From Paractinoplanes abujensis (GTDB taxonomy: Bacteria; Actinomycetota; Actinomycetes; Mycobacteriales; Micromonosporaceae), in the NCBI RefSeq assembly GCF_014204895.1, contig NZ_JACHMF010000001.1, positions 2,790,001 to 2,854,000 on the forward strand: DNA of 64,000 nucleotides, read 5' to 3'. The notes under the pieces are model-generated. The model made no database searches. It was not told the origin of the DNA and saw only the letters and a list, made by a program, of their open reading frames with translations. Of this stretch, positions 1 to 64,000 are shown one piece after another (position 1 is the stretch's first letter; each line of letters begins with the position of its first letter). The position numbers were made by a program, and so were the translations under genes.

Positions 1-116
1 GGATCCCAGACCCGATCCGCGTACAGAGCCAGCATGAAGGAGCCCGGCTCGGAGCCGAACTCGCTGCGGAGAACGTCGAACGCATCTTGCATCCCGAAAG
101 CATCCCAGGCGGACAC
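1..116 (-). CDS. Unrecognised protein, N-terminal fragment cut by window edge
   Basis: Reading leftwards from a GTG at 116 the frame stays open to the window edge (38 codons) and reads like a real soluble protein: VSAWDAFGMQDAFDVLRSEF, then GSEPGSFMLALYADRVWD. An in-frame ATG at 92 (MQDAF) is an alternative start. No clear ribosome binding site separates the two. The gene diverges from the methyltransferase remnant starting at 130, only 13 bp away. No family was recognised from 38 residues, so no function is given. Confidence 0.55.
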   Translation of the reverse strand, partial: MSAWDAFGMQDAFDVLRSEFGSEPGSFMLALYADRVWD

Positions 117-129
117 GACAATATCGGCC

Positions 130-653
130 ATGAGTGGGCTGTTCGAGTACGCGGATCTTTACGAGGCCGCGTTCGGGTATCGCGACATCGCGCGCGAGGT
201 CGGCCCGCTGCTGACCTGGTTCGAGAGGCATCACGGGGGCCGTCCGGGGACCGTGCTGGAACTCGCGGCCGGGCCCGGCGACCACAGCCGCGAGTTCGCC
301 CGGCGCGGGGCGGGCGCGACGGCGCTCGACCTGTCGGCGGCCATGTGCGCCCGGGCCGACGCGACTGGACGGTCGAGGCCGGCGGGCGGACCGTCCGCAC
401 CCAATAGGGCGTGCCGGGCGACGCCTTCGACCCGCGTACGGGAATCGAGCAGACCCGCGTACGGATGGCGGTTGACGGGGTTTGGCATGTCGACGAGGTG
501 GTGGCCTCGCACCCGTGGACGGCCGGCCAGGTGGCGGAACTGGCCGGCGACGACTGGGAAGCGGTGGCCCGCTACGGGTCGATGACCGAGGACATCACCG
601 CCTCAGACGTTCGTGCGGTCCGGGACGTCCTCGTCCTGCGACGGCGCGGAAGC
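130..653 (+). pseudogene. SAM-dependent methyltransferase remnant with internal deletion
   Basis: The ATG at 130 opens a class I methyltransferase N-terminus with a clear SAM-binding motif I (VLELAAGPGDHSREFARRG, about residues 40-58) followed by ALDLSAAM. Near 360-370 homology jumps to another frame, which reads DWTVEAGGRTVRTQ, meets an in-frame TAG at 405-407, then continues as DAFDPRTGIEQTRVRM, WHVDEVVASHPWTAG and YGSMTEDI, a typical C-terminal part of this family. The middle of the SAM fold (roughly 80 residues, estimated from usual family size) is missing. Deletion, frame change and stop together make a functional product very unlikely. The 3' end runs into the opposite-strand gene at 603. 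Confidence 0.75.
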
Positions 654-836
654 GGTGACCGTCCTCTCCAGCAGCAGCCAGCCCAGCACGCCGAGCAGGG
701 TCAGCGGGAGCATCACGTACCACTTGCCGAGGACGCCGAAGTCGCCGGTGCGGCCCATCGTGTGCAGGATGCTGACGGCGGCCACAGGGAGGCAGGCGAG
801 GCCGATGACGACGCGGCGGATCCATCCGTTCTGCAT
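603..836 (-). CDS. Small two-helix membrane protein
   Basis: Encodes 77 residues with two hydrophobic segments, one around residues 8-26 (VVIGLACLPVAAVSIL) and one around 39-57 (WYVMLPLTLLGVLGWLLLE), and a short charged C-tail. The N-terminus MQNGWIRRV suggests an inside start. The ATG at 836 has no strong Shine-Dalgarno, but CAGACT lies 7 nt upstream and could be the -10 of a leaderless transcript. No family is recognised; such small proteins are common in actinomycetes. It overlaps the 3' end of the methyltransferase remnant on the other strand. Confidence 0.6.
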   Translation of the reverse strand: MQNGWIRRVVIGLACLPVAAVSILHTMGRTGDFGVLGKWYVMLPLTLLGVLGWLLLERTVTASAPSQDEDVPDRTNV

Positions 837-921
837 GCCCTGAAGTCTGGCCGTTCACGGGCCCCGGGCGGATCTGGCGGCGGTCGGAGAACGGTCTATA
901 CCCGAGGGCATAGAAGGATGG

Positions 922-1429
922 TCAGGGGCGCTCGATGCGCTCGATGGTCTTGACGATCTCGCGCAGGCTCTCGGTCATCTCGCCCTGGCTCGGGCGCGGC
1001 AGCCCGGCCACCAGTGTGGCCTCCATCGCGTTGAAGCGGGGGTAGATCTCCTCCATCAGTCGCCTGCCCGCAGCGGTCAGGTGGATCTCGACGAGGCGCC
1101 GGTCGTCCTCGCGGCCCTGCTTGCGGATCCAGCCTTTGCCCTCCAGCGTCTTCACCACCCCGGTCAGCGTGGCCTTGGAGATCGCCGCCGCCTCGGCCGC
1201 GTGGCGGGTCTCCATGCCATTGAAGATCCACACCACCCACAGCACCACGAAGCCGGTCCACGTCAGGTCGTACGGCCTGAGCACCTCGTTGGACGCGTAC
1301 GACCGGACGGCGTTGGCGGCGCGGTAGATGCTGGACACCGCCATGGCCGCCTCGAAGTCGAGACCGAGCGACTCGACGTACTGGCGCATGGCCTGCTCGG
1401 TCTCGGCGAGGTTCGGGTGGTCCTTCATG
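922..1429 (-). CDS. MarR-family transcriptional regulator
   Basis: A 169-residue winged-helix regulator. The recognition region reads HAAEAAAISKATLTGVVKTL, followed by the MarR wing signature (GWIRKQGREDDRRLVEIHLT). Helices flanking the domain fit the MarR dimer fold. The ATG at 1429 (MKDHPNLAE) is preferred on protein length; in-frame starts further upstream (for example at 1471) would add a non-conserved tail. It is divergent from the glutamine-synthetase-like gene at 1505 with 75 bp between starts, so it probably controls that gene and itself. The ligand is unknown; coupling to a nitrogen-compound ligase suggests an amine or amino acid derivative. Confidence 0.85.
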
Positions 1430-1504
1430 GCGACGATGGTACGAGCCCCCTGTTGCCGGTTGCTTACCATCGGCGTGACCCAGCCGTCCATCGAGGAGCG
1501 AACC

Positions 1505-2848
1505 ATGCCGGCCGTCGACGCGCAGGCTTTGCAGGAGGCCCAGGCCCGGCTCCAGGCCCGGCAGATCGACGTGGTGCGCCTCGGTTACAGCGACCTCGTC
1601 GGCGCCGAGAGAGGCAAAGACCTTCTCGTACGGCATTTCGCGCGCACGGCGGGCGACGGTGTGGCGTTCTGCCGGTCGGTCCACGGCACGTCCCCGCTGG
1701 GCGACGTCGTCGACATCGAGGGCGGCCTGTCCGCCGGGCTGCCGGACATGCTGGCGATCCCCGACCTGGCCACCGTACGGGAGATCCCGTGGGAACCGGG
1801 CGCCGCGCACATGATCGCCGACCTCGCCGATCCCGGCGGCGGCCCTGGCGAGGAGAGTCCGCGGCACGTGCTGCGGCGGGTCGCCGACGAGTTCGCGACG
1901 CTGGGGATGCGCCCGATGGTGGGGCCCGAACTCGAGTTCTTCGTGCTGGAGCAGTCGCCGGGCGGCTGGCGGCGGTACGGCGAGGGCCCGGGCCACGTCT
2001 ACACGGCCGGCTACCGGGGCGACCCGGACAACCTGCTGATCGACTGGCTGCGCCAGCTCGACGCGTACGGGTTGGAAGTGGTGTCGGCCAACCACGAGTT
2101 CGCGTCGGGCCAGTTCGAGATCAACCTCTGGCACTCCGACGCCCTGGACGCGGCCGACCGCACGTTCCGGTTCCGTACGGCCGTGCAGGAACTGGCCCGG
2201 CGCGACGGCAAGCGGGCCACGTTCATGGCGAAGCCGTTCAATGACGAGGGCGGCTCCGGTTTCCACGTGCACTTCTCGTGCTGGTCGCCCGGCGGGGAGG
2301 CGCTGTTCGACGACCCGGCCGGTGAGGACGGGCTGTCCGGGGTCGCGCGGTCGGCGGTGGCGGGCCTGCTGGCTCACGCGCCCGCGCTGGCCGCGCTGCT
2401 CAGCCCGACGATCACCTCGTACAAGCGGTTCGGCCCGGGCACGCTGGCGCCCTGGCTGATCGACTGGGGGCTGGACAACCGCAGTGCCCTCGTGCGCATT
2501 CCGCCCGAGCGGGGGCGGGGCGCCCGGCTGGAGCTGCGCCTCGGCGACGCGTCGGCCAACCCGTACGTGGGAATCGCCGCAGTGCTGGCCGCGGCCGCGC
2601 TGGGCCTGCGCGACAAACTGGAGCCGCCGGCCAAGCTCGAGGGTTACGGCTACGACGTCACGAAGGCGGCCCGCCTGCCGGGTGACCTGGGTTCGGCGCT
2701 GTCCGCGCTGGAGGCCGACACCGAGCTGACGGAGCTGCTCGGGCCCCGTTTCGTGGCCGCTTTCCTGGCTTACAAACGCGACGAGCTCGAGCGTTTCTCC
2801 CGGTGGGTGACCGATTGGGAGTTCCGCGAGTACGCACAGCATCAGTGA
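1505..2848 (+). CDS. Glutamine synthetase family ligase (gamma-glutamyl-amine synthetase type)
   Basis: A 447-residue enzyme of the glutamine synthetase superfamily, using ATP to join glutamate to an amine. Family signatures are in order: PELEFFVLE, the metal-binding NHEFASGQFEIN, MAKPFNDEGGSGFHVHFSCW (ATP/metal site), ITSYKRFGPGTLAP and the C-terminal RIPPERGRGARLELRLGDASANPY. Length and motif variants match the GlnA3/GlnA4/PuuA-like subfamilies rather than the housekeeping enzyme. The ATG at 1505 follows GAGGAG at 1493-1498. A class I amidotransferase follows 38 bp downstream, recalling polyamine or ethanolamine utilisation clusters, where a gamma-glutamyl amide is made and later hydrolysed. 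The substrate cannot be read from sequence. Confidence 0.88.
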   Translation: MPAVDAQALQEAQARLQARQIDVVRLGYSDLVGAERGKDLLVRHFARTAGDGVAFCRSVHGTSPLGDVVDIEGGLSAGLPDMLAIPDLATVREIPWEPGAAHMIADLADPGGGPGEESPRHVLRRVADEFATLGMRPMVGPELEFFVLEQSPGGWRRYGEGPGHVYTAGYRGDPDNLLIDWLRQLDAYGLEVVSANHEFASGQFEINLWHSDALDAADRTFRFRTAVQELARRDGKRATFMAKPFNDEGGSGFHVHFSCWSPGGEALFDDPAGEDGLSGVARSAVAGLLAHAPALAALLSPTITSYKRFGPGTLAPWLIDWGLDNRSALVRIPPERGRGARLELRLGDASANPYVGIAAVLAAAALGLRDKLEPPAKLEGYGYDVTKAARLPGDLGSALSALEADTELTELLGPRFVAAFLAYKRDELERFSRWVTDWEFREYAQHQ

Positions 2849-2872
2849 CTGTTTGGATCCGAACGATCGAGC

Positions 2873-2878
2873 TACAGT
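2873..2878 (+). promoter_or_regulatory. Putative -10 of a leaderless promoter (TACAGT)
   Basis: TACAGT ends 7 nt before the GTG at 2886, the spacing expected when transcription starts at the start codon. No Shine-Dalgarno is present between. No convincing -35 hexamer is visible. Confidence 0.5.
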
Positions 2879-2885
2879 CATCGCC

Positions 2886-3578
2886 GTGAAATTGCTCGTC
2901 GTCCAGCACGACCACGTCTCCCCGCTCGGCCCGGTGGCGGCCCGCTTCGCCGAGCACGGCTACGAGATCGTCCACCACTCGGTCGTCCCCGCGTCCCGGT
3001 TCGACTCCCCCGGCGTGATCGGCCGGTTCCCGCCGTTCGCCGACTTCGACGCGGTCGTGGCGATGGGTGCGCCCTGGTCCACGTACGACTCCGTGGTCGG
3101 CAGCTGGGTGACACCCGAGCTGGAGGAGCTGCGCCGGGCCGACGCGGCCGGGGTGCCCGTGCTCGGCATCTGCTTCGGCGGCCAGCTCCTGGCCACGGCC
3201 CACGGCGGCGCGGTGGCCCGTTCCCCGCTGCCCGAGATCGGCTGGACGACGCTGGAGACCGACGCGTTCATCCCGGCCGGCCCCTGGTTCGAGTGGCACT
3301 ACGACCGCTGGACCCTGCCGCCGGGCGCGGTCGAGGTGGCCCGCAGCCCGTCCGCGTCACAGGCCTTCGTGCTGCGCCGCAACCTGGCCCTGCAGTTCCA
3401 CCCGGAACTGACCCCGGCCATGCTGCAGGGCTGGCTGGCTCAGGGCGCCGGCACCGACGCCCGGGCCCGCGGCCACGACCCCGAGGCGTTGCTGGCGCAG
3501 ACCCGCGGTCAGAGCGGCGTGGCCGCCGAACGAGCCCGGGCCCTGGTCGACGCGTTTCTGGAGCACGTCGCGAACTGA
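2886..3578 (+). CDS. Type 1 glutamine amidotransferase (GATase1)
   Basis: A 230-residue class I amidotransferase that would hydrolyse glutamine or a gamma-glutamyl compound. The nucleophile elbow is GICFGGQLLA (Cys about 96) and the His-Glu pair sits in LQFHPEL (about 172-178), so the catalytic triad is complete. No synthetase domain is attached. The GTG at 2886 is chosen because a TACAGT hexamer lies 7 nt upstream, leaving no leader. The gene sits just after the glutamine-synthetase-like ligase, and a PuuD-like role in removing a gamma-glutamyl group is reasonable but not shown. The sequence looks closer to GMP-synthase-like GATases than to classic PuuD. Confidence 0.8.
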   Translation: MKLLVVQHDHVSPLGPVAARFAEHGYEIVHHSVVPASRFDSPGVIGRFPPFADFDAVVAMGAPWSTYDSVVGSWVTPELEELRRADAAGVPVLGICFGGQLLATAHGGAVARSPLPEIGWTTLETDAFIPAGPWFEWHYDRWTLPPGAVEVARSPSASQAFVLRRNLALQFHPELTPAMLQGWLAQGAGTDARARGHDPEALLAQTRGQSGVAAERARALVDAFLEHVAN

Positions 3579-3647
3579 CGGCGCATAGATCGCCCGGCCC
3601 CGGGTATCCGGCCCGCCGCCAGTGTCGATGCACCCGAGGAGCCCGTC

Positions 3648-4211
3648 ATGACCAGCGCCACCGAACCCGATGTCGTCGACATCCTGACCGCCGACCACCG
3701 CGACGTCACCGCCCTGATCGGCGAGATCTGGACGATCACCGATCCGATGATCCGGCGCGATCTCATGGACACCGCCATCAGCGAGCTGGTGCGGCACGCG
3801 GTGGCCGAGGAGATGTACGTCTATCCCGCCATGCGCAAGCATCTGCCCGACGGCGAGAAGTCGGTCGAGCACGACATCAAGGAGCACAAGGAGCTGGAGG
3901 AGCTGATGAAGCGCCTCGAGAACGCCGAGGTGTCGAGTCCGTCCTTCGAGGAGGCCCTGCGCGAGCTCGAGGCTGTCCTGGCCGACCACGTGCAGGACGA
4001 GGAGTCCGACCAGTTCCCCGAGCTGCGCAAGCACATCCCGCGCGAGGAAATGGTCGAGCTGGCGGGCAAGGTCGAGACGGCCAAGCGGCTGGCCCCGACC
4101 CGTCCCCACCCGGGCGCGCCCAACAGCGAGCTCTTCCACAAGCTGGTCGGCCCCGGCGTCGGCCTGGTCGACCGGCTCCGCGACAAGCTGACCGGCCGCG
4201 CCACGAAGTAG
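3648..4211 (+). CDS. Hemerythrin HHE domain protein
   Basis: A 187-residue protein with the spaced His/Glu ligands of an HHE di-iron four-helix bundle: ADHRDVTALIGEI, HAVAEEMYVYPAMRKH, EHDIKEHKELEELM and DHVQDEESDQFPELRKH. These proteins bind oxygen or take part in iron, NO or redox sensing. A C-terminal extension (residues about 150-187, basic and Pro-rich) has no recognised fold. GAGGAG lies 7 nt before the ATG, supporting the start. The gene appears monocistronic: it is convergent with the dioxygenase gene ending at 4215, 3 bp away. Confidence 0.88.
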   Translation: MTSATEPDVVDILTADHRDVTALIGEIWTITDPMIRRDLMDTAISELVRHAVAEEMYVYPAMRKHLPDGEKSVEHDIKEHKELEELMKRLENAEVSSPSFEEALRELEAVLADHVQDEESDQFPELRKHIPREEMVELAGKVETAKRLAPTRPHPGAPNSELFHKLVGPGVGLVDRLRDKLTGRATK

Positions 4212-4214
4212 CGG

Positions 4215-5123
4215 TCACTCCGGCTCAGGCCGCCTGAAAGGATCGGCGGGACAGCCCGACCGAGTAGCCTCGAGCTTCGTGATGACCGGGGCGGTCGGGT
4301 CGGTGGCCGCGCCCAGCGTGACGAACAGGGGCGTGAAGTGTTCCACCGTCGGGTGCGAGAACGGCATGCCCGGGGCGGCGCTGCGGAAGCGGGCCAGTTC
4401 GGCCACGTCGCCGCGGTCGAGGGCGTCGGCGGCCCACGCGTCGAAGTCGGCCGACCAGCCGGGCACCTTGTTCTCGGTGAACATCTCGCGGGTCAGGAAC
4501 GGCAGGCCGTGCGTCATGTGGCCGGAGCCGATGACCAGCACGCCCTGGTCGCGCAGGGGCCGCAGCCGGGTGCCCAGGGCGAGCAGCTCGTCGGGGTTCT
4601 CGGTGGGCAGGCTGAGCTGCAGCACGGGGACGTCGGCGAGCGGGTACATGATCTTCAGGGGGACCCAGGCGCCGTGGTCGAGGCCGCGGCTGTTGTGGTC
4701 GTGCACCTGCTCGCGGTCGGGCATCATCGCGATGACCTGCGCGGCCAGCGCTCCCGCGTCGGGGGTGTCGTAGCGGAAGTCGTAGTAGATCGGGTTGAAG
4801 CCGCCGAAGTCGTAGACCAGCTCGGCGGGGCGGGCGGCGCTGACCGACAGCGGGGCCGACTCCCAGTGCGCGCTGACCACGAGGATGGCCTTGGGCTTGG
4901 GCAGCGACCGGGCCCAGCGGCGCAGCGGGTTGAGCCACTCGGGGCTCTCGAACGGCATGGGGCCACCGCCGTGGCTGACGTAGAGGCTGGGCATCGCCCC
5001 GTCCTCGGGGGTCCACTCGCGGTGCGGGTCGGCCGCCTCGGCCGCGACCGCCCGTCGAACGTGCGCCGCGAACGGGTGCGCGGCCGGGATCCGGGCGTCG
5101 GCCGCCGAGGTCGTGCTGATCAT
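4215..5123 (-). CDS. DODA-type class III extradiol dioxygenase
   Basis: A 302-residue LigB-superfamily enzyme of the 4,5-DOPA dioxygenase (YgiD-like) group, which ring-opens catechols with a non-haem Fe(II). Visible signatures are YVSHGGGPMPFE (first metal His), ILVVSAHWES, NSRGLDHGAWVPL and VIGSGHMTHGL. The first 43 residues precede the usual family start; an internal ATG (MPSLYVSH) exists, but the upstream ATG at 5123 has AGGAG at a good distance and a promoter just above it, so it is preferred. The aminotransferase-like gene lies upstream in the same direction but has its own unit. The physiological catechol is unknown. Confidence 0.87.
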   Translation of the reverse strand: MISTTSAADARIPAAHPFAAHVRRAVAAEAADPHREWTPEDGAMPSLYVSHGGGPMPFESPEWLNPLRRWARSLPKPKAILVVSAHWESAPLSVSAARPAELVYDFGGFNPIYYDFRYDTPDAGALAAQVIAMMPDREQVHDHNSRGLDHGAWVPLKIMYPLADVPVLQLSLPTENPDELLALGTRLRPLRDQGVLVIGSGHMTHGLPFLTREMFTENKVPGWSADFDAWAADALDRGDVAELARFRSAAPGMPFSHPTVEHFTPLFVTLGAATDPTAPVITKLEATRSGCPADPFRRPEPE

Positions 5124-5161
5124 GGGAGCTCCTAGAAAGGTTGAAGCCTAAAGCTCTCCCT

Positions 5162-5189
5162 AGAGTACGCCGGAAACTTGTTTCGTCAA
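5162..5189 (-). promoter_or_regulatory. Sigma-70-type promoter for the dioxygenase gene
   Basis: On the minus strand TTGACG (5184-5189) and TACTCT (5162-5167) are separated by 16 bp, in an AT-richer stretch, about 38 bp before the start codon at 5123. Confidence 0.6.
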
Positions 5190-5208
5190 CTAAATCGTCG
5201 GGGCGGCA

Positions 5209-6855
5209 CTAGCTCAGGCACTCGGACGGGAGCAGGAACCAGCGCAGCTTCTCGAAGTTCTCGGGGAGCAGCGCGCCTCCGTCGGCCGGTTCGGGGCGCG
5301 AGGCCATCAGCTCGCGGGCACGGTCCAGGTAGCCGGGCAGGGCCTCCTCCCCCACCGTGGCCGGGCCGCCGGGCTGGGTGACCGTGCCGTCGTGGCCCAG
5401 CTGCAGGTCGGCCAGGGACGGCTGGGCCTCCTTGGCCGCCAGGTGCCGCCACTGGCCCGTCATCGGGTTGAAGCGGTAGTCGGTGAGCAGGCGCGCGCCA
5501 CCGGCGGCGATGAGGGACACCGCCGACGTCAAGTAGTCGGCAACCGCGTCGGAGAGGAAATACGCGAAGTTGAGCCGGGACCAGCCCGGTTTGATGCCCT
5601 CCCAGCCGGCCTCGATCTCGCTGGAGAACCGGCGCGAGAGCTCGGGCCCGATGCCGAGCAGGCGATGCCCGTACGGACCGGCGCAGGAGCAGCCACCGCG
5701 CGCCTGGATGCCGAACAGGTCGTTGAGCAGCGCGACCACGAAGTTGTGATGCAGGTAGTGCTCGCCTGCCCGGATCTGGAACGACACGATCGGCAGCCGG
5801 TCGCTTTCGAGGTCGCCCAGGATCTCGATGCGCGGCTCCCCCGCCCAGCGCTCGCGCGCCCGCTGCCACAGCCGGTGCTCCTGGGCCGCGATCGTCTCGG
5901 CCCCGACCGTCTGCTTGACCCCGAACACCAGACCGGCCCGGATCGACTCCACGATGGCCGGGGTGCCGCCCTCCTCGCGCGCCACCGGGTCGTCGAGGTA
6001 GCGGTGGCTGTCAGGGTCGACGAAGGCCACCGTGCCGCCGCCCGGGACCGTGGGCACCCGGGTGGCCAGCAGGTGCTTGCCGACGACCAGCACGCCGGGG
6101 GTCTGCGGCCCGCCGGGGAACTTGTGCGGCGACAGGAAGATCGCGTCCTTGCCGGCCATGCTGATCGGCAGGTAGGGCCCGCCCGCCGCGTAGTCCCAGA
6201 CGGACAGAGCGCCGTGCTCCCGCAGCAGCGCCGAGATCGCGGCGACGTCGGTGATCAGTCCGGTCACATTGGAGGCCGCACTGAAGCTGCCGATCAGCAA
6301 AGGCCTTTTCCCGTACGCCTCCAGGGCGCGGCGCAGGTCGCCGAGATCGGGGTGGCCGCGCTCGTCGCTGCCGATCTCGACCACGTCGGCGACCGATTCG
6401 CGCCAGGGCAGCACGTTGGAGTGGTGCTCGTAGGGCCCGACGAACACGACAGGGCGCGCGGCCGGCGGGATCCGGTCGGTCAGCGCGTACCGCTCGTCGA
6501 GCTTCTCCGGGATACGCAGGCCGAGCAGCGCGACCAGCTTGTTGACGGCCATGGTCGACCCGGAGCCGCAGAAGAGCACCACGTCGTCGGGGCCGCCGCC
6601 GACCGCCCGGTGGATGATCGCGCGGGCCTGTTCACGCAGCGCGCCGGTCTGGGCCCCGGTCGAGGAGGCCTCGGTGTGCGTGTTCGCGTAGCCGGTCAGG
6701 ACCGTACGGCGGATGTAGTCCTCGATGAAGTCGAGCGCCTGCCCCGACGCGGTCTGGTCGGCGTAGGTGACCCGGCGCGGACCGTACGGCCCGTCGAGCG
6801 TCGCGCCCGTGCCGATCGAGCCCTCGCGCAGCCGCCGCAGCATCGGTGTGTCCAT
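5209..6855 (-). CDS. Class V aminotransferase-fold PLP enzyme
   Basis: A 548-residue PLP-dependent enzyme of the class V (cysteine desulfurase/NifS-like) superfamily. Features include YANTHTEASSTG near residue 58, the cofactor-contact stretch VLFCGSGSTMAVNKLVALLG, the Schiff-base lysine region FLSPHKFPGGPQTPGVLV and the later GIQARGGCSCAGPYGH segment characteristic of the fold. At about 550 residues it is longer than NifS; a C-terminal region (last about 100 residues) is unassigned. The ATG at 6855 follows GAGGGAAAC. The substrate is unknown. There is no adjacent iron-sulfur scaffold gene, so a house-keeping desulfurase role is unlikely. Confidence 0.8.
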   Translation of the reverse strand: MDTPMLRRLREGSIGTGATLDGPYGPRRVTYADQTASGQALDFIEDYIRRTVLTGYANTHTEASSTGAQTGALREQARAIIHRAVGGGPDDVVLFCGSGSTMAVNKLVALLGLRIPEKLDERYALTDRIPPAARPVVFVGPYEHHSNVLPWRESVADVVEIGSDERGHPDLGDLRRALEAYGKRPLLIGSFSAASNVTGLITDVAAISALLREHGALSVWDYAAGGPYLPISMAGKDAIFLSPHKFPGGPQTPGVLVVGKHLLATRVPTVPGGGTVAFVDPDSHRYLDDPVAREEGGTPAIVESIRAGLVFGVKQTVGAETIAAQEHRLWQRARERWAGEPRIEILGDLESDRLPIVSFQIRAGEHYLHHNFVVALLNDLFGIQARGGCSCAGPYGHRLLGIGPELSRRFSSEIEAGWEGIKPGWSRLNFAYFLSDAVADYLTSAVSLIAAGGARLLTDYRFNPMTGQWRHLAAKEAQPSLADLQLGHDGTVTQPGGPATVGEEALPGYLDRARELMASRPEPADGGALLPENFEKLRWFLLPSECLS

Positions 6856-6949
6856 GTTTCCCTCGCAGCACTCGTGGCACCTCAGAAGGCCTTTTGGCAC
6901 CCAGGTCACCTCTCCGGCCGACCCGGCGACCGGGGCGCCCCGGCGAGCC

Positions 6950-6955
6950 TAGCCT
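6950..6955 (+). promoter_or_regulatory. Putative -10 of a leaderless promoter (TAGCCT)
   Basis: TAGCCT is followed by 6 nt and then the ATG at 6962; there is no Shine-Dalgarno between them. Confidence 0.5.
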
Positions 6956-6961
6956 GGGCTC

Positions 6962-7456
6962 ATGCCGTACGTCGCCGCCCGGGACGGCCGCCAGCAGCGC
7001 GGCCCCTCCGACCGGGCCCCCAGCGTCCCCGACAGCCTCGACGACCTGCACGGCCACAGCGTCGGCGTGCTCGAACTGCCCCGGCACATGGCCACCGGGC
7101 ATCGCAGCCGCCGCCTGCTCGACCTGGAGGATCCCGCCCAGCAGCGCCAGGCCTATCAGACCGTGCTGTGCCGGGCGGCCGACTGCTGCGAGATCAACGA
7201 CCTGCTCAACCCGGGTGTGCTGCGCCGGATCTGGCGTCATCTGCACCTGCCGGCCAAGGTGCGGCAGGAGTGGGAGAAGCGGCACCCGGCGCTGGCCCGG
7301 CCGGCGCTCGGCGAGCAGGCCCCGAAGATCGACACCACCGAGCTGGCCGCGGCCCGGACGAAGGCCGGCGGTCTGCGCCGGCAGCCGCGCCGCACACCCG
7401 GCGACGCCCTCACCGCCAAGCAGATGATCGTGGCCCGGACCGCCAGCGCCCGCTAG
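6962..7456 (+). CDS. Unrecognised 164-residue soluble protein
   Basis: A charged, Arg-rich soluble protein without membrane segments or signal peptide. The central part (LEDPAQQRQAYQTVLCRAAD, LLNPGVLRRIWRHLHLP) looks alpha-helical and well conserved in style, and the C-tail is basic (LRRQPRRTPG). No family is recognised. The ATG at 6962 is 6 nt downstream of TAGCCT, fitting a leaderless transcript. It is divergent from the class V aminotransferase and overlaps the convergent lipoprotein gene by 4 bp at the stop codons. Confidence 0.65.
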   Translation: MPYVAARDGRQQRGPSDRAPSVPDSLDDLHGHSVGVLELPRHMATGHRSRRLLDLEDPAQQRQAYQTVLCRAADCCEINDLLNPGVLRRIWRHLHLPAKVRQEWEKRHPALARPALGEQAPKIDTTELAAARTKAGGLRRQPRRTPGDALTAKQMIVARTASAR

Positions 7457-8013
7457 CCGGGCTGCATGATGTCGTCGTAGTCGCTGCTGCGCAGGGCGGC
7501 GCCGGTGAGGGTGCCGTCCGGCAGGGGCACGTCGAGCGGTTGCCCGTCGCGGACGAACCGCACCTCGGCGACGTCCGGGCGGGCGGTCAGGGTGCAGACG
7601 ATCTGTCCGAACGCGAGCGACTCGCCGCTGCGGGCGCTGTCCTCGTCGGCGTCGGGCACCTCCACCGTGGCCGCCGAACCGGTGATCCCCCGCGCGCTGA
7701 GCACCAGCCCGGACCACCGGGTGCTCAGCCCCGCGTTGCGTTCCCGCGCGGTGGGCCCGGTGACCAGGCTGTTCAGCTGGGCCTGGGGCGTGGGGTAGGC
7801 CTGGGTGCGGCGCACCTGCTGCACCAGCTTGTCGTCGCGGACCAGGCAGATCACCTGGGCCACCTCGCCGACCGGTTCCGCCGTGCCGGGGCCGGGGCTG
7901 GTCAGCGCGTGCCGGGGCAGGCTGACGGCGTGCGGCTCGTCCTGGGCGTCGACCCCGCAGCCGCCCAGCAGGAAAGCGGCCGTCGCCGTGATCACCCGTG
8001 CCCAGCGCATCAT
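7453..8013 (-). CDS. GerMN-domain lipoprotein
   Basis: A 186-residue exported lipoprotein: a short basic start, a hydrophobic stretch and the lipobox LLGGC (Cys at about 19-20) anchor it outside the membrane. The mature part resembles a single GerMN (sporulation/spore germination) domain as in the N-terminal half of LpqB: AYPTPQAQLNSLVTGPT and GESLAFGQIVCTLT. LpqB works with the MtrAB two-component system, and here the gene lies 0.7 kb from a two-component pair and next to a copy of their shared direct repeat. ATGs at 8013 and 8010 are both possible; they lie inside a CATCAT/ATGATG palindrome. Confidence 0.75.
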   Translation of the reverse strand: MMRWARVITATAAFLLGGCGVDAQDEPHAVSLPRHALTSPGPGTAEPVGEVAQVICLVRDDKLVQQVRRTQAYPTPQAQLNSLVTGPTARERNAGLSTRWSGLVLSARGITGSAATVEVPDADEDSARSGESLAFGQIVCTLTARPDVAEVRFVRDGQPLDVPLPDGTLTGAALRSSDYDDIMQPG

Positions 8014-8050
8014 CGAATGATGCCCCGCGCCCCGGCGTCCTCCGGCGTCC

Positions 8051-8067
8051 GTCACAGAACTGTCACA
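8051..8067. promoter_or_regulatory. 11-bp-spaced direct repeat GTCACA-N5-GTCACA (response-regulator box)
   Basis: GTCACA at 8051-8056 and again at 8062-8067 on the same face of the helix, between the divergent lipoprotein (start 8013) and the membrane protein/STAS pair (start 8148). OmpR-family regulators bind such repeats. A matching copy is at 10825-10841. Confidence 0.6.
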
Positions 8068-8147
8068 TAGCCGGGGATTTTCCGACAACTCGCGGGCGCA
8101 CCGTTGGGGGTGTTCCGGTCGAGCAACCCCGTGTGAGGACAATCCGT

Positions 8148-8444
8148 ATGACGGTCACCAGCCTGGTCACCGCCGTCGCCGTCGGCGTCGCCCTGGGCGC
8201 CGCGGGCTGGGTCGTCCGGCGCGGGGTGCCGTTCTGGCTGCCCCCGGCGGCCGGGGTCGGCGCGGCCGTGTTCGCCACGACCGTCGCCCGGATCGCGGCC
8301 GACCTGCCCGCCGGGTTCAGCCTCACCGAGTTCGGCCTGCAGGTGTTCCTCGCCGCGGCCGCGGTCGCCGCCGTGGTGGCCACCGCCGACCGCCGTTCCC
8401 ACCCCGATCGTCACTCCCCCGCGCACAAGGGAGGTCTGCGATGA
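8148..8444 (+). CDS. Small three-helix membrane protein
   Basis: A 98-residue hydrophobic protein with three predicted transmembrane segments (residues about 2-19, 26-46, 65-82) and a charged C-tail (ADRRSHPDRHSP). The ATG at 8148 is preceded by GAGGA about 11 nt upstream. The stop codon overlaps the next start (ATGA at 8441-8444), so it is translationally coupled to the STAS gene. No family is recognised. The pair starts 80 bp after the GTCACA direct repeat and may belong to the regulon of the nearby two-component system. Confidence 0.7.
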   Translation: MTVTSLVTAVAVGVALGAAGWVVRRGVPFWLPPAAGVGAAVFATTVARIAADLPAGFSLTEFGLQVFLAAAAVAAVVATADRRSHPDRHSPAHKGGLR

Positions 8445-8800
8445 TTGCCGTCCGTCACGACGTCGCGGTCGTCACCCCGTCCCACGATCTCGTCGCCGAG
8501 TCCGGCGACCTGCTGCGGGAGGCCCTGGCCGTGGCCGTCCACGATCATCGGCACGTGATCGTCGACATGAGCGCGGCCCCGACGATCGACTCGTCCGGGC
8601 TGAGCGTGCTGGTGCGCGCGCACAACGACGCCAAGGCCCGCGGGGGCACCCTGAGCCTGGCGGCGCCCTCCCGGTACGTGGTGACGGTGCTGCACACGAT
8701 GAAGCTGCACCCGGTCTTCCCCCTCTACCCCGACGTCGACGCGGCGCTACTCGTCCGGCAGCTCGAGGCGGAAACGGGCGCCCCCGCCGGGCCGGTCTAG
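8441..8800 (+). CDS. STAS-domain anti-sigma factor antagonist
   Basis: A 119-residue single-domain STAS protein of the SpoIIAA/RsbV type, which releases sigma factors by binding a serine-kinase anti-sigma factor. The phosphorylation loop is present in VIVDMSAAPTIDSSGLSVLV, with Ser51/Ser52 as candidate phosphosites. Length is standard. It is coupled by ATGA overlap to the upstream membrane protein and its 3' end overlaps the convergent histidine kinase gene by 54 bp. No anti-sigma kinase or cognate sigma is adjacent, so the partner must be elsewhere. Confidence 0.85.
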   Translation: MIAVRHDVAVVTPSHDLVAESGDLLREALAVAVHDHRHVIVDMSAAPTIDSSGLSVLVRAHNDAKARGGTLSLAAPSRYVVTVLHTMKLHPVFPLYPDVDAALLVRQLEAETGAPAGPV

Positions 8801-10084
8801 CAACACGATCCGGCCGTCATGGGCCGCCGCGTGCTCGGCCACGATGGCCAGCCCGAGCCCGGTGCCGTCGCCGCCGCCCCGCGAGTTCGCGGCCGGCCCC
8901 CGCACGAACCGGTCGAAGATCGTCGAGCGGGACTCGGCCGGCACCCCCGGCCCGGCGTCGTCGACCTCGAGGAACCCGGGGCCGACACGGACGGCCACCG
9001 GCCCGCCCCCGTAGCGCACGGCGTTGTCGACCAGGTTGCCCAGCGCCTGCTCGACCCGGCGGCGGTCGACGTGCCAGTCCACCGGTGTGCCCGGCACCAG
9101 CTCGATCAGGTCGGCCGGCAACCCCCGGTCGCGCAGCACCCGCCCCGCCAGCAGCCCGATGTCGGCCGGCTCGCGGTGCACCGGCTGGTCACTGCGGGCC
9201 AGTTCGAGCAGGTCGTCGACCAGGGCCTGGAACCGGGCGACCTCGTCGGCGATCAGCCCCACGGCCGCCGCCGAGCGCTCGTCCAGGCCGTCACGGCGCC
9301 GGTTGAGCACACTGACCGCGGCGGCCAGGGTCTGCAGGGGTGAGCGCAGCTCGTGGCTGACGTCGGCGGCGAACCGGCGGTCGCGCCGCAGGCGCCGCGA
9401 CAACTCGTCGGCCATGTGGTTGAAGGAGGCGGCGAGCCGGGCCAGCTCGGGTTCGGCGTCGGGGTCGAGCCGGGTGTCCAGGTCGCCGTCGGCGATGCCG
9501 CTGGCCGCCTCGGCCACGGCCGCCAGCGGGCGCAGGGCGTGCCGGGTGACGTACCAGCCGACCGCCGCGCCCCCGGCCGACACCATGATGGCCACGGCCG
9601 TCAGCACCAGCGCGAGCAGGTTCAAGGTGCGTTCCAGCTCGCCCAGTGACACGATCTCGTAGAACACCGACCCGCCCTGCACCGGCACGGCGACCACCAG
9701 GGCGGCCTCGCCGTCGCGGCGGATGCGCTGGGCGCCGGCCTGACCGGTCGCGGCCAGCTCCTGCAGCTTCTCCGGCACCGCGGAGTCGGCCGAGGCGCCC
9801 GCCGTGCGCGAATACCACTGGCCCTGCCGGAACAGCAGCACGTACCGGTCGGCCCCGATGTCCAGCGACTCCAGCAGATTGCCCACCTCGGGCTCGCTGC
9901 CGCCCAGACCCGCGTTGATCACCGTGGCGTCGAAGTAGGTGACCCGGACCGCCGCCCGCTCGCGCTCCCGGAACAGCGTGTTGCTGATCAGCTCGTACGA
10001 CACGAACGTCACACCGGCCGACAGGGCCAGTGCGCCGATCGCGAACGCCGCGCTGACCCTGGTCCGCAGGCCGGCCCGTCTCAC
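8747..10084 (-). CDS. Two-component sensor histidine kinase
   Basis: A 445-residue membrane kinase. Order: TM1 (about residues 10-30), an extracytoplasmic sensor of about 125 residues, TM2 (about 155-178), HAMP (to about 230), HisKA with the H-box FAADVSHELRSPLQTL (His about 243), then HATPase with N-box LVDNAVRYG and G-boxes VDDAGPGVP and GDGTGLGLAIV. It would sense an envelope signal and phosphorylate the regulator encoded just upstream. The GTG at 10084 overlaps the regulator's TGA (GTGA), showing translational coupling. The layout resembles MtrB/CseC-type systems; the signal is unknown. Confidence 0.9.
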   Translation of the reverse strand: MRRAGLRTRVSAAFAIGALALSAGVTFVSYELISNTLFRERERAAVRVTYFDATVINAGLGGSEPEVGNLLESLDIGADRYVLLFRQGQWYSRTAGASADSAVPEKLQELAATGQAGAQRIRRDGEAALVVAVPVQGGSVFYEIVSLGELERTLNLLALVLTAVAIMVSAGGAAVGWYVTRHALRPLAAVAEAASGIADGDLDTRLDPDAEPELARLAASFNHMADELSRRLRRDRRFAADVSHELRSPLQTLAAAVSVLNRRRDGLDERSAAAVGLIADEVARFQALVDDLLELARSDQPVHREPADIGLLAGRVLRDRGLPADLIELVPGTPVDWHVDRRRVEQALGNLVDNAVRYGGGPVAVRVGPGFLEVDDAGPGVPAESRSTIFDRFVRGPAANSRGGGDGTGLGLAIVAEHAAAHDGRIVLLDRPGGGARFRLELPDE

Positions 10085-10764
10085 GGCTGCAGCTTGTAGC
10101 CCAGACCGCGCACGGTCACCAGGTGCCGCGGCCGTCCGGTGTTGTCCTCGATCTTGTGCCGGAGCCGGCCCACGTGCACGTCGACCAGGCGCTCGTCGCC
10201 GATCTCGTACTCCCAGACCCGGCTCAGCAGCTGCTGGCGCGAGAGCACCTGGCCGGGGTGCTCGGCCAGCTCGCACAGCAGCCGGAACTCCGTCCGGGTG
10301 ACCGCGACCGGCTCGCCGTGCAGCCGCACCTCGCCCGCCTCGGGCCGGATCTCCAGGTCGCCGAAGGTCAGCACGGTCATGGCCGGGGTGGCGGCCTGCG
10401 CGGACCGCCCCCGCCGGCGCAGCGCCCGCAGCCGCGCCGCGAGCTCCTTCACGGCGACCGGCTTGACCACGTAGTCGTCGGCGCCCGCCTCGAGCCCGGC
10501 CACGATGTCGTGCGTGTCGTCGCGGGCGCTGACCACGATCACCGGAACGTCGTCGGTGCGGCGCAACTGCCGGATGCACTCGAAGCCGTCCATGCCGGGC
10601 AGCATCAGGTCGACCAGCACGGCGTCCGCGGGCTGCCGGCGCTGCAGCTCGAGCCCCTCCTCGGCGGTGGCCACGGCATGGGTCACATAGCCCTCGTCCT
10701 CCAGGGCCATGGCCAGCGAAAGCCGGATCCGGTCATCATCCTCGATCAGCAGCACGGCACTCAT
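10081..10764 (-). CDS. OmpR/PhoB-family response regulator
   Basis: A 227-residue regulator: receiver domain with acidic pocket IEDDDR, phospho-acceptor Asp52 in VDLMLPGMDG and the conserved Lys in DDYVVKPV, followed by a winged-helix effector domain (about 125-225) with RTEFRLLCELAEHPGQVLSR and VDVHVGRLRHKIE. The ATG at 10764 (MSAVLLIEDD) gives the canonical receiver start. It forms an operon with the kinase gene. An 11-bp-spaced direct repeat lies 60 bp upstream of its start and another copy lies before the lipoprotein and STAS genes, which suggests autoregulation and a local regulon. Confidence 0.92.
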   Translation of the reverse strand: MSAVLLIEDDDRIRLSLAMALEDEGYVTHAVATAEEGLELQRRQPADAVLVDLMLPGMDGFECIRQLRRTDDVPVIVVSARDDTHDIVAGLEAGADDYVVKPVAVKELAARLRALRRRGRSAQAATPAMTVLTFGDLEIRPEAGEVRLHGEPVAVTRTEFRLLCELAEHPGQVLSRQQLLSRVWEYEIGDERLVDVHVGRLRHKIEDNTGRPRHLVTVRGLGYKLQP

Positions 10765-10824
10765 ATCCGCATGATGCCGCGCCGGACCCCGGACGACACG
10801 GATGTGCTGCCAAACCCGGCTTTC

Positions 10825-10841
10825 GTCATCCAACCGTCACA
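10825..10841. promoter_or_regulatory. Second 11-bp-spaced direct repeat (GTCATC-N5-GTCACA)
   Basis: GTCATC at 10825-10830 and GTCACA at 10836-10841, 11 bp apart, upstream of the response regulator start at 10764. Shared with 8051-8067 is the pattern GTCA, then AAC, then GTCACAT. Confidence 0.55.
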
Positions 10842-11031
10842 TCCCCGGAGGGCGTTCGCCATCGGCCCGCACCAGCATGGTGGCCGGGAACGAACCCTCC
10901 CCACAGGGTCCGCGCCCGGCCCGCCGGTTCGGTGGGCGGGGCGCGGGCTCCCCACGCCGGAGAGACCGTCGGCCGCCATCGAGGGCCTCTCCGGCCCCGC
11001 ACGCCCGGCGTGGCCTGCTTGGATAGGACTC

Positions 11032-11949
11032 ATGGAACCCTTCGCCGACCTGTCCGGCGTGGCCCGCATCGGTCTCGGCCTGGCCGCCGTGGGCCGCCCC
11101 GGCTACATCAACCTGGGCCGCGCGGCCGACCTGCCCGCCGACCGTTCCGTCGAAGCCATGCGTTCCCGCGCCCACGCCCTGCTCACCGACGCGTGGACGG
11201 CCGGCGTCCGCTACTTCGACGTGGCCCGCTCCTACGGCCGCGCCGAGGAGTTCCTGGCCTCGTGGCTGCCCGGCCGTTCCGGCGCGCTCGTGGGCAGCAA
11301 ATGGGGCTACACCTACACCGCCGGCTGGTCCGTCACCGCCGACGTGCACGAGGTCAAAGATCACAGCGTCGCCACCTTCGACCACCAGATCTCCGAAACC
11401 CGCTCTCTGCTGGGCAACCACCTGGGCCTCTACCAGGTCCACTCGGTCACCCCCGACAGCCCCGCCCTCACCGACCGCGCGCTGCACCACCGCCTGGCCG
11501 CGCTGGACGTGCCCGTCGGCTTCTCCACCAGCGGCCCCCACCAGGCCGACACGATCCGCGCCGCCCTGGCGATCGAGGTCGACGGCGTACGGCTGTTCCG
11601 CAGCGTCCAGTCGACCTGGAACCTGCTGGAGACCAGCGCCGGCCCGGCCCTGACCGAGGCCCACGCCGCGGGCCTCACCGTCATCGTCAAGGAGGCCCTG
11701 GCCAACGGCCGCCTGGCCACGGTGAACACCGAGCTTCCGCACCCCCCGGACGCGGTCGCCCTGGCCGCGGCCCTGCACCAGCCCTTCTCCCCCGTCGTCC
11801 TGTCCGGCGCCGCCACCTCGGCCCAACTGGCCTCCAACCTGCGGGCCGCCCAGCTGTTACTGTCGCCGGCCCAGCTGGACCGCCTCACCGCCCTGGCCGA
11901 GCCGCCCGACCAGTACTGGAAGACCCGCTCGGGCCTGACGTGGTCCTAG
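11032..11949 (+). CDS. Aldo/keto reductase family protein
   Basis: A 305-residue TIM-barrel NADPH reductase of the AKR superfamily. The N-terminal catalytic region is VRYFDVARSYGRAEEFLASWL (Asp and Tyr of the catalytic tetrad), followed by SKWGYTY (Lys) and YQVHSV (His position). The C-terminal cofactor segment VVLSGAATSAQLASNLRAAQ is also present. The ATG at 11032 follows GATAGGACTC, which contains both a purine-rich patch and a -10-like stretch. It is convergent with the NACHT gene, overlapping by 4 bp. The substrate is unknown. Confidence 0.87.
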   Translation: MEPFADLSGVARIGLGLAAVGRPGYINLGRAADLPADRSVEAMRSRAHALLTDAWTAGVRYFDVARSYGRAEEFLASWLPGRSGALVGSKWGYTYTAGWSVTADVHEVKDHSVATFDHQISETRSLLGNHLGLYQVHSVTPDSPALTDRALHHRLAALDVPVGFSTSGPHQADTIRAALAIEVDGVRLFRSVQSTWNLLETSAGPALTEAHAAGLTVIVKEALANGRLATVNTELPHPPDAVALAAALHQPFSPVVLSGAATSAQLASNLRAAQLLLSPAQLDRLTALAEPPDQYWKTRSGLTWS

Positions 11950-14900
11950 ACGGCTTCGGACTGGCGCGCGTCCGACCCGTCCTGAACTGAAAATCGTCTC
12001 TGAAGCTCCTCGAATGCCTGGGCGTCGGCCTCGCCGAAGGCATCACCCGACCGGCAATCCACATACTCCCGGAGCGCCACCACAACACGGGTTGCTTCGT
12101 CGTCTCCCATGGTCTCCAACGCGGTGAGCATCTCCGAAGGGCGCAGCTGCTCCCAGGCCAGCGATCCATAGCGCCGCAGGTCCCTGACAGCGGCGGCAAG
12201 CAGGCGCGGCGCGAAGGTTTGGTTCCGCACCATGGACGCCACCGCGAGGATGCTGGGGGCTTCCTCATCAGTCACCCGTTCAGCCAGGACGGTGAGCAAG
12301 CTGTCGACGTCGGGCGAATTCGCCGAGCGCGCGGACCGAGCGAGCTCGTACAGGAATTCAGGCCGGTCCCAGTTTTTCGCGCCTTCCAGCAGCGCGGGTT
12401 GCCGGCGGAGCAACTCCGGTCGGCGGAGGGCCAAAGCCGATATATGAGGTTGCATGAGAGGGATCAATTCAGGGACGAAGACCGCCTCCACGAGGCGGTG
12501 AAGCAGGCTGTCCGGGATCCGTAAATCATCGTCGACCAGCAGGCGCACCAGCAGAAAAGCGCTGTCCACCAGGGCGTTCTCGCCTGCGCCCTCAATGAGT
12601 TCGGCCAGCTTGACATACAAATTTTCGTCATAAGGCATAAGACGTTCGAGCAATGGCGTCGACCATCTCGCCGCCATGATACCGAGAACGCCCCGGTGAA
12701 ATGCAATCTGGAATTCAGATGCGGCCTGGCTCGGATAGGAAGCAGGGGAGAGCATTTCTCCGGTGATCTGCACCACTTCCTGTCCACGGTCCCTGATCAG
12801 TCGTGCCTCCGACAAGGTGATCGAGTCGTGCTCGCTACCGATCATCACCCGGAAGCGATCGTCGTCGCGCACAAGGCACCCGAAAAGGCTGCGCTGCGCC
12901 TCCGCATCCAAGCCGGCCCGCCACAGCTTGACCGTCGACTCCAGGTTGGGCGAATCTGCCGGCTCCGACAATTCAGTCACAGTCAGACCGTCCGGCCGCG
13001 CGACAAGCACGGCCAGCAATACGAGATTTGCCGTGTAGGCCGCCAGACGGCTGACCGCGTCGAACGGCGTCGGACGATACGGGTCGTCCTGAACGGTCCT
13101 GCGAGCCTCGCGATACAGAGCGGTCAAGGCGTGGCGCAGGTCCTGCCGCACCCCGGGTTCGAGGTCGGCGATCAACTCCCCCACGAAGGGGATGATCTGC
13201 TCGCGAATCGTCAGTGGCTGGTGCGAGAGGAGCGCCCGCAGGACGCGGTCGTCCAGGGTGTATCCGTAGGCCCGGCCGCGCGACCGGCGCCAGTCCTCCG
13301 CCAGGTCGGCCAGCAGCGCGGCGGTCTGCTCGGCGATGAGGTATTCGCCGAAGGTGGCGTGCATGAATTCGTAAGTGCGGCGTCCCGGCCCGTGGGTCTC
13401 GTCGCCGGTGTGCGCGGTGTGGACGAAGAAGAAACTGGTGATCGTCCGCTGGGCCCACGTCACCGACCGGCTCGAGGCGGTGCCGGCGGGTCCACCGCCC
13501 TGCTCCAGCGCTTGCAGATCCGCCTGCAGGTCGGCCTCACCGATCCATTGGTGACCCCGGTTGAACATCGCGAAGGCCACGGTCGCCAGGTCGCGGCGGC
13601 TCTGTGTCTCGCGCGCGACGAGGATCTCCTCATCCACTTCGCCCTCGGCTTTTTCCCGGATCTGACGGCGGACGAAGGAGTCCAGGAGCCGTCCGTACAG
13701 GTCCTCGGTCGACAGTTGCTGGGCGTCGAGCCGCGCCTCGCCGGAGGCGGCATAGATGGCCAGCATCAGCAACAACAGGGGCTGCTCGGCCAGCTCGGAG
13801 TGACCTTCCAGTTCCTCGACGGTCAGCGGCCGCACGGTCGGCCGGCTCTCGTTGGCGGCGTTCCAGACCTCGACCCAGTGCTCGATCTGCCTGTCGTCGA
13901 ACGGGTCCAGCTTGATGACCAGGGTGCCGTCAGGAACCGCCGTGCGGTCCATGACGAGGGTGCGGGAGGTGACGACCACGGCGACGGAGCGGCCGTTGAT
14001 CCACTCCTGTTGCTGGAACCGGGCCGTGTGGTGCAGGTAGTTGGACTGGGTGACGCCGGTGGCCTGGATCAGTTCGTCGAAACCGTCGAGCATTACCACC
14101 TTCGTCGTGTCCGAGGCCCGGCAGAGGTCGGCCCACGGCAACCGTTCGTGGATGAGTTCCTCGGCTGCCGCTTCGACCTGCTGATGGATGTCGGCGTCCG
14201 GGTCGACCGCCCGCAGCGGCACGCGGAACGTGGTGAACACTTCCGCCGGCAGACGGGCAGCCAGCACCTTGGTGAGCAACGATTTCCCGGCGCCCGGGTT
14301 GCCCAGGATGACCAGCGGCCGCTCGGTGCTCGCCGGGTCGGTGAGATAGCCGGTCAGGAACCCGGCCAGGTCCTCGTGTTCTTCCTGCGACTCCCACCAC
14401 TGCTCGTCGGCCGGCTGGGATTTGTCGTCGACAACGGCCAGCCGGAATCGGGGGCTGACGAAGCCCTGCTCGACGGTCGGGAAGGTGATGTCCCTGCTCT
14501 CCGCCTGCCAAATGGGCCGCCGGAGCACTTCGGCCGCGTGGTTGGCGAGCCGCTGTTCCGCCTCGGTGGCCGGTGTCGGCGCGTCCACGACGCGCCGCAG
14601 CGTCTCGGACAGGTCGGCGAGCGTCTGGTTCTGGTCCCGGATCTCCGCCCGGGTCGCCGCGTGTTCGTCGAGCTGGCTCCAGATGGCGAACTCCGGAACG
14701 TCTGCCGCCAGGCGCGTGTACCGCTCGCGGTAGATCTCGAGAGCTCGGTCCACGGCGCTGGCCTCGAGGCCCTCCATGCCCCGTCCGGCGGCGAGCTGCG
14801 AGACGAAGCCGCCGAAAGCCTTGGCCAGCCCCCGCATGGAGGCCTCGACTTCGGGCACGTTCTCGGCGAAGCCGCGGGTCGCGCCGGGCATGGGTGCGAC

Positions 14901-15296
14901 CTGGCCCTCGCGGAGCTGGGCGCGCAGCCCGACCGTGTCGCCGATGCGGCGTTTCTCGTCGTCGGTCAGCTCCAAGGCGGCGAAGCGATCACCGTGCTTC
15001 TCGGCGAGCGCGTCGAAGAAGGATGAGAGGACGAGCAGCCCGTGCGCAGATTCCAGCAGCTGGAGGTGACTCTTGCCGCGTTCGGCGCGGATCCGGGCCG
15101 GCGCCCGGCCCACCAGGTCACGCAGGAGGTTGTTGGCCTCACCTTTGGCGTCGAAGAGGCCGAGCACCGCGTCGGGGGCGAACGGGGCGGCGGCCAGGAG
15201 CAGCCCTCCCCCGGCACGTCCGGCGATCGTCACGGCGTCGGCCCCGCCGAGCAGGAGGCGGACGGCTTCCACATACGACACTCTGGTTCGGGCCAC
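11946..15296 (-). CDS. Large NACHT-type STAND NTPase, possible antiphage NLR-like protein
   Basis: A 1116-residue protein. The first about 300 residues are helical (EAVRLLLGGADAVTIAGRAG, LLESAHGLLVLSSFFDALAE) and resemble the actinobacterial NACHT N-terminal helical domains. The NTPase core follows: Walker A LVILGNPGAGKSLL (about residue 332), Walker B KVVMLDGFDELI (about 400-410) and VVVTSRTLV (sensor region). The remaining about 550 residues are helical repeats without a recognised ligand-binding class. Bacterial NACHT proteins include antiphage sensors, so a defence role is plausible. Start GTG 15296 lies 6 nt after TACCTT; GTG 15302 is the alternative. Local codon bias is slightly relaxed near the 3' end, compatible with transfer. 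Confidence 0.85.
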   Translation of the reverse strand: MARTRVSYVEAVRLLLGGADAVTIAGRAGGGLLLAAAPFAPDAVLGLFDAKGEANNLLRDLVGRAPARIRAERGKSHLQLLESAHGLLVLSSFFDALAEKHGDRFAALELTDDEKRRIGDTVGLRAQLREGQVAPMPGATRGFAENVPEVEASMRGLAKAFGGFVSQLAAGRGMEGLEASAVDRALEIYRERYTRLAADVPEFAIWSQLDEHAATRAEIRDQNQTLADLSETLRRVVDAPTPATEAEQRLANHAAEVLRRPIWQAESRDITFPTVEQGFVSPRFRLAVVDDKSQPADEQWWESQEEHEDLAGFLTGYLTDPASTERPLVILGNPGAGKSLLTKVLAARLPAEVFTTFRVPLRAVDPDADIHQQVEAAAEELIHERLPWADLCRASDTTKVVMLDGFDELIQATGVTQSNYLHHTARFQQQEWINGRSVAVVVTSRTLVMDRTAVPDGTLVIKLDPFDDRQIEHWVEVWNAANESRPTVRPLTVEELEGHSELAEQPLLLLMLAIYAASGEARLDAQQLSTEDLYGRLLDSFVRRQIREKAEGEVDEEILVARETQSRRDLATVAFAMFNRGHQWIGEADLQADLQALEQGGGPAGTASSRSVTWAQRTITSFFFVHTAHTGDETHGPGRRTYEFMHATFGEYLIAEQTAALLADLAEDWRRSRGRAYGYTLDDRVLRALLSHQPLTIREQIIPFVGELIADLEPGVRQDLRHALTALYREARRTVQDDPYRPTPFDAVSRLAAYTANLVLLAVLVARPDGLTVTELSEPADSPNLESTVKLWRAGLDAEAQRSLFGCLVRDDDRFRVMIGSEHDSITLSEARLIRDRGQEVVQITGEMLSPASYPSQAASEFQIAFHRGVLGIMAARWSTPLLERLMPYDENLYVKLAELIEGAGENALVDSAFLLVRLLVDDDLRIPDSLLHRLVEAVFVPELIPLMQPHISALALRRPELLRRQPALLEGAKNWDRPEFLYELARSARSANSPDVDSLLTVLAERVTDEEAPSILAVASMVRNQTFAPRLLAAAVRDLRRYGSLAWEQLRPSEMLTALETMGDDEATRVVVALREYVDCRSGDAFGEADAQAFEELQRRFSVQDGSDARQSEAV

Positions 15297-15302
15297 CCCC
15301 AC

Positions 15303-15308
15303 AAGGTA
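15303..15308 (-). promoter_or_regulatory. Putative -10 of a leaderless promoter (TACCTT)
   Basis: On the minus strand TACCTT is followed by exactly 6 nt and then the GTG at 15296 of the NACHT gene. Confidence 0.45.
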
Positions 15309-15338
15309 GCGACATCGACGCGGACGCCTGGGAGGTCT

Positions 15339-15854
15339 TCACTCGATCGGCGCCAAGGTCCGCCTGTTGCGGAAGGTGAGCAGGGCGACGCCGGCGCAGG
15401 CGCCGAGCAGGGCGCCGGCTGTGTTGTGGACGACGTCGACGGGATCGCCACCGCGGCCGATGAAGGCCTGCCAGGCCTCGATCAGGAAGCTGAGCGAAGC
15501 GGCCGCGGTCACGATCAGGGCCGGACGTCGCCACAGCAGCGCCGCGAGGGTGGCGGGTGGGGCGAACAGGCCGATGTTGGCCAGTTTCTCGGGGCTGCTC
15601 GCGAAGCCGTGCAGCAGGTCGGCCGGGTGGGCGAAGGCCCGCAGATACACCTCGATGCCGTCGAGCGAGTAGTACGGCGTCCGCGTCGTCGTGGTTGCGG
15701 CCAGCACCGCGCCCACCAGGACGATGAGCGCGGTGCCGAACGGGCCCCGGCCGAGCAGGCGGCCGAGTGGCCAGGCGAGCAGGACGGTGAGGCCCAGGAC
15801 GGCCAGCAGTCCGGGCTGGGCGACGACGTTCCCGATGATCCCCGCGTCCAGCAT
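15339..15854 (-). CDS. VanZ-like membrane protein
   Basis: A 171-residue membrane protein with about four hydrophobic segments. The VanZ-family signature is visible: KLANIGLFAPPATLAALLW, then LSFLIEAWQAF and the Asp/His/Asn cluster DPVDVVHNTAGALLG in the last third. VanZ-like proteins change sensitivity to teicoplanin-type glycopeptides and lipoglycopeptides in some bacteria; most actinomycete homologues have no known role. The ATG at 15854 is unremarkable. It stands alone between the NACHT gene and a secreted protein, all on the same strand. Confidence 0.82.
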   Translation of the reverse strand: MLDAGIIGNVVAQPGLLAVLGLTVLLAWPLGRLLGRGPFGTALIVLVGAVLAATTTTRTPYYSLDGIEVYLRAFAHPADLLHGFASSPEKLANIGLFAPPATLAALLWRRPALIVTAAASLSFLIEAWQAFIGRGGDPVDVVHNTAGALLGACAGVALLTFRNRRTLAPIE

Positions 15855-15878
15855 GACGCCGAGCTTAAGGGACGGTGA

Positions 15879-16454
15879 CTAGCGGAGACGGTTCATGGCG
15901 CTCTGGGCGAGCCCGTTGGCCAGGGTCGGATCGCCGGCCCCGAGGCGGGAGTCGGCGACCATGATGACCACGACGTGGCGGCCCACCGCCGCCGCCACGT
16001 AGGCGACCCAGCGGTCGCCCTGGTCGTAGTTGCCGGTGAACAGCACCGTGTCCGGTCCGAGGTGGTCCTCGGCGACCGGGTCGTAACCGTTGTCGCCGCC
16101 GCCGGCACCGCAGTCGGTCAGCTGGGCCTTCAGGTCGGCGAGGTACCGCTGGGCGCCGTCACCCCGGAAGCGGGTCACGTTCTGGTAGACGCGGTACCGG
16201 GTGTCGTAGTCGGCGGCCTGGGCCCGGCTCGCCACCGGCCGCGGGATCGGCCGGTCCGCGCAGGGCTGGGGCAGCAGCGACCACGCCAAGCCCGCCTCGA
16301 CGGGGCCCGGCACCGCGCCGCCCAGCTCGGCCGGTTGCAGCATGAACCGGTCGGGGATCCCCCGGGGGCCCGCCACGGCCGGTCCGGTGGCGGCCAGCAG
16401 GGCCACCACCGTCGAAATCATTGCGATCAATATGCGTCTCATGCCGCACATCAT
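15879..16454 (-). CDS. Secreted protein of unknown function
   Basis: About 191 residues with a clear Sec signal peptide (MRRILIAMISTVVALLAATG, cleavage near AVAGP) and a soluble mature domain of about 160 residues (TRYRVYQNVTRFRGDGAQRY, VLFTGNYDQGDRWVAYVAAA). The mature part looks like small sensor-type exported proteins of actinomycetes, but no family is named with confidence. ATGs at 16454, 16451 and 16442 are all in frame; GGGTGG lies about 8 nt before the first two, which favours them. It is divergent from the small secreted protein starting at 16562. Confidence 0.7.
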   Translation of the reverse strand: MMCGMRRILIAMISTVVALLAATGPAVAGPRGIPDRFMLQPAELGGAVPGPVEAGLAWSLLPQPCADRPIPRPVASRAQAADYDTRYRVYQNVTRFRGDGAQRYLADLKAQLTDCGAGGGDNGYDPVAEDHLGPDTVLFTGNYDQGDRWVAYVAAAVGRHVVVIMVADSRLGAGDPTLANGLAQSAMNRLR

Positions 16455-16561
16455 TACTGCCACCCGCAACTGTCGTACGGGATCGTTTGGGAACGTCTCG
16501 CGGGGTGGGCGGGCGGCAGAGAGTGATGTCGACAGCCGACAACCGGGAACCGGGGGGAACA

Positions 16562-16942
16562 ATGAAGAGAGTGCTGGCAGTCACGGTGGCGATGACCACG
16601 ATCGCCGTGGGGATGCTGCCGGGTGTCGCGCAGGCGGCCCGGCCTTCGTGGGTGAGTTCGGGCCTCAGCGGCGTCGAAGCCAAGGGGCAGTACAGCCGGA
16701 CCGGCAACAGTGTGCATTTCTACGGCAATGTGAAGGACACCGCCGGCGACGACAAAGCGGTCAAGATCATCGTGCGTTTCAGCGGTGAGTGCTGCGCCCA
16801 CGCCATCACGAACAAGAAGGGCGTGGGAAAGAGCGTCCCGGTCGACCTGAGCTCCACCAAGGCGGCCCATCTGGAAGTCAAGGAATGCAAGGGTGGCGGC
16901 ATTCGCCTGTGGACCTGCGGCGACTACAAGCGGATCTACTAA
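16562..16942 (+). CDS. Small secreted protein with cysteine pairs
   Basis: 126 residues with a Sec signal peptide (MKRVLAVTVAMTTIAVGMLP, cleavage after AQA) and a mature domain of about 100 residues containing four cysteines: adjacent Cys in SGECCAHAI and two near the C-terminus (KECKGGG, LWTCGDYK). These could form disulfides outside the cell. The start is supported by GGGGGGAAC just upstream. No family is recognised. It ends with its stop codon overlapping that of the convergent NB-ARC gene by 4 bp. Confidence 0.75.
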   Translation: MKRVLAVTVAMTTIAVGMLPGVAQAARPSWVSSGLSGVEAKGQYSRTGNSVHFYGNVKDTAGDDKAVKIIVRFSGECCAHAITNKKGVGKSVPVDLSSTKAAHLEVKECKGGGIRLWTCGDYKRIY

Positions 16943-19383
16943 TTCCGCGCGGGCGCCAGGGCGGCGAGTTGCTCCTGGACCGCGCCGGCTTCCGGGGCAC
17001 CGAGCTCGGTGTACAGCGTGACCGCGAGCTGCAGGTGCCGCCGGGCCGCCGGGGCGTCGCCGAGGGTTCGGTAGGCGTGGCCGAGCCCCGCCTGAGCTCG
17101 GGCCTGCTGGTCCACGTCACCGATCTCGGTCGCCGCGGCGAGCGCGGACACGTGCCGGTCCACCGCCTCGTGGGGTTGCCGGTCGGTGGCGATCTCGCCC
17201 ATGCCGTTGAGCGCCCACGCCTCACCTTGCCGGTCACCGGCGCGCCGGAAGAGGATGAGGGCCTGCTCGTGCTCCCCCAGGGCGCGCTGAGGGCAGCCGC
17301 GGCGCGTGTGCAGCATCGCCATGGTCTCTCGCACCCAGGCGATGCCCTCGGAATCGGCCAGCCGATGATGGTGCTCAAGAGCCGCCGTCAGGTGGGCTTC
17401 CGCATCGTCGTACCGGCCGAGTTGGATCTCCGTGTCGCCGATGTTGTTCAGCATGGCGGCCTCGCCCAGCTGGTAGCCGATGCGGCGGTAGAGGGCCAAG
17501 GCCTCGACGAAACGCTCCATCGCCCTCTCGTAGTTGCCGAGCCGGGACTCGACGACGCCGAGATTCGCCAGCGCGCGGCCTTCGCCTCGGGGGTCGCCGG
17601 CCCGCCGGAAGACTGTCAGGGCCCGCTGCAGATGTTCGCCCGCGGACCGGTACCGGCCGAGCTGACCGAGGAAGTTGCCCAGGTTGGCCAATGCCTCGGC
17701 CTGCCCGGCGAGGTCGTTCATGCGCTGGGCGGCACGCAGGGCGTGCCGGTGCACGGTGAGGCCGTCATCCGGGTGCGTGTTGAGGTAGCGCGCCAGCGTG
17801 CCGGCCAGTTCTGTCACGTACGTCAGGCGGCCGGCCGCCACGGCGTGCGCGGCCAGCGCCACCAGGGCCGGACGCTCGGCGTCGAGCCAGGCCAGCGCGG
17901 TGTCCGCACCGGACACGTCGGGCACGTGGACACCCGGCACGTCAACCCGCGGACGCAGCTCCGCGTACGCCGGGTGCAGCGCGTCCATGGCGGTTGACGC
18001 CGCAGCCAGGTAGTAGTCACCCAACCGGTCGGACGCGGCCCGCAGGACCGACGGCGGTTCCTCGTCCTCAGCCTGGTTCGCCGCGAAGGTGCGGACCAGG
18101 TCGTGCAGTGTGTATCGGCCGCCACCGGCCGGCACGACCAGGTGTTCGGCGTGCAGCGCCTCGAGCAGGCCGGACGCTGCGCCGGGAGTGGTGTCGAGCA
18201 GCGCCGCCGCGGCATGGGCGTCGAACTCCGCACCCGGATGCAGCGCGCACCGCCGGAGCAGGCTGCGCTGCTGCTCGGGAAGATCCTGGTAGGACAGGTC
18301 GAACGCCACTTCCAGACCGGCGTTCATGCGCTGCCCCGCGTGCTGGCGATCGAGCCGGTCGGCGTGATCGGTCAAGGTCCAGGCGCCGGTGGCCGTGCGG
18401 ACATGCCCGGCGACCAACGCGAGGGCTAGCGGCAGCAGACCGCACCGCTCGGCGATCCGGGCGGCTGCCTGCGGGTCGGGGCCGGCCGGCACGTCGGGGG
18501 CGGCCCGGGTCAGATACGCGACGGCTTCTTCCGTGCTGTACGACCCCAGAGTCAGGTGGACGGCGGCCGGCACGGCGATCCGGCGCCGGCTGGTGATCAG
18601 CGTCGTCGTGTCCGAACCGGCCGGGAGCAGCGACCCCACTTGATCGAGATCGACGGCGTTGTCCAGCACGACCAGGGCCCGCCGCCCGGCCAGCCGCGCG
18701 CGGAACAGGGCCGTCCTCGCCTCACGCTCGTACGGGATGCGCTGCGCAGGAACGGCCAGCAACCGGAGGAACCCGTCGAGGACCGCCGACGGGTCGACCG
18801 GTGGCTGCGCCGGATCGGGGTGGAAGCCGCGCAGATCGGCGAAGAACACCTGATCGAACGGCCGCTCGGTGTGCAGAAGATGCCCGGCGTGCACGGCCAG
18901 CCGCGTCTTGCCGACCCCGGCCATCCCCTCGATCGTCACGACCACCGCCGCCCCGCGGCGAGGCTCAAGCGTCTCCCGCAGCCGGGCCAGCTCGCCGGCC
19001 CGCCCGGTGAACCCGGTCAGGTCGTCCGGCAGATGGTCCCGGCAGCGCACCTGACCCGCGGCGGCCACCTCGGCCAGCACCACCCCGAGCACCTGGTGCC
19101 ACTGCGCCACGTATCCCGCGTCGTCGTGCAGGGCCCGCACCACGGCCAGCACGAGGTCGTTGTTGACGCGGCGGCGCCCGTCGTGGAAGCAGTCCACCAC
19201 GGTTCCGCGCCGGGCCAGCTCCCCGGGCGGCCGCCCGGCGGCCGTCCAGGCCGCGTTGACCCGCTTGGTGATCTCGTCGAACGACGGATTACCCGCGCTC
19301 ACCTTCAACGCCCGCAACGCCGCGGCCAGGTCGTCAAGGTCGCGTGCGCCGCTCGGATCGGGCACAGCCGCATCGCTCGCCAT
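16939..19383 (-). CDS. NB-ARC ATPase with tetratricopeptide repeats and N-terminal HTH-like region
   Basis: An 814-residue STAND protein. Residues about 20-95 resemble a helix-turn-helix-like module (FDEITKRVNAAWTAAGRPPG ... VVRALHDD). The NB-ARC core follows: P-loop VTIEGMAGVGKTRLAVHA (about 150-165), RRALVVLDNAVDLDQ, TLITSRRRI and the GLPL-like CGLLPLALAL. From about residue 520 there are tandem TPRs (ALANLGNFLGQLGRYRSAGE, ALANLGVVESRLGNYERAME, AMLNNIGDTEIQLGRYDDAE). Actinomycete genomes carry many such proteins, usually regulators or signal hubs. Start ATG 19383 is preceded by GGGGGGAATG; 19386 is possible. The trigger and output are unknown. Confidence 0.87.
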   Translation of the reverse strand: MASDAAVPDPSGARDLDDLAAALRALKVSAGNPSFDEITKRVNAAWTAAGRPPGELARRGTVVDCFHDGRRRVNNDLVLAVVRALHDDAGYVAQWHQVLGVVLAEVAAAGQVRCRDHLPDDLTGFTGRAGELARLRETLEPRRGAAVVVTIEGMAGVGKTRLAVHAGHLLHTERPFDQVFFADLRGFHPDPAQPPVDPSAVLDGFLRLLAVPAQRIPYEREARTALFRARLAGRRALVVLDNAVDLDQVGSLLPAGSDTTTLITSRRRIAVPAAVHLTLGSYSTEEAVAYLTRAAPDVPAGPDPQAAARIAERCGLLPLALALVAGHVRTATGAWTLTDHADRLDRQHAGQRMNAGLEVAFDLSYQDLPEQQRSLLRRCALHPGAEFDAHAAAALLDTTPGAASGLLEALHAEHLVVPAGGGRYTLHDLVRTFAANQAEDEEPPSVLRAASDRLGDYYLAAASTAMDALHPAYAELRPRVDVPGVHVPDVSGADTALAWLDAERPALVALAAHAVAAGRLTYVTELAGTLARYLNTHPDDGLTVHRHALRAAQRMNDLAGQAEALANLGNFLGQLGRYRSAGEHLQRALTVFRRAGDPRGEGRALANLGVVESRLGNYERAMERFVEALALYRRIGYQLGEAAMLNNIGDTEIQLGRYDDAEAHLTAALEHHHRLADSEGIAWVRETMAMLHTRRGCPQRALGEHEQALILFRRAGDRQGEAWALNGMGEIATDRQPHEAVDRHVSALAAATEIGDVDQQARAQAGLGHAYRTLGDAPAARRHLQLAVTLYTELGAPEAGAVQEQLAALAPARN

Positions 19384-19444
19384 CATTCCCCCCGGCGGAA
19401 GACTGCGGCCGATGCTAGTAACCCAGCGCACCCCGGAGGAGGCC

Positions 19445-19642
19445 TTAGACGAACCGTCTGTGCGGCACCCGGGTGCTGGCTGTCACTGTGGCCGCCAGGC
19501 GGCCGGAGAAGCGGGTCCACCAGCGCGGGTCCAGGCCGGAGGCGGTTGGGGCGACTATCTGACGGAAAATGCCGTCGGCGGCCGGGGCGGGCAGGGTGAC
19601 CTCCCGGGCCGCCCACGCCTGCAAGGCGTCGTCCAGATTCAT
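19445..19642 (-). CDS. 65-residue protein coupled to the ECF sigma factor
   Basis: Starts at an ATG overlapping the sigma factor stop (ATGA, 19639-19642) and encodes 65 residues (MNLDDALQAWAAREVTLPAP ... FSGRLAATVTAS). No membrane helix and no zinc-binding HxxxCxxC motif of classic anti-sigma factors is seen. Position directly after the sigma gene suggests it may modulate the sigma factor; this is inference from coupling only. It could also be the N-terminal stub of a once longer anti-sigma protein, since the next 60 bp hold no continuation. Confidence 0.6.
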   Translation of the reverse strand: MNLDDALQAWAAREVTLPAPAADGIFRQIVAPTASGLDPRWWTRFSGRLAATVTASTRVPHRRFV

Positions 19643-20154
19643 GGCTGCTCCAGGTCGTCGTAGATGGTCAGGGCCGCAGCCAGGGTGCGGCGGGCCAGGG
19701 ACAGGCGGTAGCGGACCGTGCCGGCCGGGACGCCCAGCGCGGTGGCTATCTCCGCGCTGGTCAGCCCGCCGGCCGCGGCCAGGGTGAGGGTGACCCGTTG
19801 CTGTTCGGGCAGGCGTTTGATGGCTTCGGCCACGACGGCGACCCGTTCCGCGGCGATCACGGAGGTGCTCGCCGGCTCGGCCACGTCCGGCGGCTCGGGG
19901 CGAACAGCGGCGGCCCGCGTCCGGGTCTGCCGGTGCTCGTCGATCGAGAGGTTGCGCGCGACAGTGAACAGCCAGGCCCGCTGCCCGTCGGCGGAGAGCC
20001 CGGTCAGCTGCGGGAAACGGCGCCACGCCCGCAGGAAGGTCTCCTGCATGAGGTCGGCGGCCTGCCAGCGGTCGCCGGTGCGCGCGGTGAAATAGGCGTG
20101 GACGGCGTCGCGGTGCGCGTCGTAGATCCGGCGGAACTCACCCTCGCGGTCCAT
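19639..20154 (-). CDS. ECF-family RNA polymerase sigma factor
   Basis: 171 residues with both ECF domains. Sigma2: FRRIYDAHRDAVHAYFTART, AADLMQETFLRAWRRF and AWLFTVARNLSIDEHRQTR. Sigma4: IKRLPEQQRVTLTLAAAGGL followed by the HTH SAEIATALGVPAGTVRYRLSLARR. It would direct RNA polymerase to a small regulon. The ATG at 20154 overlaps the 3' end of the upstream beta-repeat gene by 17 bp and its own stop overlaps the next gene, so all are one unit. An ECF-like promoter (AAC-N16-CGTA) heads the operon, consistent with autoregulation. Confidence 0.92.
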   Translation of the reverse strand: MDREGEFRRIYDAHRDAVHAYFTARTGDRWQAADLMQETFLRAWRRFPQLTGLSADGQRAWLFTVARNLSIDEHRQTRTRAAAVRPEPPDVAEPASTSVIAAERVAVVAEAIKRLPEQQRVTLTLAAAGGLTSAEIATALGVPAGTVRYRLSLARRTLAAALTIYDDLEQP

Positions 20155-21070
20155 CAGCGACCCGGATCTCGCCGTACAGGTCGGTGGCCAGCACCTGGAC
20201 GGCCGGCACGGCCGCGGACGGCGCGTGCACGTCGCCCAGCACGACCATGTCGGTCACGCTCTCCCGCAGCAGGCCGGGCGTGACCCCGGCGCCGAGTGTC
20301 AGGTCGCCCAGCACGATCAGGCTGACCGGGTGGTCGAGCAGGCGGAAGTAGTCCGGGCCGAGCTCGGTGTCGTCGTAGAACACCCGGGGGTCGCCGGAGC
20401 GGTACCAGATCAGCTGACCCTGGGCCTCCATCCGGGTCTCGAGCTCGGCCTGAGCCGCCTCGGGGGCGATGATCTGGCCGGCCGCGAAGATCTGGCCGTA
20501 GCCGACGGACCCCACCTCGCCGGTGATGATGATCTGCCCCGCCACGATCAGGATGTCGGTCGCCTCGCCGGCCGGGTTGGCCAGCGCGGCCCCGGTCAGC
20601 CGGACCTGGCCGCTGAGCATCTTGACGTACGGCCCGGACTGGCCCTCCTGGTAGCGGTAGTAGGTGACCGTCCCGGCGCCGCCGCCGAGCACCCGGCCCA
20701 GCGCCGCCTCGCTGCCCCGCGGCGCGAACACCGAGCCGACGACGCTGATCCGGCCCGGCAGCTCGCCGGTGACCAGGCCGGTGACGACCAGGACGCCGAC
20801 CACGACGAGCATCTCGCCGGCCGCCCCGATGCCGTCCCCGCCGACCACCAGCGGCCCCACGTGCACTCTGACCTTCAGGCCGTCCGGCACGAAGATGGTG
20901 GCCCCCACCTCCGAGACCGGGATTCCCGCGTACGCCCCGGCCAGCGCCTCGGGTAGGACGACCGCGCCGACCGCGCTGATCCGGCTGATCGCGGCCAGCT
21001 GGTCGGGGCTGGTCAGGTGGCTCAGGTCGAGGACCGCCCGCTCCTCGACGACACCCCGCTCCTCCGTCAC
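20138..21070 (-). CDS. Beta-repeat (parallel beta-helix-like) protein of an ECF operon
   Basis: A 310-residue protein with no signal peptide or convincing transmembrane helix. It consists of short, regularly spaced hydrophobic strands each ended by Gly/Asp/Asn turns: SRISAVGAVVLPEAL, LVVVGVLVVTGLVTGEL, ISVVGSVFAPRG, DILIVAGQIIITGEV, GQIFAAGQIIAPE, SLIVLGDLTLGAGVT, DMVVLGDVHAPS. This rhythm recalls bactofilins and other right-handed beta-helices, but lengths and turns differ, so the fold is inferred. The GTG at 21070 overlaps the stop of the preceding small gene (GTGA). Being co-translated with an ECF sigma factor suggests a scaffold or sensor in the same response. Confidence 0.7.
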   Translation of the reverse strand: MTEERGVVEERAVLDLSHLTSPDQLAAISRISAVGAVVLPEALAGAYAGIPVSEVGATIFVPDGLKVRVHVGPLVVGGDGIGAAGEMLVVVGVLVVTGLVTGELPGRISVVGSVFAPRGSEAALGRVLGGGAGTVTYYRYQEGQSGPYVKMLSGQVRLTGAALANPAGEATDILIVAGQIIITGEVGSVGYGQIFAAGQIIAPEAAQAELETRMEAQGQLIWYRSGDPRVFYDDTELGPDYFRLLDHPVSLIVLGDLTLGAGVTPGLLRESVTDMVVLGDVHAPSAAVPAVQVLATDLYGEIRVADGPRG

Positions 21071-21261
21071 CGCGTCACCCCCGCCACGTCGCGCCCGGCC
21101 TCCGGCCACAAGCGCCGCGCCCCGGCCATCAGCCACTGTGCCAGCACGATACGGGGCCGGCCCACCGGAGGCTTCTCGTCGCGGGGCGAGCGCGGCCGGA
21201 GCGCGGCTTCGCGCTGCAACTCCTTCATCCGCACCGTCGCGAGCAGATACACATCCATCAT
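21067..21261 (-). CDS. 64-residue first gene of the ECF operon
   Basis: ATGs at 21261 and 21258 (MMDVYLLATVRMKELQREAA) follow AGGAG at a good distance, a strong start signal. The product is short, amphipathic at the N-terminus and basic in the middle (LRPRSPRDEKPPVGRPR), with a C-terminal helix-like stretch (VLAQWLMAGARRLWPEAG). No family is recognised. It overlaps the beta-repeat gene by 4 bp. The transcript start is predicted about 18 nt upstream from the ECF-like promoter. Confidence 0.65.
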   Translation of the reverse strand: MMDVYLLATVRMKELQREAALRPRSPRDEKPPVGRPRIVLAQWLMAGARRLWPEAGRDVAGVTR

Positions 21262-21286
21262 CTGTCTCACTCCTCTCACCCTGTAC

Positions 21287-21310
21287 TACGGATGAGGGTG
21301 CGAAGTGTTG
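21287..21310 (-). promoter_or_regulatory. ECF-type promoter (CAAC-N16-CGTA)
   Basis: On the minus strand CAAC (21307-21310) and CGTA (21287-21290) are separated by 16 bp, matching the usual ECF -35 'AAC' and -10 'CGT' spacing, 26 bp before the first start codon of the sigma operon. Confidence 0.55.
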
Positions 21311-21324
21311 GGTCCGGCGTGGCG

Positions 21325-21382
21325 AGGGTCTGTCTCGTGACTGAGGCGGGGCTGCGGCGACCTCAGTCACGAGAGAGACCCT
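21325..21382. terminator. 22-bp hairpin at the end of the SDR gene
   Basis: Arms 21325-21346 and 21361-21382 pair over 22 bp with a single mismatch around a 14-nt loop. The hairpin begins at the SDR stop codon (21381) and would end that transcript. Its left half recurs at 25564-25595. Confidence 0.75.
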
Positions 21383-22379
21383 AGCGGCGGCTCCGGTAGC
21401 CCAGCACGGCCGCGCCCGCGGCGGCGCCCAGGGCGGCTCCGGTCAGCGCCACGCGGTGCATCGAGGCCCAGGACCAGCCGTCGCGCGACTTGGCCTCGGC
21501 GTCGAACATGCCGTGGGCGCCGCGGTCGGCGGTGTCGTCCTTGGGCTCGAAGACGTTGCTGCCGTGGCGGGGTCCGGGCTGGTCGGTGAGCTGGCCCTGC
21601 ACGACCTTGCGGGCCAGGTACCAGTCGAGGAAGCCGGGCGCGATCCGGTTGCCCAGGATGGTCTTGGCCGTGGAGAAGCCGACCCACATCGTGCGGCGCG
21701 GGTGGTCGGCCAGGAAACGTACGGCGCGGGCGGCCACCTCGGGCTGGAAGATCGGCGGCACCGGCTGGGGGTGCTGGTCGTAGTCGCTGGCGTTCCAGTC
21801 GAACTGCACCGTGTTGAGGCCGGGCAGCTGCAGCATGCTGATCCGCACGTTGCTGCCGGTGTGCTTGAGCTCGGCGATCACGCTCTCGGTGAAGCCCTTG
21901 ACCGCGTGCTTGGCCCCGCAGTAGGCCGACTGCAGCGGGATGCCGCGGAACGACAACGCGCTGCCGATCTGCACGATCACGCCGCGGTCGCGGGGGCGCA
22001 TGTGCTCCAGGGCGGCCCGGGTGCCGTGCACCTGGCCCAGATAGGTCACGTCGGTGATCCGGCGGTATTCGTCCTCGGGGATCTCCCAGAAGTAGCGCAG
22101 GTCGCCCGAGAACGCGTCGTTGACCCACAGGTCGATCGGTCCCAGTTCCTGCTCGACGCGGGTGGCGGCCCGGCGCACCTGGTCGAGGCGGGCCACGTCG
22201 GTCTCGATGCCCAGGGCCCGCCCGCCCGCGGCCGCCACGTCGTCGGTGGCCGCGTCCAGCCCGGCGTGGCCGCGGGCCAGCACCGCCACATCCCAGCCGT
22301 TCCCGGCCAGCTCACGGACCACGGCCCGGCCCACTCCGGCGGTTCCCCCGGTCACCACGGCAATTCGGCGCTCTGTCAC
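21381..22379 (-). CDS. Short-chain dehydrogenase/reductase with C-terminal membrane tail
   Basis: 332 residues. Rossmann motif VVTGGTAGVGRAVV at the N-terminus, DLWVNDAFSGD (NNAG-like position), the Ser at QIGSALSF and the catalytic YCGAKHAVKG place it in the classical SDR group. About 80 residues beyond the normal SDR length include a hydrophobic segment (ALTGAALGAAAGAAVLGY) that may tether it to the membrane. The GTG at 22379 is used. Similar long SDRs are common in actinomycetes; the substrate is unknown. A strong hairpin follows its stop. Confidence 0.87.
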   Translation of the reverse strand: MTERRIAVVTGGTAGVGRAVVRELAGNGWDVAVLARGHAGLDAATDDVAAAGGRALGIETDVARLDQVRRAATRVEQELGPIDLWVNDAFSGDLRYFWEIPEDEYRRITDVTYLGQVHGTRAALEHMRPRDRGVIVQIGSALSFRGIPLQSAYCGAKHAVKGFTESVIAELKHTGSNVRISMLQLPGLNTVQFDWNASDYDQHPQPVPPIFQPEVAARAVRFLADHPRRTMWVGFSTAKTILGNRIAPGFLDWYLARKVVQGQLTDQPGPRHGSNVFEPKDDTADRGAHGMFDAEAKSRDGWSWASMHRVALTGAALGAAAGAAVLGYRSRR

Positions 22380-22390
22380 GAGATCACCGT

Positions 22391-23599
22391 TTACCCAGCC
22401 GGGCGGACCTCATTCGTCCGGGTCAGGACGGGGACCCGGCGCAGGTGAAGGGCGAGGTAGCCACCGGCCGACACGAACAGGGCGGACAGCAGCACCACGG
22501 CGGGCCACGCGCCCGCCGACCACGCGACGCCGGCCAGGCTGCCCAGCACCGACGACCCGGCGTAGTAGGCGAACAGGTAGAACGACGCCGCCTGGGCCGG
22601 GGCGACGCCGGCGGCGTGGGCCCGCACCGGGACCCAGCCGCTGGCTACGCCGTGGACGCAGAAGAACCCGGCGGTCATCACGGCCAGCCCAGTCACCACG
22701 ACGGGCAGCGCACCGGCCAGGGTGAGCAGCAGACCGGCCGCGGTCAGCAGGCAGCCGAACGGCATGACGGCGCGGCGCCCGTACCGGTCGGCCAGCCGCC
22801 CGGAGAACGTCGAGCTGAGCGAGCCGACCGGGTACACCAGGAAGACGGCCCCGGCCGCCCCCACGCCCAGGCCGAAGTCGGCGGTCAGGCGGAAACCCAT
22901 GGCGTTGCAGACGGCCATGAAGGCGCCCATCGAACAGGCCCCGATCGCGTACAGGCTCAGCAGCGCGGGGTCGGTGAGCGCCCGGCGGCTGACGAATGTG
23001 GGCGGGCTCGGCACGAAGTTGCGCGAGCGGGGCAGCAGCACGGCGGCGAGCGCGGCGCAGAGCAGCCCGAGCACGGCGACAGCCGCCAGGGCAACCCGCC
23101 ACCCGTACGCGTCCGACAGCGCGCCGGTGACGAGGCGCCCGGACATGCCGCCGAGCGCGGTGCCGCCGATGTAGAGACCGGCCACGCGGGCCTGGACGCC
23201 GGGATCGAGTTCCTCACGCAGGTAGGCGGTGGCCACGGCGGGCAGCCCGGCCAGCGCGACACCCTGCAGCAAGCGCAGGACGAGCAGGGCAGGCCAGCCG
23301 GGCGCGGCCGCGCAGGCCAGGCCGACCAGCGCCGACAAGGTCAAGGACAGGTGAATCAGACGCGTACGGCCGATCCGCTCGGACAACGACCCGGTGATCA
23401 GCAGCGTGGCGCCGAGGCCGATCGTGGCCGCGGACAGCGACCACGAGCTTTGCGCCGGGGTGACGTCGAAGGCGGTCGCCAGCTCGGGCAGCAGCGCCTG
23501 CGTGCTGTAGAGGGCGGCGAAGGTGGCCACGCCCGCCGCGAACAGGGCCAGGCAGACCCGGCGGTAGCCCGCCTCCCCGGCCCGATATCCGGTTTCCAT
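22391..23599 (-). CDS. MFS transporter (YnfM-like efflux family)
   Basis: 402 residues, about 12 membrane segments, with MFS signatures: QALLPELATAFDVTPAQSSW in loop 1, SLSERIGRTRLI (motif A, loop 2-3) and GRLADRYGRRAVMPFG in the second half. This pattern matches drug/arabinose efflux permeases of the YnfM group, which are typically controlled by a divergent LysR regulator, as here. The ATG at 23599 (METGYRAGEAG) is preferred over an upstream ATG that would add a non-hydrophobic tail. The exported compound is unknown. Confidence 0.87.
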   Translation of the reverse strand: METGYRAGEAGYRRVCLALFAAGVATFAALYSTQALLPELATAFDVTPAQSSWSLSAATIGLGATLLITGSLSERIGRTRLIHLSLTLSALVGLACAAAPGWPALLVLRLLQGVALAGLPAVATAYLREELDPGVQARVAGLYIGGTALGGMSGRLVTGALSDAYGWRVALAAVAVLGLLCAALAAVLLPRSRNFVPSPPTFVSRRALTDPALLSLYAIGACSMGAFMAVCNAMGFRLTADFGLGVGAAGAVFLVYPVGSLSSTFSGRLADRYGRRAVMPFGCLLTAAGLLLTLAGALPVVVTGLAVMTAGFFCVHGVASGWVPVRAHAAGVAPAQAASFYLFAYYAGSSVLGSLAGVAWSAGAWPAVVLLSALFVSAGGYLALHLRRVPVLTRTNEVRPAG

Positions 23600-23657
23600 G
23601 CGGCCCACTGTTCGCCGCGCTGAGCCATGCGTCCAATGAATAGAAATCATCGAACGG

Positions 23658-23675
23658 ATACGGCCAACGTATGAT
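23658..23675. promoter_or_regulatory. LysR box overlapping the LysR -10 element
   Basis: ATACG-N5-CGTAT (23658-23672) contains the LysR-type T-N11-A motif. TATGAT (23670-23675), 7 nt before the GTG at 23683, overlaps its right arm, which fits negative autoregulation and divergent control of the MFS gene. Confidence 0.6.
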
Positions 23676-23682
23676 GCGGGTC

Positions 23683-24555
23683 GTGCAGATCGAGGATCTC
23701 CGGGCCCTGCTGGCGCTGGGTGAGCACGAACACGTCACCGAGGCGGCGGCCGCGCTCGGCACGACTCAGCCCACGTTGTCCCGGCTGCTGGCCCGGGTGG
23801 AGGGCGAACTGGGGGCGCGGCTGTTCGAGCGCGACGCCCGCGGCGCGCATCCCAACCCGTACGGGGAAATGGTTTTGACCGCGGCCCGTGACATCGTCGG
23901 TCGTCACGATCGGCTGCGGCGTGACCTCGCGGGGCTGCTCGACCCCGAATCGGGCACCGTCCGGCTCGCGTTCCTCGACTCGATGGCGACGTCCCTGGTG
24001 CCGAAAATCCTGCGCGCCGTACGGCGGCAGGCCCCGCACCTGCGCGTCGAGCTACGGCAGGAGCCGGCCCACGAGATCATGCGCGACGTCGACTCCGGCA
24101 CGGCCGAGCTGGCTCTGGTGTCCCCGCAACCCGAAGGTCCGTACGGGTGGCTGCCCCTGCAGCGGCAAGGCCTGTCACTGATCGTGCCCCCAGGCCACCG
24201 CCTGGCTGCTCGCCGTCGCGCCCGGCTGGCCGACGTCGCCGGCCAGGATCTGATCACCGTTCCGGCCGGTTTCGGGTTCCGCCGGCTGGTCGACGACCTG
24301 TTCGCGGCGGCCGGCGTGACCGTGCGCATCGTGCTCGAGATCGGCGACCTGGCCACGGTCGAGGGGCTGGTCGGGGCGGGCCTGGGGGTGGCGGTGGTCC
24401 CCGACCAGTTCGTCGGCGCCACCGGCACGCACGGCCTGCCCGTCACGGCCCCCGGCGCCGAGCGTGTCGTCGGCCTGACCTGGCGCTCGGACCGGCGGCT
24501 GACGCCCGGCGCCGACCGCTTCCGGGCGCTGGTCGACCAGTCAGGCCCGTTCTAG
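23683..24555 (+). CDS. LysR-family transcriptional regulator
   Basis: 290 residues. The winged-helix N-terminus reads DLRALLALGEHEHVTEAAAA then GTTQPTLSRLLARVEGELG, the LysR recognition helix, followed by LFERD. The C-terminal two-lobed effector domain starts at GTVRLAFLDS and includes LIVPPGHRLAARRRARLADV. The GTG at 23683 is chosen because TATGAT ends 7 nt upstream (leaderless); ATG at 23671 lies inside that hexamer. It is divergent from the MFS efflux gene and probably activates it on ligand binding. Confidence 0.9.
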   Translation: MQIEDLRALLALGEHEHVTEAAAALGTTQPTLSRLLARVEGELGARLFERDARGAHPNPYGEMVLTAARDIVGRHDRLRRDLAGLLDPESGTVRLAFLDSMATSLVPKILRAVRRQAPHLRVELRQEPAHEIMRDVDSGTAELALVSPQPEGPYGWLPLQRQGLSLIVPPGHRLAARRRARLADVAGQDLITVPAGFGFRRLVDDLFAAAGVTVRIVLEIGDLATVEGLVGAGLGVAVVPDQFVGATGTHGLPVTAPGAERVVGLTWRSDRRLTPGADRFRALVDQSGPF

Positions 24556-25442
24556 CCGAGGAGGGCGTGGGCCACGGCGCGGCCGGAAAGCCAGGCGGTC
24601 TGGACCCGCGGACGACCGAACGCGTCACCGCAGAGCCAGACCCGGCCGTCCACGGCGTACGGGTCGTCGCCGCCCTCGGGCTGGGCGAAAGCCCAGCGGT
24701 GCACGTGCACCTCGGGCTGGGCGGAGAGGCCGAGCACCTCGCCCACGGCCCCGGCCAGGATCGGCCCGGCGGCCTCCGGAGCGTCGAGGTAGCGGCCGGC
24801 CAGCTCCGGGGTCGAGTGGGCGACCAGAACCGGGGCGCCGTCGCCCCGCCGGTCACCGTCGTCGCAGATCGTGGCGAGCACGGGATGGTCGTTGACGAAG
24901 GCGCCCCGCAGATCGTTCCATTCGCGCACCGGGTAGCGGAGGACGGCTGCGATCACCGCACGCCAGGCCTGCGCCTTCGCGGCCGCGGCGATCCCCGGCG
25001 GCGGGGCCAGTCGCAGAGCCTGAGGGCCGGGCATGGCGAGCACCACCGCGTCGGCGTCCGCCGGCACCGCGTCGAGCGGGGCCGACAGGCGCACGTCGAG
25101 CCCGGCGGCGAGGTCGGCCGCCAGCGAGCGCAGACCGCCGGGAGCCGCCCAGCGGACCGGGCCGGTGGCGTCGCGGCCGCCCGGGTAGACCCGGAAGGTG
25201 TCGGTCCACGGCCGGGCCAGGCCGGTGGTCTCCCACCCGGCGACCTGCGCGGCGAAATCCGGGTCGTCGGCGACCAGGTACGCGGCCCCGATATCGGCGT
25301 ACCGGCCGTCGTAGCGCTTGCTGGCCAGCCGGCCGCCCACGACCCGGCCCCGCTCGACGACGCGCACGCGGGCTCCGCCGTCCGCCAACGCGCGCGCACA
25401 CGACAGCCCGGCGATCCCTGCACCGACCACGACAACGTCCAT
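24552..25442 (-). CDS. FAD-dependent oxidoreductase (renalase-like amine oxidase fold)
   Basis: 296 residues beginning with the dinucleotide motif VVVVGAGIAGLSCARALADG, then VRVVERGRVVGGRLASKRYD, which is typical of NAD(P)/FAD proteins related to renalase and monoamine oxidase. The C-terminal FAD site is VWLCGDAFGRPRVQTAWLSG. Length fits the short renalase-like group. The ATG at 25442 lies 7 nt after TAGAAT on the minus strand, with no Shine-Dalgarno, so it is probably leaderless. Its stop overlaps the convergent LysR stop by 4 bp. The substrate is unknown; it may deal with damaged nicotinamide isomers as renalase does, but that is only family knowledge. Confidence 0.83.
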   Translation of the reverse strand: MDVVVVGAGIAGLSCARALADGGARVRVVERGRVVGGRLASKRYDGRYADIGAAYLVADDPDFAAQVAGWETTGLARPWTDTFRVYPGGRDATGPVRWAAPGGLRSLAADLAAGLDVRLSAPLDAVPADADAVVLAMPGPQALRLAPPPGIAAAAKAQAWRAVIAAVLRYPVREWNDLRGAFVNDHPVLATICDDGDRRGDGAPVLVAHSTPELAGRYLDAPEAAGPILAGAVGEVLGLSAQPEVHVHRWAFAQPEGGDDPYAVDGRVWLCGDAFGRPRVQTAWLSGRAVAHALLG

Positions 25443-25449
25443 GATCAAG

Positions 25450-25455
25450 ATTCTA
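25450..25455 (-). promoter_or_regulatory. Putative -10 of a leaderless promoter (TAGAAT)
   Basis: Minus-strand TAGAAT, then 7 nt, then the ATG at 25442 of the FAD oxidoreductase gene. Confidence 0.55.
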
Positions 25456-25563
25456 CCGAGCACCCGGCAGATCGCTGTTTTCCTGAGCGCGGCGCCGGGC
25501 GTCCCGTCGGGGCCCCCGCGCCACGAGTTTCCGTGCGCCGGTCGAGCAGCCGACCCCGGCCCA

Positions 25564-25620
25564 GGTCTGTCTCGCGACCGAGGCGGGGCTGCGGCAGTCG
25601 GCCGCGATCGCGACGTGGTC
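25564..25620. repeat. Diverged copy of the 21.3-kb hairpin element
   Basis: Bases 25564-25595 match 21327-21358 at 30 of 32 positions (two T to C changes). The right half has diverged and forms only a broken stem. The copy lies in the 221-bp gap between the FAD oxidoreductase start and the MFS stop, about 45 bp beyond the MFS 3' end, again on the downstream side of a minus-strand gene. Confidence 0.6.
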
Positions 25621-25663
25621 GAGCTGCCGGCAGCGCCTGCGCCGACCACTATGGACGCACGTG

Positions 25664-26896
25664 TCAACCCCGGCCCGGACGGTGTTCCAAGGTGCGGACG
25701 TCGCGGCTCGTCAGCATGCCCGCCACGGCCAGCACGATCACGCCCGCGGCGATCAGCAGCGCCGTCCGGGCGCCCAGGGCGTGCGCGGCGGGGCCCGCGA
25801 CGACCTGGCCGATCGGGATGGCGACGAGCGAGCCGAGCATGTCGTACGAGTAGACCCGGGCCAGTTTGCCGGCCGGCACGTACTCCTGCATCGTCGTCTC
25901 CCACGCGATGCCGAACTGGTCGAACGCCACCCCGCCGGCGAACGCGCACACCATCAGCACCCACAGCGCCGGGGCCAGGCCCAGCCCGGCCGGCAGCAGC
26001 GCCTGGCCGCCCACCGCGACGACGCCGAAGGCCAGCAGCCGGCGCACGTTCAGCCGGATGGCCAGCAGCGCACCGGCGATCATGCCCGCGGTCTGGGCGG
26101 CCAGCACGAAGCCCCACGCGCGGCGGCCGATGGTGTCGTCGGCGACCACCGGGCCCAGCACGCCGATGGCGGCCGCCCAGGCCGCGTTGAGGAACATGAA
26201 GCCGAGCACCACCACCCACAGCCACGTGCGGGAGGTGAACTCGCTCCAGCCGTCGCGCAGCCCGGCCAGCACACTCGGTTTCCGTACGGAGAGAACCGGC
26301 ACTCTGATGAGGGCGAAACACAGGCCGCTGAGCGCGAACGAGACCGCGTCGGCGGCCAGTCCCCAGCCGGGGCCGACCGTGGCGACCAGGATGCCGCCGG
26401 CCGGGGCGCCGAGGATCATCGCGGTGTTGCCGCCGATCCGGTTGATCGCGTTGGCCTGCTTGCGGATGGCCTCGGGCACGGTCTGCGGCAGCAGCGCGGA
26501 GACGGCGGGCCAGGCCAGCGCCCAGGCCAGGCCGTTGACCGCCGACAACACCATCAGCACGGGCACGGTGGCCGTGCCGGTCAGCACGGTGGCGGCCACC
26601 GCGGCCTGGGTGAGCGCGGCGACGACGCTCGAGCCGACCATCACCAGGTGGCGTGGCAACCGGTCGGCGATCACCCCGCCCAGCAGCAGGAACACGACGT
26701 TGGTGAGTGAGCGGGCGCCGACCACCAGGCCGAGGTCACCGGCCGAGCCGGTCAGGTCGAGCACGGCGAAGGCCAGCGCGATCGGGGCGACGGCGTTGCC
26801 CAGCATCGAGATCATGCGGCCCGCGGCGAGCAGGCGGAACGGCCCGTAGCGCAGCGGAGCGAGGGGACCGGACTCGGCGACGGGGCGTGCGACCAT
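25664..26896 (-). CDS. MFS transporter (enterobactin-exporter/drug-efflux type)
   Basis: 410 residues with about 12 hydrophobic segments. Motif A-like loop GGVIADRLPRHLVMVG and the internal EAIRKQANAINRIGGNTAMI are typical of the MFS_3 group (EntS-like and macrolide efflux-like proteins). The ATG at 26896 gives a normal short cytoplasmic N-terminus. A TACCTT hexamer lies 9 nt upstream, so the transcript has almost no leader. Its start is only 6 bp from the start of the divergent PPOX gene, so one intergenic promoter region must be embedded in the other gene. The substrate is unknown. Confidence 0.85.
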   Translation of the reverse strand: MVARPVAESGPLAPLRYGPFRLLAAGRMISMLGNAVAPIALAFAVLDLTGSAGDLGLVVGARSLTNVVFLLLGGVIADRLPRHLVMVGSSVVAALTQAAVAATVLTGTATVPVLMVLSAVNGLAWALAWPAVSALLPQTVPEAIRKQANAINRIGGNTAMILGAPAGGILVATVGPGWGLAADAVSFALSGLCFALIRVPVLSVRKPSVLAGLRDGWSEFTSRTWLWVVVLGFMFLNAAWAAAIGVLGPVVADDTIGRRAWGFVLAAQTAGMIAGALLAIRLNVRRLLAFGVVAVGGQALLPAGLGLAPALWVLMVCAFAGGVAFDQFGIAWETTMQEYVPAGKLARVYSYDMLGSLVAIPIGQVVAGPAAHALGARTALLIAAGVIVLAVAGMLTSRDVRTLEHRPGRG

Positions 26897-26902
26897 CAGA
26901 GC

Positions 26903-27463
26903 ATGAAGGTACATGAACGCATCGATGGACGTCTGCGTAGCTTCATCGAGGCGCAGCCGATGTTCTTCGTGGCCACCGCGCCCACCGGGCCGGGCGGGCA
27001 CGTCAACGTCTCACCCAAGGGCATGTCCGGCACGTTCCTGGTGCTCGACGAGCTGCGGGTCGCCTACCTCGACTATCACGGCAGCGGCGCCGAGACGATG
27101 GCCCACCTGCGGGAGAACGGGCGCATCACGATCATGTTCTGCTCGTTCCAGGGCGCGCCCAACATCGTCCGGCTGCACGGCCGGGGACGGTCGGTGCCGC
27201 TCACCGACCCCGAGTTCCCCGACCTGCTCGGCCTGTTCCCGGAGCCGCCCGACACCCACGGCGTACGGTCGGTCATCGACATCGCGGTCGAGCGGGTGAG
27301 CGACTCCTGCGGCTATTCGGTGCCGCTCATGTCGTACGAGGGTGACCGCGACGTGCTGCTGCGCTGGACCGAGCGCCGCTCCGACGCCGACCTGGCCGAC
27401 TATCGCCGTAAGAAGAACGAGACCAGCATCGACGGGCTGCCCGCGTTCAACTCAGCAACCTGA
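26903..27463 (+). CDS. Pyridoxamine 5'-phosphate oxidase family protein
   Basis: 186 residues of the split-barrel FMN/F420-binding superfamily. Start region FIEAQPMFFVATAPTGPGGH VNVSPKG, then YLDYHGSGAETMAHLRENG and FCSFQGAPNIVRLHGRG, are diagnostic of the PPOX family group common in actinomycetes. It probably binds a flavin cofactor; its reaction is not known. The ATG at 26903 is almost back-to-back with the MFS start. The last 17 bp overlap the convergent ferredoxin gene. Confidence 0.87.
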   Translation: MKVHERIDGRLRSFIEAQPMFFVATAPTGPGGHVNVSPKGMSGTFLVLDELRVAYLDYHGSGAETMAHLRENGRITIMFCSFQGAPNIVRLHGRGRSVPLTDPEFPDLLGLFPEPPDTHGVRSVIDIAVERVSDSCGYSVPLMSYEGDRDVLLRWTERRSDADLADYRRKKNETSIDGLPAFNSAT

Positions 27464-27641
27464 TCACGGCGGCCGGGCAGCGGCCGATCGCCTGCTCGAC
27501 GGCCGCGCGTTCGGTCTCCGGCGGCGACTCGTCGAGCAGCACCACGACCGCGTCGTCGGGGTCCTGGTCGAAGACGGCGGGTGCGGTCAGCGCGCAGTTC
27601 CCGGCGCCGATGCACCAGTCCCGCTCCAGGGCGACCTTCAC
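27447..27641 (-). CDS. Small [3Fe-4S]-type ferredoxin partner of the P450
   Basis: 64 residues with the P450-associated ferredoxin layout: Cys10 and Cys16 in DWCIGAGNCALTAP, with a non-Cys at the usual third position, and Cys54 in GRCPAAVI. Three cysteines and a CP motif fit a [3Fe-4S] cluster. Its GTG start overlaps the P450 stop (GTGA, 27638-27641) after GAGGTGG, so the two are co-translated. It would pass electrons to the P450; no ferredoxin reductase is nearby. Confidence 0.88.
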   Translation of the reverse strand: MKVALERDWCIGAGNCALTAPAVFDQDPDDAVVVLLDESPPETERAAVEQAIGRCPAAVIRLLS

Positions 27642-28834
27642 GACCACCTCACCGGCAGCTCGACCGGCCCCCGTACGACGGAGTCCTTCTTCCACTCCAG
27701 CTGCTCCAACGGCACGGCCGGGTGCAGCGCGGGAACCCGCCGGGCCAGCGCCCGCAGCACCGCGGTCAGCTCCAGGCGGGCGATCTGCTGGCCCACGCAC
27801 GCGTGCGCGCCGTGCCCGAAACCCAGGTGCGGGCCGGGCTTGCGGGCCACGTCGAAGGTGTCGCCGTCGGCGTGCAGCCCCGGATCCCGGTTGCCCGACT
27901 GCAGGGCCACCACCACGTAGTCACCGGCCCGGATCGGCTGCCCGTGCACCTGCGTGTCCTCGACCGCCTGACGCAGCAGCCCGGTGCCCGCGGCCAGATA
28001 GCGCACCAGCTCCTCGGTCGCGGTCACGGCCAGGCCGGGCTCGGCGCACAACCGTTCCCACTGCCCCGGGGTGTTCCAGAGACAGACCAGCCCGTACGTG
28101 ATCATGGACGCTGTGGTGTCGAACCCGGCGATCAGCAGAGCACCGTTCATGGCGGTCAGTTCGGCGTCGGTCAGCGGGCGGTCGCTGTCCGCGCTCAGCT
28201 CGATCATGCGGCTGAGCACGTCGTCACCGGGCCGGGCACGGCGCGTGGCGATCAGTTCGTACAGGTAGCGCCACAGCGGCTCCAGCGCGGTCCGCAACTC
28301 GCCCGGCTTGGTGGAGGTTGTGAACAACGCCGTGGCCGCGTCGTGCAGCAGGTGATGGCGGTCGGGCGGCACGCCGATCAGCTCGGCGATCACGGCGGTG
28401 GTGATCGCGGTGGAGAACTGGCTGTGCAGCAGGTACGGCTGCGGCGACGCGAGCATCCGGGTGATCGCCTCGTCGGTGATCCGCTCGACCATCGGCCGCA
28501 GCTCGGCCAGCCGGCGCGCGTGCGACACCTGCGGTGCGAAGTTCCGCCGGATCCGGATGTGCTCGGGGCCGTCGGTCTGGGCGAAGCTGCCCTCGACCGG
28601 TTCGCCGTCACCCGCCCCGAACCCGCTCAGCACGTGGGCGGCCTGACCCGGCCGGGTCGAGAAGCGGCGGCCGTCGCCGAGCACCTCGCGCACGCCCGCG
28701 TAGTCGGAGACCAGCCACGCGTCGATGCCGGTCGGGCAGGCCACCCGCACGACTTGCGGCCCCTTGCGCAACTCGGCGTACACGGGCGGCGGATCGAACG
28801 GCCGCACTTCTTCCTCGGGCACCGGCAGCAACAT
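27638..28834 (-). CDS. Cytochrome P450
   Basis: 398 residues, the usual size of bacterial soluble P450s. The I-helix oxygen-binding motif is AGFDTTAS (about 235-242), the K-helix ExxR is EELVR, and the haem loop is FGHGAHACVGQ with the axial Cys near 345. All key residues are intact. The ATG at 28834 has GGAGG 9 nt upstream. It forms a two-gene operon with its ferredoxin. No biosynthetic genes flank it, so a role in xenobiotic or steroid-like oxidation is as likely as in secondary metabolism. Confidence 0.92.
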   Translation of the reverse strand: MLLPVPEEEVRPFDPPPVYAELRKGPQVVRVACPTGIDAWLVSDYAGVREVLGDGRRFSTRPGQAAHVLSGFGAGDGEPVEGSFAQTDGPEHIRIRRNFAPQVSHARRLAELRPMVERITDEAITRMLASPQPYLLHSQFSTAITTAVIAELIGVPPDRHHLLHDAATALFTTSTKPGELRTALEPLWRYLYELIATRRARPGDDVLSRMIELSADSDRPLTDAELTAMNGALLIAGFDTTASMITYGLVCLWNTPGQWERLCAEPGLAVTATEELVRYLAAGTGLLRQAVEDTQVHGQPIRAGDYVVVALQSGNRDPGLHADGDTFDVARKPGPHLGFGHGAHACVGQQIARLELTAVLRALARRVPALHPAVPLEQLEWKKDSVVRGPVELPVRWS

Positions 28835-28934
28835 CCCCGTCGACCTCCACTATCAGTAGCCGGCCCCAGACTTTACGCTACTTCGACCAAGGTCGATATG
28901 TGTCGCCAATGCCGTGCCGGCGGAGCGGTCGCGG

Positions 28935-28940
28935 TATTGT
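28935..28940 (+). promoter_or_regulatory. Putative -10 of a leaderless promoter (TATTGT)
   Basis: TATTGT, 6 nt, then a TTG at 28947 that gives the canonical CrcB N-terminus. No Shine-Dalgarno lies between. Confidence 0.55.
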
Positions 28941-28946
28941 TTGGCC

Positions 28947-29336
28947 TTGCGCACCCGGATCATCGCCGCCATCGCCCTCGGTGGCATCATCGGCGCCTGC
29001 GCGCGGTACGGCGCGAGCCTGCTGTGGCCCACCCCGGCCGGCGGCTTCCCCTGGACGACGTTCTGGGTCAACGTGACCGGCTGCGCCGCCATGGGCGTCC
29101 TCATGGTCGTCGCCACCGAGATCCTGACCCCGCACCCGCTGGTCCGCCCGTTCCTGGGCACCGGCGTCCTCGGCGGCTACACGACCTTCTCGACCTACAT
29201 CGTCGACGCCCAGCAGTTGCTGGACGCGGGCCGGCTCGTCACCGCACTGCTCTACCTGGTCGCCACCCTCGTCACCGCGCTGCTCGCCACACAGGCCGCG
29301 GCCGCCCTGACCCGCCGCGTCGCGGTGCGCCGATGA
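28947..29336 (+). CDS. crcB: Fluoride channel subunit CrcB/Fluc (first of pair)
   Basis: 129 residues with four membrane helices. Family marks: [34 protein letters not shown] (the pore Asn) and [13 protein letters not shown] (the TFST phenylalanine/sodium motif). With its neighbour it would form a dual-topology-like heterodimer that expels fluoride. The TTG at 28947 is chosen because TATTGT lies 6 nt upstream; the GTG at 28914 would put residues upstream of the normal start and across the promoter. The stop overlaps the next start (ATGA). No fluoride riboswitch is seen before it. Confidence 0.9.
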
Positions 29337-29689
29337 GCTGGCTCATGGTCGCCCTGGGCGCAGGGGTCGGCGCACCCCTGCGCTACCTGGTCGACCGGGC
29401 CGTGCAATCGCGGCACGACATCGGCTTCCCCTGGGGCACCTTCACCGTCAACATCGCCGCGTGCGCCGTACTGGGCCTGCTCACAGGCGCGTCCACCGCC
29501 GTCCCCGGCACCCTCGCGCACCTCATCGGGCCCGGCCTGTGCGGCGCCCTCAGCACCTACTCGACCTTCTCGTACGAGACCGTGCACCTGGCCCGTACGG
29601 GAGCCAAGGTTCTCGCCCTGACCAACGCGATCGTCAGCGTCGTCGCAGGCCTGATCGCGGCCGTCGCCGGCCAGGCTCTGACCGCCTGA
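29333..29689 (+). CDS. crcB: Fluoride channel subunit CrcB/Fluc (second of pair)
   Basis: 118 residues, four membrane helices, with [37 protein letters not shown] and the pore motif [17 protein letters not shown]. Two adjacent, non-identical crcB genes are the usual arrangement in high-GC Gram-positives, where the subunits pair in opposite topology. Translation is coupled to the first gene by ATGA overlap. It is followed by about 120 bp without a gene and then a strong terminator hairpin. Confidence 0.92.
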
Positions 29690-29810
29690 GGCAGCGTCTG
29701 CTGGTATCTCCACGTCACGACGACCGTCCACGCCGTCGTCTCCTCGGCCGACCTCCACGGCGGCCCCCGGGGCGACCGCGTCGAGAACAACCCGATCGAG
29801 TTCTGCCCTC

Positions 29811-29838
29811 GCCGGGGTGCGGTCGATCGCACCCCGGC
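29811..29838. terminator. Bidirectional terminator between crcB pair and GAPDH gene
   Basis: Perfect 11-bp stem, 29811-29821 with 29828-29838, and a 6-nt loop (GTCGAT). It lies 10 bp beyond the GAPDH stop on the minus strand and downstream of the crcB pair on the plus strand. Confidence 0.8.
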
Positions 29839-29848
29839 GACCGTTTGC

Positions 29849-30844
29849 TCAGGCGGCCAGCAGCTCCAGCGTGTCGATCACGCGGTTGGAGAAGCCCCAC
29901 TCGTTGTCGTACCAGGCGACCACCTTCACATGCCGGCCGTCGACCCGGGTCAGCGCGGAGTCGAAGATGGACGACGCCGGGTTCCCCACGATGTCCGACG
30001 ACACCAGCGCGTCCTCCGAGTACTCCAGGATCCCCGCCAACGGCCCGGAAGCCGCCGTCCGGTAGGCCTGCAGCACCTCCTCGCGGGTCACGTCCCGCGA
30101 CACCACCGTGTTGAGCTCCACGATCGAGCCCACCGGCACCGGCACCCGGATCGAGTCGCCCGACAGTTTGCCTTCGAGCTGCGGCAGCACCAGGCCGATC
30201 GCCTTGGCCGCTCCCGTGGTGGTGGGCACGATGTTCACCGCGGCCGCCCGGGCCCGGCGCGGGTCGCGGTGCGGGCCGTCCTGCAGGTTCTGCTCCTGCG
30301 TGTAGGCGTGGACCGTGGTCATGAAGCCGTGTTCGATGCCGGCCAGCTCGTCCAGCACCTTGGCCAGCGGGGCCAGCGCGTTGGTGGTGCACGACGCGTT
30401 CGACACGACGGTGTGCGCCTGGGGGTCGTACGCGGAGGTGTTGACCCCCGGCGCCAGCGTCACGTCGGCCCCGGCCGAGGGCGCGCCGACCAGCACCTTG
30501 CGCGCACCGGCGTCGATGTGGGCGCGGGCCGCCGAGGCGGCAGTGAAACGCCCGGTCGCCTCGAGCACGATGTCGACCCCCAGCGCGGCCCACGGCAGCC
30601 GGGCCGGGTCCTTCTCGGCGAGCACGGCGATCGGCTGCCCGTCCACGACGAGCCCGTCGGCGGAGGCGGTGACCGGTCGGCCGAGCCGCCCCGAGGTCGT
30701 GTCGAAGGCGAGGAGCCGGGCCAGCGCGGCCGGCTCGGCGAGGTCGTTGACGGCCACCACTTCGAGCTTGCTGTCGCGTTCGAGCAGGGCGCGCAGCACG
30801 TTGCGTCCGATCCGGCCGAATCCGTTGATGGCGATGCGTGTCAT
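29849..30844 (-). CDS. gap: Glyceraldehyde-3-phosphate dehydrogenase
   Basis: 331 residues, the standard GAPDH length. NAD-binding start MTRIAINGFGRIGRNVLRAL, active-site SNASCTTNALAPLAKV (Cys about 151), the catalytic His region and the C-terminal signature VKVVAWYDNEWGFSNRVID are all intact. It interconverts glyceraldehyde 3-phosphate and 1,3-bisphosphoglycerate. The ATG at 30844 has GGAGG only 1 nt before it, closer than usual. It stands alone rather than in a gap-pgk-tpi operon, so it may be a second paralogue to the central glycolytic enzyme. It lies 64 bp after the GlxA gene stop. Confidence 0.95.
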   Translation of the reverse strand: MTRIAINGFGRIGRNVLRALLERDSKLEVVAVNDLAEPAALARLLAFDTTSGRLGRPVTASADGLVVDGQPIAVLAEKDPARLPWAALGVDIVLEATGRFTAASAARAHIDAGARKVLVGAPSAGADVTLAPGVNTSAYDPQAHTVVSNASCTTNALAPLAKVLDELAGIEHGFMTTVHAYTQEQNLQDGPHRDPRRARAAAVNIVPTTTGAAKAIGLVLPQLEGKLSGDSIRVPVPVGSIVELNTVVSRDVTREEVLQAYRTAASGPLAGILEYSEDALVSSDIVGNPASSIFDSALTRVDGRHVKVVAWYDNEWGFSNRVIDTLELLAA

Positions 30845-30907
30845 GCCTCCAGCCTGAACAACGCCGGGCACCGGAAACAGTGGCCGCCACGCCACCGTTC
30901 GCAAGGA

Positions 30908-31858
30908 TCACGCCACGAACGTACGGCGGTACTGGCTCGGGGTGGTGCCGAGGATCCGCTGGAAGTGCAGGCGCAGATTCGCGCCCGTGCCCAGCCCGGC
31001 CCGGGCGGCGATCTGCTCGATCGGCAGCTGCGACAGTTCGAGCAGTTCCCGGGCCATGTCGATGCGGGCCCGCATGACCCACTGCATCGGGGTGTAGCCG
31101 GTGTCCTCGGCGAACCGGCGGGAGAACGTGCGCGGGGAGACGGCCGCGTGCCGGGCCAGGATCTCCAGGGTGAGCGGCTTGCCCAGCCGGTGCAAGGCCC
31201 ATTCCCGGGTGGCCGCGAACCGTTCGCCCAGCGGTTCGGGCACGCTGCGCGGCACGTACTGGGCCTGGCCGCCGCTGCGGTAGGGGGCCGCCACCAGCCG
31301 CCGGGCCGCGTGGTTGGAGGCCGCGATGCCCAGGTCGCCGCGGAGAATGTGCAGGCACAGGTCGATGCCGGAGGCGGCCCCGGCCGAGGTGAGCACGCGG
31401 CCCTCGTCGACGAACAGCACGTTCTCGTCGACGAGCACGGACGGGTGTTTGCGGGCCAGCTGCCGCGTGTAGTGCCAGTGGGTGGTGGCCCGCTTGCCGT
31501 CCAGCAGCCCCGTCGCGGCGAGGGCGAACGCGCCGGTCGAGATGGCCGCGAGGCGGGCGCCGCGGTCGTGCGCGGCGATCAGCGCGGACACGACGACGGG
31601 CGGCGGGTCCTCACGGTCGGGGTGGCGATAGCCGGGGATGAAGACGATGTCGGCCCAGGCGAGCGCGTCCAGCCCGTCGGCCACGTGGTAGGACAGACCG
31701 TCCCCACCGGTCACCAGGCCGGGCGCCGGACCGCAGACCCTCACCTCGTACGGCATGCTGGCCCGGGTGGTGAAGACCTGGGCCGGGATGCCCACGTCGA
31801 GCGGCTTGGCGCCCTCGAGCACCAGCACGGCGACGCGGTTGAGGCGGCGGGGCGGCAC
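30908..31858 (-). CDS. GlxA-type AraC regulator (DJ-1/PfpI plus AraC HTH)
   Basis: 316 residues. The first about 190 form a DJ-1/PfpI class I amidotransferase-like sensor (RVAVLVLEGAKPLDVGIPAQ, IVFIPGYRHPD, SAGAASGIDLCLHI) and residues about 215-315 an AraC double HTH (TLEILARHAAVSPRTFSRRF, QIAARAGLGTGANLRLHFQR). The elbow residue in AAISTGAFALAATG is Thr-Gly rather than Cys, typical of GlxA regulators that sense rather than cleave. The GTG at 31858 lies 7 nt after TACGCT, so it is probably leaderless. Its target may be the GAPDH gene below or the divergent membrane protein. Confidence 0.9.
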   Translation of the reverse strand: MPPRRLNRVAVLVLEGAKPLDVGIPAQVFTTRASMPYEVRVCGPAPGLVTGGDGLSYHVADGLDALAWADIVFIPGYRHPDREDPPPVVVSALIAAHDRGARLAAISTGAFALAATGLLDGKRATTHWHYTRQLARKHPSVLVDENVLFVDEGRVLTSAGAASGIDLCLHILRGDLGIAASNHAARRLVAAPYRSGGQAQYVPRSVPEPLGERFAATREWALHRLGKPLTLEILARHAAVSPRTFSRRFAEDTGYTPMQWVMRARIDMARELLELSQLPIEQIAARAGLGTGANLRLHFQRILGTTPSQYRRTFVA

Positions 31859-31865
31859 GCCGTCA

Positions 31866-31875
31866 AGCGTAGACT
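31866..31875. promoter_or_regulatory. Overlapping divergent -10 elements
   Basis: Minus-strand TACGCT (31866-31871) serves the GlxA gene start 7 nt away. Plus-strand TAGACT (31870-31875) overlaps it by 2 bp and faces the membrane-protein gene. The two promoters are likely mutually exclusive. Confidence 0.4.
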
Positions 31876-31941
31876 TTGGTCGTCGCGGCCCCGACCACCG
31901 GCCGTTACGCGCGTCCGGGTGGCTTCGCGACCGTCGACGGC

Positions 31942-32910
31942 ATGGCTGCTGTTCTCGCGCTGATGGCGCTGGCGCCCTGGACCGCCGAGTGCGTCTGGGG
32001 TGGCTTCACGGTCGTCGACTGGCCGTTCGTGCTCCTCTTCCTGGCTCCGCAGTACGGCGGGGCGGCCGTGCTGATCCGGGAGGTGGCCCGCCGCACCGGT
32101 GGCGGGTGGCCGTCGATCGCGCTGCTGGCCGCCGCGTTCGGGTTCGTGCAGGCCGGGCTGGTCGACCAGTCGCTGTTCAACCCGGCCTTCCTCGACGGCA
32201 CCGGGTTCGCCGGTGATGCCGTGACAGCCCGCGCGACGTGGGTGCCGGGGCTGGATGTCAGTGCGCAACAGGCTTTCTCGTACGTCGGTGGGCACATCGC
32301 GCTGAGCATCTGCGCGCCGATCGCCGTCGTGGAGACCCTCGCCCGCCGTCCGGGCCCCTGGCTGCGCACGCGGGGGCTGGTCGTGGTGGCCGTCGTCTAC
32401 GTGCTGGGCAGCCTGCTCATCTTCCGGGACGTGTACGCCGACGAGCACTTCTTCGCCGCGCCCCGGCAAGTGCTGTTCACGGTGGTCGTCGCGCTCGTCC
32501 TGGTCACGGCGGCGCTCGTTCCGCGGCGCCCGCGCGAATCCGCCGGCCGCGTGCCGCACGCGGCGGTCGTGGCCGTGGTGGCGGCCCTCCCCCACCTCGG
32601 CGGTGACCTGGTCGCGGGCTGGGCCGGGCTGGCCGTGCAGATCGCGGTGACCGGGCTCGTGACGATCGCGGTCGTGCGGTGGTCCCGGCGAGACGGCTGG
32701 CGGCAATCCCACGTGCTCGCCGGGTGGGGCGCCGGACTTGTCGTGTCGGCGGCGATCGCCTATCTGGTGCCGACCTACGCGCCTGCGACGCCCGCCGTGG
32801 CGCTGCTCTCCGACCTGTGCATCAGCCTGGTCACCGTCGCCCTGATCGGCGTGACCGGAAAAATTGCTTCGACAGAGCGACCGGACCCTCGTACGGTCGA
32901 CAAAGTTTGA
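31942..32910 (+). CDS. Polytopic membrane protein of unknown function
   Basis: 322 residues with about eight hydrophobic segments (for example [77 protein letters not shown]). [17 protein letters not shown] contains paired charges within a helix-rich zone that loosely recall CPBP-like membrane proteins, but the protease motifs are not found. ATG 31942 ([13 protein letters not shown]) is taken as start; the true start could be further upstream because the Shine-Dalgarno is weak. The last codons overlap no other gene; a leader peptide follows 30 bp later. Confidence 0.7.
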
Positions 32911-32940
32911 TTTCTCGACGACCTGACGAGGAGGACAGTG

Positions 32941-33021
32941 ATGCGTCACCGCACCGCTCTGCTCCTCGTGTCCGGTGTGCCCAGCCTCGGCTGCGCCACC
33001 GGGGCTGGACGTGCCTTCTAA
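32941..33021 (+). CDS. 26-residue leader peptide upstream of the EF-G-like gene
   Basis: A short frame with a near-perfect ribosome site (GAGGAGGAC, 5 nt before ATG 32941) encodes [20 protein letters not shown] and six more residues, ending at TAA 33019-33021. It lies 44 nt before the EF-G-like start, which itself has only a weak GAGAAAG site. The peptide looks like a truncated lipoprotein signal (hydrophobic core then SLGC). It could be a real leader controlling the translation-factor gene by attenuation, as reported for tet(M), or the stub of a deleted lipoprotein gene. Confidence 0.5.
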
Positions 33022-33065
33022 CGGCGCAGTCCACCGTTCAGAACTGTCGAGAAAGACAATCGCAA

Positions 33066-34910
33066 ATGCGTAACATCGGCATTCTCGCGCACGTCGACGC
33101 GGGCAAGACCACCCTGACCGAACGCATCCTTTTCGCCACCGGCGCCACGTACAAACAGGGCGAAGTGCATCACGGCACCACGGTCACCGATTTCGATCCG
33201 CAGGAACGCGAGCGCGGCATCACCATTTTCTCGGCCGCAGTCAGTTGCGACTGGCGCGGCGAGCGGCTCAACCTCATCGACACCCCGGGGCACGTCGACT
33301 TCACCGACGAGGTCGAACGGTCGCTGCGGGTGCTCGACGGCGCGGTCGTGGTGTTCGACGGCGTGGCCGGGGTCGAGCCGCAGAGCGAGGCCGTGTGGCG
33401 GCAGGCCGACCGGTACGGCGTGCCGCGCCTCGCCTTCATCAACAAGCTCGACCGGGCCGGGGCGGACTTCGAGGCCTCCGTACGGTCGTTGCGCGAACGG
33501 CTGGGCGTGACCCCGCTGGTCGTGCAGCTCCCCGTCGACGGCGGCGTGATCGACCTGGTCGGCCCGCGCCCCGATCGCGACGACGTACGCGCGGCCCGGC
33601 GGCGGCTCGAGGAAGCCGTGGCCGAGTTGCACCCGGCCGCCCTGGAGGAGCTGGGTCACATGTCGGACGGCACCCTCCGTACGGCGTTGCGTGACCTCAC
33701 GCTCAGCGGCGCCGCGGTGGTCGTGCTGGGCGGCGCGGCCTACCGCGACGTGGGGGTGCAGGCTCTGCTCGACGCGGTGGTCGGCTACCTGCCCGCGCCG
33801 TCCGGTGATCCTGCGGCCCCGCTGTCGGCGCTGGTCTTCAAGGTGCAGACGGCACGGCAGGGGCGACTGACCTTCGTACGGGTCTACGACGGCGTGCTGA
33901 CCAAGGGTGACACGGTGTGGGACGCGGCCACGGCGCGGACCGGACGCGCGGGCCGGATCCTGCGCGTGCAGGCCGATCGGGTCACCGACGTGGACCGGGC
34001 GGTGGCCGGTGACATCGTCGCGCTGGCCGGGCTCAGGAGCGCGCGGGCGGGGACGACGCTGTCCACCCGCGAGCATCCGGTGCTGCTGGAAGCCCCGCGG
34101 GCGGCCGCTCCGCTGGTGTCGGTGGCGGTCGAGGCCCGTACGCGGGCCGACGCGCAACGGCTGCCCGGGGCGCTGGCCGCGCTGGCCGAGGAGTTGAACG
34201 TGCGGGTCGAGAACGACGACGGGCAGACTCTGCTCTCCGGTCAGGGCGAGTTGCAGCTGGAGGTGGCCGTGACGAGGCTGCGCGAGGCCGGGGTGGCCGT
34301 GAACGTGGGCCGGCCCCGGGTCGCGTACCGGGAGACCGTGTTGCAGGGCGTGACCGGGTTCGTGCACCGGCACGTCAAGCAGGACGGCGGGGCCGGGCAG
34401 TTCGCGCACGTGGTGCTGGACGTGGAGCCGCTGGAGGGCACCGGGTTCGTGTTCGCCTCGGCGGTGACCGGCGGCCGGGTGCCGGCCGAGTACGTGCGGG
34501 CGGTCGAAGCCGGCTGCCGCGACGCGCTGACCGACGGCCCGCTCGACGGCCACCCCGTGGTGGGGCTGCGGGTCACGCTGGTCGACGGGGCCACGCACGT
34601 GAAGGACTCGTCCGAGACAGCCTTCCGTACGGCGGGCCGAGCCGGGCTGCGGGCGGCGCTGACCGCGTGCACGATGGCGCGGCTGGAGCCCGTGGCCGAC
34701 GTGACGGTCAGCGCGCCCGCCGACACGCTGGGCGCGGTGCTGGGCGACCTCGCGGCCCGCCGGGGCCAGGTCACCGGCTCGACGTCACAGTCGGTGACGG
34801 CGGTGGTGCCGCTGGCCGAGCTGTTCGGCTACGCGAGCGACCTGCGCAGCCGGACACGGGGCCGGGCGACCTTCTCGACGAGGCCGGCCGGGTACCGCCG
34901 CGCCGCCTGA
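33066..34910 (+). CDS. EF-G-like translational GTPase (ribosomal-protection-like)
   Basis: 614 residues. GTPase motifs: G1 [10 protein letters not shown] (9-18), G2 RERGITI (48-54), G3 DTPGH (72-76), G4 NKLD (126-129). Domain II is near 240-330, and the EF-G domain IV/V part includes [20 protein letters not shown] and [19 protein letters not shown]. It is about 80-90 residues shorter than housekeeping EF-G and lacks most of the G' insert. By size it resembles Tet(M)/OtrA ribosomal-protection proteins, but the G2 region ([20 protein letters not shown]) and domain IV are closer to EF-G. Role could be antibiotic protection or stalled-ribosome rescue. A leader peptide precedes it and a strong terminator follows. 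Confidence 0.82.
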
Positions 34911-34916
34911 AACGGT

Positions 34917-34950
34917 GTCGCCCCGGGTTCCGTACCGAGCCCGGGGCGAC
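34917..34950 (+). terminator. Terminator hairpin after the EF-G-like gene
   Basis: Perfect 11-bp stem GTCGCCCCGGG (34917-34927) with its complement at 34940-34950 and a 12-nt loop, 6 bp beyond the stop codon. Confidence 0.8.
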
Positions 34951-34975
34951 GTGCCGGGGCCGGTGGGACGGGGGC

Positions 34976-34981
34976 TAACCT
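34976..34981 (+). promoter_or_regulatory. Putative -10 of a leaderless promoter (TAACCT)
   Basis: TAACCT is followed by 7 nt and the GTG at 34989; no Shine-Dalgarno is present. Confidence 0.5.
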
Positions 34982-34988
34982 GGCGTCG

Positions 34989-35417
34989 GTGGGTAACGGC
35001 GCGAGATCATCGGCGAGGCGTCCGGGCGGTGGTCCCGGTCGCCTGCCCACGCACCGCCTGGTGCTGGCGATGGCGCTGATCTCGACCGCCCCGCCGCTGG
35101 TCATCCACGAGGGCTGGCGGGGGCTGCTGGTGGCCGTGGCCGCCGTGCTCTACGCGGCCTATCTGCTGCTCGGCAAGCGCTGGCCCCGGCTGCGCCGCCG
35201 GCGGCCGGTGTCACCGCCCCGGCCCGGACGGCTGCCCTCGGCCCCACCGGAGCCGGCACCGCCCGCCCCGCCGTCCACCGGGCACGAGCCGGAGCGCGCC
35301 TCGCCCGCCCCGCCGTCCACCGGGCACGGGCCGGAGCCCACTGCGCTGCCCGCCGAGCGCCAGCCCGAAAACGCTACGCCGCCCTCCCGGTCCGGTCCAG
35401 TACGTAAGCGAGAGTAA
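34989..35417 (+). CDS. Membrane-anchored Pro-rich protein of unknown function
   Basis: 142 residues: a basic N-terminus, two closely spaced hydrophobic segments (VLAMALISTAPPLVIHEG and LLVAVAAVLYAAYLLLGKRW, about residues 24-62), then a basic patch and a Pro/Glu-rich low-complexity tail with an imperfect repeat (PAPPSTGHEPERAS, PAPPSTGHGPEPTA). No family is recognised. The tail probably lies outside a folded domain. GTG 34989 is supported by TAACCT 7 nt upstream. Confidence 0.6.
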   Translation: MGNGARSSARRPGGGPGRLPTHRLVLAMALISTAPPLVIHEGWRGLLVAVAAVLYAAYLLLGKRWPRLRRRRPVSPPRPGRLPSAPPEPAPPAPPSTGHEPERASPAPPSTGHGPEPTALPAERQPENATPPSRSGPVRKRE

Positions 35418-35511
35418 TCAGAGCGTAGTTTTTCATCCCTCGCACGCTTGCCACGAAGGGACGCCGCGCTATTGGCTCGGCGGGTTCCGACCATTTCGTG
35501 GAGGGAGCACC

Positions 35512-35679
35512 ATGACCATCGCCGATCCGCTGTCGGTCCGCGGTGCGCCGAACCTCCCCGCGGGGTTCGCCGGCACCTTCACCAGCCGGTTCGTCGCCAC
35601 GGAAGACACGGAAGACACAGGAGCCCCGGAGGCGCTGGTGGCGGCCCTGTCCGGCTTCCTGACCCCGGGTCGCTCGTGA
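35512..35679 (+). pseudogene. Alpha/beta hydrolase remnant: both ends kept, middle lost
   Basis: ATG 35512 follows GGAGGGAGCACC and encodes 55 residues. The first about 30 (MTIADPLSVRGAPNLPAGFA, then GTFTSRFVATED) match the N-terminus of epoxide-hydrolase-like alpha/beta hydrolases, while the last about 16 (PEALVAALSGFLTPGRS) match their C-terminus. The catalytic core is gone in an in-frame deletion. A tandem GGAAGACAC-type repeat (ACGGAAGAC twice, near 35599-35617) marks the junction. The TGA still overlaps the next start (GTGA, 35676-35679), so the stub may persist because it keeps downstream translation coupled. Confidence 0.7.
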
Positions 35680-36578
35680 GGGCGCCCACGCTGGACGACG
35701 CCGAGTGGCTCGACGCCGCGCCGCCCGCACTCGACGGGCACGTAGTGGCGTACGACTTCTGGACGTCGACCTGCGTCAACTGGCTGCGCACGGCACCCTG
35801 GCGCCGGGCCTGGTGGCAGGCCTACCGCGACGACGGCCTGATCGTGGTGGGCGTGCACACCCCCGAGTTCGCCTTCGAGCACGACCCGGAGCTGATCCGC
35901 CGGGCCGTGACGGCGCGCGGCATCACGTATCCGGTCGTGGCCGACAGCGACTACACGGTGTGGAAGTCGTTCGACAATCACTACTGGCCCGCGCTCTATC
36001 TGGCCGGCCGGGACGGGGTGATCCGCGACCACCACTTCGGCGAGGGCCGGTACGCCGAGTCCGAACGCACGATCCAGCGCCTGCTCGGCGTGACGCGACC
36101 GCTGACCCGGCCCGAGGCGCTGGGAGTGGAGGCCCCGGCCGACGGGGATCGCCTGAGGACACCGGAGACCTACCTGGGCTACGCGCGGGGTGAACGCTTC
36201 GCCTCCGGCGGAGGTTCCCACGCGTACGGGTATCCGGCTTTTCTGCAGTCCGGCCAGTGGGCGCTCGACGGCGACTGGACGCGCAGCGGCGAATACGCGG
36301 CCGTGCACCGCCAGGACGGCAGTGTCGCGTTCCGCTTCGAGGCCCGCGACGCCAACCTGGTGCTGGCGGCCGATGTCCCCGTGCCGTTCCGGGTGTTCCT
36401 GGACGGCCGCCCGCCCGGCGACGCCCACGGCGCCGACATCGGCCCCGACGGCCTGGGCACGGTGACCGAGGGCCGCCTGTATCAGCTGATCCGGCAGCCC
36501 GGCGCGATCACCGGACGCCACCTGGAGGTCGTCTTCCACGCCCCGGGCGCCCGGGCGTATGTCTTCACCTTCGGCTGA
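35676..36578 (+). CDS. Thioredoxin-like (redoxin) domain protein lacking the second active-site Cys
   Basis: 300 residues. Residues about 15-150 are a TlpA/DipZ-C-like redoxin domain (VVAYDFWTSTCVNWLRTAPW, GLIVVGVHTPEFAFEHDPEL, YPVVADSDYTVWKSFDNHYW, PALYLAGRDGVIRDHHFGEG). Residues about 170-300 are a beta-rich DipZ/CcdA-associated C-terminal domain. The usual CxxC reads Cys33-Val-Asn-Trp36, so only one redox Cys remains and disulfide exchange by the normal route is not possible. The GTG start overlaps the hydrolase stub stop. It may act as a peroxiredoxin-like or binding protein; no signal peptide is present. Confidence 0.78.
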   Translation: MRAPTLDDAEWLDAAPPALDGHVVAYDFWTSTCVNWLRTAPWRRAWWQAYRDDGLIVVGVHTPEFAFEHDPELIRRAVTARGITYPVVADSDYTVWKSFDNHYWPALYLAGRDGVIRDHHFGEGRYAESERTIQRLLGVTRPLTRPEALGVEAPADGDRLRTPETYLGYARGERFASGGGSHAYGYPAFLQSGQWALDGDWTRSGEYAAVHRQDGSVAFRFEARDANLVLAADVPVPFRVFLDGRPPGDAHGADIGPDGLGTVTEGRLYQLIRQPGAITGRHLEVVFHAPGARAYVFTFG

Positions 36579-36626
36579 CGGTTGAAGGGGGCGGCGGGGA
36601 TCCGGCCACGATGATAGAAAGCCCGG

Positions 36627-37346
36627 GTGGAATTTCCTGAACTGCTGCGCCTGATCGACGAGCGGTCGGCGGCCTTCACCGCCGCCGTCGCCTCCGCCCC
36701 GAGCCTCGACGCGCCCGTGCCGAGCTGTCCCGGGTGGACGCTGAGCGACCTGTCGCGGCATCTGACCGAGGGCCGGCGCAAGTGGGCGGTCATCGTCGCG
36801 GCCGGCCCCGCCGACGCTCCCCCGCCCGCCGAGCTCTGGGCGGGCGACGGTCCGCTGGCCCCGGCCACCCGGGAACTGCTGGACGCGCTGCGGACGGCCG
36901 GGCCGGACAAGGCCTGCTGGACGTGGTGGGGTGACTCGCAGTCGCCGCAGACCACCGGGGCCGCCGCCCGGCACCAGCTGCAGGAGATCGCCGTGCACAC
37001 GTACGACGCCCAGCTCACCGCGGGCGCCCCGCAACCGCTGCCCGAGGCGGTCGCGCTCGACGGGGTCGACGAGTTCGTGACCACGTGCGTCGCGACGACG
37101 AGCCCGTGGCCGCACGAGCCCGCCGTCCTCGACTACCGGGCCACCGAGGGCGGCGCGTGGCGTCTCACCTTCTCGGCCGATGGCGCCCGCGCGGTGCCGC
37201 CCGGCGACGAACCGGCCGACGTCACCGTCACCGGCTCGGCCAGCGACCTGGTGTTGCTGTGTTACGGCCGGATCGGCCCGGACGCGGTGAAGATCGACGG
37301 CGACCGGCGGGTGGTCGACCGGCTCATCGCGTGGGAGCCGGAGTAA
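36627..37346 (+). CDS. Maleylpyruvate isomerase family mycothiol-dependent enzyme
   Basis: 239 residues of the DinB-like MDMPI group. N-terminal helical bundle PVPSCPGWTLSDLSRHLTEG (metal-binding His) and ARHQLQEIAVHTYDAQL (HxxxD-like metal ligands), then a C-terminal domain (TVTGSASDLVLLCYGRIGPD) found in actinomycete members. Such enzymes use mycothiol as cofactor for isomerisation or detoxification. GTG 36627 lies 6 nt after TAGAAA, probably leaderless. The last codons are tandemly duplicated just beyond the stop (48-bp repeat). Confidence 0.83.
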   Translation: MEFPELLRLIDERSAAFTAAVASAPSLDAPVPSCPGWTLSDLSRHLTEGRRKWAVIVAAGPADAPPPAELWAGDGPLAPATRELLDALRTAGPDKACWTWWGDSQSPQTTGAAARHQLQEIAVHTYDAQLTAGAPQPLPEAVALDGVDEFVTTCVATTSPWPHEPAVLDYRATEGGAWRLTFSADGARAVPPGDEPADVTVTGSASDLVLLCYGRIGPDAVKIDGDRRVVDRLIAWEPE

Positions 37347-37400
37347 GCAACCCGGCGTGTGGTCGGCGCGCTCATCGCGCCGGAGCCGGAGTGAGCAGGG
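37311..37400. repeat. 48-bp tandem duplication of the 3' end of the MPI-family gene
   Basis: A block starting GTGGTCG at 37311 recurs at 37359 with period 48 and few mismatches (GCTCATCGCG, GGAGCCGGAGT and AGCA are shared). The second copy repeats the last codons plus a stop codon after the real stop at 37346, and ends where the oxidoreductase remnant begins. Confidence 0.75.
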
Positions 37401-37726
37401 TGGTGGTGCGCCATCGGGGAGGCGGCCGAGGTGATCGGGTTGCCGGCGCCGGAGAACGTGCCGTCGTCGACCTCCCCCGCGGTGTCCCGGAAGATCGGCG
37501 GCAGGATCGCGCCGATCCCGGCCGCGAACGGCGCCAGCTCCCGGGCCGTGATGCCCTCGGCCCGCGCCACCGCCAGGGCGTGGGCGTAGCCGGCCATCGC
37601 GGTCCAGAAGATGTCGAGCAGCGCGATGTCGTACGCGCCGTCCAGGTAGCCGATGCCGTGCGGATCCTTGCCCGGTGAGCGGTTCCAGACGGTGACCTTC
37701 TGGCCGGCCCGCCGCCTAGTACCCAC
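37400..37726 (-). pseudogene. NAD(P)-dependent oxidoreductase (imine reductase/6PGDH-like) remnant
   Basis: Read on the minus strand, AGQKVTVWNRSPGK is the second strand of a Rossmann domain of the beta-hydroxyacid dehydrogenase type, but the upstream GxGxxG is absent. It is joined directly to the C-terminal helical domain YDIALLDIFWTAMAGYAHAL, ARELAPFAAGIGAILPPIFR and NPITSAASPMAHH. Most of the NAD domain and the last helices are missing. The 3' break coincides with the end of the 48-bp duplication. It lies immediately after the SDR gene on the same strand. Confidence 0.7.
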
Positions 37727-37736
37727 CTTTGTGTGG

Positions 37737-38462
37737 CTATGCCTCGAAGCCGGCCAGCTGCTCGCCGAGCCACGGGTAGAGCTCCTCGGCCTTGGTGTTG
37801 AGGCGCGACTTGAGGTAGCGGGTCTGGTCGTCGGCCAGCACCTCGATCGAGCCGTCGGCCACGGCGTCGTAGGCCTGCGCGACCACGCTTTCGGGGCTCA
37901 CCTTGGGCACGTCCCAGCGGGCCGACATCGGAGTGTCGATCATGCCGACGAGCAGGGCGACGACCTGGGTCCCCTGGGCCCGCAACTGGAAGCGCAGGGC
38001 GTTGGTGGCCGACCACAGGGCCGCCTTGGAGGCGCCGTAACCGGTCGGGACGGGCACCCAGGCGGCCGAGGACAGGACGTTGAGCAGCGTGCCGCCGCCG
38101 TGGGCCGCGAGCACCGGCGTGAAGGCGCGCGCGAGCCGGACCGTACCGAAGAAGTTGGTCTCGAAGATCTGCCGCAGCGCCTCCTCCGGGCCGGTGATGG
38201 AGTCACCCACCGGCGCGACGGCCGCGTTGTTGATCAGCAGGTTGACGTCGCGCGCCTCCGCGGCCACCCGCTCGGCGTCGTCGGGGCTGGTCAGGTCCAG
38301 GGTGAGCGGCACGATGCGCGTGTCATTCCATTCCTTCCCCGTACGGGCGGCGGCGTAGACCTTGGCCGCGCCGCGCTGGACGGCCTGGCGCACGAAGTGC
38401 TCGCCGAGACCGCCGTTGGCCCCGGTCACGAGCACCGTACGGCCGTCGAGTGCCTGGTTCAT
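37737..38462 (-). CDS. Short-chain dehydrogenase/reductase under TetR control
   Basis: 241 residues, classical SDR length: VLVTGANGGLGEHFVRQAV (cofactor), DVNLLINNAAVAP (NNAG), SSAAWVPVPTGYGASKAALW (catalytic Ser, Tyr and Lys) and LLVGMIDTPM. The ATG at 38462 has GAAGGAG upstream. It is divergent from a TetR regulator, and two GGGGA-N3-TCCCC operators lie between, one inside its promoter. Induction by a TetR ligand is therefore expected; the carbonyl or alcohol substrate is unknown. Confidence 0.9.
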   Translation of the reverse strand: MNQALDGRTVLVTGANGGLGEHFVRQAVQRGAAKVYAAARTGKEWNDTRIVPLTLDLTSPDDAERVAAEARDVNLLINNAAVAPVGDSITGPEEALRQIFETNFFGTVRLARAFTPVLAAHGGGTLLNVLSSAAWVPVPTGYGASKAALWSATNALRFQLRAQGTQVVALLVGMIDTPMSARWDVPKVSPESVVAQAYDAVADGSIEVLADDQTRYLKSRLNTKAEELYPWLGEQLAGFEA

Positions 38463-38481
38463 CTAGACTCCTTCAATAAGT

Positions 38482-38521
38482 GGGGAGCTTCCCCGGAAGA
38501 ACTATGTGGGGACACTCCCCA
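38482..38521. promoter_or_regulatory. Two TetR operators GGGGA-N3-TCCCC in a divergent promoter
   Basis: Palindromes at 38482-38494 and 38508-38520 (extended TGGGGACACTCCCCA at 38507-38521), centres 26 bp apart. The second lies between the minus-strand TTGACT and CATAGT (18-bp spacer) serving the SDR gene; the first lies between that -10 and the SDR ribosome site. Confidence 0.75.
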
Positions 38522-38542
38522 GATAGTCAAGAAGGAGTGTTC

Positions 38543-39100
38543 ATGGCTACAGCCCGCCCGCTGCGCGCCGACGCCCAGCGCAACCGGGACGCGATCCTGG
38601 CCGCGGCCCGCGCGACGTTCGACGCCGAGGGCGTGCTGGCCTCGCTCGACGGCATCGCCCTGCGGGCCGGCGTCGGCAACGCCACGCTCTACCGCAACTT
38701 TCCGACCCGCGACGACTTGCTGGCCGCGGTCATGCAGTCGAGCATCGCCGACGCGCTGGCCGAGGCCGACGAGCTGGCCCGCACCCGCACCCCGCGCGAC
38801 GCGCTGGCCGAATGGCTGATCCGGCTCACGTGGCAGCTGCGCATCTGGCACGACCTGCCGTACTGCCTGGCCTCCGCGCACTGCGACGACGACTCCCCCA
38901 TGAAGCCCGCCGCCGACCCGCTGCTGGTCAAGACCGGCGAGTTGCTCGCGGCGGCCCAGCCGTCCGGGCCGGTCACCGCCGACGAGGTGTACGAGCTGGT
39001 GCTGGCCCTGTCGTGGGCGGTCGACCGGTTCCGCGACGACGAGGCGGGCGCGCGCCACCGGGTTTCCCTGGCCACCGCGGGGATCCTGGGTTCCGCCTGA
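38543..39100 (+). CDS. TetR-family transcriptional regulator
   Basis: 185 residues. N-terminal HTH: RNRDAILAAARATFDAEGVL, then SLDGIALRAGVGNATLYRNF and PTRDDLLAAVM, the standard TetR pattern. The C-terminal ligand domain (LIRLTWQLRIWHDLPYCLAS, VTADEVYELVLALSWAVDRF) matches the SACE_7040/YuiA-like regulators often paired with SDRs. The ATG at 38543 is preceded by GAAGGAG. It very likely represses itself and the divergent SDR through the two palindromes between them. Confidence 0.92.
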   Translation: MATARPLRADAQRNRDAILAAARATFDAEGVLASLDGIALRAGVGNATLYRNFPTRDDLLAAVMQSSIADALAEADELARTRTPRDALAEWLIRLTWQLRIWHDLPYCLASAHCDDDSPMKPAADPLLVKTGELLAAAQPSGPVTADEVYELVLALSWAVDRFRDDEAGARHRVSLATAGILGSA

Positions 39101-39125
39101 GATCGCGATCCAGCAGACTGCACCC

Positions 39126-40265
39126 ATGGCGGACGTGACAGTGCTCGGTGCGGGGGCCGCGGGGCTCGCGGTGGCGGCTCAGCTCAAGGGGCGTGGCGTC
39201 AGCTGCGTCGTGCTCGAGCGCGGCCCCGGGGTGGCCACCAGCTGGCGCGGCCGCTACGACCGGCTGCGCCTGCACACCGTGCGCGGGCTGTCCGGGCTGC
39301 CCGGCATGCCGATCCCCCGGGCCTACGGCCGCTGGGTGCGCCGCGACGATTTGGTGCGCTACTTGGAGGCGTACGCGGAACGTTTCGGTCTCGACGTGCG
39401 CACCGGCACGGCAGTCGAACACATCAAACCCGGCGACGGCCGCTGGTCGCTGCAACTCGCCGACGGCAGCGAACACGTCACGGGCACATTGATCGTCGCC
39501 ACCGGCTATCTGCACACGCCGGAGGTGCCGCAATGGCCCGGCCTGTCGTCGTGGACGGGCCGGCTGATCCATTCCGCGGAATACCGCAATGCGCAACCCT
39601 TCCAGGGCCGCGACGTGCTCGTGGTCGGCCCCGGGAACAGCGGTGCCGAAATCGCCACGGACCTGGCCGAGGGCGGCGCCGCTTCGGTCAGCCTGGCCAT
39701 CCGCACGCCACCGCACATCGTCCGCCGCTCCACCGCGGGCTGGCCGGCGCAGCTGAACGGCCTGCTCCTGGGCGGCGTCCTCCCCGAGCCGGTCTTCAAC
39801 GCGATCGCCGCCACCATGGCCAGAGCCGAGGTGCCAAACCTTTCCCCGTACGGGCTCGAACGCCCCACCGAGGGCCTCAAGACGCGCCTGCGCACGCAGC
39901 GCTACGTGCCGCTGCAAGACGTGGGAATCGTCCGCGACATCGTGTCCGGCCGGGTGAAGCCGGTCGCCGCAGTGCAAGGCTTCACGGAATCCTCCGTGCT
40001 GCTGGCCGACGGTTCCACCACGGAGCCGGACGTCGTGGTGGCGGCCACGGGCTACGGCACCGGATTGCGCGAGATGTTCGACGACCCATCACTGTTCGAC
40101 GAGACCGGAGTGCCGCTCGTGCACGGAGGTGCAGCGGCCCGGCCGGGGCTGTACTTCATGGGCTACGACGTGACCCTGGGCGGCATGCTGCGCCAGCTGG
40201 CCATCGAGTCGCGGCGGGTGGCCCGGGCCGTTGTTCCCACGGCTCAGACCCGGCGTGGGTCGTAA
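39126..40265 (+). CDS. Flavin-containing NADPH monooxygenase-like oxidoreductase
   Basis: 379 residues of the FMO/YUCCA-like group. FAD motif VLGAGAAGLAVAAQLKGRGV at the N-terminus, substrate-loop WRGRYDRLRLHTVRGLSGLP, linker YLHTPEVPQWPGLSSWTGRL, NADPH motif VLVVGPGNSGAEIATDLAEG and a C-terminal ATG-motif VVVAATGYGTG followed by MGYDVTLGGMLRQLAIESRR. It would hydroxylate or oxidise a small substrate. CAGACT lies 6 nt before the ATG, possibly a leaderless start. Its 3' end overlaps the convergent STAND gene by 22 bp. Confidence 0.9.
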   Translation: MADVTVLGAGAAGLAVAAQLKGRGVSCVVLERGPGVATSWRGRYDRLRLHTVRGLSGLPGMPIPRAYGRWVRRDDLVRYLEAYAERFGLDVRTGTAVEHIKPGDGRWSLQLADGSEHVTGTLIVATGYLHTPEVPQWPGLSSWTGRLIHSAEYRNAQPFQGRDVLVVGPGNSGAEIATDLAEGGAASVSLAIRTPPHIVRRSTAGWPAQLNGLLLGGVLPEPVFNAIAATMARAEVPNLSPYGLERPTEGLKTRLRTQRYVPLQDVGIVRDIVSGRVKPVAAVQGFTESSVLLADGSTTEPDVVVAATGYGTGLREMFDDPSLFDETGVPLVHGGAAARPGLYFMGYDVTLGGMLRQLAIESRRVARAVVPTAQTRRGS

Positions 40266-43219
40266 CCGAGCCGCCGCAGAACTTCCCGGGTTCGTATCTC
40301 CGCCCTGTAGACAGGTTCGTAGGTCTTCGGCCGGGAGATGAAGTCGACAACGACCGCGGCGACCTCCGGCGTGGCCCAGCGCAGAATCCGCACGAGGTTA
40401 CCCACCTCTGCGTCCCGGATCAGGCGTGCCATGTAGCCCACCACCACAGTGTTGTCCAGCAGCTTGTTGTCCTCGACGAGACATCTGACGATCGCGAGCC
40501 GCTGGTCCGGATAGAACCCGCTGAACATCAGCTCGAACCAGTCGAGCTGAGGCCTCATCGCGACGATGACAGCGGCGGCCTCGTCCGGAGACAACTTCTC
40601 CAGCCGGAAACGAGCGGTGTAGGGCGGCTTGCTGATGAGCGAACGGGCCGTCTGCGCAACATCGATCGAAGCCTGCGGCGAGGGAGGCCGGGGTGGCGCC
40701 GGGTCCGGCCGGCGTCGTTGACCACGCATCGCGTTGGCCTCCGTCTGACTACCGGCCACGTCGAGGATCTCGGCGCCGAGTGTGCGCGCGGTCAGGATCA
40801 GCCGGTCACGAACGCTGTCGAAACGAGACGCGCGGGCTCTCTCGATCACTTCGTCCAGCGCCGCCAGCGCGTCCTGGGTGTGCATCCCGGACCGGAGCGA
40901 GAACCGAGCGAACTTGATCAGTGCCTGCACGAGGTCGCGCTCGTGGCGTTCGGCGCTGATCCTGATCAGGCGCCGGTGAATCGCGATGGTCTCGGCCTGC
41001 GCCGCGAACGCCTCTCGCCACCGCATCTGATCGGCCAGGATCTGGGCCTCCGTCTGGAGTGCCTGAGCCAGTTCCTTGTCGTAACAGACGTTCACCGCGG
41101 CCAGTCGCCGGTACACCGCCACCGCGCTCGCCACCGCGAAGGCGGCCTCCTGGTCGTGACGCAGCGAATGCTCGGTCATGGCCCGCCCGAGCAGCGTCGC
41201 GGCGAAGTCCCGTTCGAGGCCCGCACCCGCGTTCCCGGCCACCGCCTGCAGGAGGTCCAAGGCCTCGGTCAAGGCCTCGAGCGCGTCCGGACGGCGGTCG
41301 CCGCGGCGCAGTTGCTCGGCCTGCTGCACCAGCACCCGGATCAGTGTCAGCCGATGCCGCCCGTCCACCGCGACCAGCCGTCGCAGCTGGGCGATGGCCC
41401 GGTGCCGGATCGACAGCGACGACGTGCCCCGGCCCTGGTTCCACAGCGCGAGGCTCAGGTCGGCCAGGCAGCCGGCGATGTCCTCGGCCGCCGGCGTGCA
41501 ACCGTCGTCCCACAGCTCGACCGCCTCACCGAGAGCGTCCGCGGCCCCGGCCCAGTCCTTGACGCGGGTACAGGCCCGGCCGAGGCTGCGCAGCGCCAGT
41601 TCCCGTTGCGCAACCCGGGCGGGTGGTCGCCGAGCCAGGCCGACCGCCTCGTGCAGCAGGTTGATGCCGTCGCGGACCCGGCCCGATTCGCAGAGCCGCC
41701 AGCCCAGCTTGACGGCGAGCGCCCCCGCCCGTACGGGATCGTCGGTGTGGCCGGCCAGCTCGCGGGCCAGGCGCTCGGTGATCGCGGCGATGCCCGCGTG
41801 CAGGTCGGCCGGTGGTTCGGGCGGGAACGCGGACTCGATCGCGGCCAGCACGTCCAGCGGCATGGCCGGGGCGCCGGCGATCGCCGACAGCGCGGCCGAC
41901 CCGGCCCGTACGGCCAGCTCGGGTCGTTCCCGCAGCACCGGCACCAGCTGGCTGGTCGCCAAGTGGGGCCAGCGCCGGGCCGCCTCGACCAGCATCGGCA
42001 GGGCCGTGGCGGCACTGCGCGCGTCGTGGGCGAGCAGTTCGCCGAGTGCGCCCTTGGCCCAGGGGTCCGGCCGGAACCCGCCGATGTCGTGACCGGGGGT
42101 CTGCAGGGCCACGAAATCCTCGGCCAGCCGGTCGGGGTAGAGCGGTTCCAGCACGGTGTCGGGGTCGAGCGGCGGGTAGCACATCGCATGGTCCTCGAGC
42201 AGCCGGCCGGCGTCGCCGACCCCGTCGACGACCGCCAACGCCCGCAGCACGGGCAGGGCGGACGCGTAGTCGAGGGACCGGATCAGCGCAGCCACGTACA
42301 CCGCGCGGCCCATCACCGGCGGGGGCGACTCGACGCGGCGGTCGTTGTCGTACATCGACTGCCAGTGATGGCGTTCGCGCGACAACAGGTAGGCCGACAA
42401 CTGGGCGGGGTCGGTCGGTGGCTCCTCGCCGTGCCGGACGGCCAGCACATGGGCCAGCGCCGCCATGTGCACGGTCAGGAACGAACCCTCGACCGCCGGC
42501 ACCGGATGACCGGGCACCGCCACGTCGAGGGCGCGCGCGAAACACCTTCGCGCAACCTCGAACACTTCCGCCGCACCGACCTGGGCCGGGGCCAGTTCGA
42601 GGCTGTCGGCGTGCACGCCCAGCGTGTCCGAGAGCCGGTAGGTCAGCAAGTCCCACCAGTTGCCCAGCGGCCGGGCCAGCAGCAGCACGCGCAACGCGCG
42701 GCCGGTGTGCAGCCGGCGGTCGAGCAGCAACGCCAGCAGGTCGGAGAGCGGCCAGCGTTCGGCGTAGTCGACCAGGACGAGCAGTGGTTTCTGCGCCACG
42801 AGGGCGGTGCCGGCGGCCACCTCGACCGGTTGCACCACGGCGTCGCGGCTGTGCCGGGCCCGCACGGTGATCCACCCGGCGCCGTGGGCCAGCTCGGCGA
42901 ACCGGTGCGCCAGCCGGGTCTTGCCCTGCCCGGCGCCGCCGTGCAGCAGCCGGACCGCCATCGCCGCCCCGCCTTCGAGCCACGCCGCCAGGTCGGCCAG
43001 CTCGCGGGTGCGGCCGGTGAAGTCGACGACCCGGTTGCCCGCGTTGAGCAGCCGGCTGGGCATTTCACCGTCCGGCACGGCCACGGCCCCGAACGACAGC
43101 TCGTCGATGAAGTGCGTGCCGATCCGCTGGTGGATGTGCAGGTCGCCGTTCTGCACGGCCAGCAGCGTGGCGGCCTCGCCCGCGGTGTTGATCTGCTGAG
43201 GCGCGACCTCACGCCTCAT
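40244..43219 (-). CDS. STAND NTPase with N-terminal amyloid-like signalling motif
   Basis: 991 residues. Residues 9-31 (QINTAGEAATLLAVQNGD, then LHIHQ) match the C-terminus of the upstream small protein at 12 of 23 ungapped positions. After a linker the NTPase follows: Walker A LLHGGAGQGKTRLAHRF (91-107) and Walker B PLLVLVDYAERW (145-156), with RVLLLARPLGNWWD as sensor region. The C-terminal about 450 residues are TPR-like helical repeats (LGWRLCESGRVRDGINLLHE, ALGEAVELWDDG), ending in a distinct about 120-residue domain (LSPDEAAAVIVAMRPQLDWF). Known families with this layout are bacterial NLR-like sensors. The ATG at 43219 overlaps the small gene by 11 bp, so expression is coupled. The trigger is unknown. 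Confidence 0.85.
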   Translation of the reverse strand: MRREVAPQQINTAGEAATLLAVQNGDLHIHQRIGTHFIDELSFGAVAVPDGEMPSRLLNAGNRVVDFTGRTRELADLAAWLEGGAAMAVRLLHGGAGQGKTRLAHRFAELAHGAGWITVRARHSRDAVVQPVEVAAGTALVAQKPLLVLVDYAERWPLSDLLALLLDRRLHTGRALRVLLLARPLGNWWDLLTYRLSDTLGVHADSLELAPAQVGAAEVFEVARRCFARALDVAVPGHPVPAVEGSFLTVHMAALAHVLAVRHGEEPPTDPAQLSAYLLSRERHHWQSMYDNDRRVESPPPVMGRAVYVAALIRSLDYASALPVLRALAVVDGVGDAGRLLEDHAMCYPPLDPDTVLEPLYPDRLAEDFVALQTPGHDIGGFRPDPWAKGALGELLAHDARSAATALPMLVEAARRWPHLATSQLVPVLRERPELAVRAGSAALSAIAGAPAMPLDVLAAIESAFPPEPPADLHAGIAAITERLARELAGHTDDPVRAGALAVKLGWRLCESGRVRDGINLLHEAVGLARRPPARVAQRELALRSLGRACTRVKDWAGAADALGEAVELWDDGCTPAAEDIAGCLADLSLALWNQGRGTSSLSIRHRAIAQLRRLVAVDGRHRLTLIRVLVQQAEQLRRGDRRPDALEALTEALDLLQAVAGNAGAGLERDFAATLLGRAMTEHSLRHDQEAAFAVASAVAVYRRLAAVNVCYDKELAQALQTEAQILADQMRWREAFAAQAETIAIHRRLIRISAERHERDLVQALIKFARFSLRSGMHTQDALAALDEVIERARASRFDSVRDRLILTARTLGAEILDVAGSQTEANAMRGQRRRPDPAPPRPPSPQASIDVAQTARSLISKPPYTARFRLEKLSPDEAAAVIVAMRPQLDWFELMFSGFYPDQRLAIVRCLVEDNKLLDNTVVVGYMARLIRDAEVGNLVRILRWATPEVAAVVVDFISRPKTYEPVYRAEIRTREVLRRLGYDPRRV

Positions 43220-43496
43220 CCGGCCCGCCGATCCTCAGGTCGCCGCCCCGGACGTTGTCCGCCGTGGCCTGGCCGGACGCGGTGTTGATCTGCACCGGCC
43301 CGGAACCGCCGCCGCCCGCGCGCAGCGAGGTCCACACGCCGATCAGGCCGAGGACTACCGCCACGACGACGCCGGCCATGCTGGACAGTTTGTCGGCCCG
43401 GTCGAGCTCGTTGCGCGCCAGGACCACGATCCACCCGGCCGGCAGCACCCCACAGCCGACGATCGTCATCGATGCCCACAGCCACCGCCGCGTCAT
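43209..43496 (-). CDS. Two-TM protein with C-terminal amyloid-like motif, partner of the STAND NTPase
   Basis: 95 residues: TM1 about 6-27 (LWASMTIVGCGVLPAGWIVV), a charged loop (ARNELDRADK), TM2 about 39-58 (SMAGVVVAVVLGLIGVWTSL), a Gly-rich linker (GGGGSG) and a C-terminal motif at 69-91 (QINTASGQATADNVRGGD, then LRIGG). The motif is shared with the N-terminus of the STAND protein encoded next. A membrane module joined by a flexible linker to such a motif is what a membrane-acting effector of an amyloid-signalling pair would look like. ATG 43496 lies 6 nt after CATACT, a near-consensus -10, so the operon is probably leaderless. Confidence 0.75.
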   Translation of the reverse strand: MTRRWLWASMTIVGCGVLPAGWIVVLARNELDRADKLSSMAGVVVAVVLGLIGVWTSLRAGGGGSGPVQINTASGQATADNVRGGDLRIGGPDEA

Positions 43497-43502
43497 CGCC
43501 CC

Positions 43503-43508
43503 AGTATG
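43503..43508 (-). promoter_or_regulatory. Putative -10 for the STAND operon (CATACT)
   Basis: Minus-strand CATACT, 6 nt, then the ATG at 43496 of the two-TM protein gene. Confidence 0.4.
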
Positions 43509-43740
43509 GCCGACACCCCGCACCAGACGTCCCACGATCTTCACCCGGAACTGATCCACCGACCAGCGGCGCGCGGTGCCGGCCGGTGTCAGCCGAGTTC
43601 CTCTACCACTGGCCGGCGTCGGGCCGGACCAGCATCTGCCGGCGTTGTTCTCGGCCTGCAGCAGAGTGGCGTCGGCGAACGACTCCCGGCCGGCCTCGAG
43701 AACGTCCGCGCGGATGTGGGTGAACAGTCCGGTGGCGACC

Positions 43741-43980
43741 GGGCCGGGCTTGTTCCGTGACGGCCGGCTGACCTACGAGCCCCGCGGGGAAGGCCCTGCC
43801 GCTGCCGCCTCCCTGGCCCTGCTGGAGGCACTGCCGGCCGCTCACACCGGCGCCTTGGGCCGAGCGAAGTCGTGCATGAACCCGGCGTGCGGCTCGGCGT
43901 TCCACGACCTGTCCCGCAACAGCACCCGGAGCCGGCAGGACATGAAGACCTGCGGTAACGCCATCATTCTCCGGGCTTCC
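43741..43980 (+). pseudogene. CGNR zinc-finger protein remnant
   Basis: The frame reads LFRDGRLTYEPRGEG, then GRAKSCMNPACGSAFHDLSR and SRQDMKTCGNAIIL. CGNR zinc fingers end in KxCxNPxCxxxFxDxSRNxxRxWCsMxxCGNRxK; here the third zinc Cys and its neighbours are replaced (SRQDM for RWCSM) and the CGNR arginine is lost. The N-terminal two thirds of the usual about 190-residue protein cannot be followed upstream in one frame. It is probably a decayed regulator. About 100 bp further on, another short frame ends in DYKLTPMDEGFAGAVRELCR before a TGA at 44108, likewise a fragment without a start; nothing else is seen up to 44188. Confidence 0.6.
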
Positions 43981-44188
43981 AGGCCCGCCGGCGAAAGCCC
44001 GGCAGTCAGTCACGTGCCTGACTCTCGACACCACATGGGGCGACTACAAGCTCACCCCAATGGATGAGGGCTTCGCCGGCGCCGTCCGGGAGCTCTGCCG
44101 TCGGTCCTGAGCAGGAGTTTCCCGATCTCGGAACGGGAACGGTGATCTGGGCCGGCTGAGGGACGCACCGCAGGGGTGACATGCAAAA

Positions 44189-44212
44189 GGCAAGGAGAAA
44201 AGTCTCCCTGCC
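44189..44212 (+). terminator. Hairpin upstream of the rifampin phosphotransferase gene
   Basis: GGCAAGGAGA (44189-44198) pairs with TCTCCCTGCC (44203-44212), one mismatch, around an AAAG loop, followed by a TTCTAA stretch. It isolates the resistance gene from upstream transcription. Confidence 0.55.
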
Positions 44213-44234
44213 GCTTCTAACGTATATCGCGCCC

Positions 44235-44253
44235 GGGGGCTTGCGGCAAGACC
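44235..44253 (+). promoter_or_regulatory. Rifamycin-associated element-like inverted repeat
   Basis: GGGGGCTTGCGGCAAGACC contains the perfect core CTTGC-G-GCAAG. From memory the RAE found upstream of rifamycin-inactivation genes (rph, rox, rgt, helR) is a 19-bp inverted repeat with this same core. It lies 55 bp before the rph start. Confidence 0.7.
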
Positions 44254-44307
44254 GGGGCCGGGGCGCAAAATCGTCGGCTCGGGCCACTGACCGGGAGGGT
44301 TCTGCGC

Positions 44308-46878
44308 ATGATTGCGGGCTTCGACGAGATCGACCGGACGATGGTGGCGGCTGTCGGGGGCAAGGGCGCGCACCTGGGTGAGTTGTCGCGGATCGACGGC
44401 GTACGGGTGCCCGCGGGTTTCTGTGTCACCACCGACGCCTACCGGCGGGTGCTGGAGCAGGTGCCGGCCGCGTTGCTCGACCGGTTGTCGGGGTTGGACC
44501 CGGCCGACCGGGCGGCTGTCGGCTCGGTCAGCGCCGAGGTCCGCCGGGTGATCGAGGCGATCGCGGTGCCCGCCGACGTGGCCACGGCGATCACGGGGGC
44601 TTTGCACGACGGCGCCTACGCGGTGCGATCGAGTGCGACGGCCGAGGATCTGCCGACGGCCTCGTTCGCGGGGCAGCAGGACACGTATCTGAACGTGCTC
44701 GGGGCGGCCGCGGTGCTCGACCATGTGCGCCGGTGCTGGGCGTCGTTGTTCACCGAGCGGGCGGTCACGTACAGGTTGCGCAACGGCTTCGATCACCGGC
44801 GGGTGCTGATGGCTGTCGTGATCCAACGCATGGTGTTTCCGGAGGCGTCAGGCATCCTGTTCACGGCCGACCCGGTGAGCGGTAACCGGCATGTCACGAC
44901 GGTCGACGCCGGCTTCGGCCTCGGCGAGGCGCTGGTGTCGGGCCTGGTCAACCCGGATGTGTTCAAAGTGCGCAACGGGGTTGTCGTCGAACGCGCGATC
45001 TCGGTCAAGAAGCGCGCCATTCGCGCACTGCCCGCCGGCGGTACCGAAGAAGTCGAGATCGAGCAGGCTGAGCTGCCCGCGCTGACGGATGCCCAGGTCG
45101 TGCGGCTGGCCGCCCTGGGCCGCACGATCGAGGCGCATCTGGGCCGCCCCCAGGACATCGAATGGTGTCTGACCGGCGACGACTTCGCGATCGTGCAGAG
45201 CCGGCCGATCACGACGCTGTTCCCGATCCCGGAGGCGGCCGGGCCGGGCAACCGGGTCTACGTCTCGGTCGGGCATCAGCAGATGATGACCGACCCGATG
45301 AAACCGCTCGGGATCTCCATGTGGCAGCTGACCGCGCTGGCCCCGATGCACGCGGCCGGCGGGCGGCTGTTCGTCGACGTCACCGCGCGGCTGGCCACGC
45401 CCGCGGGCCGGGCCGGGCTGCAGGGCATGGCGGGCAAGTCGGATCCGCTGGTGGGCGACGCGCTGCAGACCGTGTTCGATCGCGACTTCGTGCCGCTCGA
45501 TCCGCGGGCCGCCCCGGCCGCGCCGCCGCTGGGTGGGCAGCAGGGCGACGAGATCGCCAACGACCCGGAGATCGTGGCCGAGCTGGTCGGACGTACGGAG
45601 GACTCGCTGGCCGCCCTCAAGCGTGACATCGCCACGAAGAGCGGGCCGGCCCTGTTCGAGTTTCTGCTCGAAGCTGTCGAGGAGCACAAACGTCTGCTCA
45701 CCGACCCGCTCAGCATGCAAGCCCTGATGGCGGGCATGGGCGCCACCTGGTGGCTCAACGACCACCTGCTCGATTGGCTGGGCGAACGCAACGTGGCCGA
45801 CACGCTCACCCTGTCCGCGCCCGGCAACATCACGTCGGAGATGGGGCTCGCGCTTCTCGACGTCGCCGATGTGATCCGCCCGTACACCGAAGTGGTGGCC
45901 TTTCTGCAGCGCGGCGTGGGCGACGACTTCCTCGACGAGCTGCCGCGGTTCGCGGGTGGGGCCGAGGCCCGGGAGGCGATCGAGTCCTATCTGGAGCGGT
46001 ACGGCATGCGGTGCGCGGGCGAGATCGACATCACCCGGCCGCGCTGGAGTGAGCAACCGTCGACGCTTGTTCCGCTCATCCTCGACAATGTGCGCACTTT
46101 CGAGCACGGTGAGGCGGCGCGGCGTTTCGAGCACGGCCGGCTGACAGCCGCCCGTAAGGAGCAGGAGGTGCTCGCCCGCCTGCGCGCACTGCCGGACGGC
46201 GAGGCCAAGGCCACCGAGACCAAGCACATGATCGATCGGGTGCGCACCTTCATCGGCTATCGCGAGTTCCCCAAGTACGGCATCGTCAGCCGCTACTTCG
46301 TCTACAAGTGCGCGTTGTTGGCCGAAGCTGATCGTTTGGTGCGGGCGGGCGCGTTGCCGGCGCGCGACGACATCTTCTACCTCACGTTCCAGGAGCTTTC
46401 CGACGCCGTACGGCATCAGGCGGTCGACGAGCAACTTGTGCGCAACCGGCAGGAGGAGTTCCGCTCGTACGCCGCGCTGGCCGCCCCGCGCATCCTCACG
46501 TCGGAGGGCGAAGGCATCAACGGTGCGTACCGGCGCGACGACGTGCCACCGGGCGCGCTGGTCGGGGTGCCCGTCTCGGCCGGCACGATCGAGGGCCGGG
46601 CCCGGGTCGTCCTCGACATGGCCCGGGCCGACGTCGAAGCGGGCGACATCCTGGTCACCGCGTACACCGACCCCAGCTGGTCCCCGCTGTTCGTCTCGGT
46701 CGCGGGCCTGGTCACCGAGGTCGGCGGCCAGATGACCCACGGGGCGGTGATCGCCCGCGAGTACGGCCTGCCCGCGGTGGTCGGCGTCGACAACGCCACC
46801 CGCCTGATCCCCGACGGCAGCCGCATCCGCGTCCACGGCACCGACGGCTACATCGAACTCCTGCCCGGCTCCGCGTGA
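44308..46878 (+). CDS. rph: Rifampin phosphotransferase (dikinase-type)
   Basis: 856 residues, close to known Rph (about 860). It transfers phosphate from ATP through a catalytic His to rifamycin. Domains: ATP-grasp-like N-terminus (FDEIDRTMVAAVGGKGAHLG, AYAVRSSATAEDLPTASFAG, VVIQRMVFPEASGILFTADP, DIEWCLTGDDFAIVQSRPIT), rifampin-binding middle (about 320-700, HQQMMTDPMKPLGISMWQLT) and a swivelling His domain with GGQMTHGAVIAREYGLPAVV, catalytic His811. PEP synthase has a long C-terminal PEP domain that is absent here. GGGAGGG lies 8 nt before the ATG at 44308, and an RAE-like element lies upstream, so induction by rifamycins is likely. Confidence 0.93.
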   Translation: MIAGFDEIDRTMVAAVGGKGAHLGELSRIDGVRVPAGFCVTTDAYRRVLEQVPAALLDRLSGLDPADRAAVGSVSAEVRRVIEAIAVPADVATAITGALHDGAYAVRSSATAEDLPTASFAGQQDTYLNVLGAAAVLDHVRRCWASLFTERAVTYRLRNGFDHRRVLMAVVIQRMVFPEASGILFTADPVSGNRHVTTVDAGFGLGEALVSGLVNPDVFKVRNGVVVERAISVKKRAIRALPAGGTEEVEIEQAELPALTDAQVVRLAALGRTIEAHLGRPQDIEWCLTGDDFAIVQSRPITTLFPIPEAAGPGNRVYVSVGHQQMMTDPMKPLGISMWQLTALAPMHAAGGRLFVDVTARLATPAGRAGLQGMAGKSDPLVGDALQTVFDRDFVPLDPRAAPAAPPLGGQQGDEIANDPEIVAELVGRTEDSLAALKRDIATKSGPALFEFLLEAVEEHKRLLTDPLSMQALMAGMGATWWLNDHLLDWLGERNVADTLTLSAPGNITSEMGLALLDVADVIRPYTEVVAFLQRGVGDDFLDELPRFAGGAEAREAIESYLERYGMRCAGEIDITRPRWSEQPSTLVPLILDNVRTFEHGEAARRFEHGRLTAARKEQEVLARLRALPDGEAKATETKHMIDRVRTFIGYREFPKYGIVSRYFVYKCALLAEADRLVRAGALPARDDIFYLTFQELSDAVRHQAVDEQLVRNRQEEFRSYAALAAPRILTSEGEGINGAYRRDDVPPGALVGVPVSAGTIEGRARVVLDMARADVEAGDILVTAYTDPSWSPLFVSVAGLVTEVGGQMTHGAVIAREYGLPAVVGVDNATRLIPDGSRIRVHGTDGYIELLPGSA

Positions 46879-46938
46879 CCGACCCGGCTCGGGCCCTGGC
46901 TGCTAGGCTGCGAGCCTCACCGGCAGCGGGAAGCACAT

Positions 46939-47604
46939 GTGCACGTCCTGGACGACCTCGACGGCTTGTCCCCCAGCGCAAGAGCCTTCCTGACACGTAC
47001 GGCACGGCGCGAACCAGCCGACACGGGGCTCGGCACCGGCGCACGAGATCCGCTTGAACTGTCCGTACGCCGGCGGAACTTCGTCACCCGGTTCGGCGGC
47101 TTGCGCTACACCGTGCGGCGAAGTGCCCGGGTAGGGCACGACCGCTGGGACATCGCCCGGGAGTGGCGGTTCGACCTGGACGGCTGGACCCGCCGGGAGC
47201 GGGACGGCTGGACCTTCGGGTGGATCGGTGAAGGGGTGTCGTCCCCGGTCCGGCACGTGCTGCACACCGACGGACGGTTCGGGGTGACCGACGGTGGCGC
47301 GTTCCTGGAGGCATGTCCGTCGATCTGTCACCTGATCGAGGGGCACGCCCTGATGGACGAAGTCGCGGACTGGCATCCCGTCGGCGGCAGCGCGCTGGAG
47401 ACGTGGGCCGGTGGCCGTCTCGACGCGCAGGCCGGTGACTTGTCCGTGGTGTCCGAGGCGTCCGGCCCGTACGACTGCTGGCTGCGCTCCGACGACGTCG
47501 TGGTCCGGCGGTTCAAGCTGTGGACCAACCGGCGCGATCGCCCCACTCGCGTGATGGCGTCGACGCGTCAGCAGGTGGAGTGGAACAGGCCGCCTACCGG
47601 CTGA
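46939..47604 (+). CDS. Unrecognised 221-residue protein
   Basis: A soluble protein rich in Trp, Arg and Asp (DRWDIAREWRFDLDGWTRRE, DGWTFGWIGEG). The segment FGVTDGGAFLEACPSICHLI, then EGHALMDEVADW, loosely recalls SUKH/SMI1-like immunity proteins, but the match is too weak to name the family. GTG 46939 follows GCGGGAAG; an ATG is not available in frame nearby. It is 60 bp after rph on the same strand, and its 3' end overlaps the convergent Mth938-like gene by 37 bp. Confidence 0.6.
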   Translation: MHVLDDLDGLSPSARAFLTRTARREPADTGLGTGARDPLELSVRRRNFVTRFGGLRYTVRRSARVGHDRWDIAREWRFDLDGWTRRERDGWTFGWIGEGVSSPVRHVLHTDGRFGVTDGGAFLEACPSICHLIEGHALMDEVADWHPVGGSALETWAGGRLDAQAGDLSVVSEASGPYDCWLRSDDVVVRRFKLWTNRRDRPTRVMASTRQQVEWNRPPTG

Positions 47605-47930
47605 GTCGCCGCCAGCTTGTTGTAGAGCTCGACGGCCAGCGTGGTCTCGGCGACGTGGGTCTCGACGCCCCGGGCTTCGAGGTGGTCGAGCGTGGCCGGG
47701 TCGACCTGGAGCTGCCGGTCCATGCCGCGGGAGAGCACCACCACCGTTGCGCCGTGGGTGAGCAGTTCCTCGACGTCTTCGGGCCGGATGCCGGGGTTGT
47801 GGCGCATGCCGGTCTCCGACCAGTTCCATTCGCGGCCGCCGCCGGGGTAGAGCTTGAAGTCCTTGCCGGGCTCCAGGCCCTCCACTTCGATGTGGCCCCA
47901 CTCGACGGACACGATCTTCGGTGATGTCAC
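47568..47930 (-). CDS. Mth938/AAMDC-like domain protein
   Basis: 120 residues: IVSVEWGHIEVEGLEPGKDF, KLYPGGGREWNWSETGMRHN, VEELLTHGATVVVLSRGM and VETHVAETTLAVELYNKLAA follow the Mth938-like alpha/beta fold throughout. Members are widespread but have no proven function. The GTG at 47930 is preceded by TGAGGA at 7 nt. Upstream lies only the heptanucleotide array and then the terminator of the ABC operon, so no ordinary promoter can be seen for this gene. Confidence 0.85.
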   Translation of the reverse strand: MTSPKIVSVEWGHIEVEGLEPGKDFKLYPGGGREWNWSETGMRHNPGIRPEDVEELLTHGATVVVLSRGMDRQLQVDPATLDHLEARGVETHVAETTLAVELYNKLAATQPVGGLFHSTC

Positions 47931-47942
47931 AGGTATTCCTCA

Positions 47943-48108
47943 CGGGCGACGGGCGACGGGCGACGGGCGACGGGCGACGGGCGACGGGCGACGGGCGACG
48001 GGCGACGGGCGACGGGCGACGGGCGACGGGCGACGGGCGACGGGCGACGGGCGACGGGCGACGGGCGACGGGCGACGGGCGACGGGCGACGGGCGACGGG
48101 CGACGGGC
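47943..48108. repeat. Heptanucleotide tandem array (CGGGCGA)23.7
   Basis: 166 bp of perfect CGGGCGA repeats, about 23.7 copies, without an observed mismatch. The array starts 12 bp upstream of the Mth938-like GTG and runs into the left arm of the terminator at 48101-48137, whose sequence CGACGGGC contains the repeat unit. Because 7 is not a multiple of 3 it does not encode a stable peptide. Confidence 0.97.
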
Positions 48109-48137
48109 CGCGAACAGTACCCGTTCGCGGCCCGTCG
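48101..48137 (-). terminator. 15-bp perfect terminator hairpin of the ABC exporter operon
   Basis: Arms 48101-48115 and 48123-48137 are perfectly complementary with a 7-nt loop, 11 bp beyond the permease stop codon at 48149. Confidence 0.85.
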
Positions 48138-48148
48138 TTCGATCCGGG

Positions 48149-49465
48149 TCACGCGCGCACGGCGGGGGTGGCCGGGCCGCGGACCGTACGGCTGGTGGTC
48201 TGGATCGTGGCGAACGCGGTCAGGGCCACGGCCGAGCAGGCGATGATCGCGAACGCCCACGGTGACGCGGACGGCCAGACCTGATCGGCGCGGGCCGAAC
48301 CGAACGGCAGGATGGTGAACATCGAGGCGGCCAGCCCGCCGAGCACGCCGGTGACCGTGATCAGCACGCCTTCCAGCGCGACCATCGCCAGCACCTGCCC
48401 CGTCGTCGCCCCGGCCAGGCGTTGCTGGGCGAACTCGCGGCGGCGGTGGGTGGTGGCGGCGACCAGCGTGTTGACGAGCATGACGGCCACGAACAGGGTG
48501 ATCATGCCGACGACCACGTAGTTCAGGGTCTGGATGTCCCGCGCGTAGTCGGGCTGGATCCGGCCCTGCGCCGCCCGATCCTCGATGCCCTGCATGTAGA
48601 CCGTGCCGGTGGCGATGCCGGTGAACAGCAGCACGGGCATGACCGCTGACGCGAGCTGCCGCGTACGGGAATGGACGCCCGTCACGGCCAGCGAACCGGC
48701 GATGCCGAAGACCCGTACGAGGGGGCCCAGCACGACCGTGACCAGGCGCAGCAGTTCGGGGGCGAGCAGGGCCAGGCCGATCGAGGCCCAGATGCCGGCC
48801 TGCCCCGCGGTCTGCATGGCGTCGATGCCCTTGCCGTCCATCAGCGTCGCGGTCAACGTCGCGCAGTTACCGCCGGCCAGCAGGAAGAACACGGCGGCGA
48901 TCCGGCGCAGCACGGGGCGTTCGCGGCGCGCCGAGGAGGCCAGGATCCGCCGGGCGGTGGCCAGCCCGGCCGCGGACGAGCCGAGCAGGGTGACCCCGAA
49001 ACCCAGGGCCAGCGCGATCCCTCCGAAGGCGGGCGACACCGCGGGCACGACCTGCCCGGTGTCCTTGAGGAGGGAGACCAGCAAGCGGCCGAGCAGCCAG
49101 CCGGCCGGCACCGCGACCGCCGACGCGAGCAGGGCGACCGCCAGGGCCTCCCCCACCACCATCCGCCGGATCTGCGGTCCGGTGGCGCCGGCCCGCCGCA
49201 GCAAGGCGATCTGCTCGGAGCGCTGCCGCACGGCCAGGCTCAGCGTCGAGGTCACCGCGAACGCCACGATGACCAGGCACCAGCCACCGCCGACCATGGC
49301 CGTGGTGACCAGCGACTCGTTGCCGTCGGCGGTGGGCACACCGGAGGCGGTGTCGAGCAGCGACGCGAACGCCATGATCAGCGCCGCGCCCAGGAAGGCG
49401 GTGAGGAACGTGGCGACGAAGCCGCCGGGACGGTGGCGCAGGTTGCGCAGGGCCACGGCGATCAT
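48149..49465 (-). CDS. FtsX-like ABC transporter permease
   Basis: 438 residues. The N-terminus MIAVALRNLRHRPGGFVATF and the FtsX-domain marks (IALLRRAGATGPQIRRMVVG, FAQQRLAGATTGQVLAMVAL) occur twice, giving two FtsX/MacB-like cores with about eight membrane helices in all. It pairs with the ATPase encoded upstream (start ATG 49465 overlaps its stop by 4 bp). Such exporters in actinomycetes often move peptides or antibiotics and are controlled by an adjacent TetR- or GntR-like regulator, as here. Confidence 0.9.
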   Translation of the reverse strand: MIAVALRNLRHRPGGFVATFLTAFLGAALIMAFASLLDTASGVPTADGNESLVTTAMVGGGWCLVIVAFAVTSTLSLAVRQRSEQIALLRRAGATGPQIRRMVVGEALAVALLASAVAVPAGWLLGRLLVSLLKDTGQVVPAVSPAFGGIALALGFGVTLLGSSAAGLATARRILASSARRERPVLRRIAAVFFLLAGGNCATLTATLMDGKGIDAMQTAGQAGIWASIGLALLAPELLRLVTVVLGPLVRVFGIAGSLAVTGVHSRTRQLASAVMPVLLFTGIATGTVYMQGIEDRAAQGRIQPDYARDIQTLNYVVVGMITLFVAVMLVNTLVAATTHRRREFAQQRLAGATTGQVLAMVALEGVLITVTGVLGGLAASMFTILPFGSARADQVWPSASPWAFAIIACSAVALTAFATIQTTSRTVRGPATPAVRA

Positions 49466-50199
49466 GCGAGCACCCCGCCGACCCGGTCACCGAGGTGGGC
49501 CAGGCGCTCGGCCACGGCGTCGGCGGTCGGCGCGCGCAGCGACCCGGCGAGCCGGCCGTCGGCCAGGAAGACGACCGAGTCCGCGTACGCGGCGGCGACC
49601 GGGTCGTGGGTGACCATGACCACCGTACGGCCGTGTTCGTGCACTATCGAGCGCAGCAAAGTGAGCACTTCGCGCGCACTGCGCAGGTCGAGCGCGCCGG
49701 TCGGCTCGTCGGCGAAGATCACGGCGGGCTCGGTGACCAGGGCCCGGGCCACGGCCACGCGCTGCCGCTGGCCGCCCGACAGGCGCTCGGGCAGGTCGTG
49801 CCGCCGGTCGCCCAGACCGAGCCGGTCGAGCACGGCGTGCACCCGCGCGCGGTCGGGCCGCCGCCCGGCCAGCCGCAACGACAGCACGGTGTTCTGCTCG
49901 ACGGTGAGCGACGGGAGCAGGTTGTAGTCCTGGAACACGAACCCGACCCGGGTCCGGCGGAACTTGGTCATCGCAGTGTCCTTCGTGGCCGTCAGCTCGG
50001 TGCCGTTGATGAACACCCGCCCGCCGGTCGGCCGGTCGAGCCCCGCCGCGCATTGCAGCAGGGTGCTCTTGCCGGAGCCGGACGGGCCCATCACCGCCGT
50101 GAAGCTGCCCGCGGCGAACCCGGCGGTGACGCCGTCCAGCGCGGCCACGCCACCCTCGTACGTCTTGTCAAGCTCTTCTACCCTGACGATGTCGGTCAT
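49462..50199 (-). CDS. ABC transporter ATPase (MacB/LolD type)
   Basis: 245 residues with Walker A AVMGPSGSGKSTLLQCAAGL, Q-loop VFQDYNLLPSLTVEQN, signature RLSGGQRQRVAVARAL and Walker B AVIFADEPTGALD, then the switch His in VMVTHDPVAAAYAD. The type matches ATPases that partner FtsX/MacB permeases. ATG 50199 is chosen over an upstream ATG because TACGGT lies exactly 6 nt before it, a leaderless pattern. The start region overlaps one of the GCACTA half-sites of the neighbouring regulator. Confidence 0.93.
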   Translation of the reverse strand: MTDIVRVEELDKTYEGGVAALDGVTAGFAAGSFTAVMGPSGSGKSTLLQCAAGLDRPTGGRVFINGTELTATKDTAMTKFRRTRVGFVFQDYNLLPSLTVEQNTVLSLRLAGRRPDRARVHAVLDRLGLGDRRHDLPERLSGGQRQRVAVARALVTEPAVIFADEPTGALDLRSAREVLTLLRSIVHEHGRTVVMVTHDPVAAAYADSVVFLADGRLAGSLRAPTADAVAERLAHLGDRVGGVLA

Positions 50200-50205
50200 G
50201 GATAC

Positions 50206-50211
50206 ACCGTA
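50206..50211 (-). promoter_or_regulatory. Putative -10 of the leaderless ABC operon promoter (TACGGT)
   Basis: Minus-strand TACGGT, 6 nt, ATG at 50199. The repeated TAGTGC sites begin just upstream, so repressor binding would cover this promoter. Confidence 0.55.
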
Positions 50212-50216
50212 CGAGC

Positions 50217-50288
50217 GCACTATTCTGAAATCGGTAGTGCTAGCACCCGTATCCAGCTAGTGCACCGGTCAGGCATGCTCTAGTGCAC
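50217..50288. promoter_or_regulatory. Operator array: TAGTGC repeats at 23-bp spacing
   Basis: TAGTGC occurs at 50235, 50258 and 50281, each exactly 23 bp apart; the latter two extend to TAGTGCACC. An inverted half-site GCACTA is at 50217-50222, and GTGCTAGCAC (50237-50246) is a perfect palindrome. The array fills the gap between the ABC ATPase and its divergent regulator. Confidence 0.7.
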
Positions 50289-50302
50289 CAGGAGGGGGTC
50301 GC

Positions 50303-51196
50303 ATGAGTGTCTATCGCCGGATCGCCGACGAGCTCGCCGCGCGCATCGCCGCCGGGGAACCGGGCCCGGGTCAGCGCATCATGTCGACCCGTCAGATCAT
50401 GGCGGAGTACGGGGTGGCGATGGCCACGGCGACCAAGGTGATCACCCACCTGCGCGACGAGGGTTTGGTCCGGGCCAAGCCGGGTGTCGGCACGGTGGTG
50501 GCGGTCGGCGCCGTGCCCGCCGGCTCCGCCCCCGGCCGTGACGTGCTCGTCCGCACGGCCATCACGATCGCCGACGCCGAGGGCCTGACCGGGCTGTCGA
50601 TGCGGCGCCTGGCCGGGGAACTGAGCATGCCGACCATGTCGATCTACAAGCATGTGGCCGACAAGGAAGAGCTCGTGCTGCTCATGATGGACAAGGTGAT
50701 GGCGGCCAACCCTCCCCCGCCCGGCATGTCGGCCGAACGGGACGGCTGGCGCGCCTGCGTCGAGGCCCTGGCCCGCCTGCAGTGGTCGATGTATCGCCGG
50801 CACACGTGGCTGGCCCAGGCCGTCTCGTTCACCCGCCCGCTGCTGGCGCCGCACGCGATGGCGCACACCGAGTGGACGATGCGCGCGCTGGAGGGTCTCG
50901 GACTCGACCACAACGCGCAGTTCTGCGCGGCGGTGACGGTGGCCAACTACGTACGGGGAACCGCAGTCAATCTCGAGGAGGAGGCCCGGGCCGAACAGGA
51001 GTCGGGACTCGACGATCAGCAGTGGATGCGGGCCCAGCAGCAACGGATGGCCGCCGTGCTGGCCACCGGGAAACTGCCGTTGATGGCCCGGTTCATCTCC
51101 GCCGAGGACCGCGCCTTCGACCTGGACACCCTGCTCGACTTCGGTCTGCAACGCCTTCTGGACGGCCTCGATCAGACGCGGGCGACGCCGCCGTAA
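50303..51196 (+). CDS. GntR-TetR dual-HTH transcriptional regulator
   Basis: 297 residues carrying two DNA-binding modules. Residues 1-70 are a GntR winged helix (YRRIADELAARIAAGEPGPG, IMAEYGVAMATATKVITHLR, VRAKPGVGTVV). Residues about 80-130 are a TetR-type HTH (RTAITIADAEGLTGLSMRRL, GELSMPTMSIYKHVADKEEL) followed by a TetR C-terminal ligand domain of the TetR_C/AcrR kind. Such fusions are known in actinomycetes as drug-sensing repressors. GGAGGGGG precedes the ATG. It is divergent from the ABC exporter and surrounded by TAGTGC repeats that it probably binds. Confidence 0.9.
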   Translation: MSVYRRIADELAARIAAGEPGPGQRIMSTRQIMAEYGVAMATATKVITHLRDEGLVRAKPGVGTVVAVGAVPAGSAPGRDVLVRTAITIADAEGLTGLSMRRLAGELSMPTMSIYKHVADKEELVLLMMDKVMAANPPPPGMSAERDGWRACVEALARLQWSMYRRHTWLAQAVSFTRPLLAPHAMAHTEWTMRALEGLGLDHNAQFCAAVTVANYVRGTAVNLEEEARAEQESGLDDQQWMRAQQQRMAAVLATGKLPLMARFISAEDRAFDLDTLLDFGLQRLLDGLDQTRATPP

Positions 51197-51960
51197 AGCG
51201 CGACCTGCGCGTCGGTGAACGGGACCTCCTGGTCGGGCCGCCACTGCAGGATCGGCACGACCCCCGGCTGCACCAGTTCGAGGCCGTCGAAGAACCGTCC
51301 GACCTCCTCGCGCGAGCGCAGCCGGGTGGGGATGCCCTGGCCGCGCATGATGCCGGCGAAACGGCCCCACGACTCCGGGTCGTGATCGGCCGTGATGTGC
51401 GAGATCACGAGATAACTGCCGCCGGGCAGCGCGCTCAGCAGTTCCCGGACGATCCCGTACGGGTCCTGGTCGTCCTCCACGAAGTGCAGCACCGCGTACA
51501 GCAGCAACGCGACCGGCTCGTCGAGATCGAGGGTGGCCCGCACCTCCGGCGCGGCCAGGATGCTCTTGGGGTCGCGCAGGTCGGCCTGTACGTAGTCGGT
51601 GCGCCCTTCGGGCCGGCCGGTCAGCAGGGCCCGCGCGTGGGCCAGCACGATCGGGTCGTTGTCGGCGTAGACCACCCGGGCCGCCGGGTCGACGCTCTGC
51701 GCCACCTCGTGCACATTGGGCCGGGTGGGCAGCCCGGTGCCGATGTCGAGGAACTGCCGCACGCCGCGCCGGGAGGCCAGCCAGCGCACCGTACGCTGCA
51801 GGAACGCCCGGTTCTGGCGGGGCGCGGTGATGGCGTTCGGATTGGCCGCGACCCCCTGCTGAGCGGCGGCCCGGTCCGCGGCGAAGTTGTCCTTGCCGCC
51901 CAGCAGATAGTCGTAAACCCGCGCCGGATGCGGCCGTCCCGTGTCAAAGGCCTCGGTCAT
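51172..51960 (-). CDS. SAM-dependent methyltransferase (DUF574 family)
   Basis: 262 residues of the actinomycete-specific S-adenosyl methyltransferase family. Signatures: FDTGRPHPARVYDYLLGGKD NF, NRAFLQRTVRWLASRRGVRQ, FLDIGTGLPTRPNVHEVAQS (SAM motif I) and VVYADNDPIVLAHARALLTG. It has many paralogues per genome and no settled substrate. The ATG at 51960 (MTEAFDTGRPHPARV) is the family start. The 3' end overlaps the convergent regulator gene by 25 bp. Confidence 0.92.
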   Translation of the reverse strand: MTEAFDTGRPHPARVYDYLLGGKDNFAADRAAAQQGVAANPNAITAPRQNRAFLQRTVRWLASRRGVRQFLDIGTGLPTRPNVHEVAQSVDPAARVVYADNDPIVLAHARALLTGRPEGRTDYVQADLRDPKSILAAPEVRATLDLDEPVALLLYAVLHFVEDDQDPYGIVRELLSALPGGSYLVISHITADHDPESWGRFAGIMRGQGIPTRLRSREEVGRFFDGLELVQPGVVPILQWRPDQEVPFTDAQVALYGGVARV

Positions 51961-52076
51961 CCGCCGAGCCTAGGCCCGCCCGCGCCGCCGGACCAGACCT
52001 CACGACTCGCCGGCCCGCACCACGACGACCGGGCCGCGCAGCGTCATGACGGTCCTATGACCTCCGTCGCGACGGG

Positions 52077-55000
52077 TCACTGGCCGATGCGCGGGCCGAA
52101 GCGACCGACCTCGATGGACGCGGTCTTGCCGTCCAGGGACCACCCTTGCCCGTACGCCTTGTCGAAGCCGTCCGCTCCCAGCACCTCGCGGGCCCGGGCG
52201 CTCATCTCGCGGATGCGCGGGTCCGTGCGGTCGTGGGCGCCCCGGAGCCGGGCCGCGGCGCCGAGCAGGCGGGCGGTCTCCGCGGGGCGGTGGCGGATCT
52301 CGGCCAGCCCGGCCGCCGTCACCGCGACCAGCGACAGGATGGGCATGTCGCGGGTCTCCAGGCCGGCCGCGTACGCGGCGGCCAGGGCCTTCTCGGCGCC
52401 CTCGGCGTCGCCCCGCTCGACGAAGAGGGCGGCCCGCATGGCGCCGGCGATGGCCCGGCCGTGGTCGCCGCCGAGGTCGGGCTGGGCGGCCATCTCGGCT
52501 TCGGCCCGGTCGAGCAGCCGGTCGGCCCGATCCAGCTGGCCGAAGCGGATCCACAGGCCCGACTCCAGCGCGTTGAGCAGCACGGTCAGTTCCGGCGAGG
52601 CCGACCGGGCCATGCGTTCGCGGGTCGCGTCGAGCATGGCGACGGCCAGGTCGTCGTCGCCGCGGCGCATGTGCAGGTCGATCCAGCGCAGATCGATGAA
52701 GACCTCGTCGGTCAGGCTGAGCGACCCGAATTCGCGGGCCAGCGCGCGGGCTTGGCTCAGGTCGTCCAGGGCGCCGTCGAGGTCGCCGTCGTACTGGCGC
52801 AGCAACGCCCGCATCGGCAGCGCGGTGGCCACGCCCCAGCGGTCACCGACCCGGCCGAACCGGTCGATCGCGGCCGCCAGGTCGACGCGGACCTGCTCCA
52901 GGTTGCCCTCGTTCTCGGCGAACTGGGCCCGGATCAGGTGGGCCAGAGCGCTCTCCCACGCGTCCGAGCCTTCAGCCAGGCGGTTGAGCACGGTCAGCGC
53001 GGCGTCGTTCTCCCGTACGAAGAACAGCGTCATCCCGGTCATCGCGCCCATCAGGCCGGGCAGCTCGGTGTAGGACAACAGCCGTCCGGCCAGCGCGCGC
53101 ATCTCGGCCTCGCGCTGCTGGATCTCGTCGGCCGTCATCAGCGAGCGGGTGCTGATCCGGTTGAGCAGCAGCAACGCCTCGGCGCAGTCGCGTTGCGGGG
53201 ACGGCTGGGCGGGAGCCTGAGCCAGCGCCTCACCGATCCAGTAGGCGGCCTCGTTGTGCCGGCCGAACATCTGCCAGTACCAGGTCAGGTCCAGGGCCAG
53301 GGTGAGCGCGGCCCCGGTGTCCCCGACGTCGCACAGGTGGCGCAGGGCGGCCAGCACGTTGTCGTACTCGGGGCCGAGCACGCGTAGCGCGCCGACCTGG
53401 CCGGGGCCGCGCAGCTCGGGGTCGAGCCGGGCGGTCAGCGCGGCCAGGTGCCGGGCGGCCAGCCCTCGCACCTCGCCGAGGACACCCTGCTCGGACAGGC
53501 GTTCGGTGCCGTACTCGCGAAGGGTTTCCAGCATGCGGTACCGGCCGGCATCCGGAGCCAGTTGCAGCAAGGAGCGGTCGACGAGCGCGGCCAGCAGGTC
53601 GGGCACGTCACCAGCGGGCACGTCGGTGCCCTCGCAGACCGCGACCGCCGTGGCCGGGGTGACACCACCGGGCAGCACCGAGACCCTTTCGGCCACCGTA
53701 CGCTCGTGGTCACCGAGCAGATCCCAGCTCCAGGCGATCACACCACGTAACGTCCGGTGGCGCGGTGCGGCGGTGCGGTTACCTGTTGTGAGCAGCCGGA
53801 ACCGGTCGGACAGGCCCGCGGTCAGCTCGGGCAGCGACATCGTGCGCAGCCGGGCCGCGGCCAGTTCGAGGGCCAGCGGCATGCCGTCCAGCGCCACGGT
53901 GATCCGGCGGACGTCGTCCAGGGTGGTCGCGTCGACGTCGAAGCCGGGGCGCACGGCGGCCGCCCGTTCCGTGAAGAGCCGCACCGACGCCGTACGCCGC
54001 GCCTGTTCGACGGTGTCGTCCGGACCCGGCAGCGCGAGCGGCCCCAGCGGCACCAGCGCCTCGCCGTCCACGGCCAGCGGCTCGCGGCTGGTGGCCAGCA
54101 CCCGCATGCCCGCGCAGCGCGGCAGCAGCGAGGCGATCAGGTGGGCGACCGCGTCGACCAGATGCTCGCAGTTGTCGACCACGAGCAGTGTCTCGCGCCC
54201 GTCGAGCTGCTCGACCAGCAGGTCGACGTCGCCCGCCTCGACCCGGAGCCGCGCCGCCGGCTCGAACATAGCGCTCCCGCGCAGCCCGGCCGAGGTCAGC
54301 AGGGCCGCACCGACCTTCGCGGGCTCGGTGACCGCGGCCAGGTCGACCAGCCACACGCCGTCGCGGAACTCGTGCCGCCGGCGCCGGGCCGCCTCGACCG
54401 CCAGCCGGGTCTTGCCCGCACCGCCCGGCCCCAGCACCGTGACGAGGCGCCCGACCGCGAGCAGCCCGTCGATCCGGGCCAGGTCGTCGTCGCGCCCGAC
54501 AAAGCTGGTCAGCGGCTCGGGCAGGTTGCTTCGTTTCTCCCGTACGGGTTCCCGCGCGCCCACGGCCGGTTCGGCCCGCAGCAGCCGCGTGTGCCGTTCG
54601 CGCAGGGCGGCCCCCGGATCGGCGCCGAGCCGGTCGGCCAGCGCCGCGCGCACCGACTCGTACAGGACCAAGGCCTCGGCCTGCCGCCCCTGCGCGGCCA
54701 GCGCGTCCATCAGCAGGGCGGCCGCCCGCTCGTGCACCGGATCCGCGGCCAGCAGGGCCGTCAGGCGGGCGGCGGCCGCGGCCGGTTGCCCCAGCGCGAG
54801 CTCGGCCTCGGCCAGGTCGGCTGTCGCCTCGGCCCGGATGGTCTCCAGCCACGCCTTCCCGGGCAGAACCGGCGGACCGGCCCACAGTTCGACGGCTTGG
54901 CCGAGCACCCGTACGGCCTGGTGCACGTCGCCGGCCCGCAAGCACACCCGCCCGTCGGCGGCGAGGCGCTCGAACCGCAGCGCGTCGACGTCGTCCGGGA

Positions 55001-55301
55001 TCACGTCGAGCCGGTAGCCGGCCTCGTTCTGCACCACCAGCGAGGCCGCCCCGAGCACCCGGCGCAGCCGCGAGACCAGCGACTGCAGCGAGTTGGCGGG
55101 GTCGGACGGCCCCGCGCCGGGCCACAGCGCGCCGACCAGGACGGCGGGCTCGACGGATCGGCCGCCGGCGAGCGCCAGCCGTACGAGAAGGCCTCGGAGC
55201 CGGGCCCCGGGCACCGGCACGACGGTGTCGCCCACCCGCACCTCGAAGGCGCCGAGCAGCGTCACACGCAGCCGCGTGCCCGAGTCCCCGTGCTCACCCA
55301 C
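52077..55301 (-). CDS. SARP/AfsR-like regulator (winged helix, BTAD, NB-ARC, TPR-like)
   Basis: 1074 residues. Residues 10-100 are an OmpR-like DNA-binding domain (LRVTLLGAFEVRVGDTVVPV, LVGALWPGAGPSDPANSLQS, VSRLRRVLG), then BTAD (about 100-245, ALRFERLAADGRVCLRAGDV, GRQAEALVLYESVRAALADR). An NB-ARC ATPase follows with P-loop VTVLGPGGAGKTRLAVEAAR (about 285-305), LLVVDNCEHLVDAVAH and VLATSREPLAVDG, and helical repeats fill the C-terminal 450 residues. It is a large transcriptional regulator of the SARP family, often linked to antibiotic clusters; no biosynthetic cluster lies in this window. GTG 55301 has GGAGG 9 nt upstream. Confidence 0.92.
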   Translation of the reverse strand: MGEHGDSGTRLRVTLLGAFEVRVGDTVVPVPGARLRGLLVRLALAGGRSVEPAVLVGALWPGAGPSDPANSLQSLVSRLRRVLGAASLVVQNEAGYRLDVIPDDVDALRFERLAADGRVCLRAGDVHQAVRVLGQAVELWAGPPVLPGKAWLETIRAEATADLAEAELALGQPAAAAARLTALLAADPVHERAAALLMDALAAQGRQAEALVLYESVRAALADRLGADPGAALRERHTRLLRAEPAVGAREPVREKRSNLPEPLTSFVGRDDDLARIDGLLAVGRLVTVLGPGGAGKTRLAVEAARRRRHEFRDGVWLVDLAAVTEPAKVGAALLTSAGLRGSAMFEPAARLRVEAGDVDLLVEQLDGRETLLVVDNCEHLVDAVAHLIASLLPRCAGMRVLATSREPLAVDGEALVPLGPLALPGPDDTVEQARRTASVRLFTERAAAVRPGFDVDATTLDDVRRITVALDGMPLALELAAARLRTMSLPELTAGLSDRFRLLTTGNRTAAPRHRTLRGVIAWSWDLLGDHERTVAERVSVLPGGVTPATAVAVCEGTDVPAGDVPDLLAALVDRSLLQLAPDAGRYRMLETLREYGTERLSEQGVLGEVRGLAARHLAALTARLDPELRGPGQVGALRVLGPEYDNVLAALRHLCDVGDTGAALTLALDLTWYWQMFGRHNEAAYWIGEALAQAPAQPSPQRDCAEALLLLNRISTRSLMTADEIQQREAEMRALAGRLLSYTELPGLMGAMTGMTLFFVRENDAALTVLNRLAEGSDAWESALAHLIRAQFAENEGNLEQVRVDLAAAIDRFGRVGDRWGVATALPMRALLRQYDGDLDGALDDLSQARALAREFGSLSLTDEVFIDLRWIDLHMRRGDDDLAVAMLDATRERMARSASPELTVLLNALESGLWIRFGQLDRADRLLDRAEAEMAAQPDLGGDHGRAIAGAMRAALFVERGDAEGAEKALAAAYAAGLETRDMPILSLVAVTAAGLAEIRHRPAETARLLGAAARLRGAHDRTDPRIREMSARAREVLGADGFDKAYGQGWSLDGKTASIEVGRFGPRIGQ

Positions 55302-55355
55302 ATGGTCGATCCTCCCGCGCCGGGCCGAGTCCGCCCAACCCGGGGAGGTGCGGCG

Positions 55356-55523
55356 TCAGCTCTGCGACTCCGGCGCGGCGTGCCGGCCCTTGGTCTCGGC
55401 GGCCGCGCGCCGCTCCAGCTCCTCGTCCTTCAACAGATACTTCTTGATGTTGACGGTGGAACGATCGCCGAGATCGTCCGGCTTCGCGGCGTGCCGGCCG
55501 GACTGCTGGTTGCTTTCGGTCAT
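55356..55523 (-). CDS. Unrecognised 55-residue protein under a palindromic operator
   Basis: A short, highly charged protein (MTESNQQSGRHAAKPDDLGD, KKYLLKDEELERRAAAETKG) likely largely helical. There is no Shine-Dalgarno, but TACCGT lies 8 nt before ATG 55523, inside a perfect 18-bp palindrome (55528-55545). Codon use is normal for the genome. No family recognised. It sits 55 bp upstream of the SARP gene start on the same strand and could be co-transcribed with it. Confidence 0.55.
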   Translation of the reverse strand: MTESNQQSGRHAAKPDDLGDRSTVNIKKYLLKDEELERRAAAETKGRHAAPESQS

Positions 55524-55527
55524 GACC

Positions 55528-55545
55528 GCAGACGGTACCGTCTGC
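55528..55545. promoter_or_regulatory. Perfect 18-bp palindrome at a start site
   Basis: GCAGACGGTACCGTCTGC is fully self-complementary and lies 5 bp upstream of the ATG at 55523, overlapping its probable -10 (TACCGT). It looks like an operator for a dimeric regulator. Confidence 0.65.
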
Positions 55546-55909
55546 ACGCGCCCGGACAAAACATCGACAGACGCCGAATCTGGGCGATCACGCCGGGGTT
55601 CCGGCCGGCCCGAGGTCGGCGCCCTGCTCAACCTGTACGCCTGCCACCACCGTTACTGCGGGTCACCAAGACACTTCGGCCGGACGCCCCCGGCAGCGGC
55701 AGGAACCGACAATCCCGGCCTCCTTCAGGGCTATCGCCTCGCTACCCCGAGCAACCGAACTGCTCCGCCCAGCCGACGCCGGGCTCACGGGCGGCAGCCG
55801 CCTGCGCACACCGGGCCTGCACCGCGACGAAGTGGCCCAGCCGGCCAGCATCTCCACCGACTGCTACGCGTGCCTCGAGCAGTGCCGCGGCGCCAACCCG
55901 TCCGAGGAG
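55546..55909. other. Region without an intact gene; gene scraps
   Basis: About 360 bp between the palindrome and the SDR remnant. Short stretches look coding in different plus-strand frames (GRPEVGALLNLYACHHRYCG near 55605-55665; STDCYACLEQCRGANPSEEI near 55850-55910) but none has a start, a stop and a family match. It is probably decayed gene material; no RNA gene or clear promoter is seen. Confidence 0.45.
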
Positions 55910-56434
55910 ATCGTGGCGGCCCCGCCTCCACGACGTGCCGGTGTGCGTGCTCACCTCGGGCACTTGCTGCTCGTGCAGCTGCTGCCCCAGGTCACCGACC
56001 GGGGCCGCGTGGTGTTCACCGCGAGCGGCACCCACGACCCGGACACCCTGAACGGGCGGCTCGCCGGCAAGACTGTCGAACCGGGCGCCGTCGCCTTGGC
56101 GTACGCGAGAACGCTGTCCGCCGGTAAGCGCTACTCGACATCGAAACTGTGCACGGCGATGTACGCGTACGGGCTGGATCGGCGGCTGCGCAAGGCCGGC
56201 AGCGCCATTTCCTCGGTCGCTTACGACTCGGGGGCCGTACCGGAAACCGGTTTTCTTCGCGAAATGCCCCGGCCCGTGCAGCGGTTGCCGACCAGCGCCG
56301 CAACGAAAACGGTGTCCGGACGAATCGGCGTGATCACGTCCGACGTCGACGAACAGCGCGCGGCGAAACTGTGGGACGACTCCCGCCGGCTCGTGCGGCT
56401 CACCGCCGACGAGGAGCCCGCCCCACTGCGCTGA
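55910..56434 (+). pseudogene. SDR (protochlorophyllide-reductase-like) 5'-truncated remnant
   Basis: The open frame gives VRAHLGHLLLVQLLPQVTDR, then GRVVFTASGTHDPDTLNGRL, the catalytic GKRYSTSKLCTAMYAYGLDR and SVAYDSGAVPETGFLREMPR, closely following the C-terminal two thirds of the light-dependent protochlorophyllide-reductase-like SDR family seen in actinomycetes. The normal tail (AAKLWDDSRRLVRL) is also present. The cofactor-binding N-terminus (TGxxxGxG and about 90 residues) is missing and upstream scraps lie in other frames. The Tyr-Lys pair is intact but the enzyme cannot bind NAD(P). Confidence 0.7.
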
Positions 56435-56444
56435 ATGCGTACGG

Positions 56445-57086
56445 TCAGCCCTGCTTGGTGCAGGTGAGGACGATCAAAGTGTCCAGGGCCAGCTTCGTGC
56501 CGGCCTTCGCCGACTGCTTCGTGACCGTCCAGTTCTGCGGCAGCACCACCCAGGTGTCGCCCTTGTCGGCCGAGCCGAACTCGACGCGGGTGAAACCCAG
56601 CTGCTTGAGCCGGTCGGCGGCCACCGCGGCGTTCTCGCCCCGCAGGTTCGGCACCGTGGCGGTGGCCGGCTTGGGCGGCGTCGTGACGGTGGCCGGCTCG
56701 GGCGGCGTCGTGACGGTGGCCGGCTTGGGCGGCGTCGTCACGGTGGCCGGCTCGGGTGGCGTGGTAATGACCGGGGACGAGGGCACTGACTCGGGCTCGG
56801 CGGCGAGAGTGGCCGCAGGCGCGGCGACCCCGGTTGTGGCTTTCTCATCGTCATCGCCGAAAGCGGCGGCGATGACCCCGCCGAAACAACAGAGGCCGAG
56901 CACGCCACCGACGACGGTCAGGACGACCTTCCCGTTCTTCTTCTTGGCCGGCGGCGGCGGAACGGGCTGACCGTACGCCGCGGGCGGCTGATATCCCGGC
57001 GGCTGGGACCACCCGTGGTCCGACGGCGTCGAGGGGTATTGAGGACCGACCGGATCACCGTTCGGCGGCGGACTGGAATACGACAT
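56445..57086 (-). CDS. Membrane-anchored PASTA-domain protein with Pro-rich repeats
   Basis: 213 residues: a Pro/Tyr/Gln-rich cytoplasmic N-terminus (about 1-48, ending in PPPPAKKKNGK), one membrane helix (VVLTVVGGVLGLCCFGGVIA, about 52-75), an extracytoplasmic Thr/Pro linker made of four 9-residue repeats (TTPPEPATV or TTPPKPATV) and a C-terminal PASTA domain (VPNLRGENAAVAADRLKQLG, then FGSADKGDTWVVLPQNWTVT). PASTA domains bind peptidoglycan fragments. Start ATG 57086 is clear. The linker repeats alternate Glu and Lys and could change length by slippage. Confidence 0.85.
   Translation of the reverse strand: MSYSSPPPNGDPVGPQYPSTPSDHGWSQPPGYQPPAAYGQPVPPPPAKKKNGKVVLTVVGGVLGLCCFGGVIAAAFGDDDEKATTGVAAPAATLAAEPESVPSSPVITTPPEPATVTTPPKPATVTTPPEPATVTTPPKPATATVPNLRGENAAVAADRLKQLGFTRVEFGSADKGDTWVVLPQNWTVTKQSAKAGTKLALDTLIVLTCTKQG
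56668..56775. repeat. 27-bp tandem repeat in the PASTA protein linker
   Basis: Four copies of about 27 bp (first units start at 56668, 56695, 56722 and 56749), alternating GGCTTGGGC and GGCTCGGGC starts, the last copy degenerate. It encodes the 9-residue linker units. Confidence 0.85.
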
Positions 57087-57262
57087 TGCACTCTTTCACG
57101 AACTGATCACATGGCGCATGATCCTTGGCCCAAGACCAAGATCATCTGTCTTGAGGCCCATCTAATCCGCCTCGAAGATGCTCGCGAGTAGTCCGTTCGG
57201 CCAATTCCCTGAGACGCCACTCACAACGTCCATTGAGGAGGCCCGCATCGCAATACCTGAGT
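57087..57262. other. AT-richer spacer with a small hairpin
   Basis: No gene is seen here. Base composition is clearly lower in GC than the neighbours. A hairpin can form from GATCCTTGG and CCAAGATC (about 57120-57145), and GTCTTGAGGCCC nearby repeats part of it. It may be a transcription end for the two flanking minus-strand genes or a trace of inserted DNA. Confidence 0.4.
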
Positions 57263-57739
57263 TTACTGTTCCATCGATTTCTCTTCGTTTCGCGGGCCCT
57301 GAATCTCAGTCGCCGACTCCACCTCGAATGCCTTCAATACGGCTTGCCATTGCTCCCGAGTCAGGTCGCTTCCCTGTTCCTCACGAGCCTTCTGCAGCGC
57401 CTCATATTGCTCCGGGCTGAGAAACATGACATTTTCCGGCACATCGTCCGCCAAGCCGCCATCCGGCACCCGGGAGTCATCCCCATTCCGCACGCGGAAA
57501 CGATATTCCGCCCGCCCGCCCACCTTCAGACCGGGCCGGGTGTCCCCAGCCAGCCGAGGCTTCCGGGACGAGCCCGCGTCTTGGGCAGGCAGGCGGTCTT
57601 GGGCAGGCAGGCGGTCTTGGGCAGGCAGGCGGTCTTGGGCGGGGCGGCGGTCTTGGGCGGTCGGCGGTTTGGGGCGGGTCGGCGGTCTGGGGCGGGTAGG
57701 CGGTCTTAAGCGAAACGTCTCGGGCGGAGGCGGCGTCAT
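57263..57739 (-). CDS. Low-GC-style protein with N-terminal Pro/Arg repeat tract
   Basis: 158 residues if started at ATG 57739. Residues about 10-53 are a degenerate hexapeptide tract (PPTRPR, PPTRPK, then PAQDRL four times) from an 18-bp DNA repeat. The C-terminal half looks like a folded or helical protein (EYRFRVRNGDDSRVPDGGLA, MFLSPEQYEALQKAREEQGS, LTREQWQAVLKAFEVESATE). Codon third positions are noticeably less GC-rich than in neighbours, a sign of transfer. The start lacks a ribosome site, so the true N-terminus may lie inside or beyond the repeat. No family recognised. Confidence 0.45.
   Translation of the reverse strand: MTPPPPETFRLRPPTRPRPPTRPKPPTAQDRRPAQDRLPAQDRLPAQDRLPAQDAGSSRKPRLAGDTRPGLKVGGRAEYRFRVRNGDDSRVPDGGLADDVPENVMFLSPEQYEALQKAREEQGSDLTREQWQAVLKAFEVESATEIQGPRNEEKSMEQ
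57581..57706. repeat. 18-bp tandem repeat, about seven copies
   Basis: Three perfect copies of TTGGGCAGGCAGGCGGTC (57581-57634) are followed by four diverging 18-bp copies up to 57706. The period keeps the reading frame of the overlapping gene. Confidence 0.85.
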
Positions 57740-58115
57740 GAGCGGGCCGGACGCCTCGAGTGCTCGGACGCTTCAGGAGGGCCTGTGTCACAGGCGGCTC
57801 GTGCGCCTCAGGCCGGGCGTCCGGGCGGGCCGGACGCCTCGAGCGGGTCAAAGCAAAGGCCGACCTGGGGCCTCGAGCTGAACGGGGGCCTCGGGCTGAA
57901 TGAGCACTTCAGGCGTCTCGGCAGTCCCCACGTCTCGGTAGGCGCCGCGCCGCGTCTCGGGCAAGCCCGCGTCTCAGGCAAGCCCGCGTCTCGGGCAAGC
58001 CCGCGTCTCAGGCAAGCCGGCGGCTCGGGCAAGCCCGCGTCTCAGGCAAGCCGGCGGCTCATTGGCGTGCCTCCGGATCGACACGTTGTCTCCGGCCCGT
58101 GACGGCGGCCTTGCT
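57740..58115. other. Repeat-rich non-coding stretch
   Basis: No convincing gene. The sequence is built of short dispersed repeats: GGACGCCTCGAG occurs twice (about 57749 and 57830), CTCGAG and CGTCTCGG words recur, and a 17-bp tandem array occupies 57958-58059. Frames through it on both strands are Arg/Ala/Gly-rich and look like chance. Confidence 0.5.
57958..58059. repeat. 17-bp tandem repeat, six copies
   Basis: Six copies of CGGGCAAGCCCGCGTCT or its variants CAGGCAAGCCCGCGTCT and CAGGCAAGCCGGCGGCT, exactly 17 bp apart. The variants alternate, suggesting growth of a 34-bp unit. Each unit contains GGCAAGCC, which is nearly self-complementary. Confidence 0.9.
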
Positions 58116-58811
58116 TCAGCCGGCGACGCTCTGCAGGACCACCAGCGTCATCAGCGTGCCGATGGCCCCGGCGACGATGCCGAAGACGGCGCGGCCCCGG
58201 CCGTGCACCCCGGGCTCACGGGCCGACCGGACGACCGCCCAGATGCCGAGGCCGAGCGCGAACGGGCCGAGCACCCACACGACCAGCCCGACCAGGCCGA
58301 GATAGCCGGCCGCGATCGACTGCCAGCTCCGGCCCGTCGGCAGTAGCCAGTGCACAGGATCGTTCGGCGTGGCACCGACCCCGGGACGGGCCGCCGGTGA
58401 CGAACGGCTCGGACTCGGGGGCGGTAAGCCCGGATACGGCGGTGGCGGGCCGGGGCTCAGGTACGGCGGGGGTGGCCCGGCGGTCGCATACGGCGCCGGA
58501 CCGGGGTTCCCGTACGGCGATGGCGGACCGGCGCTCGCCAAGGCCGACGAGGGGTCGGTGCTCGCGTACGGCGGGGGCGGGACGGAGCTCCCGTACAGCG
58601 GCGGCGGGACGGAGGTCCCGTACGGCGGGGCCGAGCCGGCGGGCGCATACGGCGACGACGGTGGGCCGGGGCTCCCGTACGGCGGTGGCGGGCCGGGGTT
58701 CGGGTGCGCCGGGTAGGTGACCGCCTGCGCGGGGGCGCCGCAGCGGGAGCAGTACGCGGCCTGAACCGGCAGACCCGTGCCACAAGTGGTGCAGAACGAC
58801 GCGCCGCTCAT
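58116..58811 (-). CDS. Zinc-ribbon, Pro-rich DUF4190-type membrane protein
   Basis: 231 residues. A zinc ribbon at the N-terminus (ASFCTTCGTGLPVQAAYCSR CGAP, two CxxC pairs), then about 100 residues of Pro/Gly/Tyr-rich repeats (PPPYGSPGPP, SVPPPLYGSS, PPPPYASTD), and two C-terminal membrane helices of the DUF4190 type (AGYLGLVGLVVWVLGPFALG and VFGIVAGAIGTLMTLVVLQS). ATG 58811 is chosen over ATG 58850 because TATGTT lies exactly 6 nt upstream, a leaderless pattern. Function unknown; such proteins are common in actinomycetes. Confidence 0.8.
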   Translation of the reverse strand: MSGASFCTTCGTGLPVQAAYCSRCGAPAQAVTYPAHPNPGPPPPYGSPGPPSSPYAPAGSAPPYGTSVPPPLYGSSVPPPPYASTDPSSALASAGPPSPYGNPGPAPYATAGPPPPYLSPGPPPPYPGLPPPSPSRSSPAARPGVGATPNDPVHWLLPTGRSWQSIAAGYLGLVGLVVWVLGPFALGLGIWAVVRSAREPGVHGRGRAVFGIVAGAIGTLMTLVVLQSVAG

Positions 58812-58817
58812 GGGCTG

Positions 58818-58823
58818 AACATA
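58818..58823 (-). promoter_or_regulatory. Putative -10 of a leaderless promoter (TATGTT)
   Basis: Minus-strand TATGTT, 6 nt, then ATG 58811 of the zinc-ribbon protein gene. Confidence 0.55.
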
Positions 58824-58989
58824 ATCCGCGCCGGGGGCCGCCGTGTTCATATCGGCCGAGCTCTCGTCGCGCAGGCTGACCGGCTGGGGTCAGGCCGGTG
58901 GGCTGGGGCGGCGGGTGTCGGGCGGCTCCGCCCGGGCGGTGCCGGGGACGCTCGGCGCGCATCGAAAGCTGCCCGCGTCCGGCACGTGC

Positions 58990-59024
58990 GGCACACCGGG
59001 CCGGCGGAACCGGGCCGGTGTGCC
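58990..59024 (-). terminator. Terminator hairpin of the DrrAB-type operon
   Basis: GGCACACCGG (58990-58999) and CCGGTGTGCC (59015-59024) form a perfect 10-bp stem, extendable inward, 11 bp beyond the permease stop at 59035. Confidence 0.75.
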
Positions 59025-59034
59025 ACTGCGGGGG

Positions 59035-59862
59035 TCAGGCGCGGCGGGCGTAGGCGCGCAGGGCCAGGGGCACGAAGACGATCAGCAGGCCGGCCATCCA
59101 GGCCAGGGTGAGCAGCAGGTGGTGGGCCACCGGGCCGCCGATCAGCAGGCCGCGGATCGAGGCGACCAGCGGCGTGATCGGGTTGACGTGGACGAAGGCC
59201 TGCAGCCAGCCGGGCAGCGTGTCGGTGCCGACGAAGACGTTGCTGCCGAAGCCGAGCGGGAAGACCAGCAGGAACATCACGCCTTGGACGGCTCCCGACG
59301 TACGGACGATCATGCCCACCCAGACCGAGATCCAGCAGAAGCACAGGCCGAAACCGACGGCCAGGGCGACCGCGGCCACGGCGGGCACGAAGCCGGTTTC
59401 GACGCGGAAGCCCATCACGTAGCCGAAGCCCAGCATGACCGCGCACACGGTCAGGTAGCGCACGATGTCGGCCGCGACCGCGCCCACCAGCGGGGCCGAG
59501 CGGGACACCGGCAGGGAGCGGAACCGGTCGAACACGCCTTTCTCGATGTCGGCGTTGAGGTTCTGGCCGAGCGCGATGCCGCCCATCGCCAGTGACTGCG
59601 CGAGCAGGCCGGGCAGCAGGAACTGCAGGTAGGCCCCGCGGTTGCCGCCGGCCAGGGCGCCACCGAACAGGTACGTGAAGAGCAGCAGGAAGATGACCGG
59701 CTGCAGGGTGACGTCGATCAGGGCTTCGGGCGTACGGATGGTCTTGATCAGGCTGCGCCGGGCCAGGGCCACGCTGTGGCGCACGAGGGCGGCCAGCGCG
59801 CCGCCGCGGGGCTTGTCGATGTCGCCGGTGATGGTGCGAACGGGCACGTCGAGGGTGGTCAT
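59035..59862 (-). CDS. ABC-2 type permease (DrrB-like)
   Basis: 275 residues with six membrane helices. DrrB/ABC-2 features: LIKTIRTPEALIDVTLQPVI, FLLLFTYLFGGALAGGNRGA YLQFLLPGLL, NADIEKGVFDRFRSLPVSRS and a C-terminal helix. It forms the membrane part of an exporter with the ATPase encoded upstream; start ATG overlaps its stop by 4 bp. Members export drugs such as daunorubicin, or lipids. Confidence 0.92.
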   Translation of the reverse strand: MTTLDVPVRTITGDIDKPRGGALAALVRHSVALARRSLIKTIRTPEALIDVTLQPVIFLLLFTYLFGGALAGGNRGAYLQFLLPGLLAQSLAMGGIALGQNLNADIEKGVFDRFRSLPVSRSAPLVGAVAADIVRYLTVCAVMLGFGYVMGFRVETGFVPAVAAVALAVGFGLCFCWISVWVGMIVRTSGAVQGVMFLLVFPLGFGSNVFVGTDTLPGWLQAFVHVNPITPLVASIRGLLIGGPVAHHLLLTLAWMAGLLIVFVPLALRAYARRA

Positions 59863-60848
59863 ACGAGCTCACCTTCCTTGGCGGTGGAGCCGGCCGGGGT
59901 GCCCTCGGTCAGCGAGTGGAAGACCTCGTCGAGGCTGGGCAGGTGCAGGCCGAGGTCGACGACTTCGACCCCGGCTTGACGCAGCGCGGGCACGACCACG
60001 TCGAGGGCCAGGTCGTCCTTGACCGGCACGCTGACCGCGCCGGGGCGGGCGCCGGCGGCCGTGTCGGCGGACGCGGTGGTGCCGGGTGCGGCCACGGCGT
60101 CGAGGATCCGCAGCGCGTCGGGCACGCGGGCCGGGTCGGCCGGGCGTACGCGCAGGGTCAGCCCACCCACGCGCCGTTTGAGGCCGTCGGAGTTGTCGTG
60201 CGCGATGACCCGGCCGTGGTTGACGACCACGATCTCGTCGGCCAGCGCGTCCGCCTCCTCCAGGTACTGGGTCGTGAGCAGCACGCTCGCGCCCTGCGCG
60301 ACCTGGTCGCGTACGACGCCCCACATGTCTTCGCGCTTGGCCGGGTCGAGACCGGTGGTCGGCTCGTCGAGGAAGATCACCTCGGGGTGGCCGACCAGGC
60401 TCGCTGCCAGGTCGAGCCGGCGGCGCATGCCACCGGAGTACGTCTTGGCGGGCCGTCCCGCCGCCTCGGCCAGGTCGAACCATTCGAGCAGTTCGGCCGC
60501 ACGCTTGCGCGCGTCCCTGGCCGGCAGGTCGAGCAGCCGGCCGATCAGCACCAGGTTCTGGGTGCCGGTGAGGTCCTCGTCGACGCTGGCGTACTGCCCG
60601 GTCAGGCCGATCCGCCGGCGCACCCGCGCCGGCTGTTTGAGCACGTCGATGCCGGCCACCTCGGCGTAGCCCTCATCGGGCCGCAGCAAGGTGGCCAGGA
60701 CGCGTACGGCTGTGGTTTTGCCGGCGCCGTTCGGGCCGAGCACACCCAGCACCGTTCCGCGCCGCATCGCCAGGTCCACCCCGTCGAGCGCCTGCGTCCG
60801 GCCGAATCGCTTGCGCAGCCCCTCCGCGCGCACCACGAGATCGCTCAT
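59859..60848 (-). CDS. ABC exporter ATPase (DrrA-like)
   Basis: 329 residues. Walker A GVLGPNGAGKTTAVRVLATL, Q-loop IGLTGQYASVDEDLTGTQNL, signature YSGGMRRRLDLAASLVGHPE and Walker B VIFLDEPTTGLD are all present, plus the C-terminal DrrA extension (residues about 220-329, DDLALDVVVPALRQAGVEVV, SLDEVFHSLTEGTPAGS). It powers the DrrB-like permease. GGAGGGGACGG precedes ATG 60848. Two TGGCGCTGACA repeats lie about 70-100 bp upstream and may be regulator sites. Confidence 0.94.
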   Translation of the reverse strand: MSDLVVRAEGLRKRFGRTQALDGVDLAMRRGTVLGVLGPNGAGKTTAVRVLATLLRPDEGYAEVAGIDVLKQPARVRRRIGLTGQYASVDEDLTGTQNLVLIGRLLDLPARDARKRAAELLEWFDLAEAAGRPAKTYSGGMRRRLDLAASLVGHPEVIFLDEPTTGLDPAKREDMWGVVRDQVAQGASVLLTTQYLEEADALADEIVVVNHGRVIAHDNSDGLKRRVGGLTLRVRPADPARVPDALRILDAVAAPGTTASADTAAGARPGAVSVPVKDDLALDVVVPALRQAGVEVVDLGLHLPSLDEVFHSLTEGTPAGSTAKEGELV

Positions 60849-60916
60849 GATGGTTCCGTCCCCTCCGTCGCGGGCAGCGCAGTGTGACGGCTGCCCTCGG
60901 CGCAAAGACTCGCGCC

Positions 60917-60949
60917 TGGCGCTGACAGCGCACGCACATGGCGCTGACA
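60917..60949. promoter_or_regulatory. Direct repeat TGGCGCTGACA, 22 bp apart, before the DrrAB operon
   Basis: TGGCGCTGACA at 60917-60927 and 60939-60949 (period 22), followed by CTGACACGGCGCTG. Two helical turns apart and upstream of the ATPase start at 60848, they look like binding sites for a regulator not encoded next door. Confidence 0.45.
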
Positions 60950-60976
60950 CGGCCTGACACGGCGCTGTTCTCGCAG

Positions 60977-61957
60977 CTAACGGCGGCGGTGTGAGCCCTT
61001 GCGGGGTTTCGCCGTCCACATCACGAGCGCGCCGATCAGCAGCACGATGGGCAGCGCGGCCACCCACAGCAGCGGCGAGACCGGCTCGTCGGCGGGCTCG
61101 TTCGCCCGTGACCCGGCCCGGCGGGCCGGTGCCGGCGCCGCCTCGGCGGGCTTGGTGGACGGTTTGGCCGCGGCGGCGCGCAGGTCGGCGCCGATCACCG
61201 ACAGGATCCAGGGGGCGACCGCGTCGACCCGGGCCGAGGTGTCGGCGCCGGTGTGCGGGCAGTCGGGGCCGCGGCTGACCACCCCGATGACGGTGGGGGC
61301 GCCGGTCGGGCCGCCGGTGAAGTAGGGCCCGCCGGAGTCGTGCTCGCAGGCGCTGGTGTCGTCGCGCGGGGCCTCGCCGATGACGCCCATCTCGAGCTTC
61401 GACGTCGACGTGATCTTGAACTGGCCGGTCTGCAGGCGCAGGGTCGTCTGCTTGGCCTTGCCGTCGGTCAGGCCGAAACCGACGAGCCGCACCACTTGGC
61501 CCTTGACGGGTTTCTTCCGGTTGAGCCGCATCAGCGGGATGCCTGTGACGGGCCGGTCGAGGCGGGCCAGCGCGATGTCGGCGTCCCCGTGCTGACGCAC
61601 CTCGACGACATTCGCGCTGAAACCCGCCGTACCGGATAGGTCCGCTCTTCCGATCGTGGCGACCGTGCGGTCCGCGACCGGGCGCGACACCCGGCGATCG
61701 TTCTCGTCCTTGAAGCAGTGGCCCGCGGTGAGCACCCAGCGGGGCGAGATGAGCCCGCCCGAGCAGGAACTGTTCCGCTTGCCGCCGTCCTTGGTGGGGA
61801 TGCCGATGTCGGTCAGCTTCACCGCGAACTCGTACTGTCCGTCGGCGACGTCCTCACCGTTGGCGATCGCGTGGGCCGGCGTGCCCCACGCCCCGGCGCC
61901 CACCGCGGCCACCAGCGCGACGACGACCCTCGACAGCGATCTCATCGGCGACTTCAT
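60977..61957 (-). CDS. Exported S1-family (trypsin-like) serine protease with C-terminal membrane anchor
   Basis: 326 residues. Signal peptide about 1-30 (VVVALVAAVGAGAW, then AHA), then mature start IANGEDVADG like trypsin's activated N-terminus. Catalytic triad: His80 in LTAGHC, Asp127 in GDADIALARL and Ser208 in EHDSGGPYF. Cys pairs fit the S1 fold. A Pro/Ala-rich stalk (about 255-290) leads to a membrane helix (PLLWVAALPIVLLIGALVMW) and a basic tail, so the protease is anchored outside the cell. ATGs at 61957 and 61945 are both usable. Upstream the next gene on the strand is the hydrolase. Confidence 0.92.
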   Translation of the reverse strand: MKSPMRSLSRVVVALVAAVGAGAWGTPAHAIANGEDVADGQYEFAVKLTDIGIPTKDGGKRNSSCSGGLISPRWVLTAGHCFKDENDRRVSRPVADRTVATIGRADLSGTAGFSANVVEVRQHGDADIALARLDRPVTGIPLMRLNRKKPVKGQVVRLVGFGLTDGKAKQTTLRLQTGQFKITSTSKLEMGVIGEAPRDDTSACEHDSGGPYFTGGPTGAPTVIGVVSRGPDCPHTGADTSARVDAVAPWILSVIGADLRAAAAKPSTKPAEAAPAPARRAGSRANEPADEPVSPLLWVAALPIVLLIGALVMWTAKPRKGSHRRR

Positions 61958-62017
61958 CGTTGACGAGGGTAGTCACAAACCGCAAATTACGGACCGCGCT
62001 GATCCTGTCGCGCGGGG

Positions 62018-62842
62018 TCAGGAGCGGATCCACTCCAGCAGGTCGGCGTTGATGGTGTCGGCCTGGGTGGTGGGCATGCCGTGCGGGAAACCGGCGTACG
62101 TCTTGAGCGTGCCGTTCTTCAGCAGGGCCGCCGAAAGCGGAGCCGAGTCGGCATACGGGACGATCTGGTCGTCGTCGCCGTGCATGACCAGAACCGGGAC
62201 CGTGATCTTCTTGAGGTCCTCGGTGAAGTCGGTCTGGCTGAACGCGACGATGCCGTCGTAGTGAGCCTTCGCGCCGCCCATCATGCCCTGCCGCCACCAG
62301 TTCTCGATGATGGCCTCGGACGACTCGACACCGTCGCGGTTGAAGCCGTAGAACGGGCCGGACGGCAGCGCCCGGTAGAACTCCGACCGGTTCGCCGCCA
62401 GCTGCGCCTGCAGGTCGTCGAAGACGCTCTTGGGCAGGCCGCCCGGGTTGCTCTCGGTCTGCACCATCAGCGGTGGCACCGCGCTGATCAGCACGCCCCG
62501 CGCCACCCGGCTCTCACCGTGCCGGGCGATGTAGTGCGCGACCTCGCCGCCACCGGTCGAATGCCCGACGTGAATCGCGTCGTGCAGGTCGAGATGCGCG
62601 GTCAGCGCGGCCAGGTCGTCGGCGTAGTGGTCCATGTCGTGACCGTCGCTGACCTGGGTGGACCGCCCGTGCCCCCGGCGGTCGTGCGCGATGACCCGGT
62701 AGCCGTTCTGCACGAAGAACAGCAGCTGCGCGTCCCAGTCGTCGGCCGACAGCGGCCACCCGTGACTGAAGACGATGGGCTGCCCGCTCCCCCAGTCCTT
62801 GTAGAAGATCTCGACGCCGTCGTTCGTCGTCACGTAAGGCAT
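62018..62842 (-). CDS. Alpha/beta hydrolase, non-haem chloroperoxidase type
   Basis: 274 residues, standard for cofactor-free haloperoxidase/perhydrolase hydrolases. Oxyanion region [17 protein letters not shown], nucleophile elbow GHSTGGGE (Ser95), acid in [13 protein letters not shown] and base His in [20 protein letters not shown] is the family Arg-rich loop. GGGGGAG lies 8 nt before ATG 62842. These enzymes are best at perhydrolysis or esterase reactions rather than true halogenation; the natural substrate is unknown. Confidence 0.93.
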
Positions 62843-62945
62843 ATGGGACTCCCCCTCGCGGTTGGTGCTTTGCCACCTCAAGCTATGCCGGGAGCGTGCC
62901 CACAGACCAGAACACGTGATGAACAACTACTTCCCCGTACGCCGG

Positions 62946-63602
62946 TCAGCGGCCGCGGCGCGCCACGAAGCCCGACTCGTACGCGAGCACCACCGCCTGC
63001 ACCCGGTCGCGCAGGGAAAGCTTGGTCAGGATGCGGGCGACGTGCGTCTTGACCGTCGTCTCGGCCACCACCAGTTCGGCCGCGATCTCCGCGTTGGACA
63101 ACCCCCGCGACATGGCCCGCAGCACATCGCGCTCGCGGTCGGTCAGCGCCGCCAGTTCGGGCGGTGGCCCCGCAGGCGCGGCCGGGGCGGCGAACCGCTC
63201 GACCAGCCGGCGCGTGATGGACGGCTCGATCAGCGAATCGCCCGTGGTCGCCGCGCGCACCGCGGCGATCAGCCGGCTGGACGGTGCGTCCTTGAGCAGG
63301 AAGCCGGCCGCCCCCGCGCGCACCGCCCGGTAGACGTACTCGTTCTGGTCGAAGGTGGTCAGCACGACGACCGTGGGCGGGTCGGGCCGGCGCAGGATCT
63401 CCTCCGTGGCGCCCAGGCCGTCGAGCTCGGGCATGCGGATGTCCATCAGCACCACGTCGGGCTCCGCGAGCTGGGCCTGCCGGACCGCCTCGGTGCCGGT
63501 ACCGGCCTCGGCCACCACTGTGATGTCACCTTCGGCTTCCAGGATGACGCGGAACCCCGTACGGACCAGGGTCTGGTCGTCGGCTATCAGCACCCGGATC
63601 AC
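62946..63602 (-). CDS. NarL/LuxR-family response regulator (orphan)
   Basis: 218 residues: receiver with acidic pocket IADDQ, Asp54 in VVLMDIRMPELDG and Lys in GAAGFLLKDAPSS, a Pro/Ala-rich linker, and a LuxR HTH (LTDRERDVLRAMSRGLSNAE, IAAELVVAETTVKTHVARIL). The GTG at 63602 gives the canonical start (MIRVLIADDQ). Such regulators normally follow their histidine kinase; here the DNA upstream holds only a divergent membrane protein gene, so no kinase is adjacent inside the window. Confidence 0.92.
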   Translation of the reverse strand: MIRVLIADDQTLVRTGFRVILEAEGDITVVAEAGTGTEAVRQAQLAEPDVVLMDIRMPELDGLGATEEILRRPDPPTVVVLTTFDQNEYVYRAVRAGAAGFLLKDAPSSRLIAAVRAATTGDSLIEPSITRRLVERFAAPAAPAGPPPELAALTDRERDVLRAMSRGLSNAEIAAELVVAETTVKTHVARILTKLSLRDRVQAVVLAYESGFVARRGR

Positions 63603-63740
63603 ACCTGCGATTGTGCCGAACCGGCGGGCGCCGACGGGTCATCCCTGCGGAGGATGCCGTCCGCCGACTTCGTCCTCGAGGCCGACGAAGGCTACCCCCG
63701 CCGATCCCTAGCGTTCGGGAAAACGACGAGGGAGCAAGCG

Positions 63741-64000
63741 ATGAAGAAGACCGACTGGATACTGGCGACACTGCTCACCGCGGCCGGCGCGCTGCTCATG
63801 GCCGGCAACGTCAACGGGCTCGACGAGGAGTCCCTGGCCCATCCGACGGAGAGCCGATCGTAGTTCATGCTGCCGGTGTTCCTGCTGGCCACCGCGCCGA
63901 TCCTGGGGCGGCGGCGGAACGTCCTGGCCGTCGTCGGAGCGTCGGTGGCCGCGATGGCGGTCCACCTGGTGGCGTTCGGCTGGGTCACCCGGTGCGGCGT
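63741..64000 (+). pseudogene. Membrane protein gene with in-frame amber codon, cut by window edge
   Basis: GAGGGAG precedes ATG 63741. The frame gives MKKTDWILATLLTAAGALLM, AGNVNGLDEESLAHPTESRS, then TAG at 63861-63863, then continues in the same frame without another stop to the window end: FMLPVFLLATAPILGRRRNV, LAVVGASVAAMAVHLVAFGW. Two halves of one hydrophobic protein are thus split by a single amber codon; a TGG to TAG change would explain it. It could be a recent nonsense mutation, read-through, or a sequencing error. The rest lies outside the window. Confidence 0.65.

Follow-up and report, generated by a model that had tools for sequence, protein, structure and literature searches.

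Two overlapping genes share an ungapped motif of 23 residues

The window, by which we mean the whole stretch of 64,000 nucleotides of Paractinoplanes abujensis DNA that was analysed, carries two neighbouring genes on its reverse strand. P0001 (43209..43496), as judged from its sequence, its relatives and a structural model, encodes a 95-residue protein with two predicted transmembrane (2TM) helices and a C-terminal motif, a putative effector; P0002 (40244..43219), as judged from sequence, model and Foldseek, encodes a 991-residue STAND NTPase with a TPR C-terminus, a putative sensor and switch. By their coordinates the two reading frames overlap by 11 bp (43209..43219), so that translational coupling is likely. 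An earlier note on this DNA had claimed, besides this overlap, that the end of the first protein resembles the beginning of the second, and both observations hold: residues 69-91 of P0001 (QINTASGQATADNVRGGDLRIGG; 43224..43292, reverse strand) align without a gap with residues 9-31 of P0002 (QINTAGEAATLLAVQNGDLHIHQ; 43127..43195, reverse strand), and 12 of the 23 positions are identical. When the last 40 residues of P0001 and the first 40 of P0002 were shuffled, at least 12 identities were reached in 0 of 2,000 shuffles (mean 5.1, maximum 10). The local score of the P0001 tail with the P0002 N-terminus was 53, as against a maximum of 42 in 2,000 shuffles; among the gene-like open reading frames (ORFs) of the window, this tail scored no more than 27 against 46 other N-termini, and the P0002 N-terminus no more than 25 against 47 other C-termini. 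At the DNA level, 44 of 69 positions of the two copies are identical (14, 12 and 18 of 23 by codon position), which does not indicate a recent DNA duplication.

The gene pair and its 3' flank could be aligned with P. lichenicola, whereas the other flank, beyond 43514, could not. PADLOC, which was run on the pair only, assigned no family to P0001 or P0002 up to E 1, and none of seven flanking ORFs typed with Pfam is a defence gene by name. A CGNR zinc-finger protein (43576-44067, E 5.8e-7) is encoded divergently to the pair; the other typed neighbors are a FAD monooxygenase-like protein, an SDR, a TetR regulator, a PEP-utilising enzyme and a mycothiol isomerase-like protein. Carriage by phages was discarded, with no relative found among 16 pattern matches in viral contigs, and so was carriage by plasmids, every one of 19 plasmid records (18 from Streptomyces and one from Nonomuraea) being below 60% identity.

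A small protein with two hydrophobic helices and a conserved loop

The AF2 model of P0001 (mean pLDDT 56.5) contains two helices, of which the first (residues 3-30; 43407..43490, reverse strand) is modelled with low confidence and is also apparent from the hydrophobicity of the sequence, while the second (residues 36-60; 43317..43391, reverse strand) follows the conserved loop ELDRADKLSS. A Gly-rich linker, defined by alignment and variable in homologues (residues 61-68; 43293..43316, reverse strand), leads to the motif, which was delimited by sequence and by a class profile; the tail is modelled with a pLDDT below 50 and contains no beta structure.

Eight proteins were found with P0001: P0003, which is the window's own protein with a later start, and seven relatives (P0004-P0010). 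The three relatives that are named all belong to Actinoplanes/Paractinoplanes. Across the alignment of P0001 with its relatives, conservation is confined to the interhelix loop, in which L31, D32, R33, A34, D35, L37, S38 and S39 are invariant, and to the motif, while the linker and the residues beyond the motif vary. No Pfam, NCBIfam or PADLOC family matched P0001 above cut-off, and the best PHROGs match had an E-value of only 0.028. With Pfam matches accepted up to E 1, only DUF4234 (E 0.11) was returned, and no SLATT, CHAT or TIR family; we take the Pfam set used to include the SLATT models.

The motif copy of P0001 is detected in its own genome at E 3.7e-12 by a class profile that was built including this copy. 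It is unusually diverged, with TAD and VR where all seven relatives have TMY and VQ; a nearly invariant Q and the two residues MY are thereby lost. Relative to its nearest relative, P. lichenicola, it has undergone eight nonsynonymous changes and one synonymous change. Given this ratio and the lost residues, the window's effector motif may be weakening or decaying, or may be changing its partner.

A STAND-TPR NTPase with the second motif copy at its N-terminus

P0002 contains a Walker A sequence, GGAGQGKT (residues 94-101; 42917..42940, reverse strand), with G97, G99, K100 and T101 invariant, and a Walker B-like strand, LLVLVDY (residues 146-152; 42764..42784, reverse strand), of which residues 146-150 are modelled as a strand and V150, D151 and Y152 are invariant; invariance was judged on 24 aligned sequences chosen by hand. 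In the same 24 sequences, Q9 and G25 of the N-terminal motif are invariant and V22 and Q23 nearly so. TPR-like helical repeats, with approximate borders at residues 495-821 (40757..41737, reverse strand), are supported by sequence matches to TPR structures, by the model and by Foldseek, and are likely to form a sensor platform. The AF2 model has a mean pLDDT of 84.6, and its top Foldseek match is the STAND-TPR protein 6mfv, a likeness that concerns the fold of NTPase and TPR. In the model the motif, which was delimited by sequence and alignment, forms three short strands (residues 9-13, 18-23 and 26-31), nearly all at pLDDT below 50, so that we take them as a mere hint of a beta-arch.

Relatives of P0002 are numerous, with 672 proteins at E ≤ 1e-3 among 7,991 candidates scored. 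The STAND-side motif is strongly conserved: when four sequences were compared in six pairs over 24 codons, dN/dS values lay at 0.03-0.30. On a tree of 109 ATPase cores, the motif class changes seven times, compared with 26.7 times in shuffles, none of 200 shuffles being as low; class labels on this tree were assigned by crude regular expressions, which left 39 of the 109 rows, including P0002, unlabelled. The motifs thus mostly travel with ATPase clades, and rampant plug swapping on one ATPase was set aside as a reading.

Tails of related 2TM proteins match the NTPase next to them

Genomes were searched with two profiles. The full-length P0001 profile matched in 29 of 67 genomes of the genus, where it found three close pairs and, further, distant 2TM proteins. 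A core profile (A2), from which the motif was excluded, matched in 124 of the 250 genomes searched from the window's family (E ≤ 1e-3) and, at the stricter E ≤ 1e-5, in 14 of 296 genomes drawn from the class; the 2TM core is therefore common in the family and scattered elsewhere. From among the A2 matches listed, a subset of all matches, we took 109 stretches outside the window's own genome, with a preference for short open frames (about 450 residues at most), since long frames looked like fusions. Together with a second pair in the own genome (L165) and the window, these make 111 loci; three other own-genome stretches (L166, L167 and L177) were excluded. Sixteen loci encode long-tailed proteins and 95 a free-standing 2TM protein.

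An automated caller, blind to the motif, placed a downstream NTPase at 55 of the 95 free-standing loci and at the remaining 40 called none. At the 55 loci, the tail of the 2TM protein scored a mean of 56.8 against the N-terminus of its own partner and 32.1 against swapped partners (z 16.6, 0 of 20,000 permutations). This difference was not seen when the same tails were compared with the NTPase interior (22.0 versus 22.7, z -1.3), or when the TM cores were compared with the NTPase N-termini (20.9 versus 22.0, z -2.2). Since related loci share kinship and are not independent, z is descriptive, and the controls carry the argument. For individual loci, all 500 shuffles of the own tail were beaten in 33 of 55, and in 47 of 55 the cognate score was reached by no more than five of them; at 24 of the 55 no partner from another motif cluster scored as high as the cognate one. 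The clusters number 26 at an arbitrary cut-off, and 16 of them include at least one locus that beat all 500 shuffles. As the caller relies on codon-position GC contrast, some partners are wrong and count against pairing (L120 and L139 are apparent failures), and one locus, L187, has no 2TM gene at the expected place. This survey replaces an earlier test of 35 loci (z 12.9; cognate partner ranked first at 12 loci and fifth or better at 32), with variant P-loops now accepted and the controls added.

At four loci (L022, L030, L032 and L034), which were selected because they looked like fusions, a 2TM protein and an NTPase with a confirmed Walker A are encoded in one reading frame, so that the two parts also occur as a single chain; among 13 long-tailed loci of the earlier test set, not picked for fusion, none has a P-loop in its tail. 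In Actinoplanes subtropicus (L187; NZ_JOJL01000001.1, ~4970-5005) the STAND gene and its motif are kept while the 2TM gene is gone, and sequences resembling those before the 2TM start and after the 2TM motif now adjoin, although an assembly fault is possible.

About ten motif kinds, one of them resembling a published amyloid motif

By eye, some ten kinds of motif are paired across the 2TM loci, and the kind differs between loci. The window's class reads QIN.A..AT..VQ.GDL. Other kinds are QSVTGSxVGGxVxQVxGVxGxV; TGDATAxxGGxANTG, often present in two copies in the effector; GSVAVGGDNxAPIxT; NxIxGGxFxGPVxQGRDI; and RDAYVAGGDQYF, IHQANTGGVNVA and GGDNINIGRARDV. A further, RHIM-like kind (GVQIGDGNTQHN) is similar to the BASS3 peptide in Table 2 of PMC8086366, for which the accessible part of that paper reports amyloid-like aggregation. 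This BASS3-type motif stands at both ends of L169, on a 2TM protein matched by the core profile and on the adjacent NTPase; at both ends of L182 and L183, where the neighbours of the NTPases are other proteins in which two hydrophobic helices are apparent by eye; and, again by eye, in similar form on the 2TM loci L081, L096, L098 and L106. At the last three of these loci, the downstream ORF that was picked looks by eye like a phytoene desaturase-type FAD enzyme and not like an NTPase. Helical proteins bearing the BASS3 motif at L178, L181, L184 and L185 were taken for BELL proteins. Used as a query, the published BASS3 peptide matched in 6 of 298 genomes of the order.

The window's own motif was also considered as a BASS3/RHIM-like motif (core G-V-Q-(I/V)-G-D-x-N-x-Q), a reading rejected at a profile probability of 2.9% against 12 BASS3-type sequences. 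Its STAND copy resembles an archaeal NLR-side peptide (REVAPQQINTAGEA / QKVIGQQINVAGDA; 0 of 2,000 shuffles) that is described as aggregating in the accessible part of PMC8086366. When sequences of the window's class were compared with four published peptides, 4 of 28 comparisons gave p < 0.05; the window's STAND copy matched one of the four peptides and its effector tail none.

Six pairs of the window's class, its own among them, have 9-14 identical positions out of 23, and within this class cognate pairs are no better matched than swapped ones, so that the specificity seen is that of classes and not of alleles. The earlier note had expected the motif to persist in homologues of both genes, to recur in adjacent genes beside STAND NTPases and to co-vary between its two copies. 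The first two expectations were borne out, by retention at both ends in relatives and by the preference of tails for their own partner at the 55 loci; co-variation is found between motif classes and not within the window's class.

BELL-like proteins occupy the effector position next to related ATPases

We also approached the pairing from the side of the ATPase, with 80 named loci that were the best 80 of 200 P0002 relatives, 78 of them usable. An upstream ORF, chosen by gene-likeness without consulting the motif, was obtained at 71 of the 80. Here, too, cognate proteins matched better than swapped ones (mean 47.1 versus 30.6, z 14.6, 0 of 20,000), with 31 of the 71 loci beating all 500 shuffles and 40 not. 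The upstream protein is two-TM by hydropathy at 12 of the 71 loci; seven of these 12, from Paractinoplanes, Asanoa, Nonomuraea (two), Streptomyces harenosi, Kitasatospora and Microbispora, are among the 31 that beat all shuffles, and not all seven carry the LDxADK loop. Many of the other upstream proteins, chiefly from Streptomyces, are soluble helical proteins with a BELL-like look.

In profile comparisons, the 2TM core gave 0.5% with four BASS3-linked BELL-type proteins and 0.07% with seven BELL-like proteins, the BELL labels resting on descriptions and on the linked motifs rather than on a match to a BELL profile; these two sets resemble each other weakly (12.4%). We therefore dropped the reading of the 2TM protein as a BELL protein. 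The motifs, on the other hand, are related: the window's class and the class shared by Streptomyces BELL-like proteins and their STAND partners (A7) align over 21 columns (hhalign 95.9%, E 5e-9), both profiles being made from hand-selected sequences. It follows that one ATPase family takes effectors of two sorts, BELL-like and 2TM, through related motifs, that the window's kind of motif is, on sequence grounds, probably not new, and that the unusual part is the 2TM effector. Given its Streptomyces relation, the window's class may already be catalogued as a BASS.

Further copies in the same genome

The second 2TM-STAND pair of the own genome (L165, ~3.84 Mb) has a doubled QSV-type motif in the 2TM protein and a single one in the STAND protein. 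The two own-genome pairs score 53 and 59 in cognate combination and 29 and 28 when crossed; to judge by sequence, the two channels look insulated. At 2034986-2035048 (2.035 Mb; E 1.3e-5) the own genome has a third copy of the window's motif class. It precedes a locus that is split over two frames, the first piece of which matched no Pfam family and the second of which matched CHAT (Pfam, E 1.8e-10). For motifs of this sort, CHAT has been reported before as an output (PMC7889193), and this locus is possibly an unlinked second output of the window's motif.

A proposed NLR-like module with a membrane-acting effector

We consider it reasonably probable that P0001 and P0002 form an NLR-like module in which an amyloid-type motif couples the NTPase to a membrane-acting 2TM effector. 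By the logic of the family, the TPR half of P0002 would sense a cue, upon which the STAND NTPase would oligomerise, driven by NTP. This would gather the N-terminal motifs of about 23 residues into a beta-arch or cross-beta seed, which would recruit and template the matching C-terminal motif of P0001 and so cluster the two-TM protein in the membrane. Clustered P0001 would then open or perturb the bilayer, leading to cell death or arrest. The templating step, which we infer from the form of the motif and from relatives that bear BASS3, is supported by those relatives and by the pairing statistics; the damage to the membrane would follow from the same family logic, and the module may serve in defence. 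Tags in dozens of related pairs suggest matched plugs by which a sensor switches a membrane protein, possibly through prion-like templating that kills or silences the cell. Of the amyloid pair proposed in the earlier note, the shared motif, the pairing and the small membrane protein as an unusual effector, with two TM helices and no detectable relation to BELL, are upheld, whereas co-variation is so at the level of classes only.

In several respects the pair resembles the BASS/BELL-NLR signalosomes (Dyrka et al. 2020), known to us through the accessible parts of PMC7889193, PMC8086366 and PMC9815663. A motif of about 25 residues at the effector C-terminus and the NLR N-terminus corresponds to the motif shared here, adjacent or overlapping genes to the 11-bp overlap, and a STAND NTPase with repeats to P0002; both occur in multicellular actinobacteria, and some related 2TM proteins carry the BASS3-type motif. 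The difference lies in the effector: the two-TM protein has an L(D/E)xADKxxS loop that is conserved and shows no profile relation to the BELL sets, whereas BELL has been described as a helical bundle that includes a single hydrophobic transmembrane helix; BELL, CHAT and TIR are the effectors named in the accessible part of the amyloid-NLR account, which does not name this 2TM protein (PMC7889193). The fungal NLR/HeLo-HELL systems (HET-S/NWD2, HELLP/PNT1) likewise combine an N-terminal NLR motif, a C-terminal effector motif and a membrane-targeting effector (PMC7889193, in part), but there a helical effector domain sets free an N-terminal membrane helix (PMC10197012, in part); the likeness drawn here is one of logic. 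SLATT proteins are, like P0001, small and two-TM, and are predicted to form pores in NTP-dependent conflict systems; however, P0001 matched no SLATT model above cut-off, and SLATT proteins are predicted to answer nucleotide signals rather than a peptide motif (PMC7159879, in part). In the open-access literature, which does not extend to Dyrka et al. (2020), we came across no description of a 2TM effector carrying motifs of this kind; it is absent from the accessible parts of PMC7889193, PMC8086366, PMC12261475, PMC9815663, PMC8195603, PMC7159879, PMC10907252, PMC12881547 and PMC10197012.

The matching statistics would fit any homotypic tag, and neither tail has a confidently predicted fold. 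The motif might accordingly be a docking tag rather than an amyloid, a short ordered beta hairpin or heteromer that recruits P0001 to a STAND ring without templated polymerisation. We regard this as unlikely, since some members of the 2TM set use the BASS3-type motif, whose peptide is reported to aggregate (PMC8086366, in part), since amyloid signalling motifs are described, in the parts of the literature accessible to us, as about 25 residues long and single or repeated, and since several of the tails studied here carry two motif copies by eye.

Somewhat more doubtful is a role of P0001 as a membrane anchor or safety catch, whose tag would constantly tether the STAND protein to the membrane while the output lies elsewhere. 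Such a role would suit a protein that has two short helices, a conserved charged loop and no match above cut-off to a known toxin family, the direct 2TM-NTPase fusions are equally compatible with it, and the STAND gene retained in Actinoplanes subtropicus without its 2TM gene, barring an assembly fault, speaks in its favor. However, in Streptomyces the partners of ATPases of the same family are soluble, helical, BELL-like proteins, joined to them by a related class of motif, so that the slot occupied by P0001 is an effector slot, and its placement on the effector side is that of the BELL/CHAT/TIR pattern (PMC7889193, in part).

Although the two copies are adjacent at a gene junction and share 44 of 69 nucleotides, chance or a functionless by-product of an old, simple junction duplication is scarcely credible, given the shuffles, the motif kept at both ends in orthologues, the low STAND-side dN/dS and the class-wide pairing of some ten motif kinds in like manner.

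Preferring, then, the NLR-like module with amyloid-type coupling, we tentatively extend it to the family, a broader proposal that we hold as a serious possibility, short of probable: in multicellular actinobacteria, the LDxADK two-TM protein would be a second general executioner of amyloid NLR signalling, one that has no name as yet. Parallel modules in one genome, two in the present case, would be kept apart by orthogonal prion-like motif wires, and one wire could serve several outputs, as a related motif on Streptomyces BELL-like effectors and the window's class at the CHAT locus of the same genome would exemplify. Bacterial amyloid NLR signalling has so far been described around BELL effectors. 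If the proposal is true, a two-helix core of about 60 residues, which some ten kinds of tag plug into the same sort of circuit, would make an executioner of very small size; the natural matched and mismatched motif pairs would make it possible to measure how sequence sets the specificity of cross-seeding; and so simple a 2TM effector would make the action of the signalosome on the cell testable.
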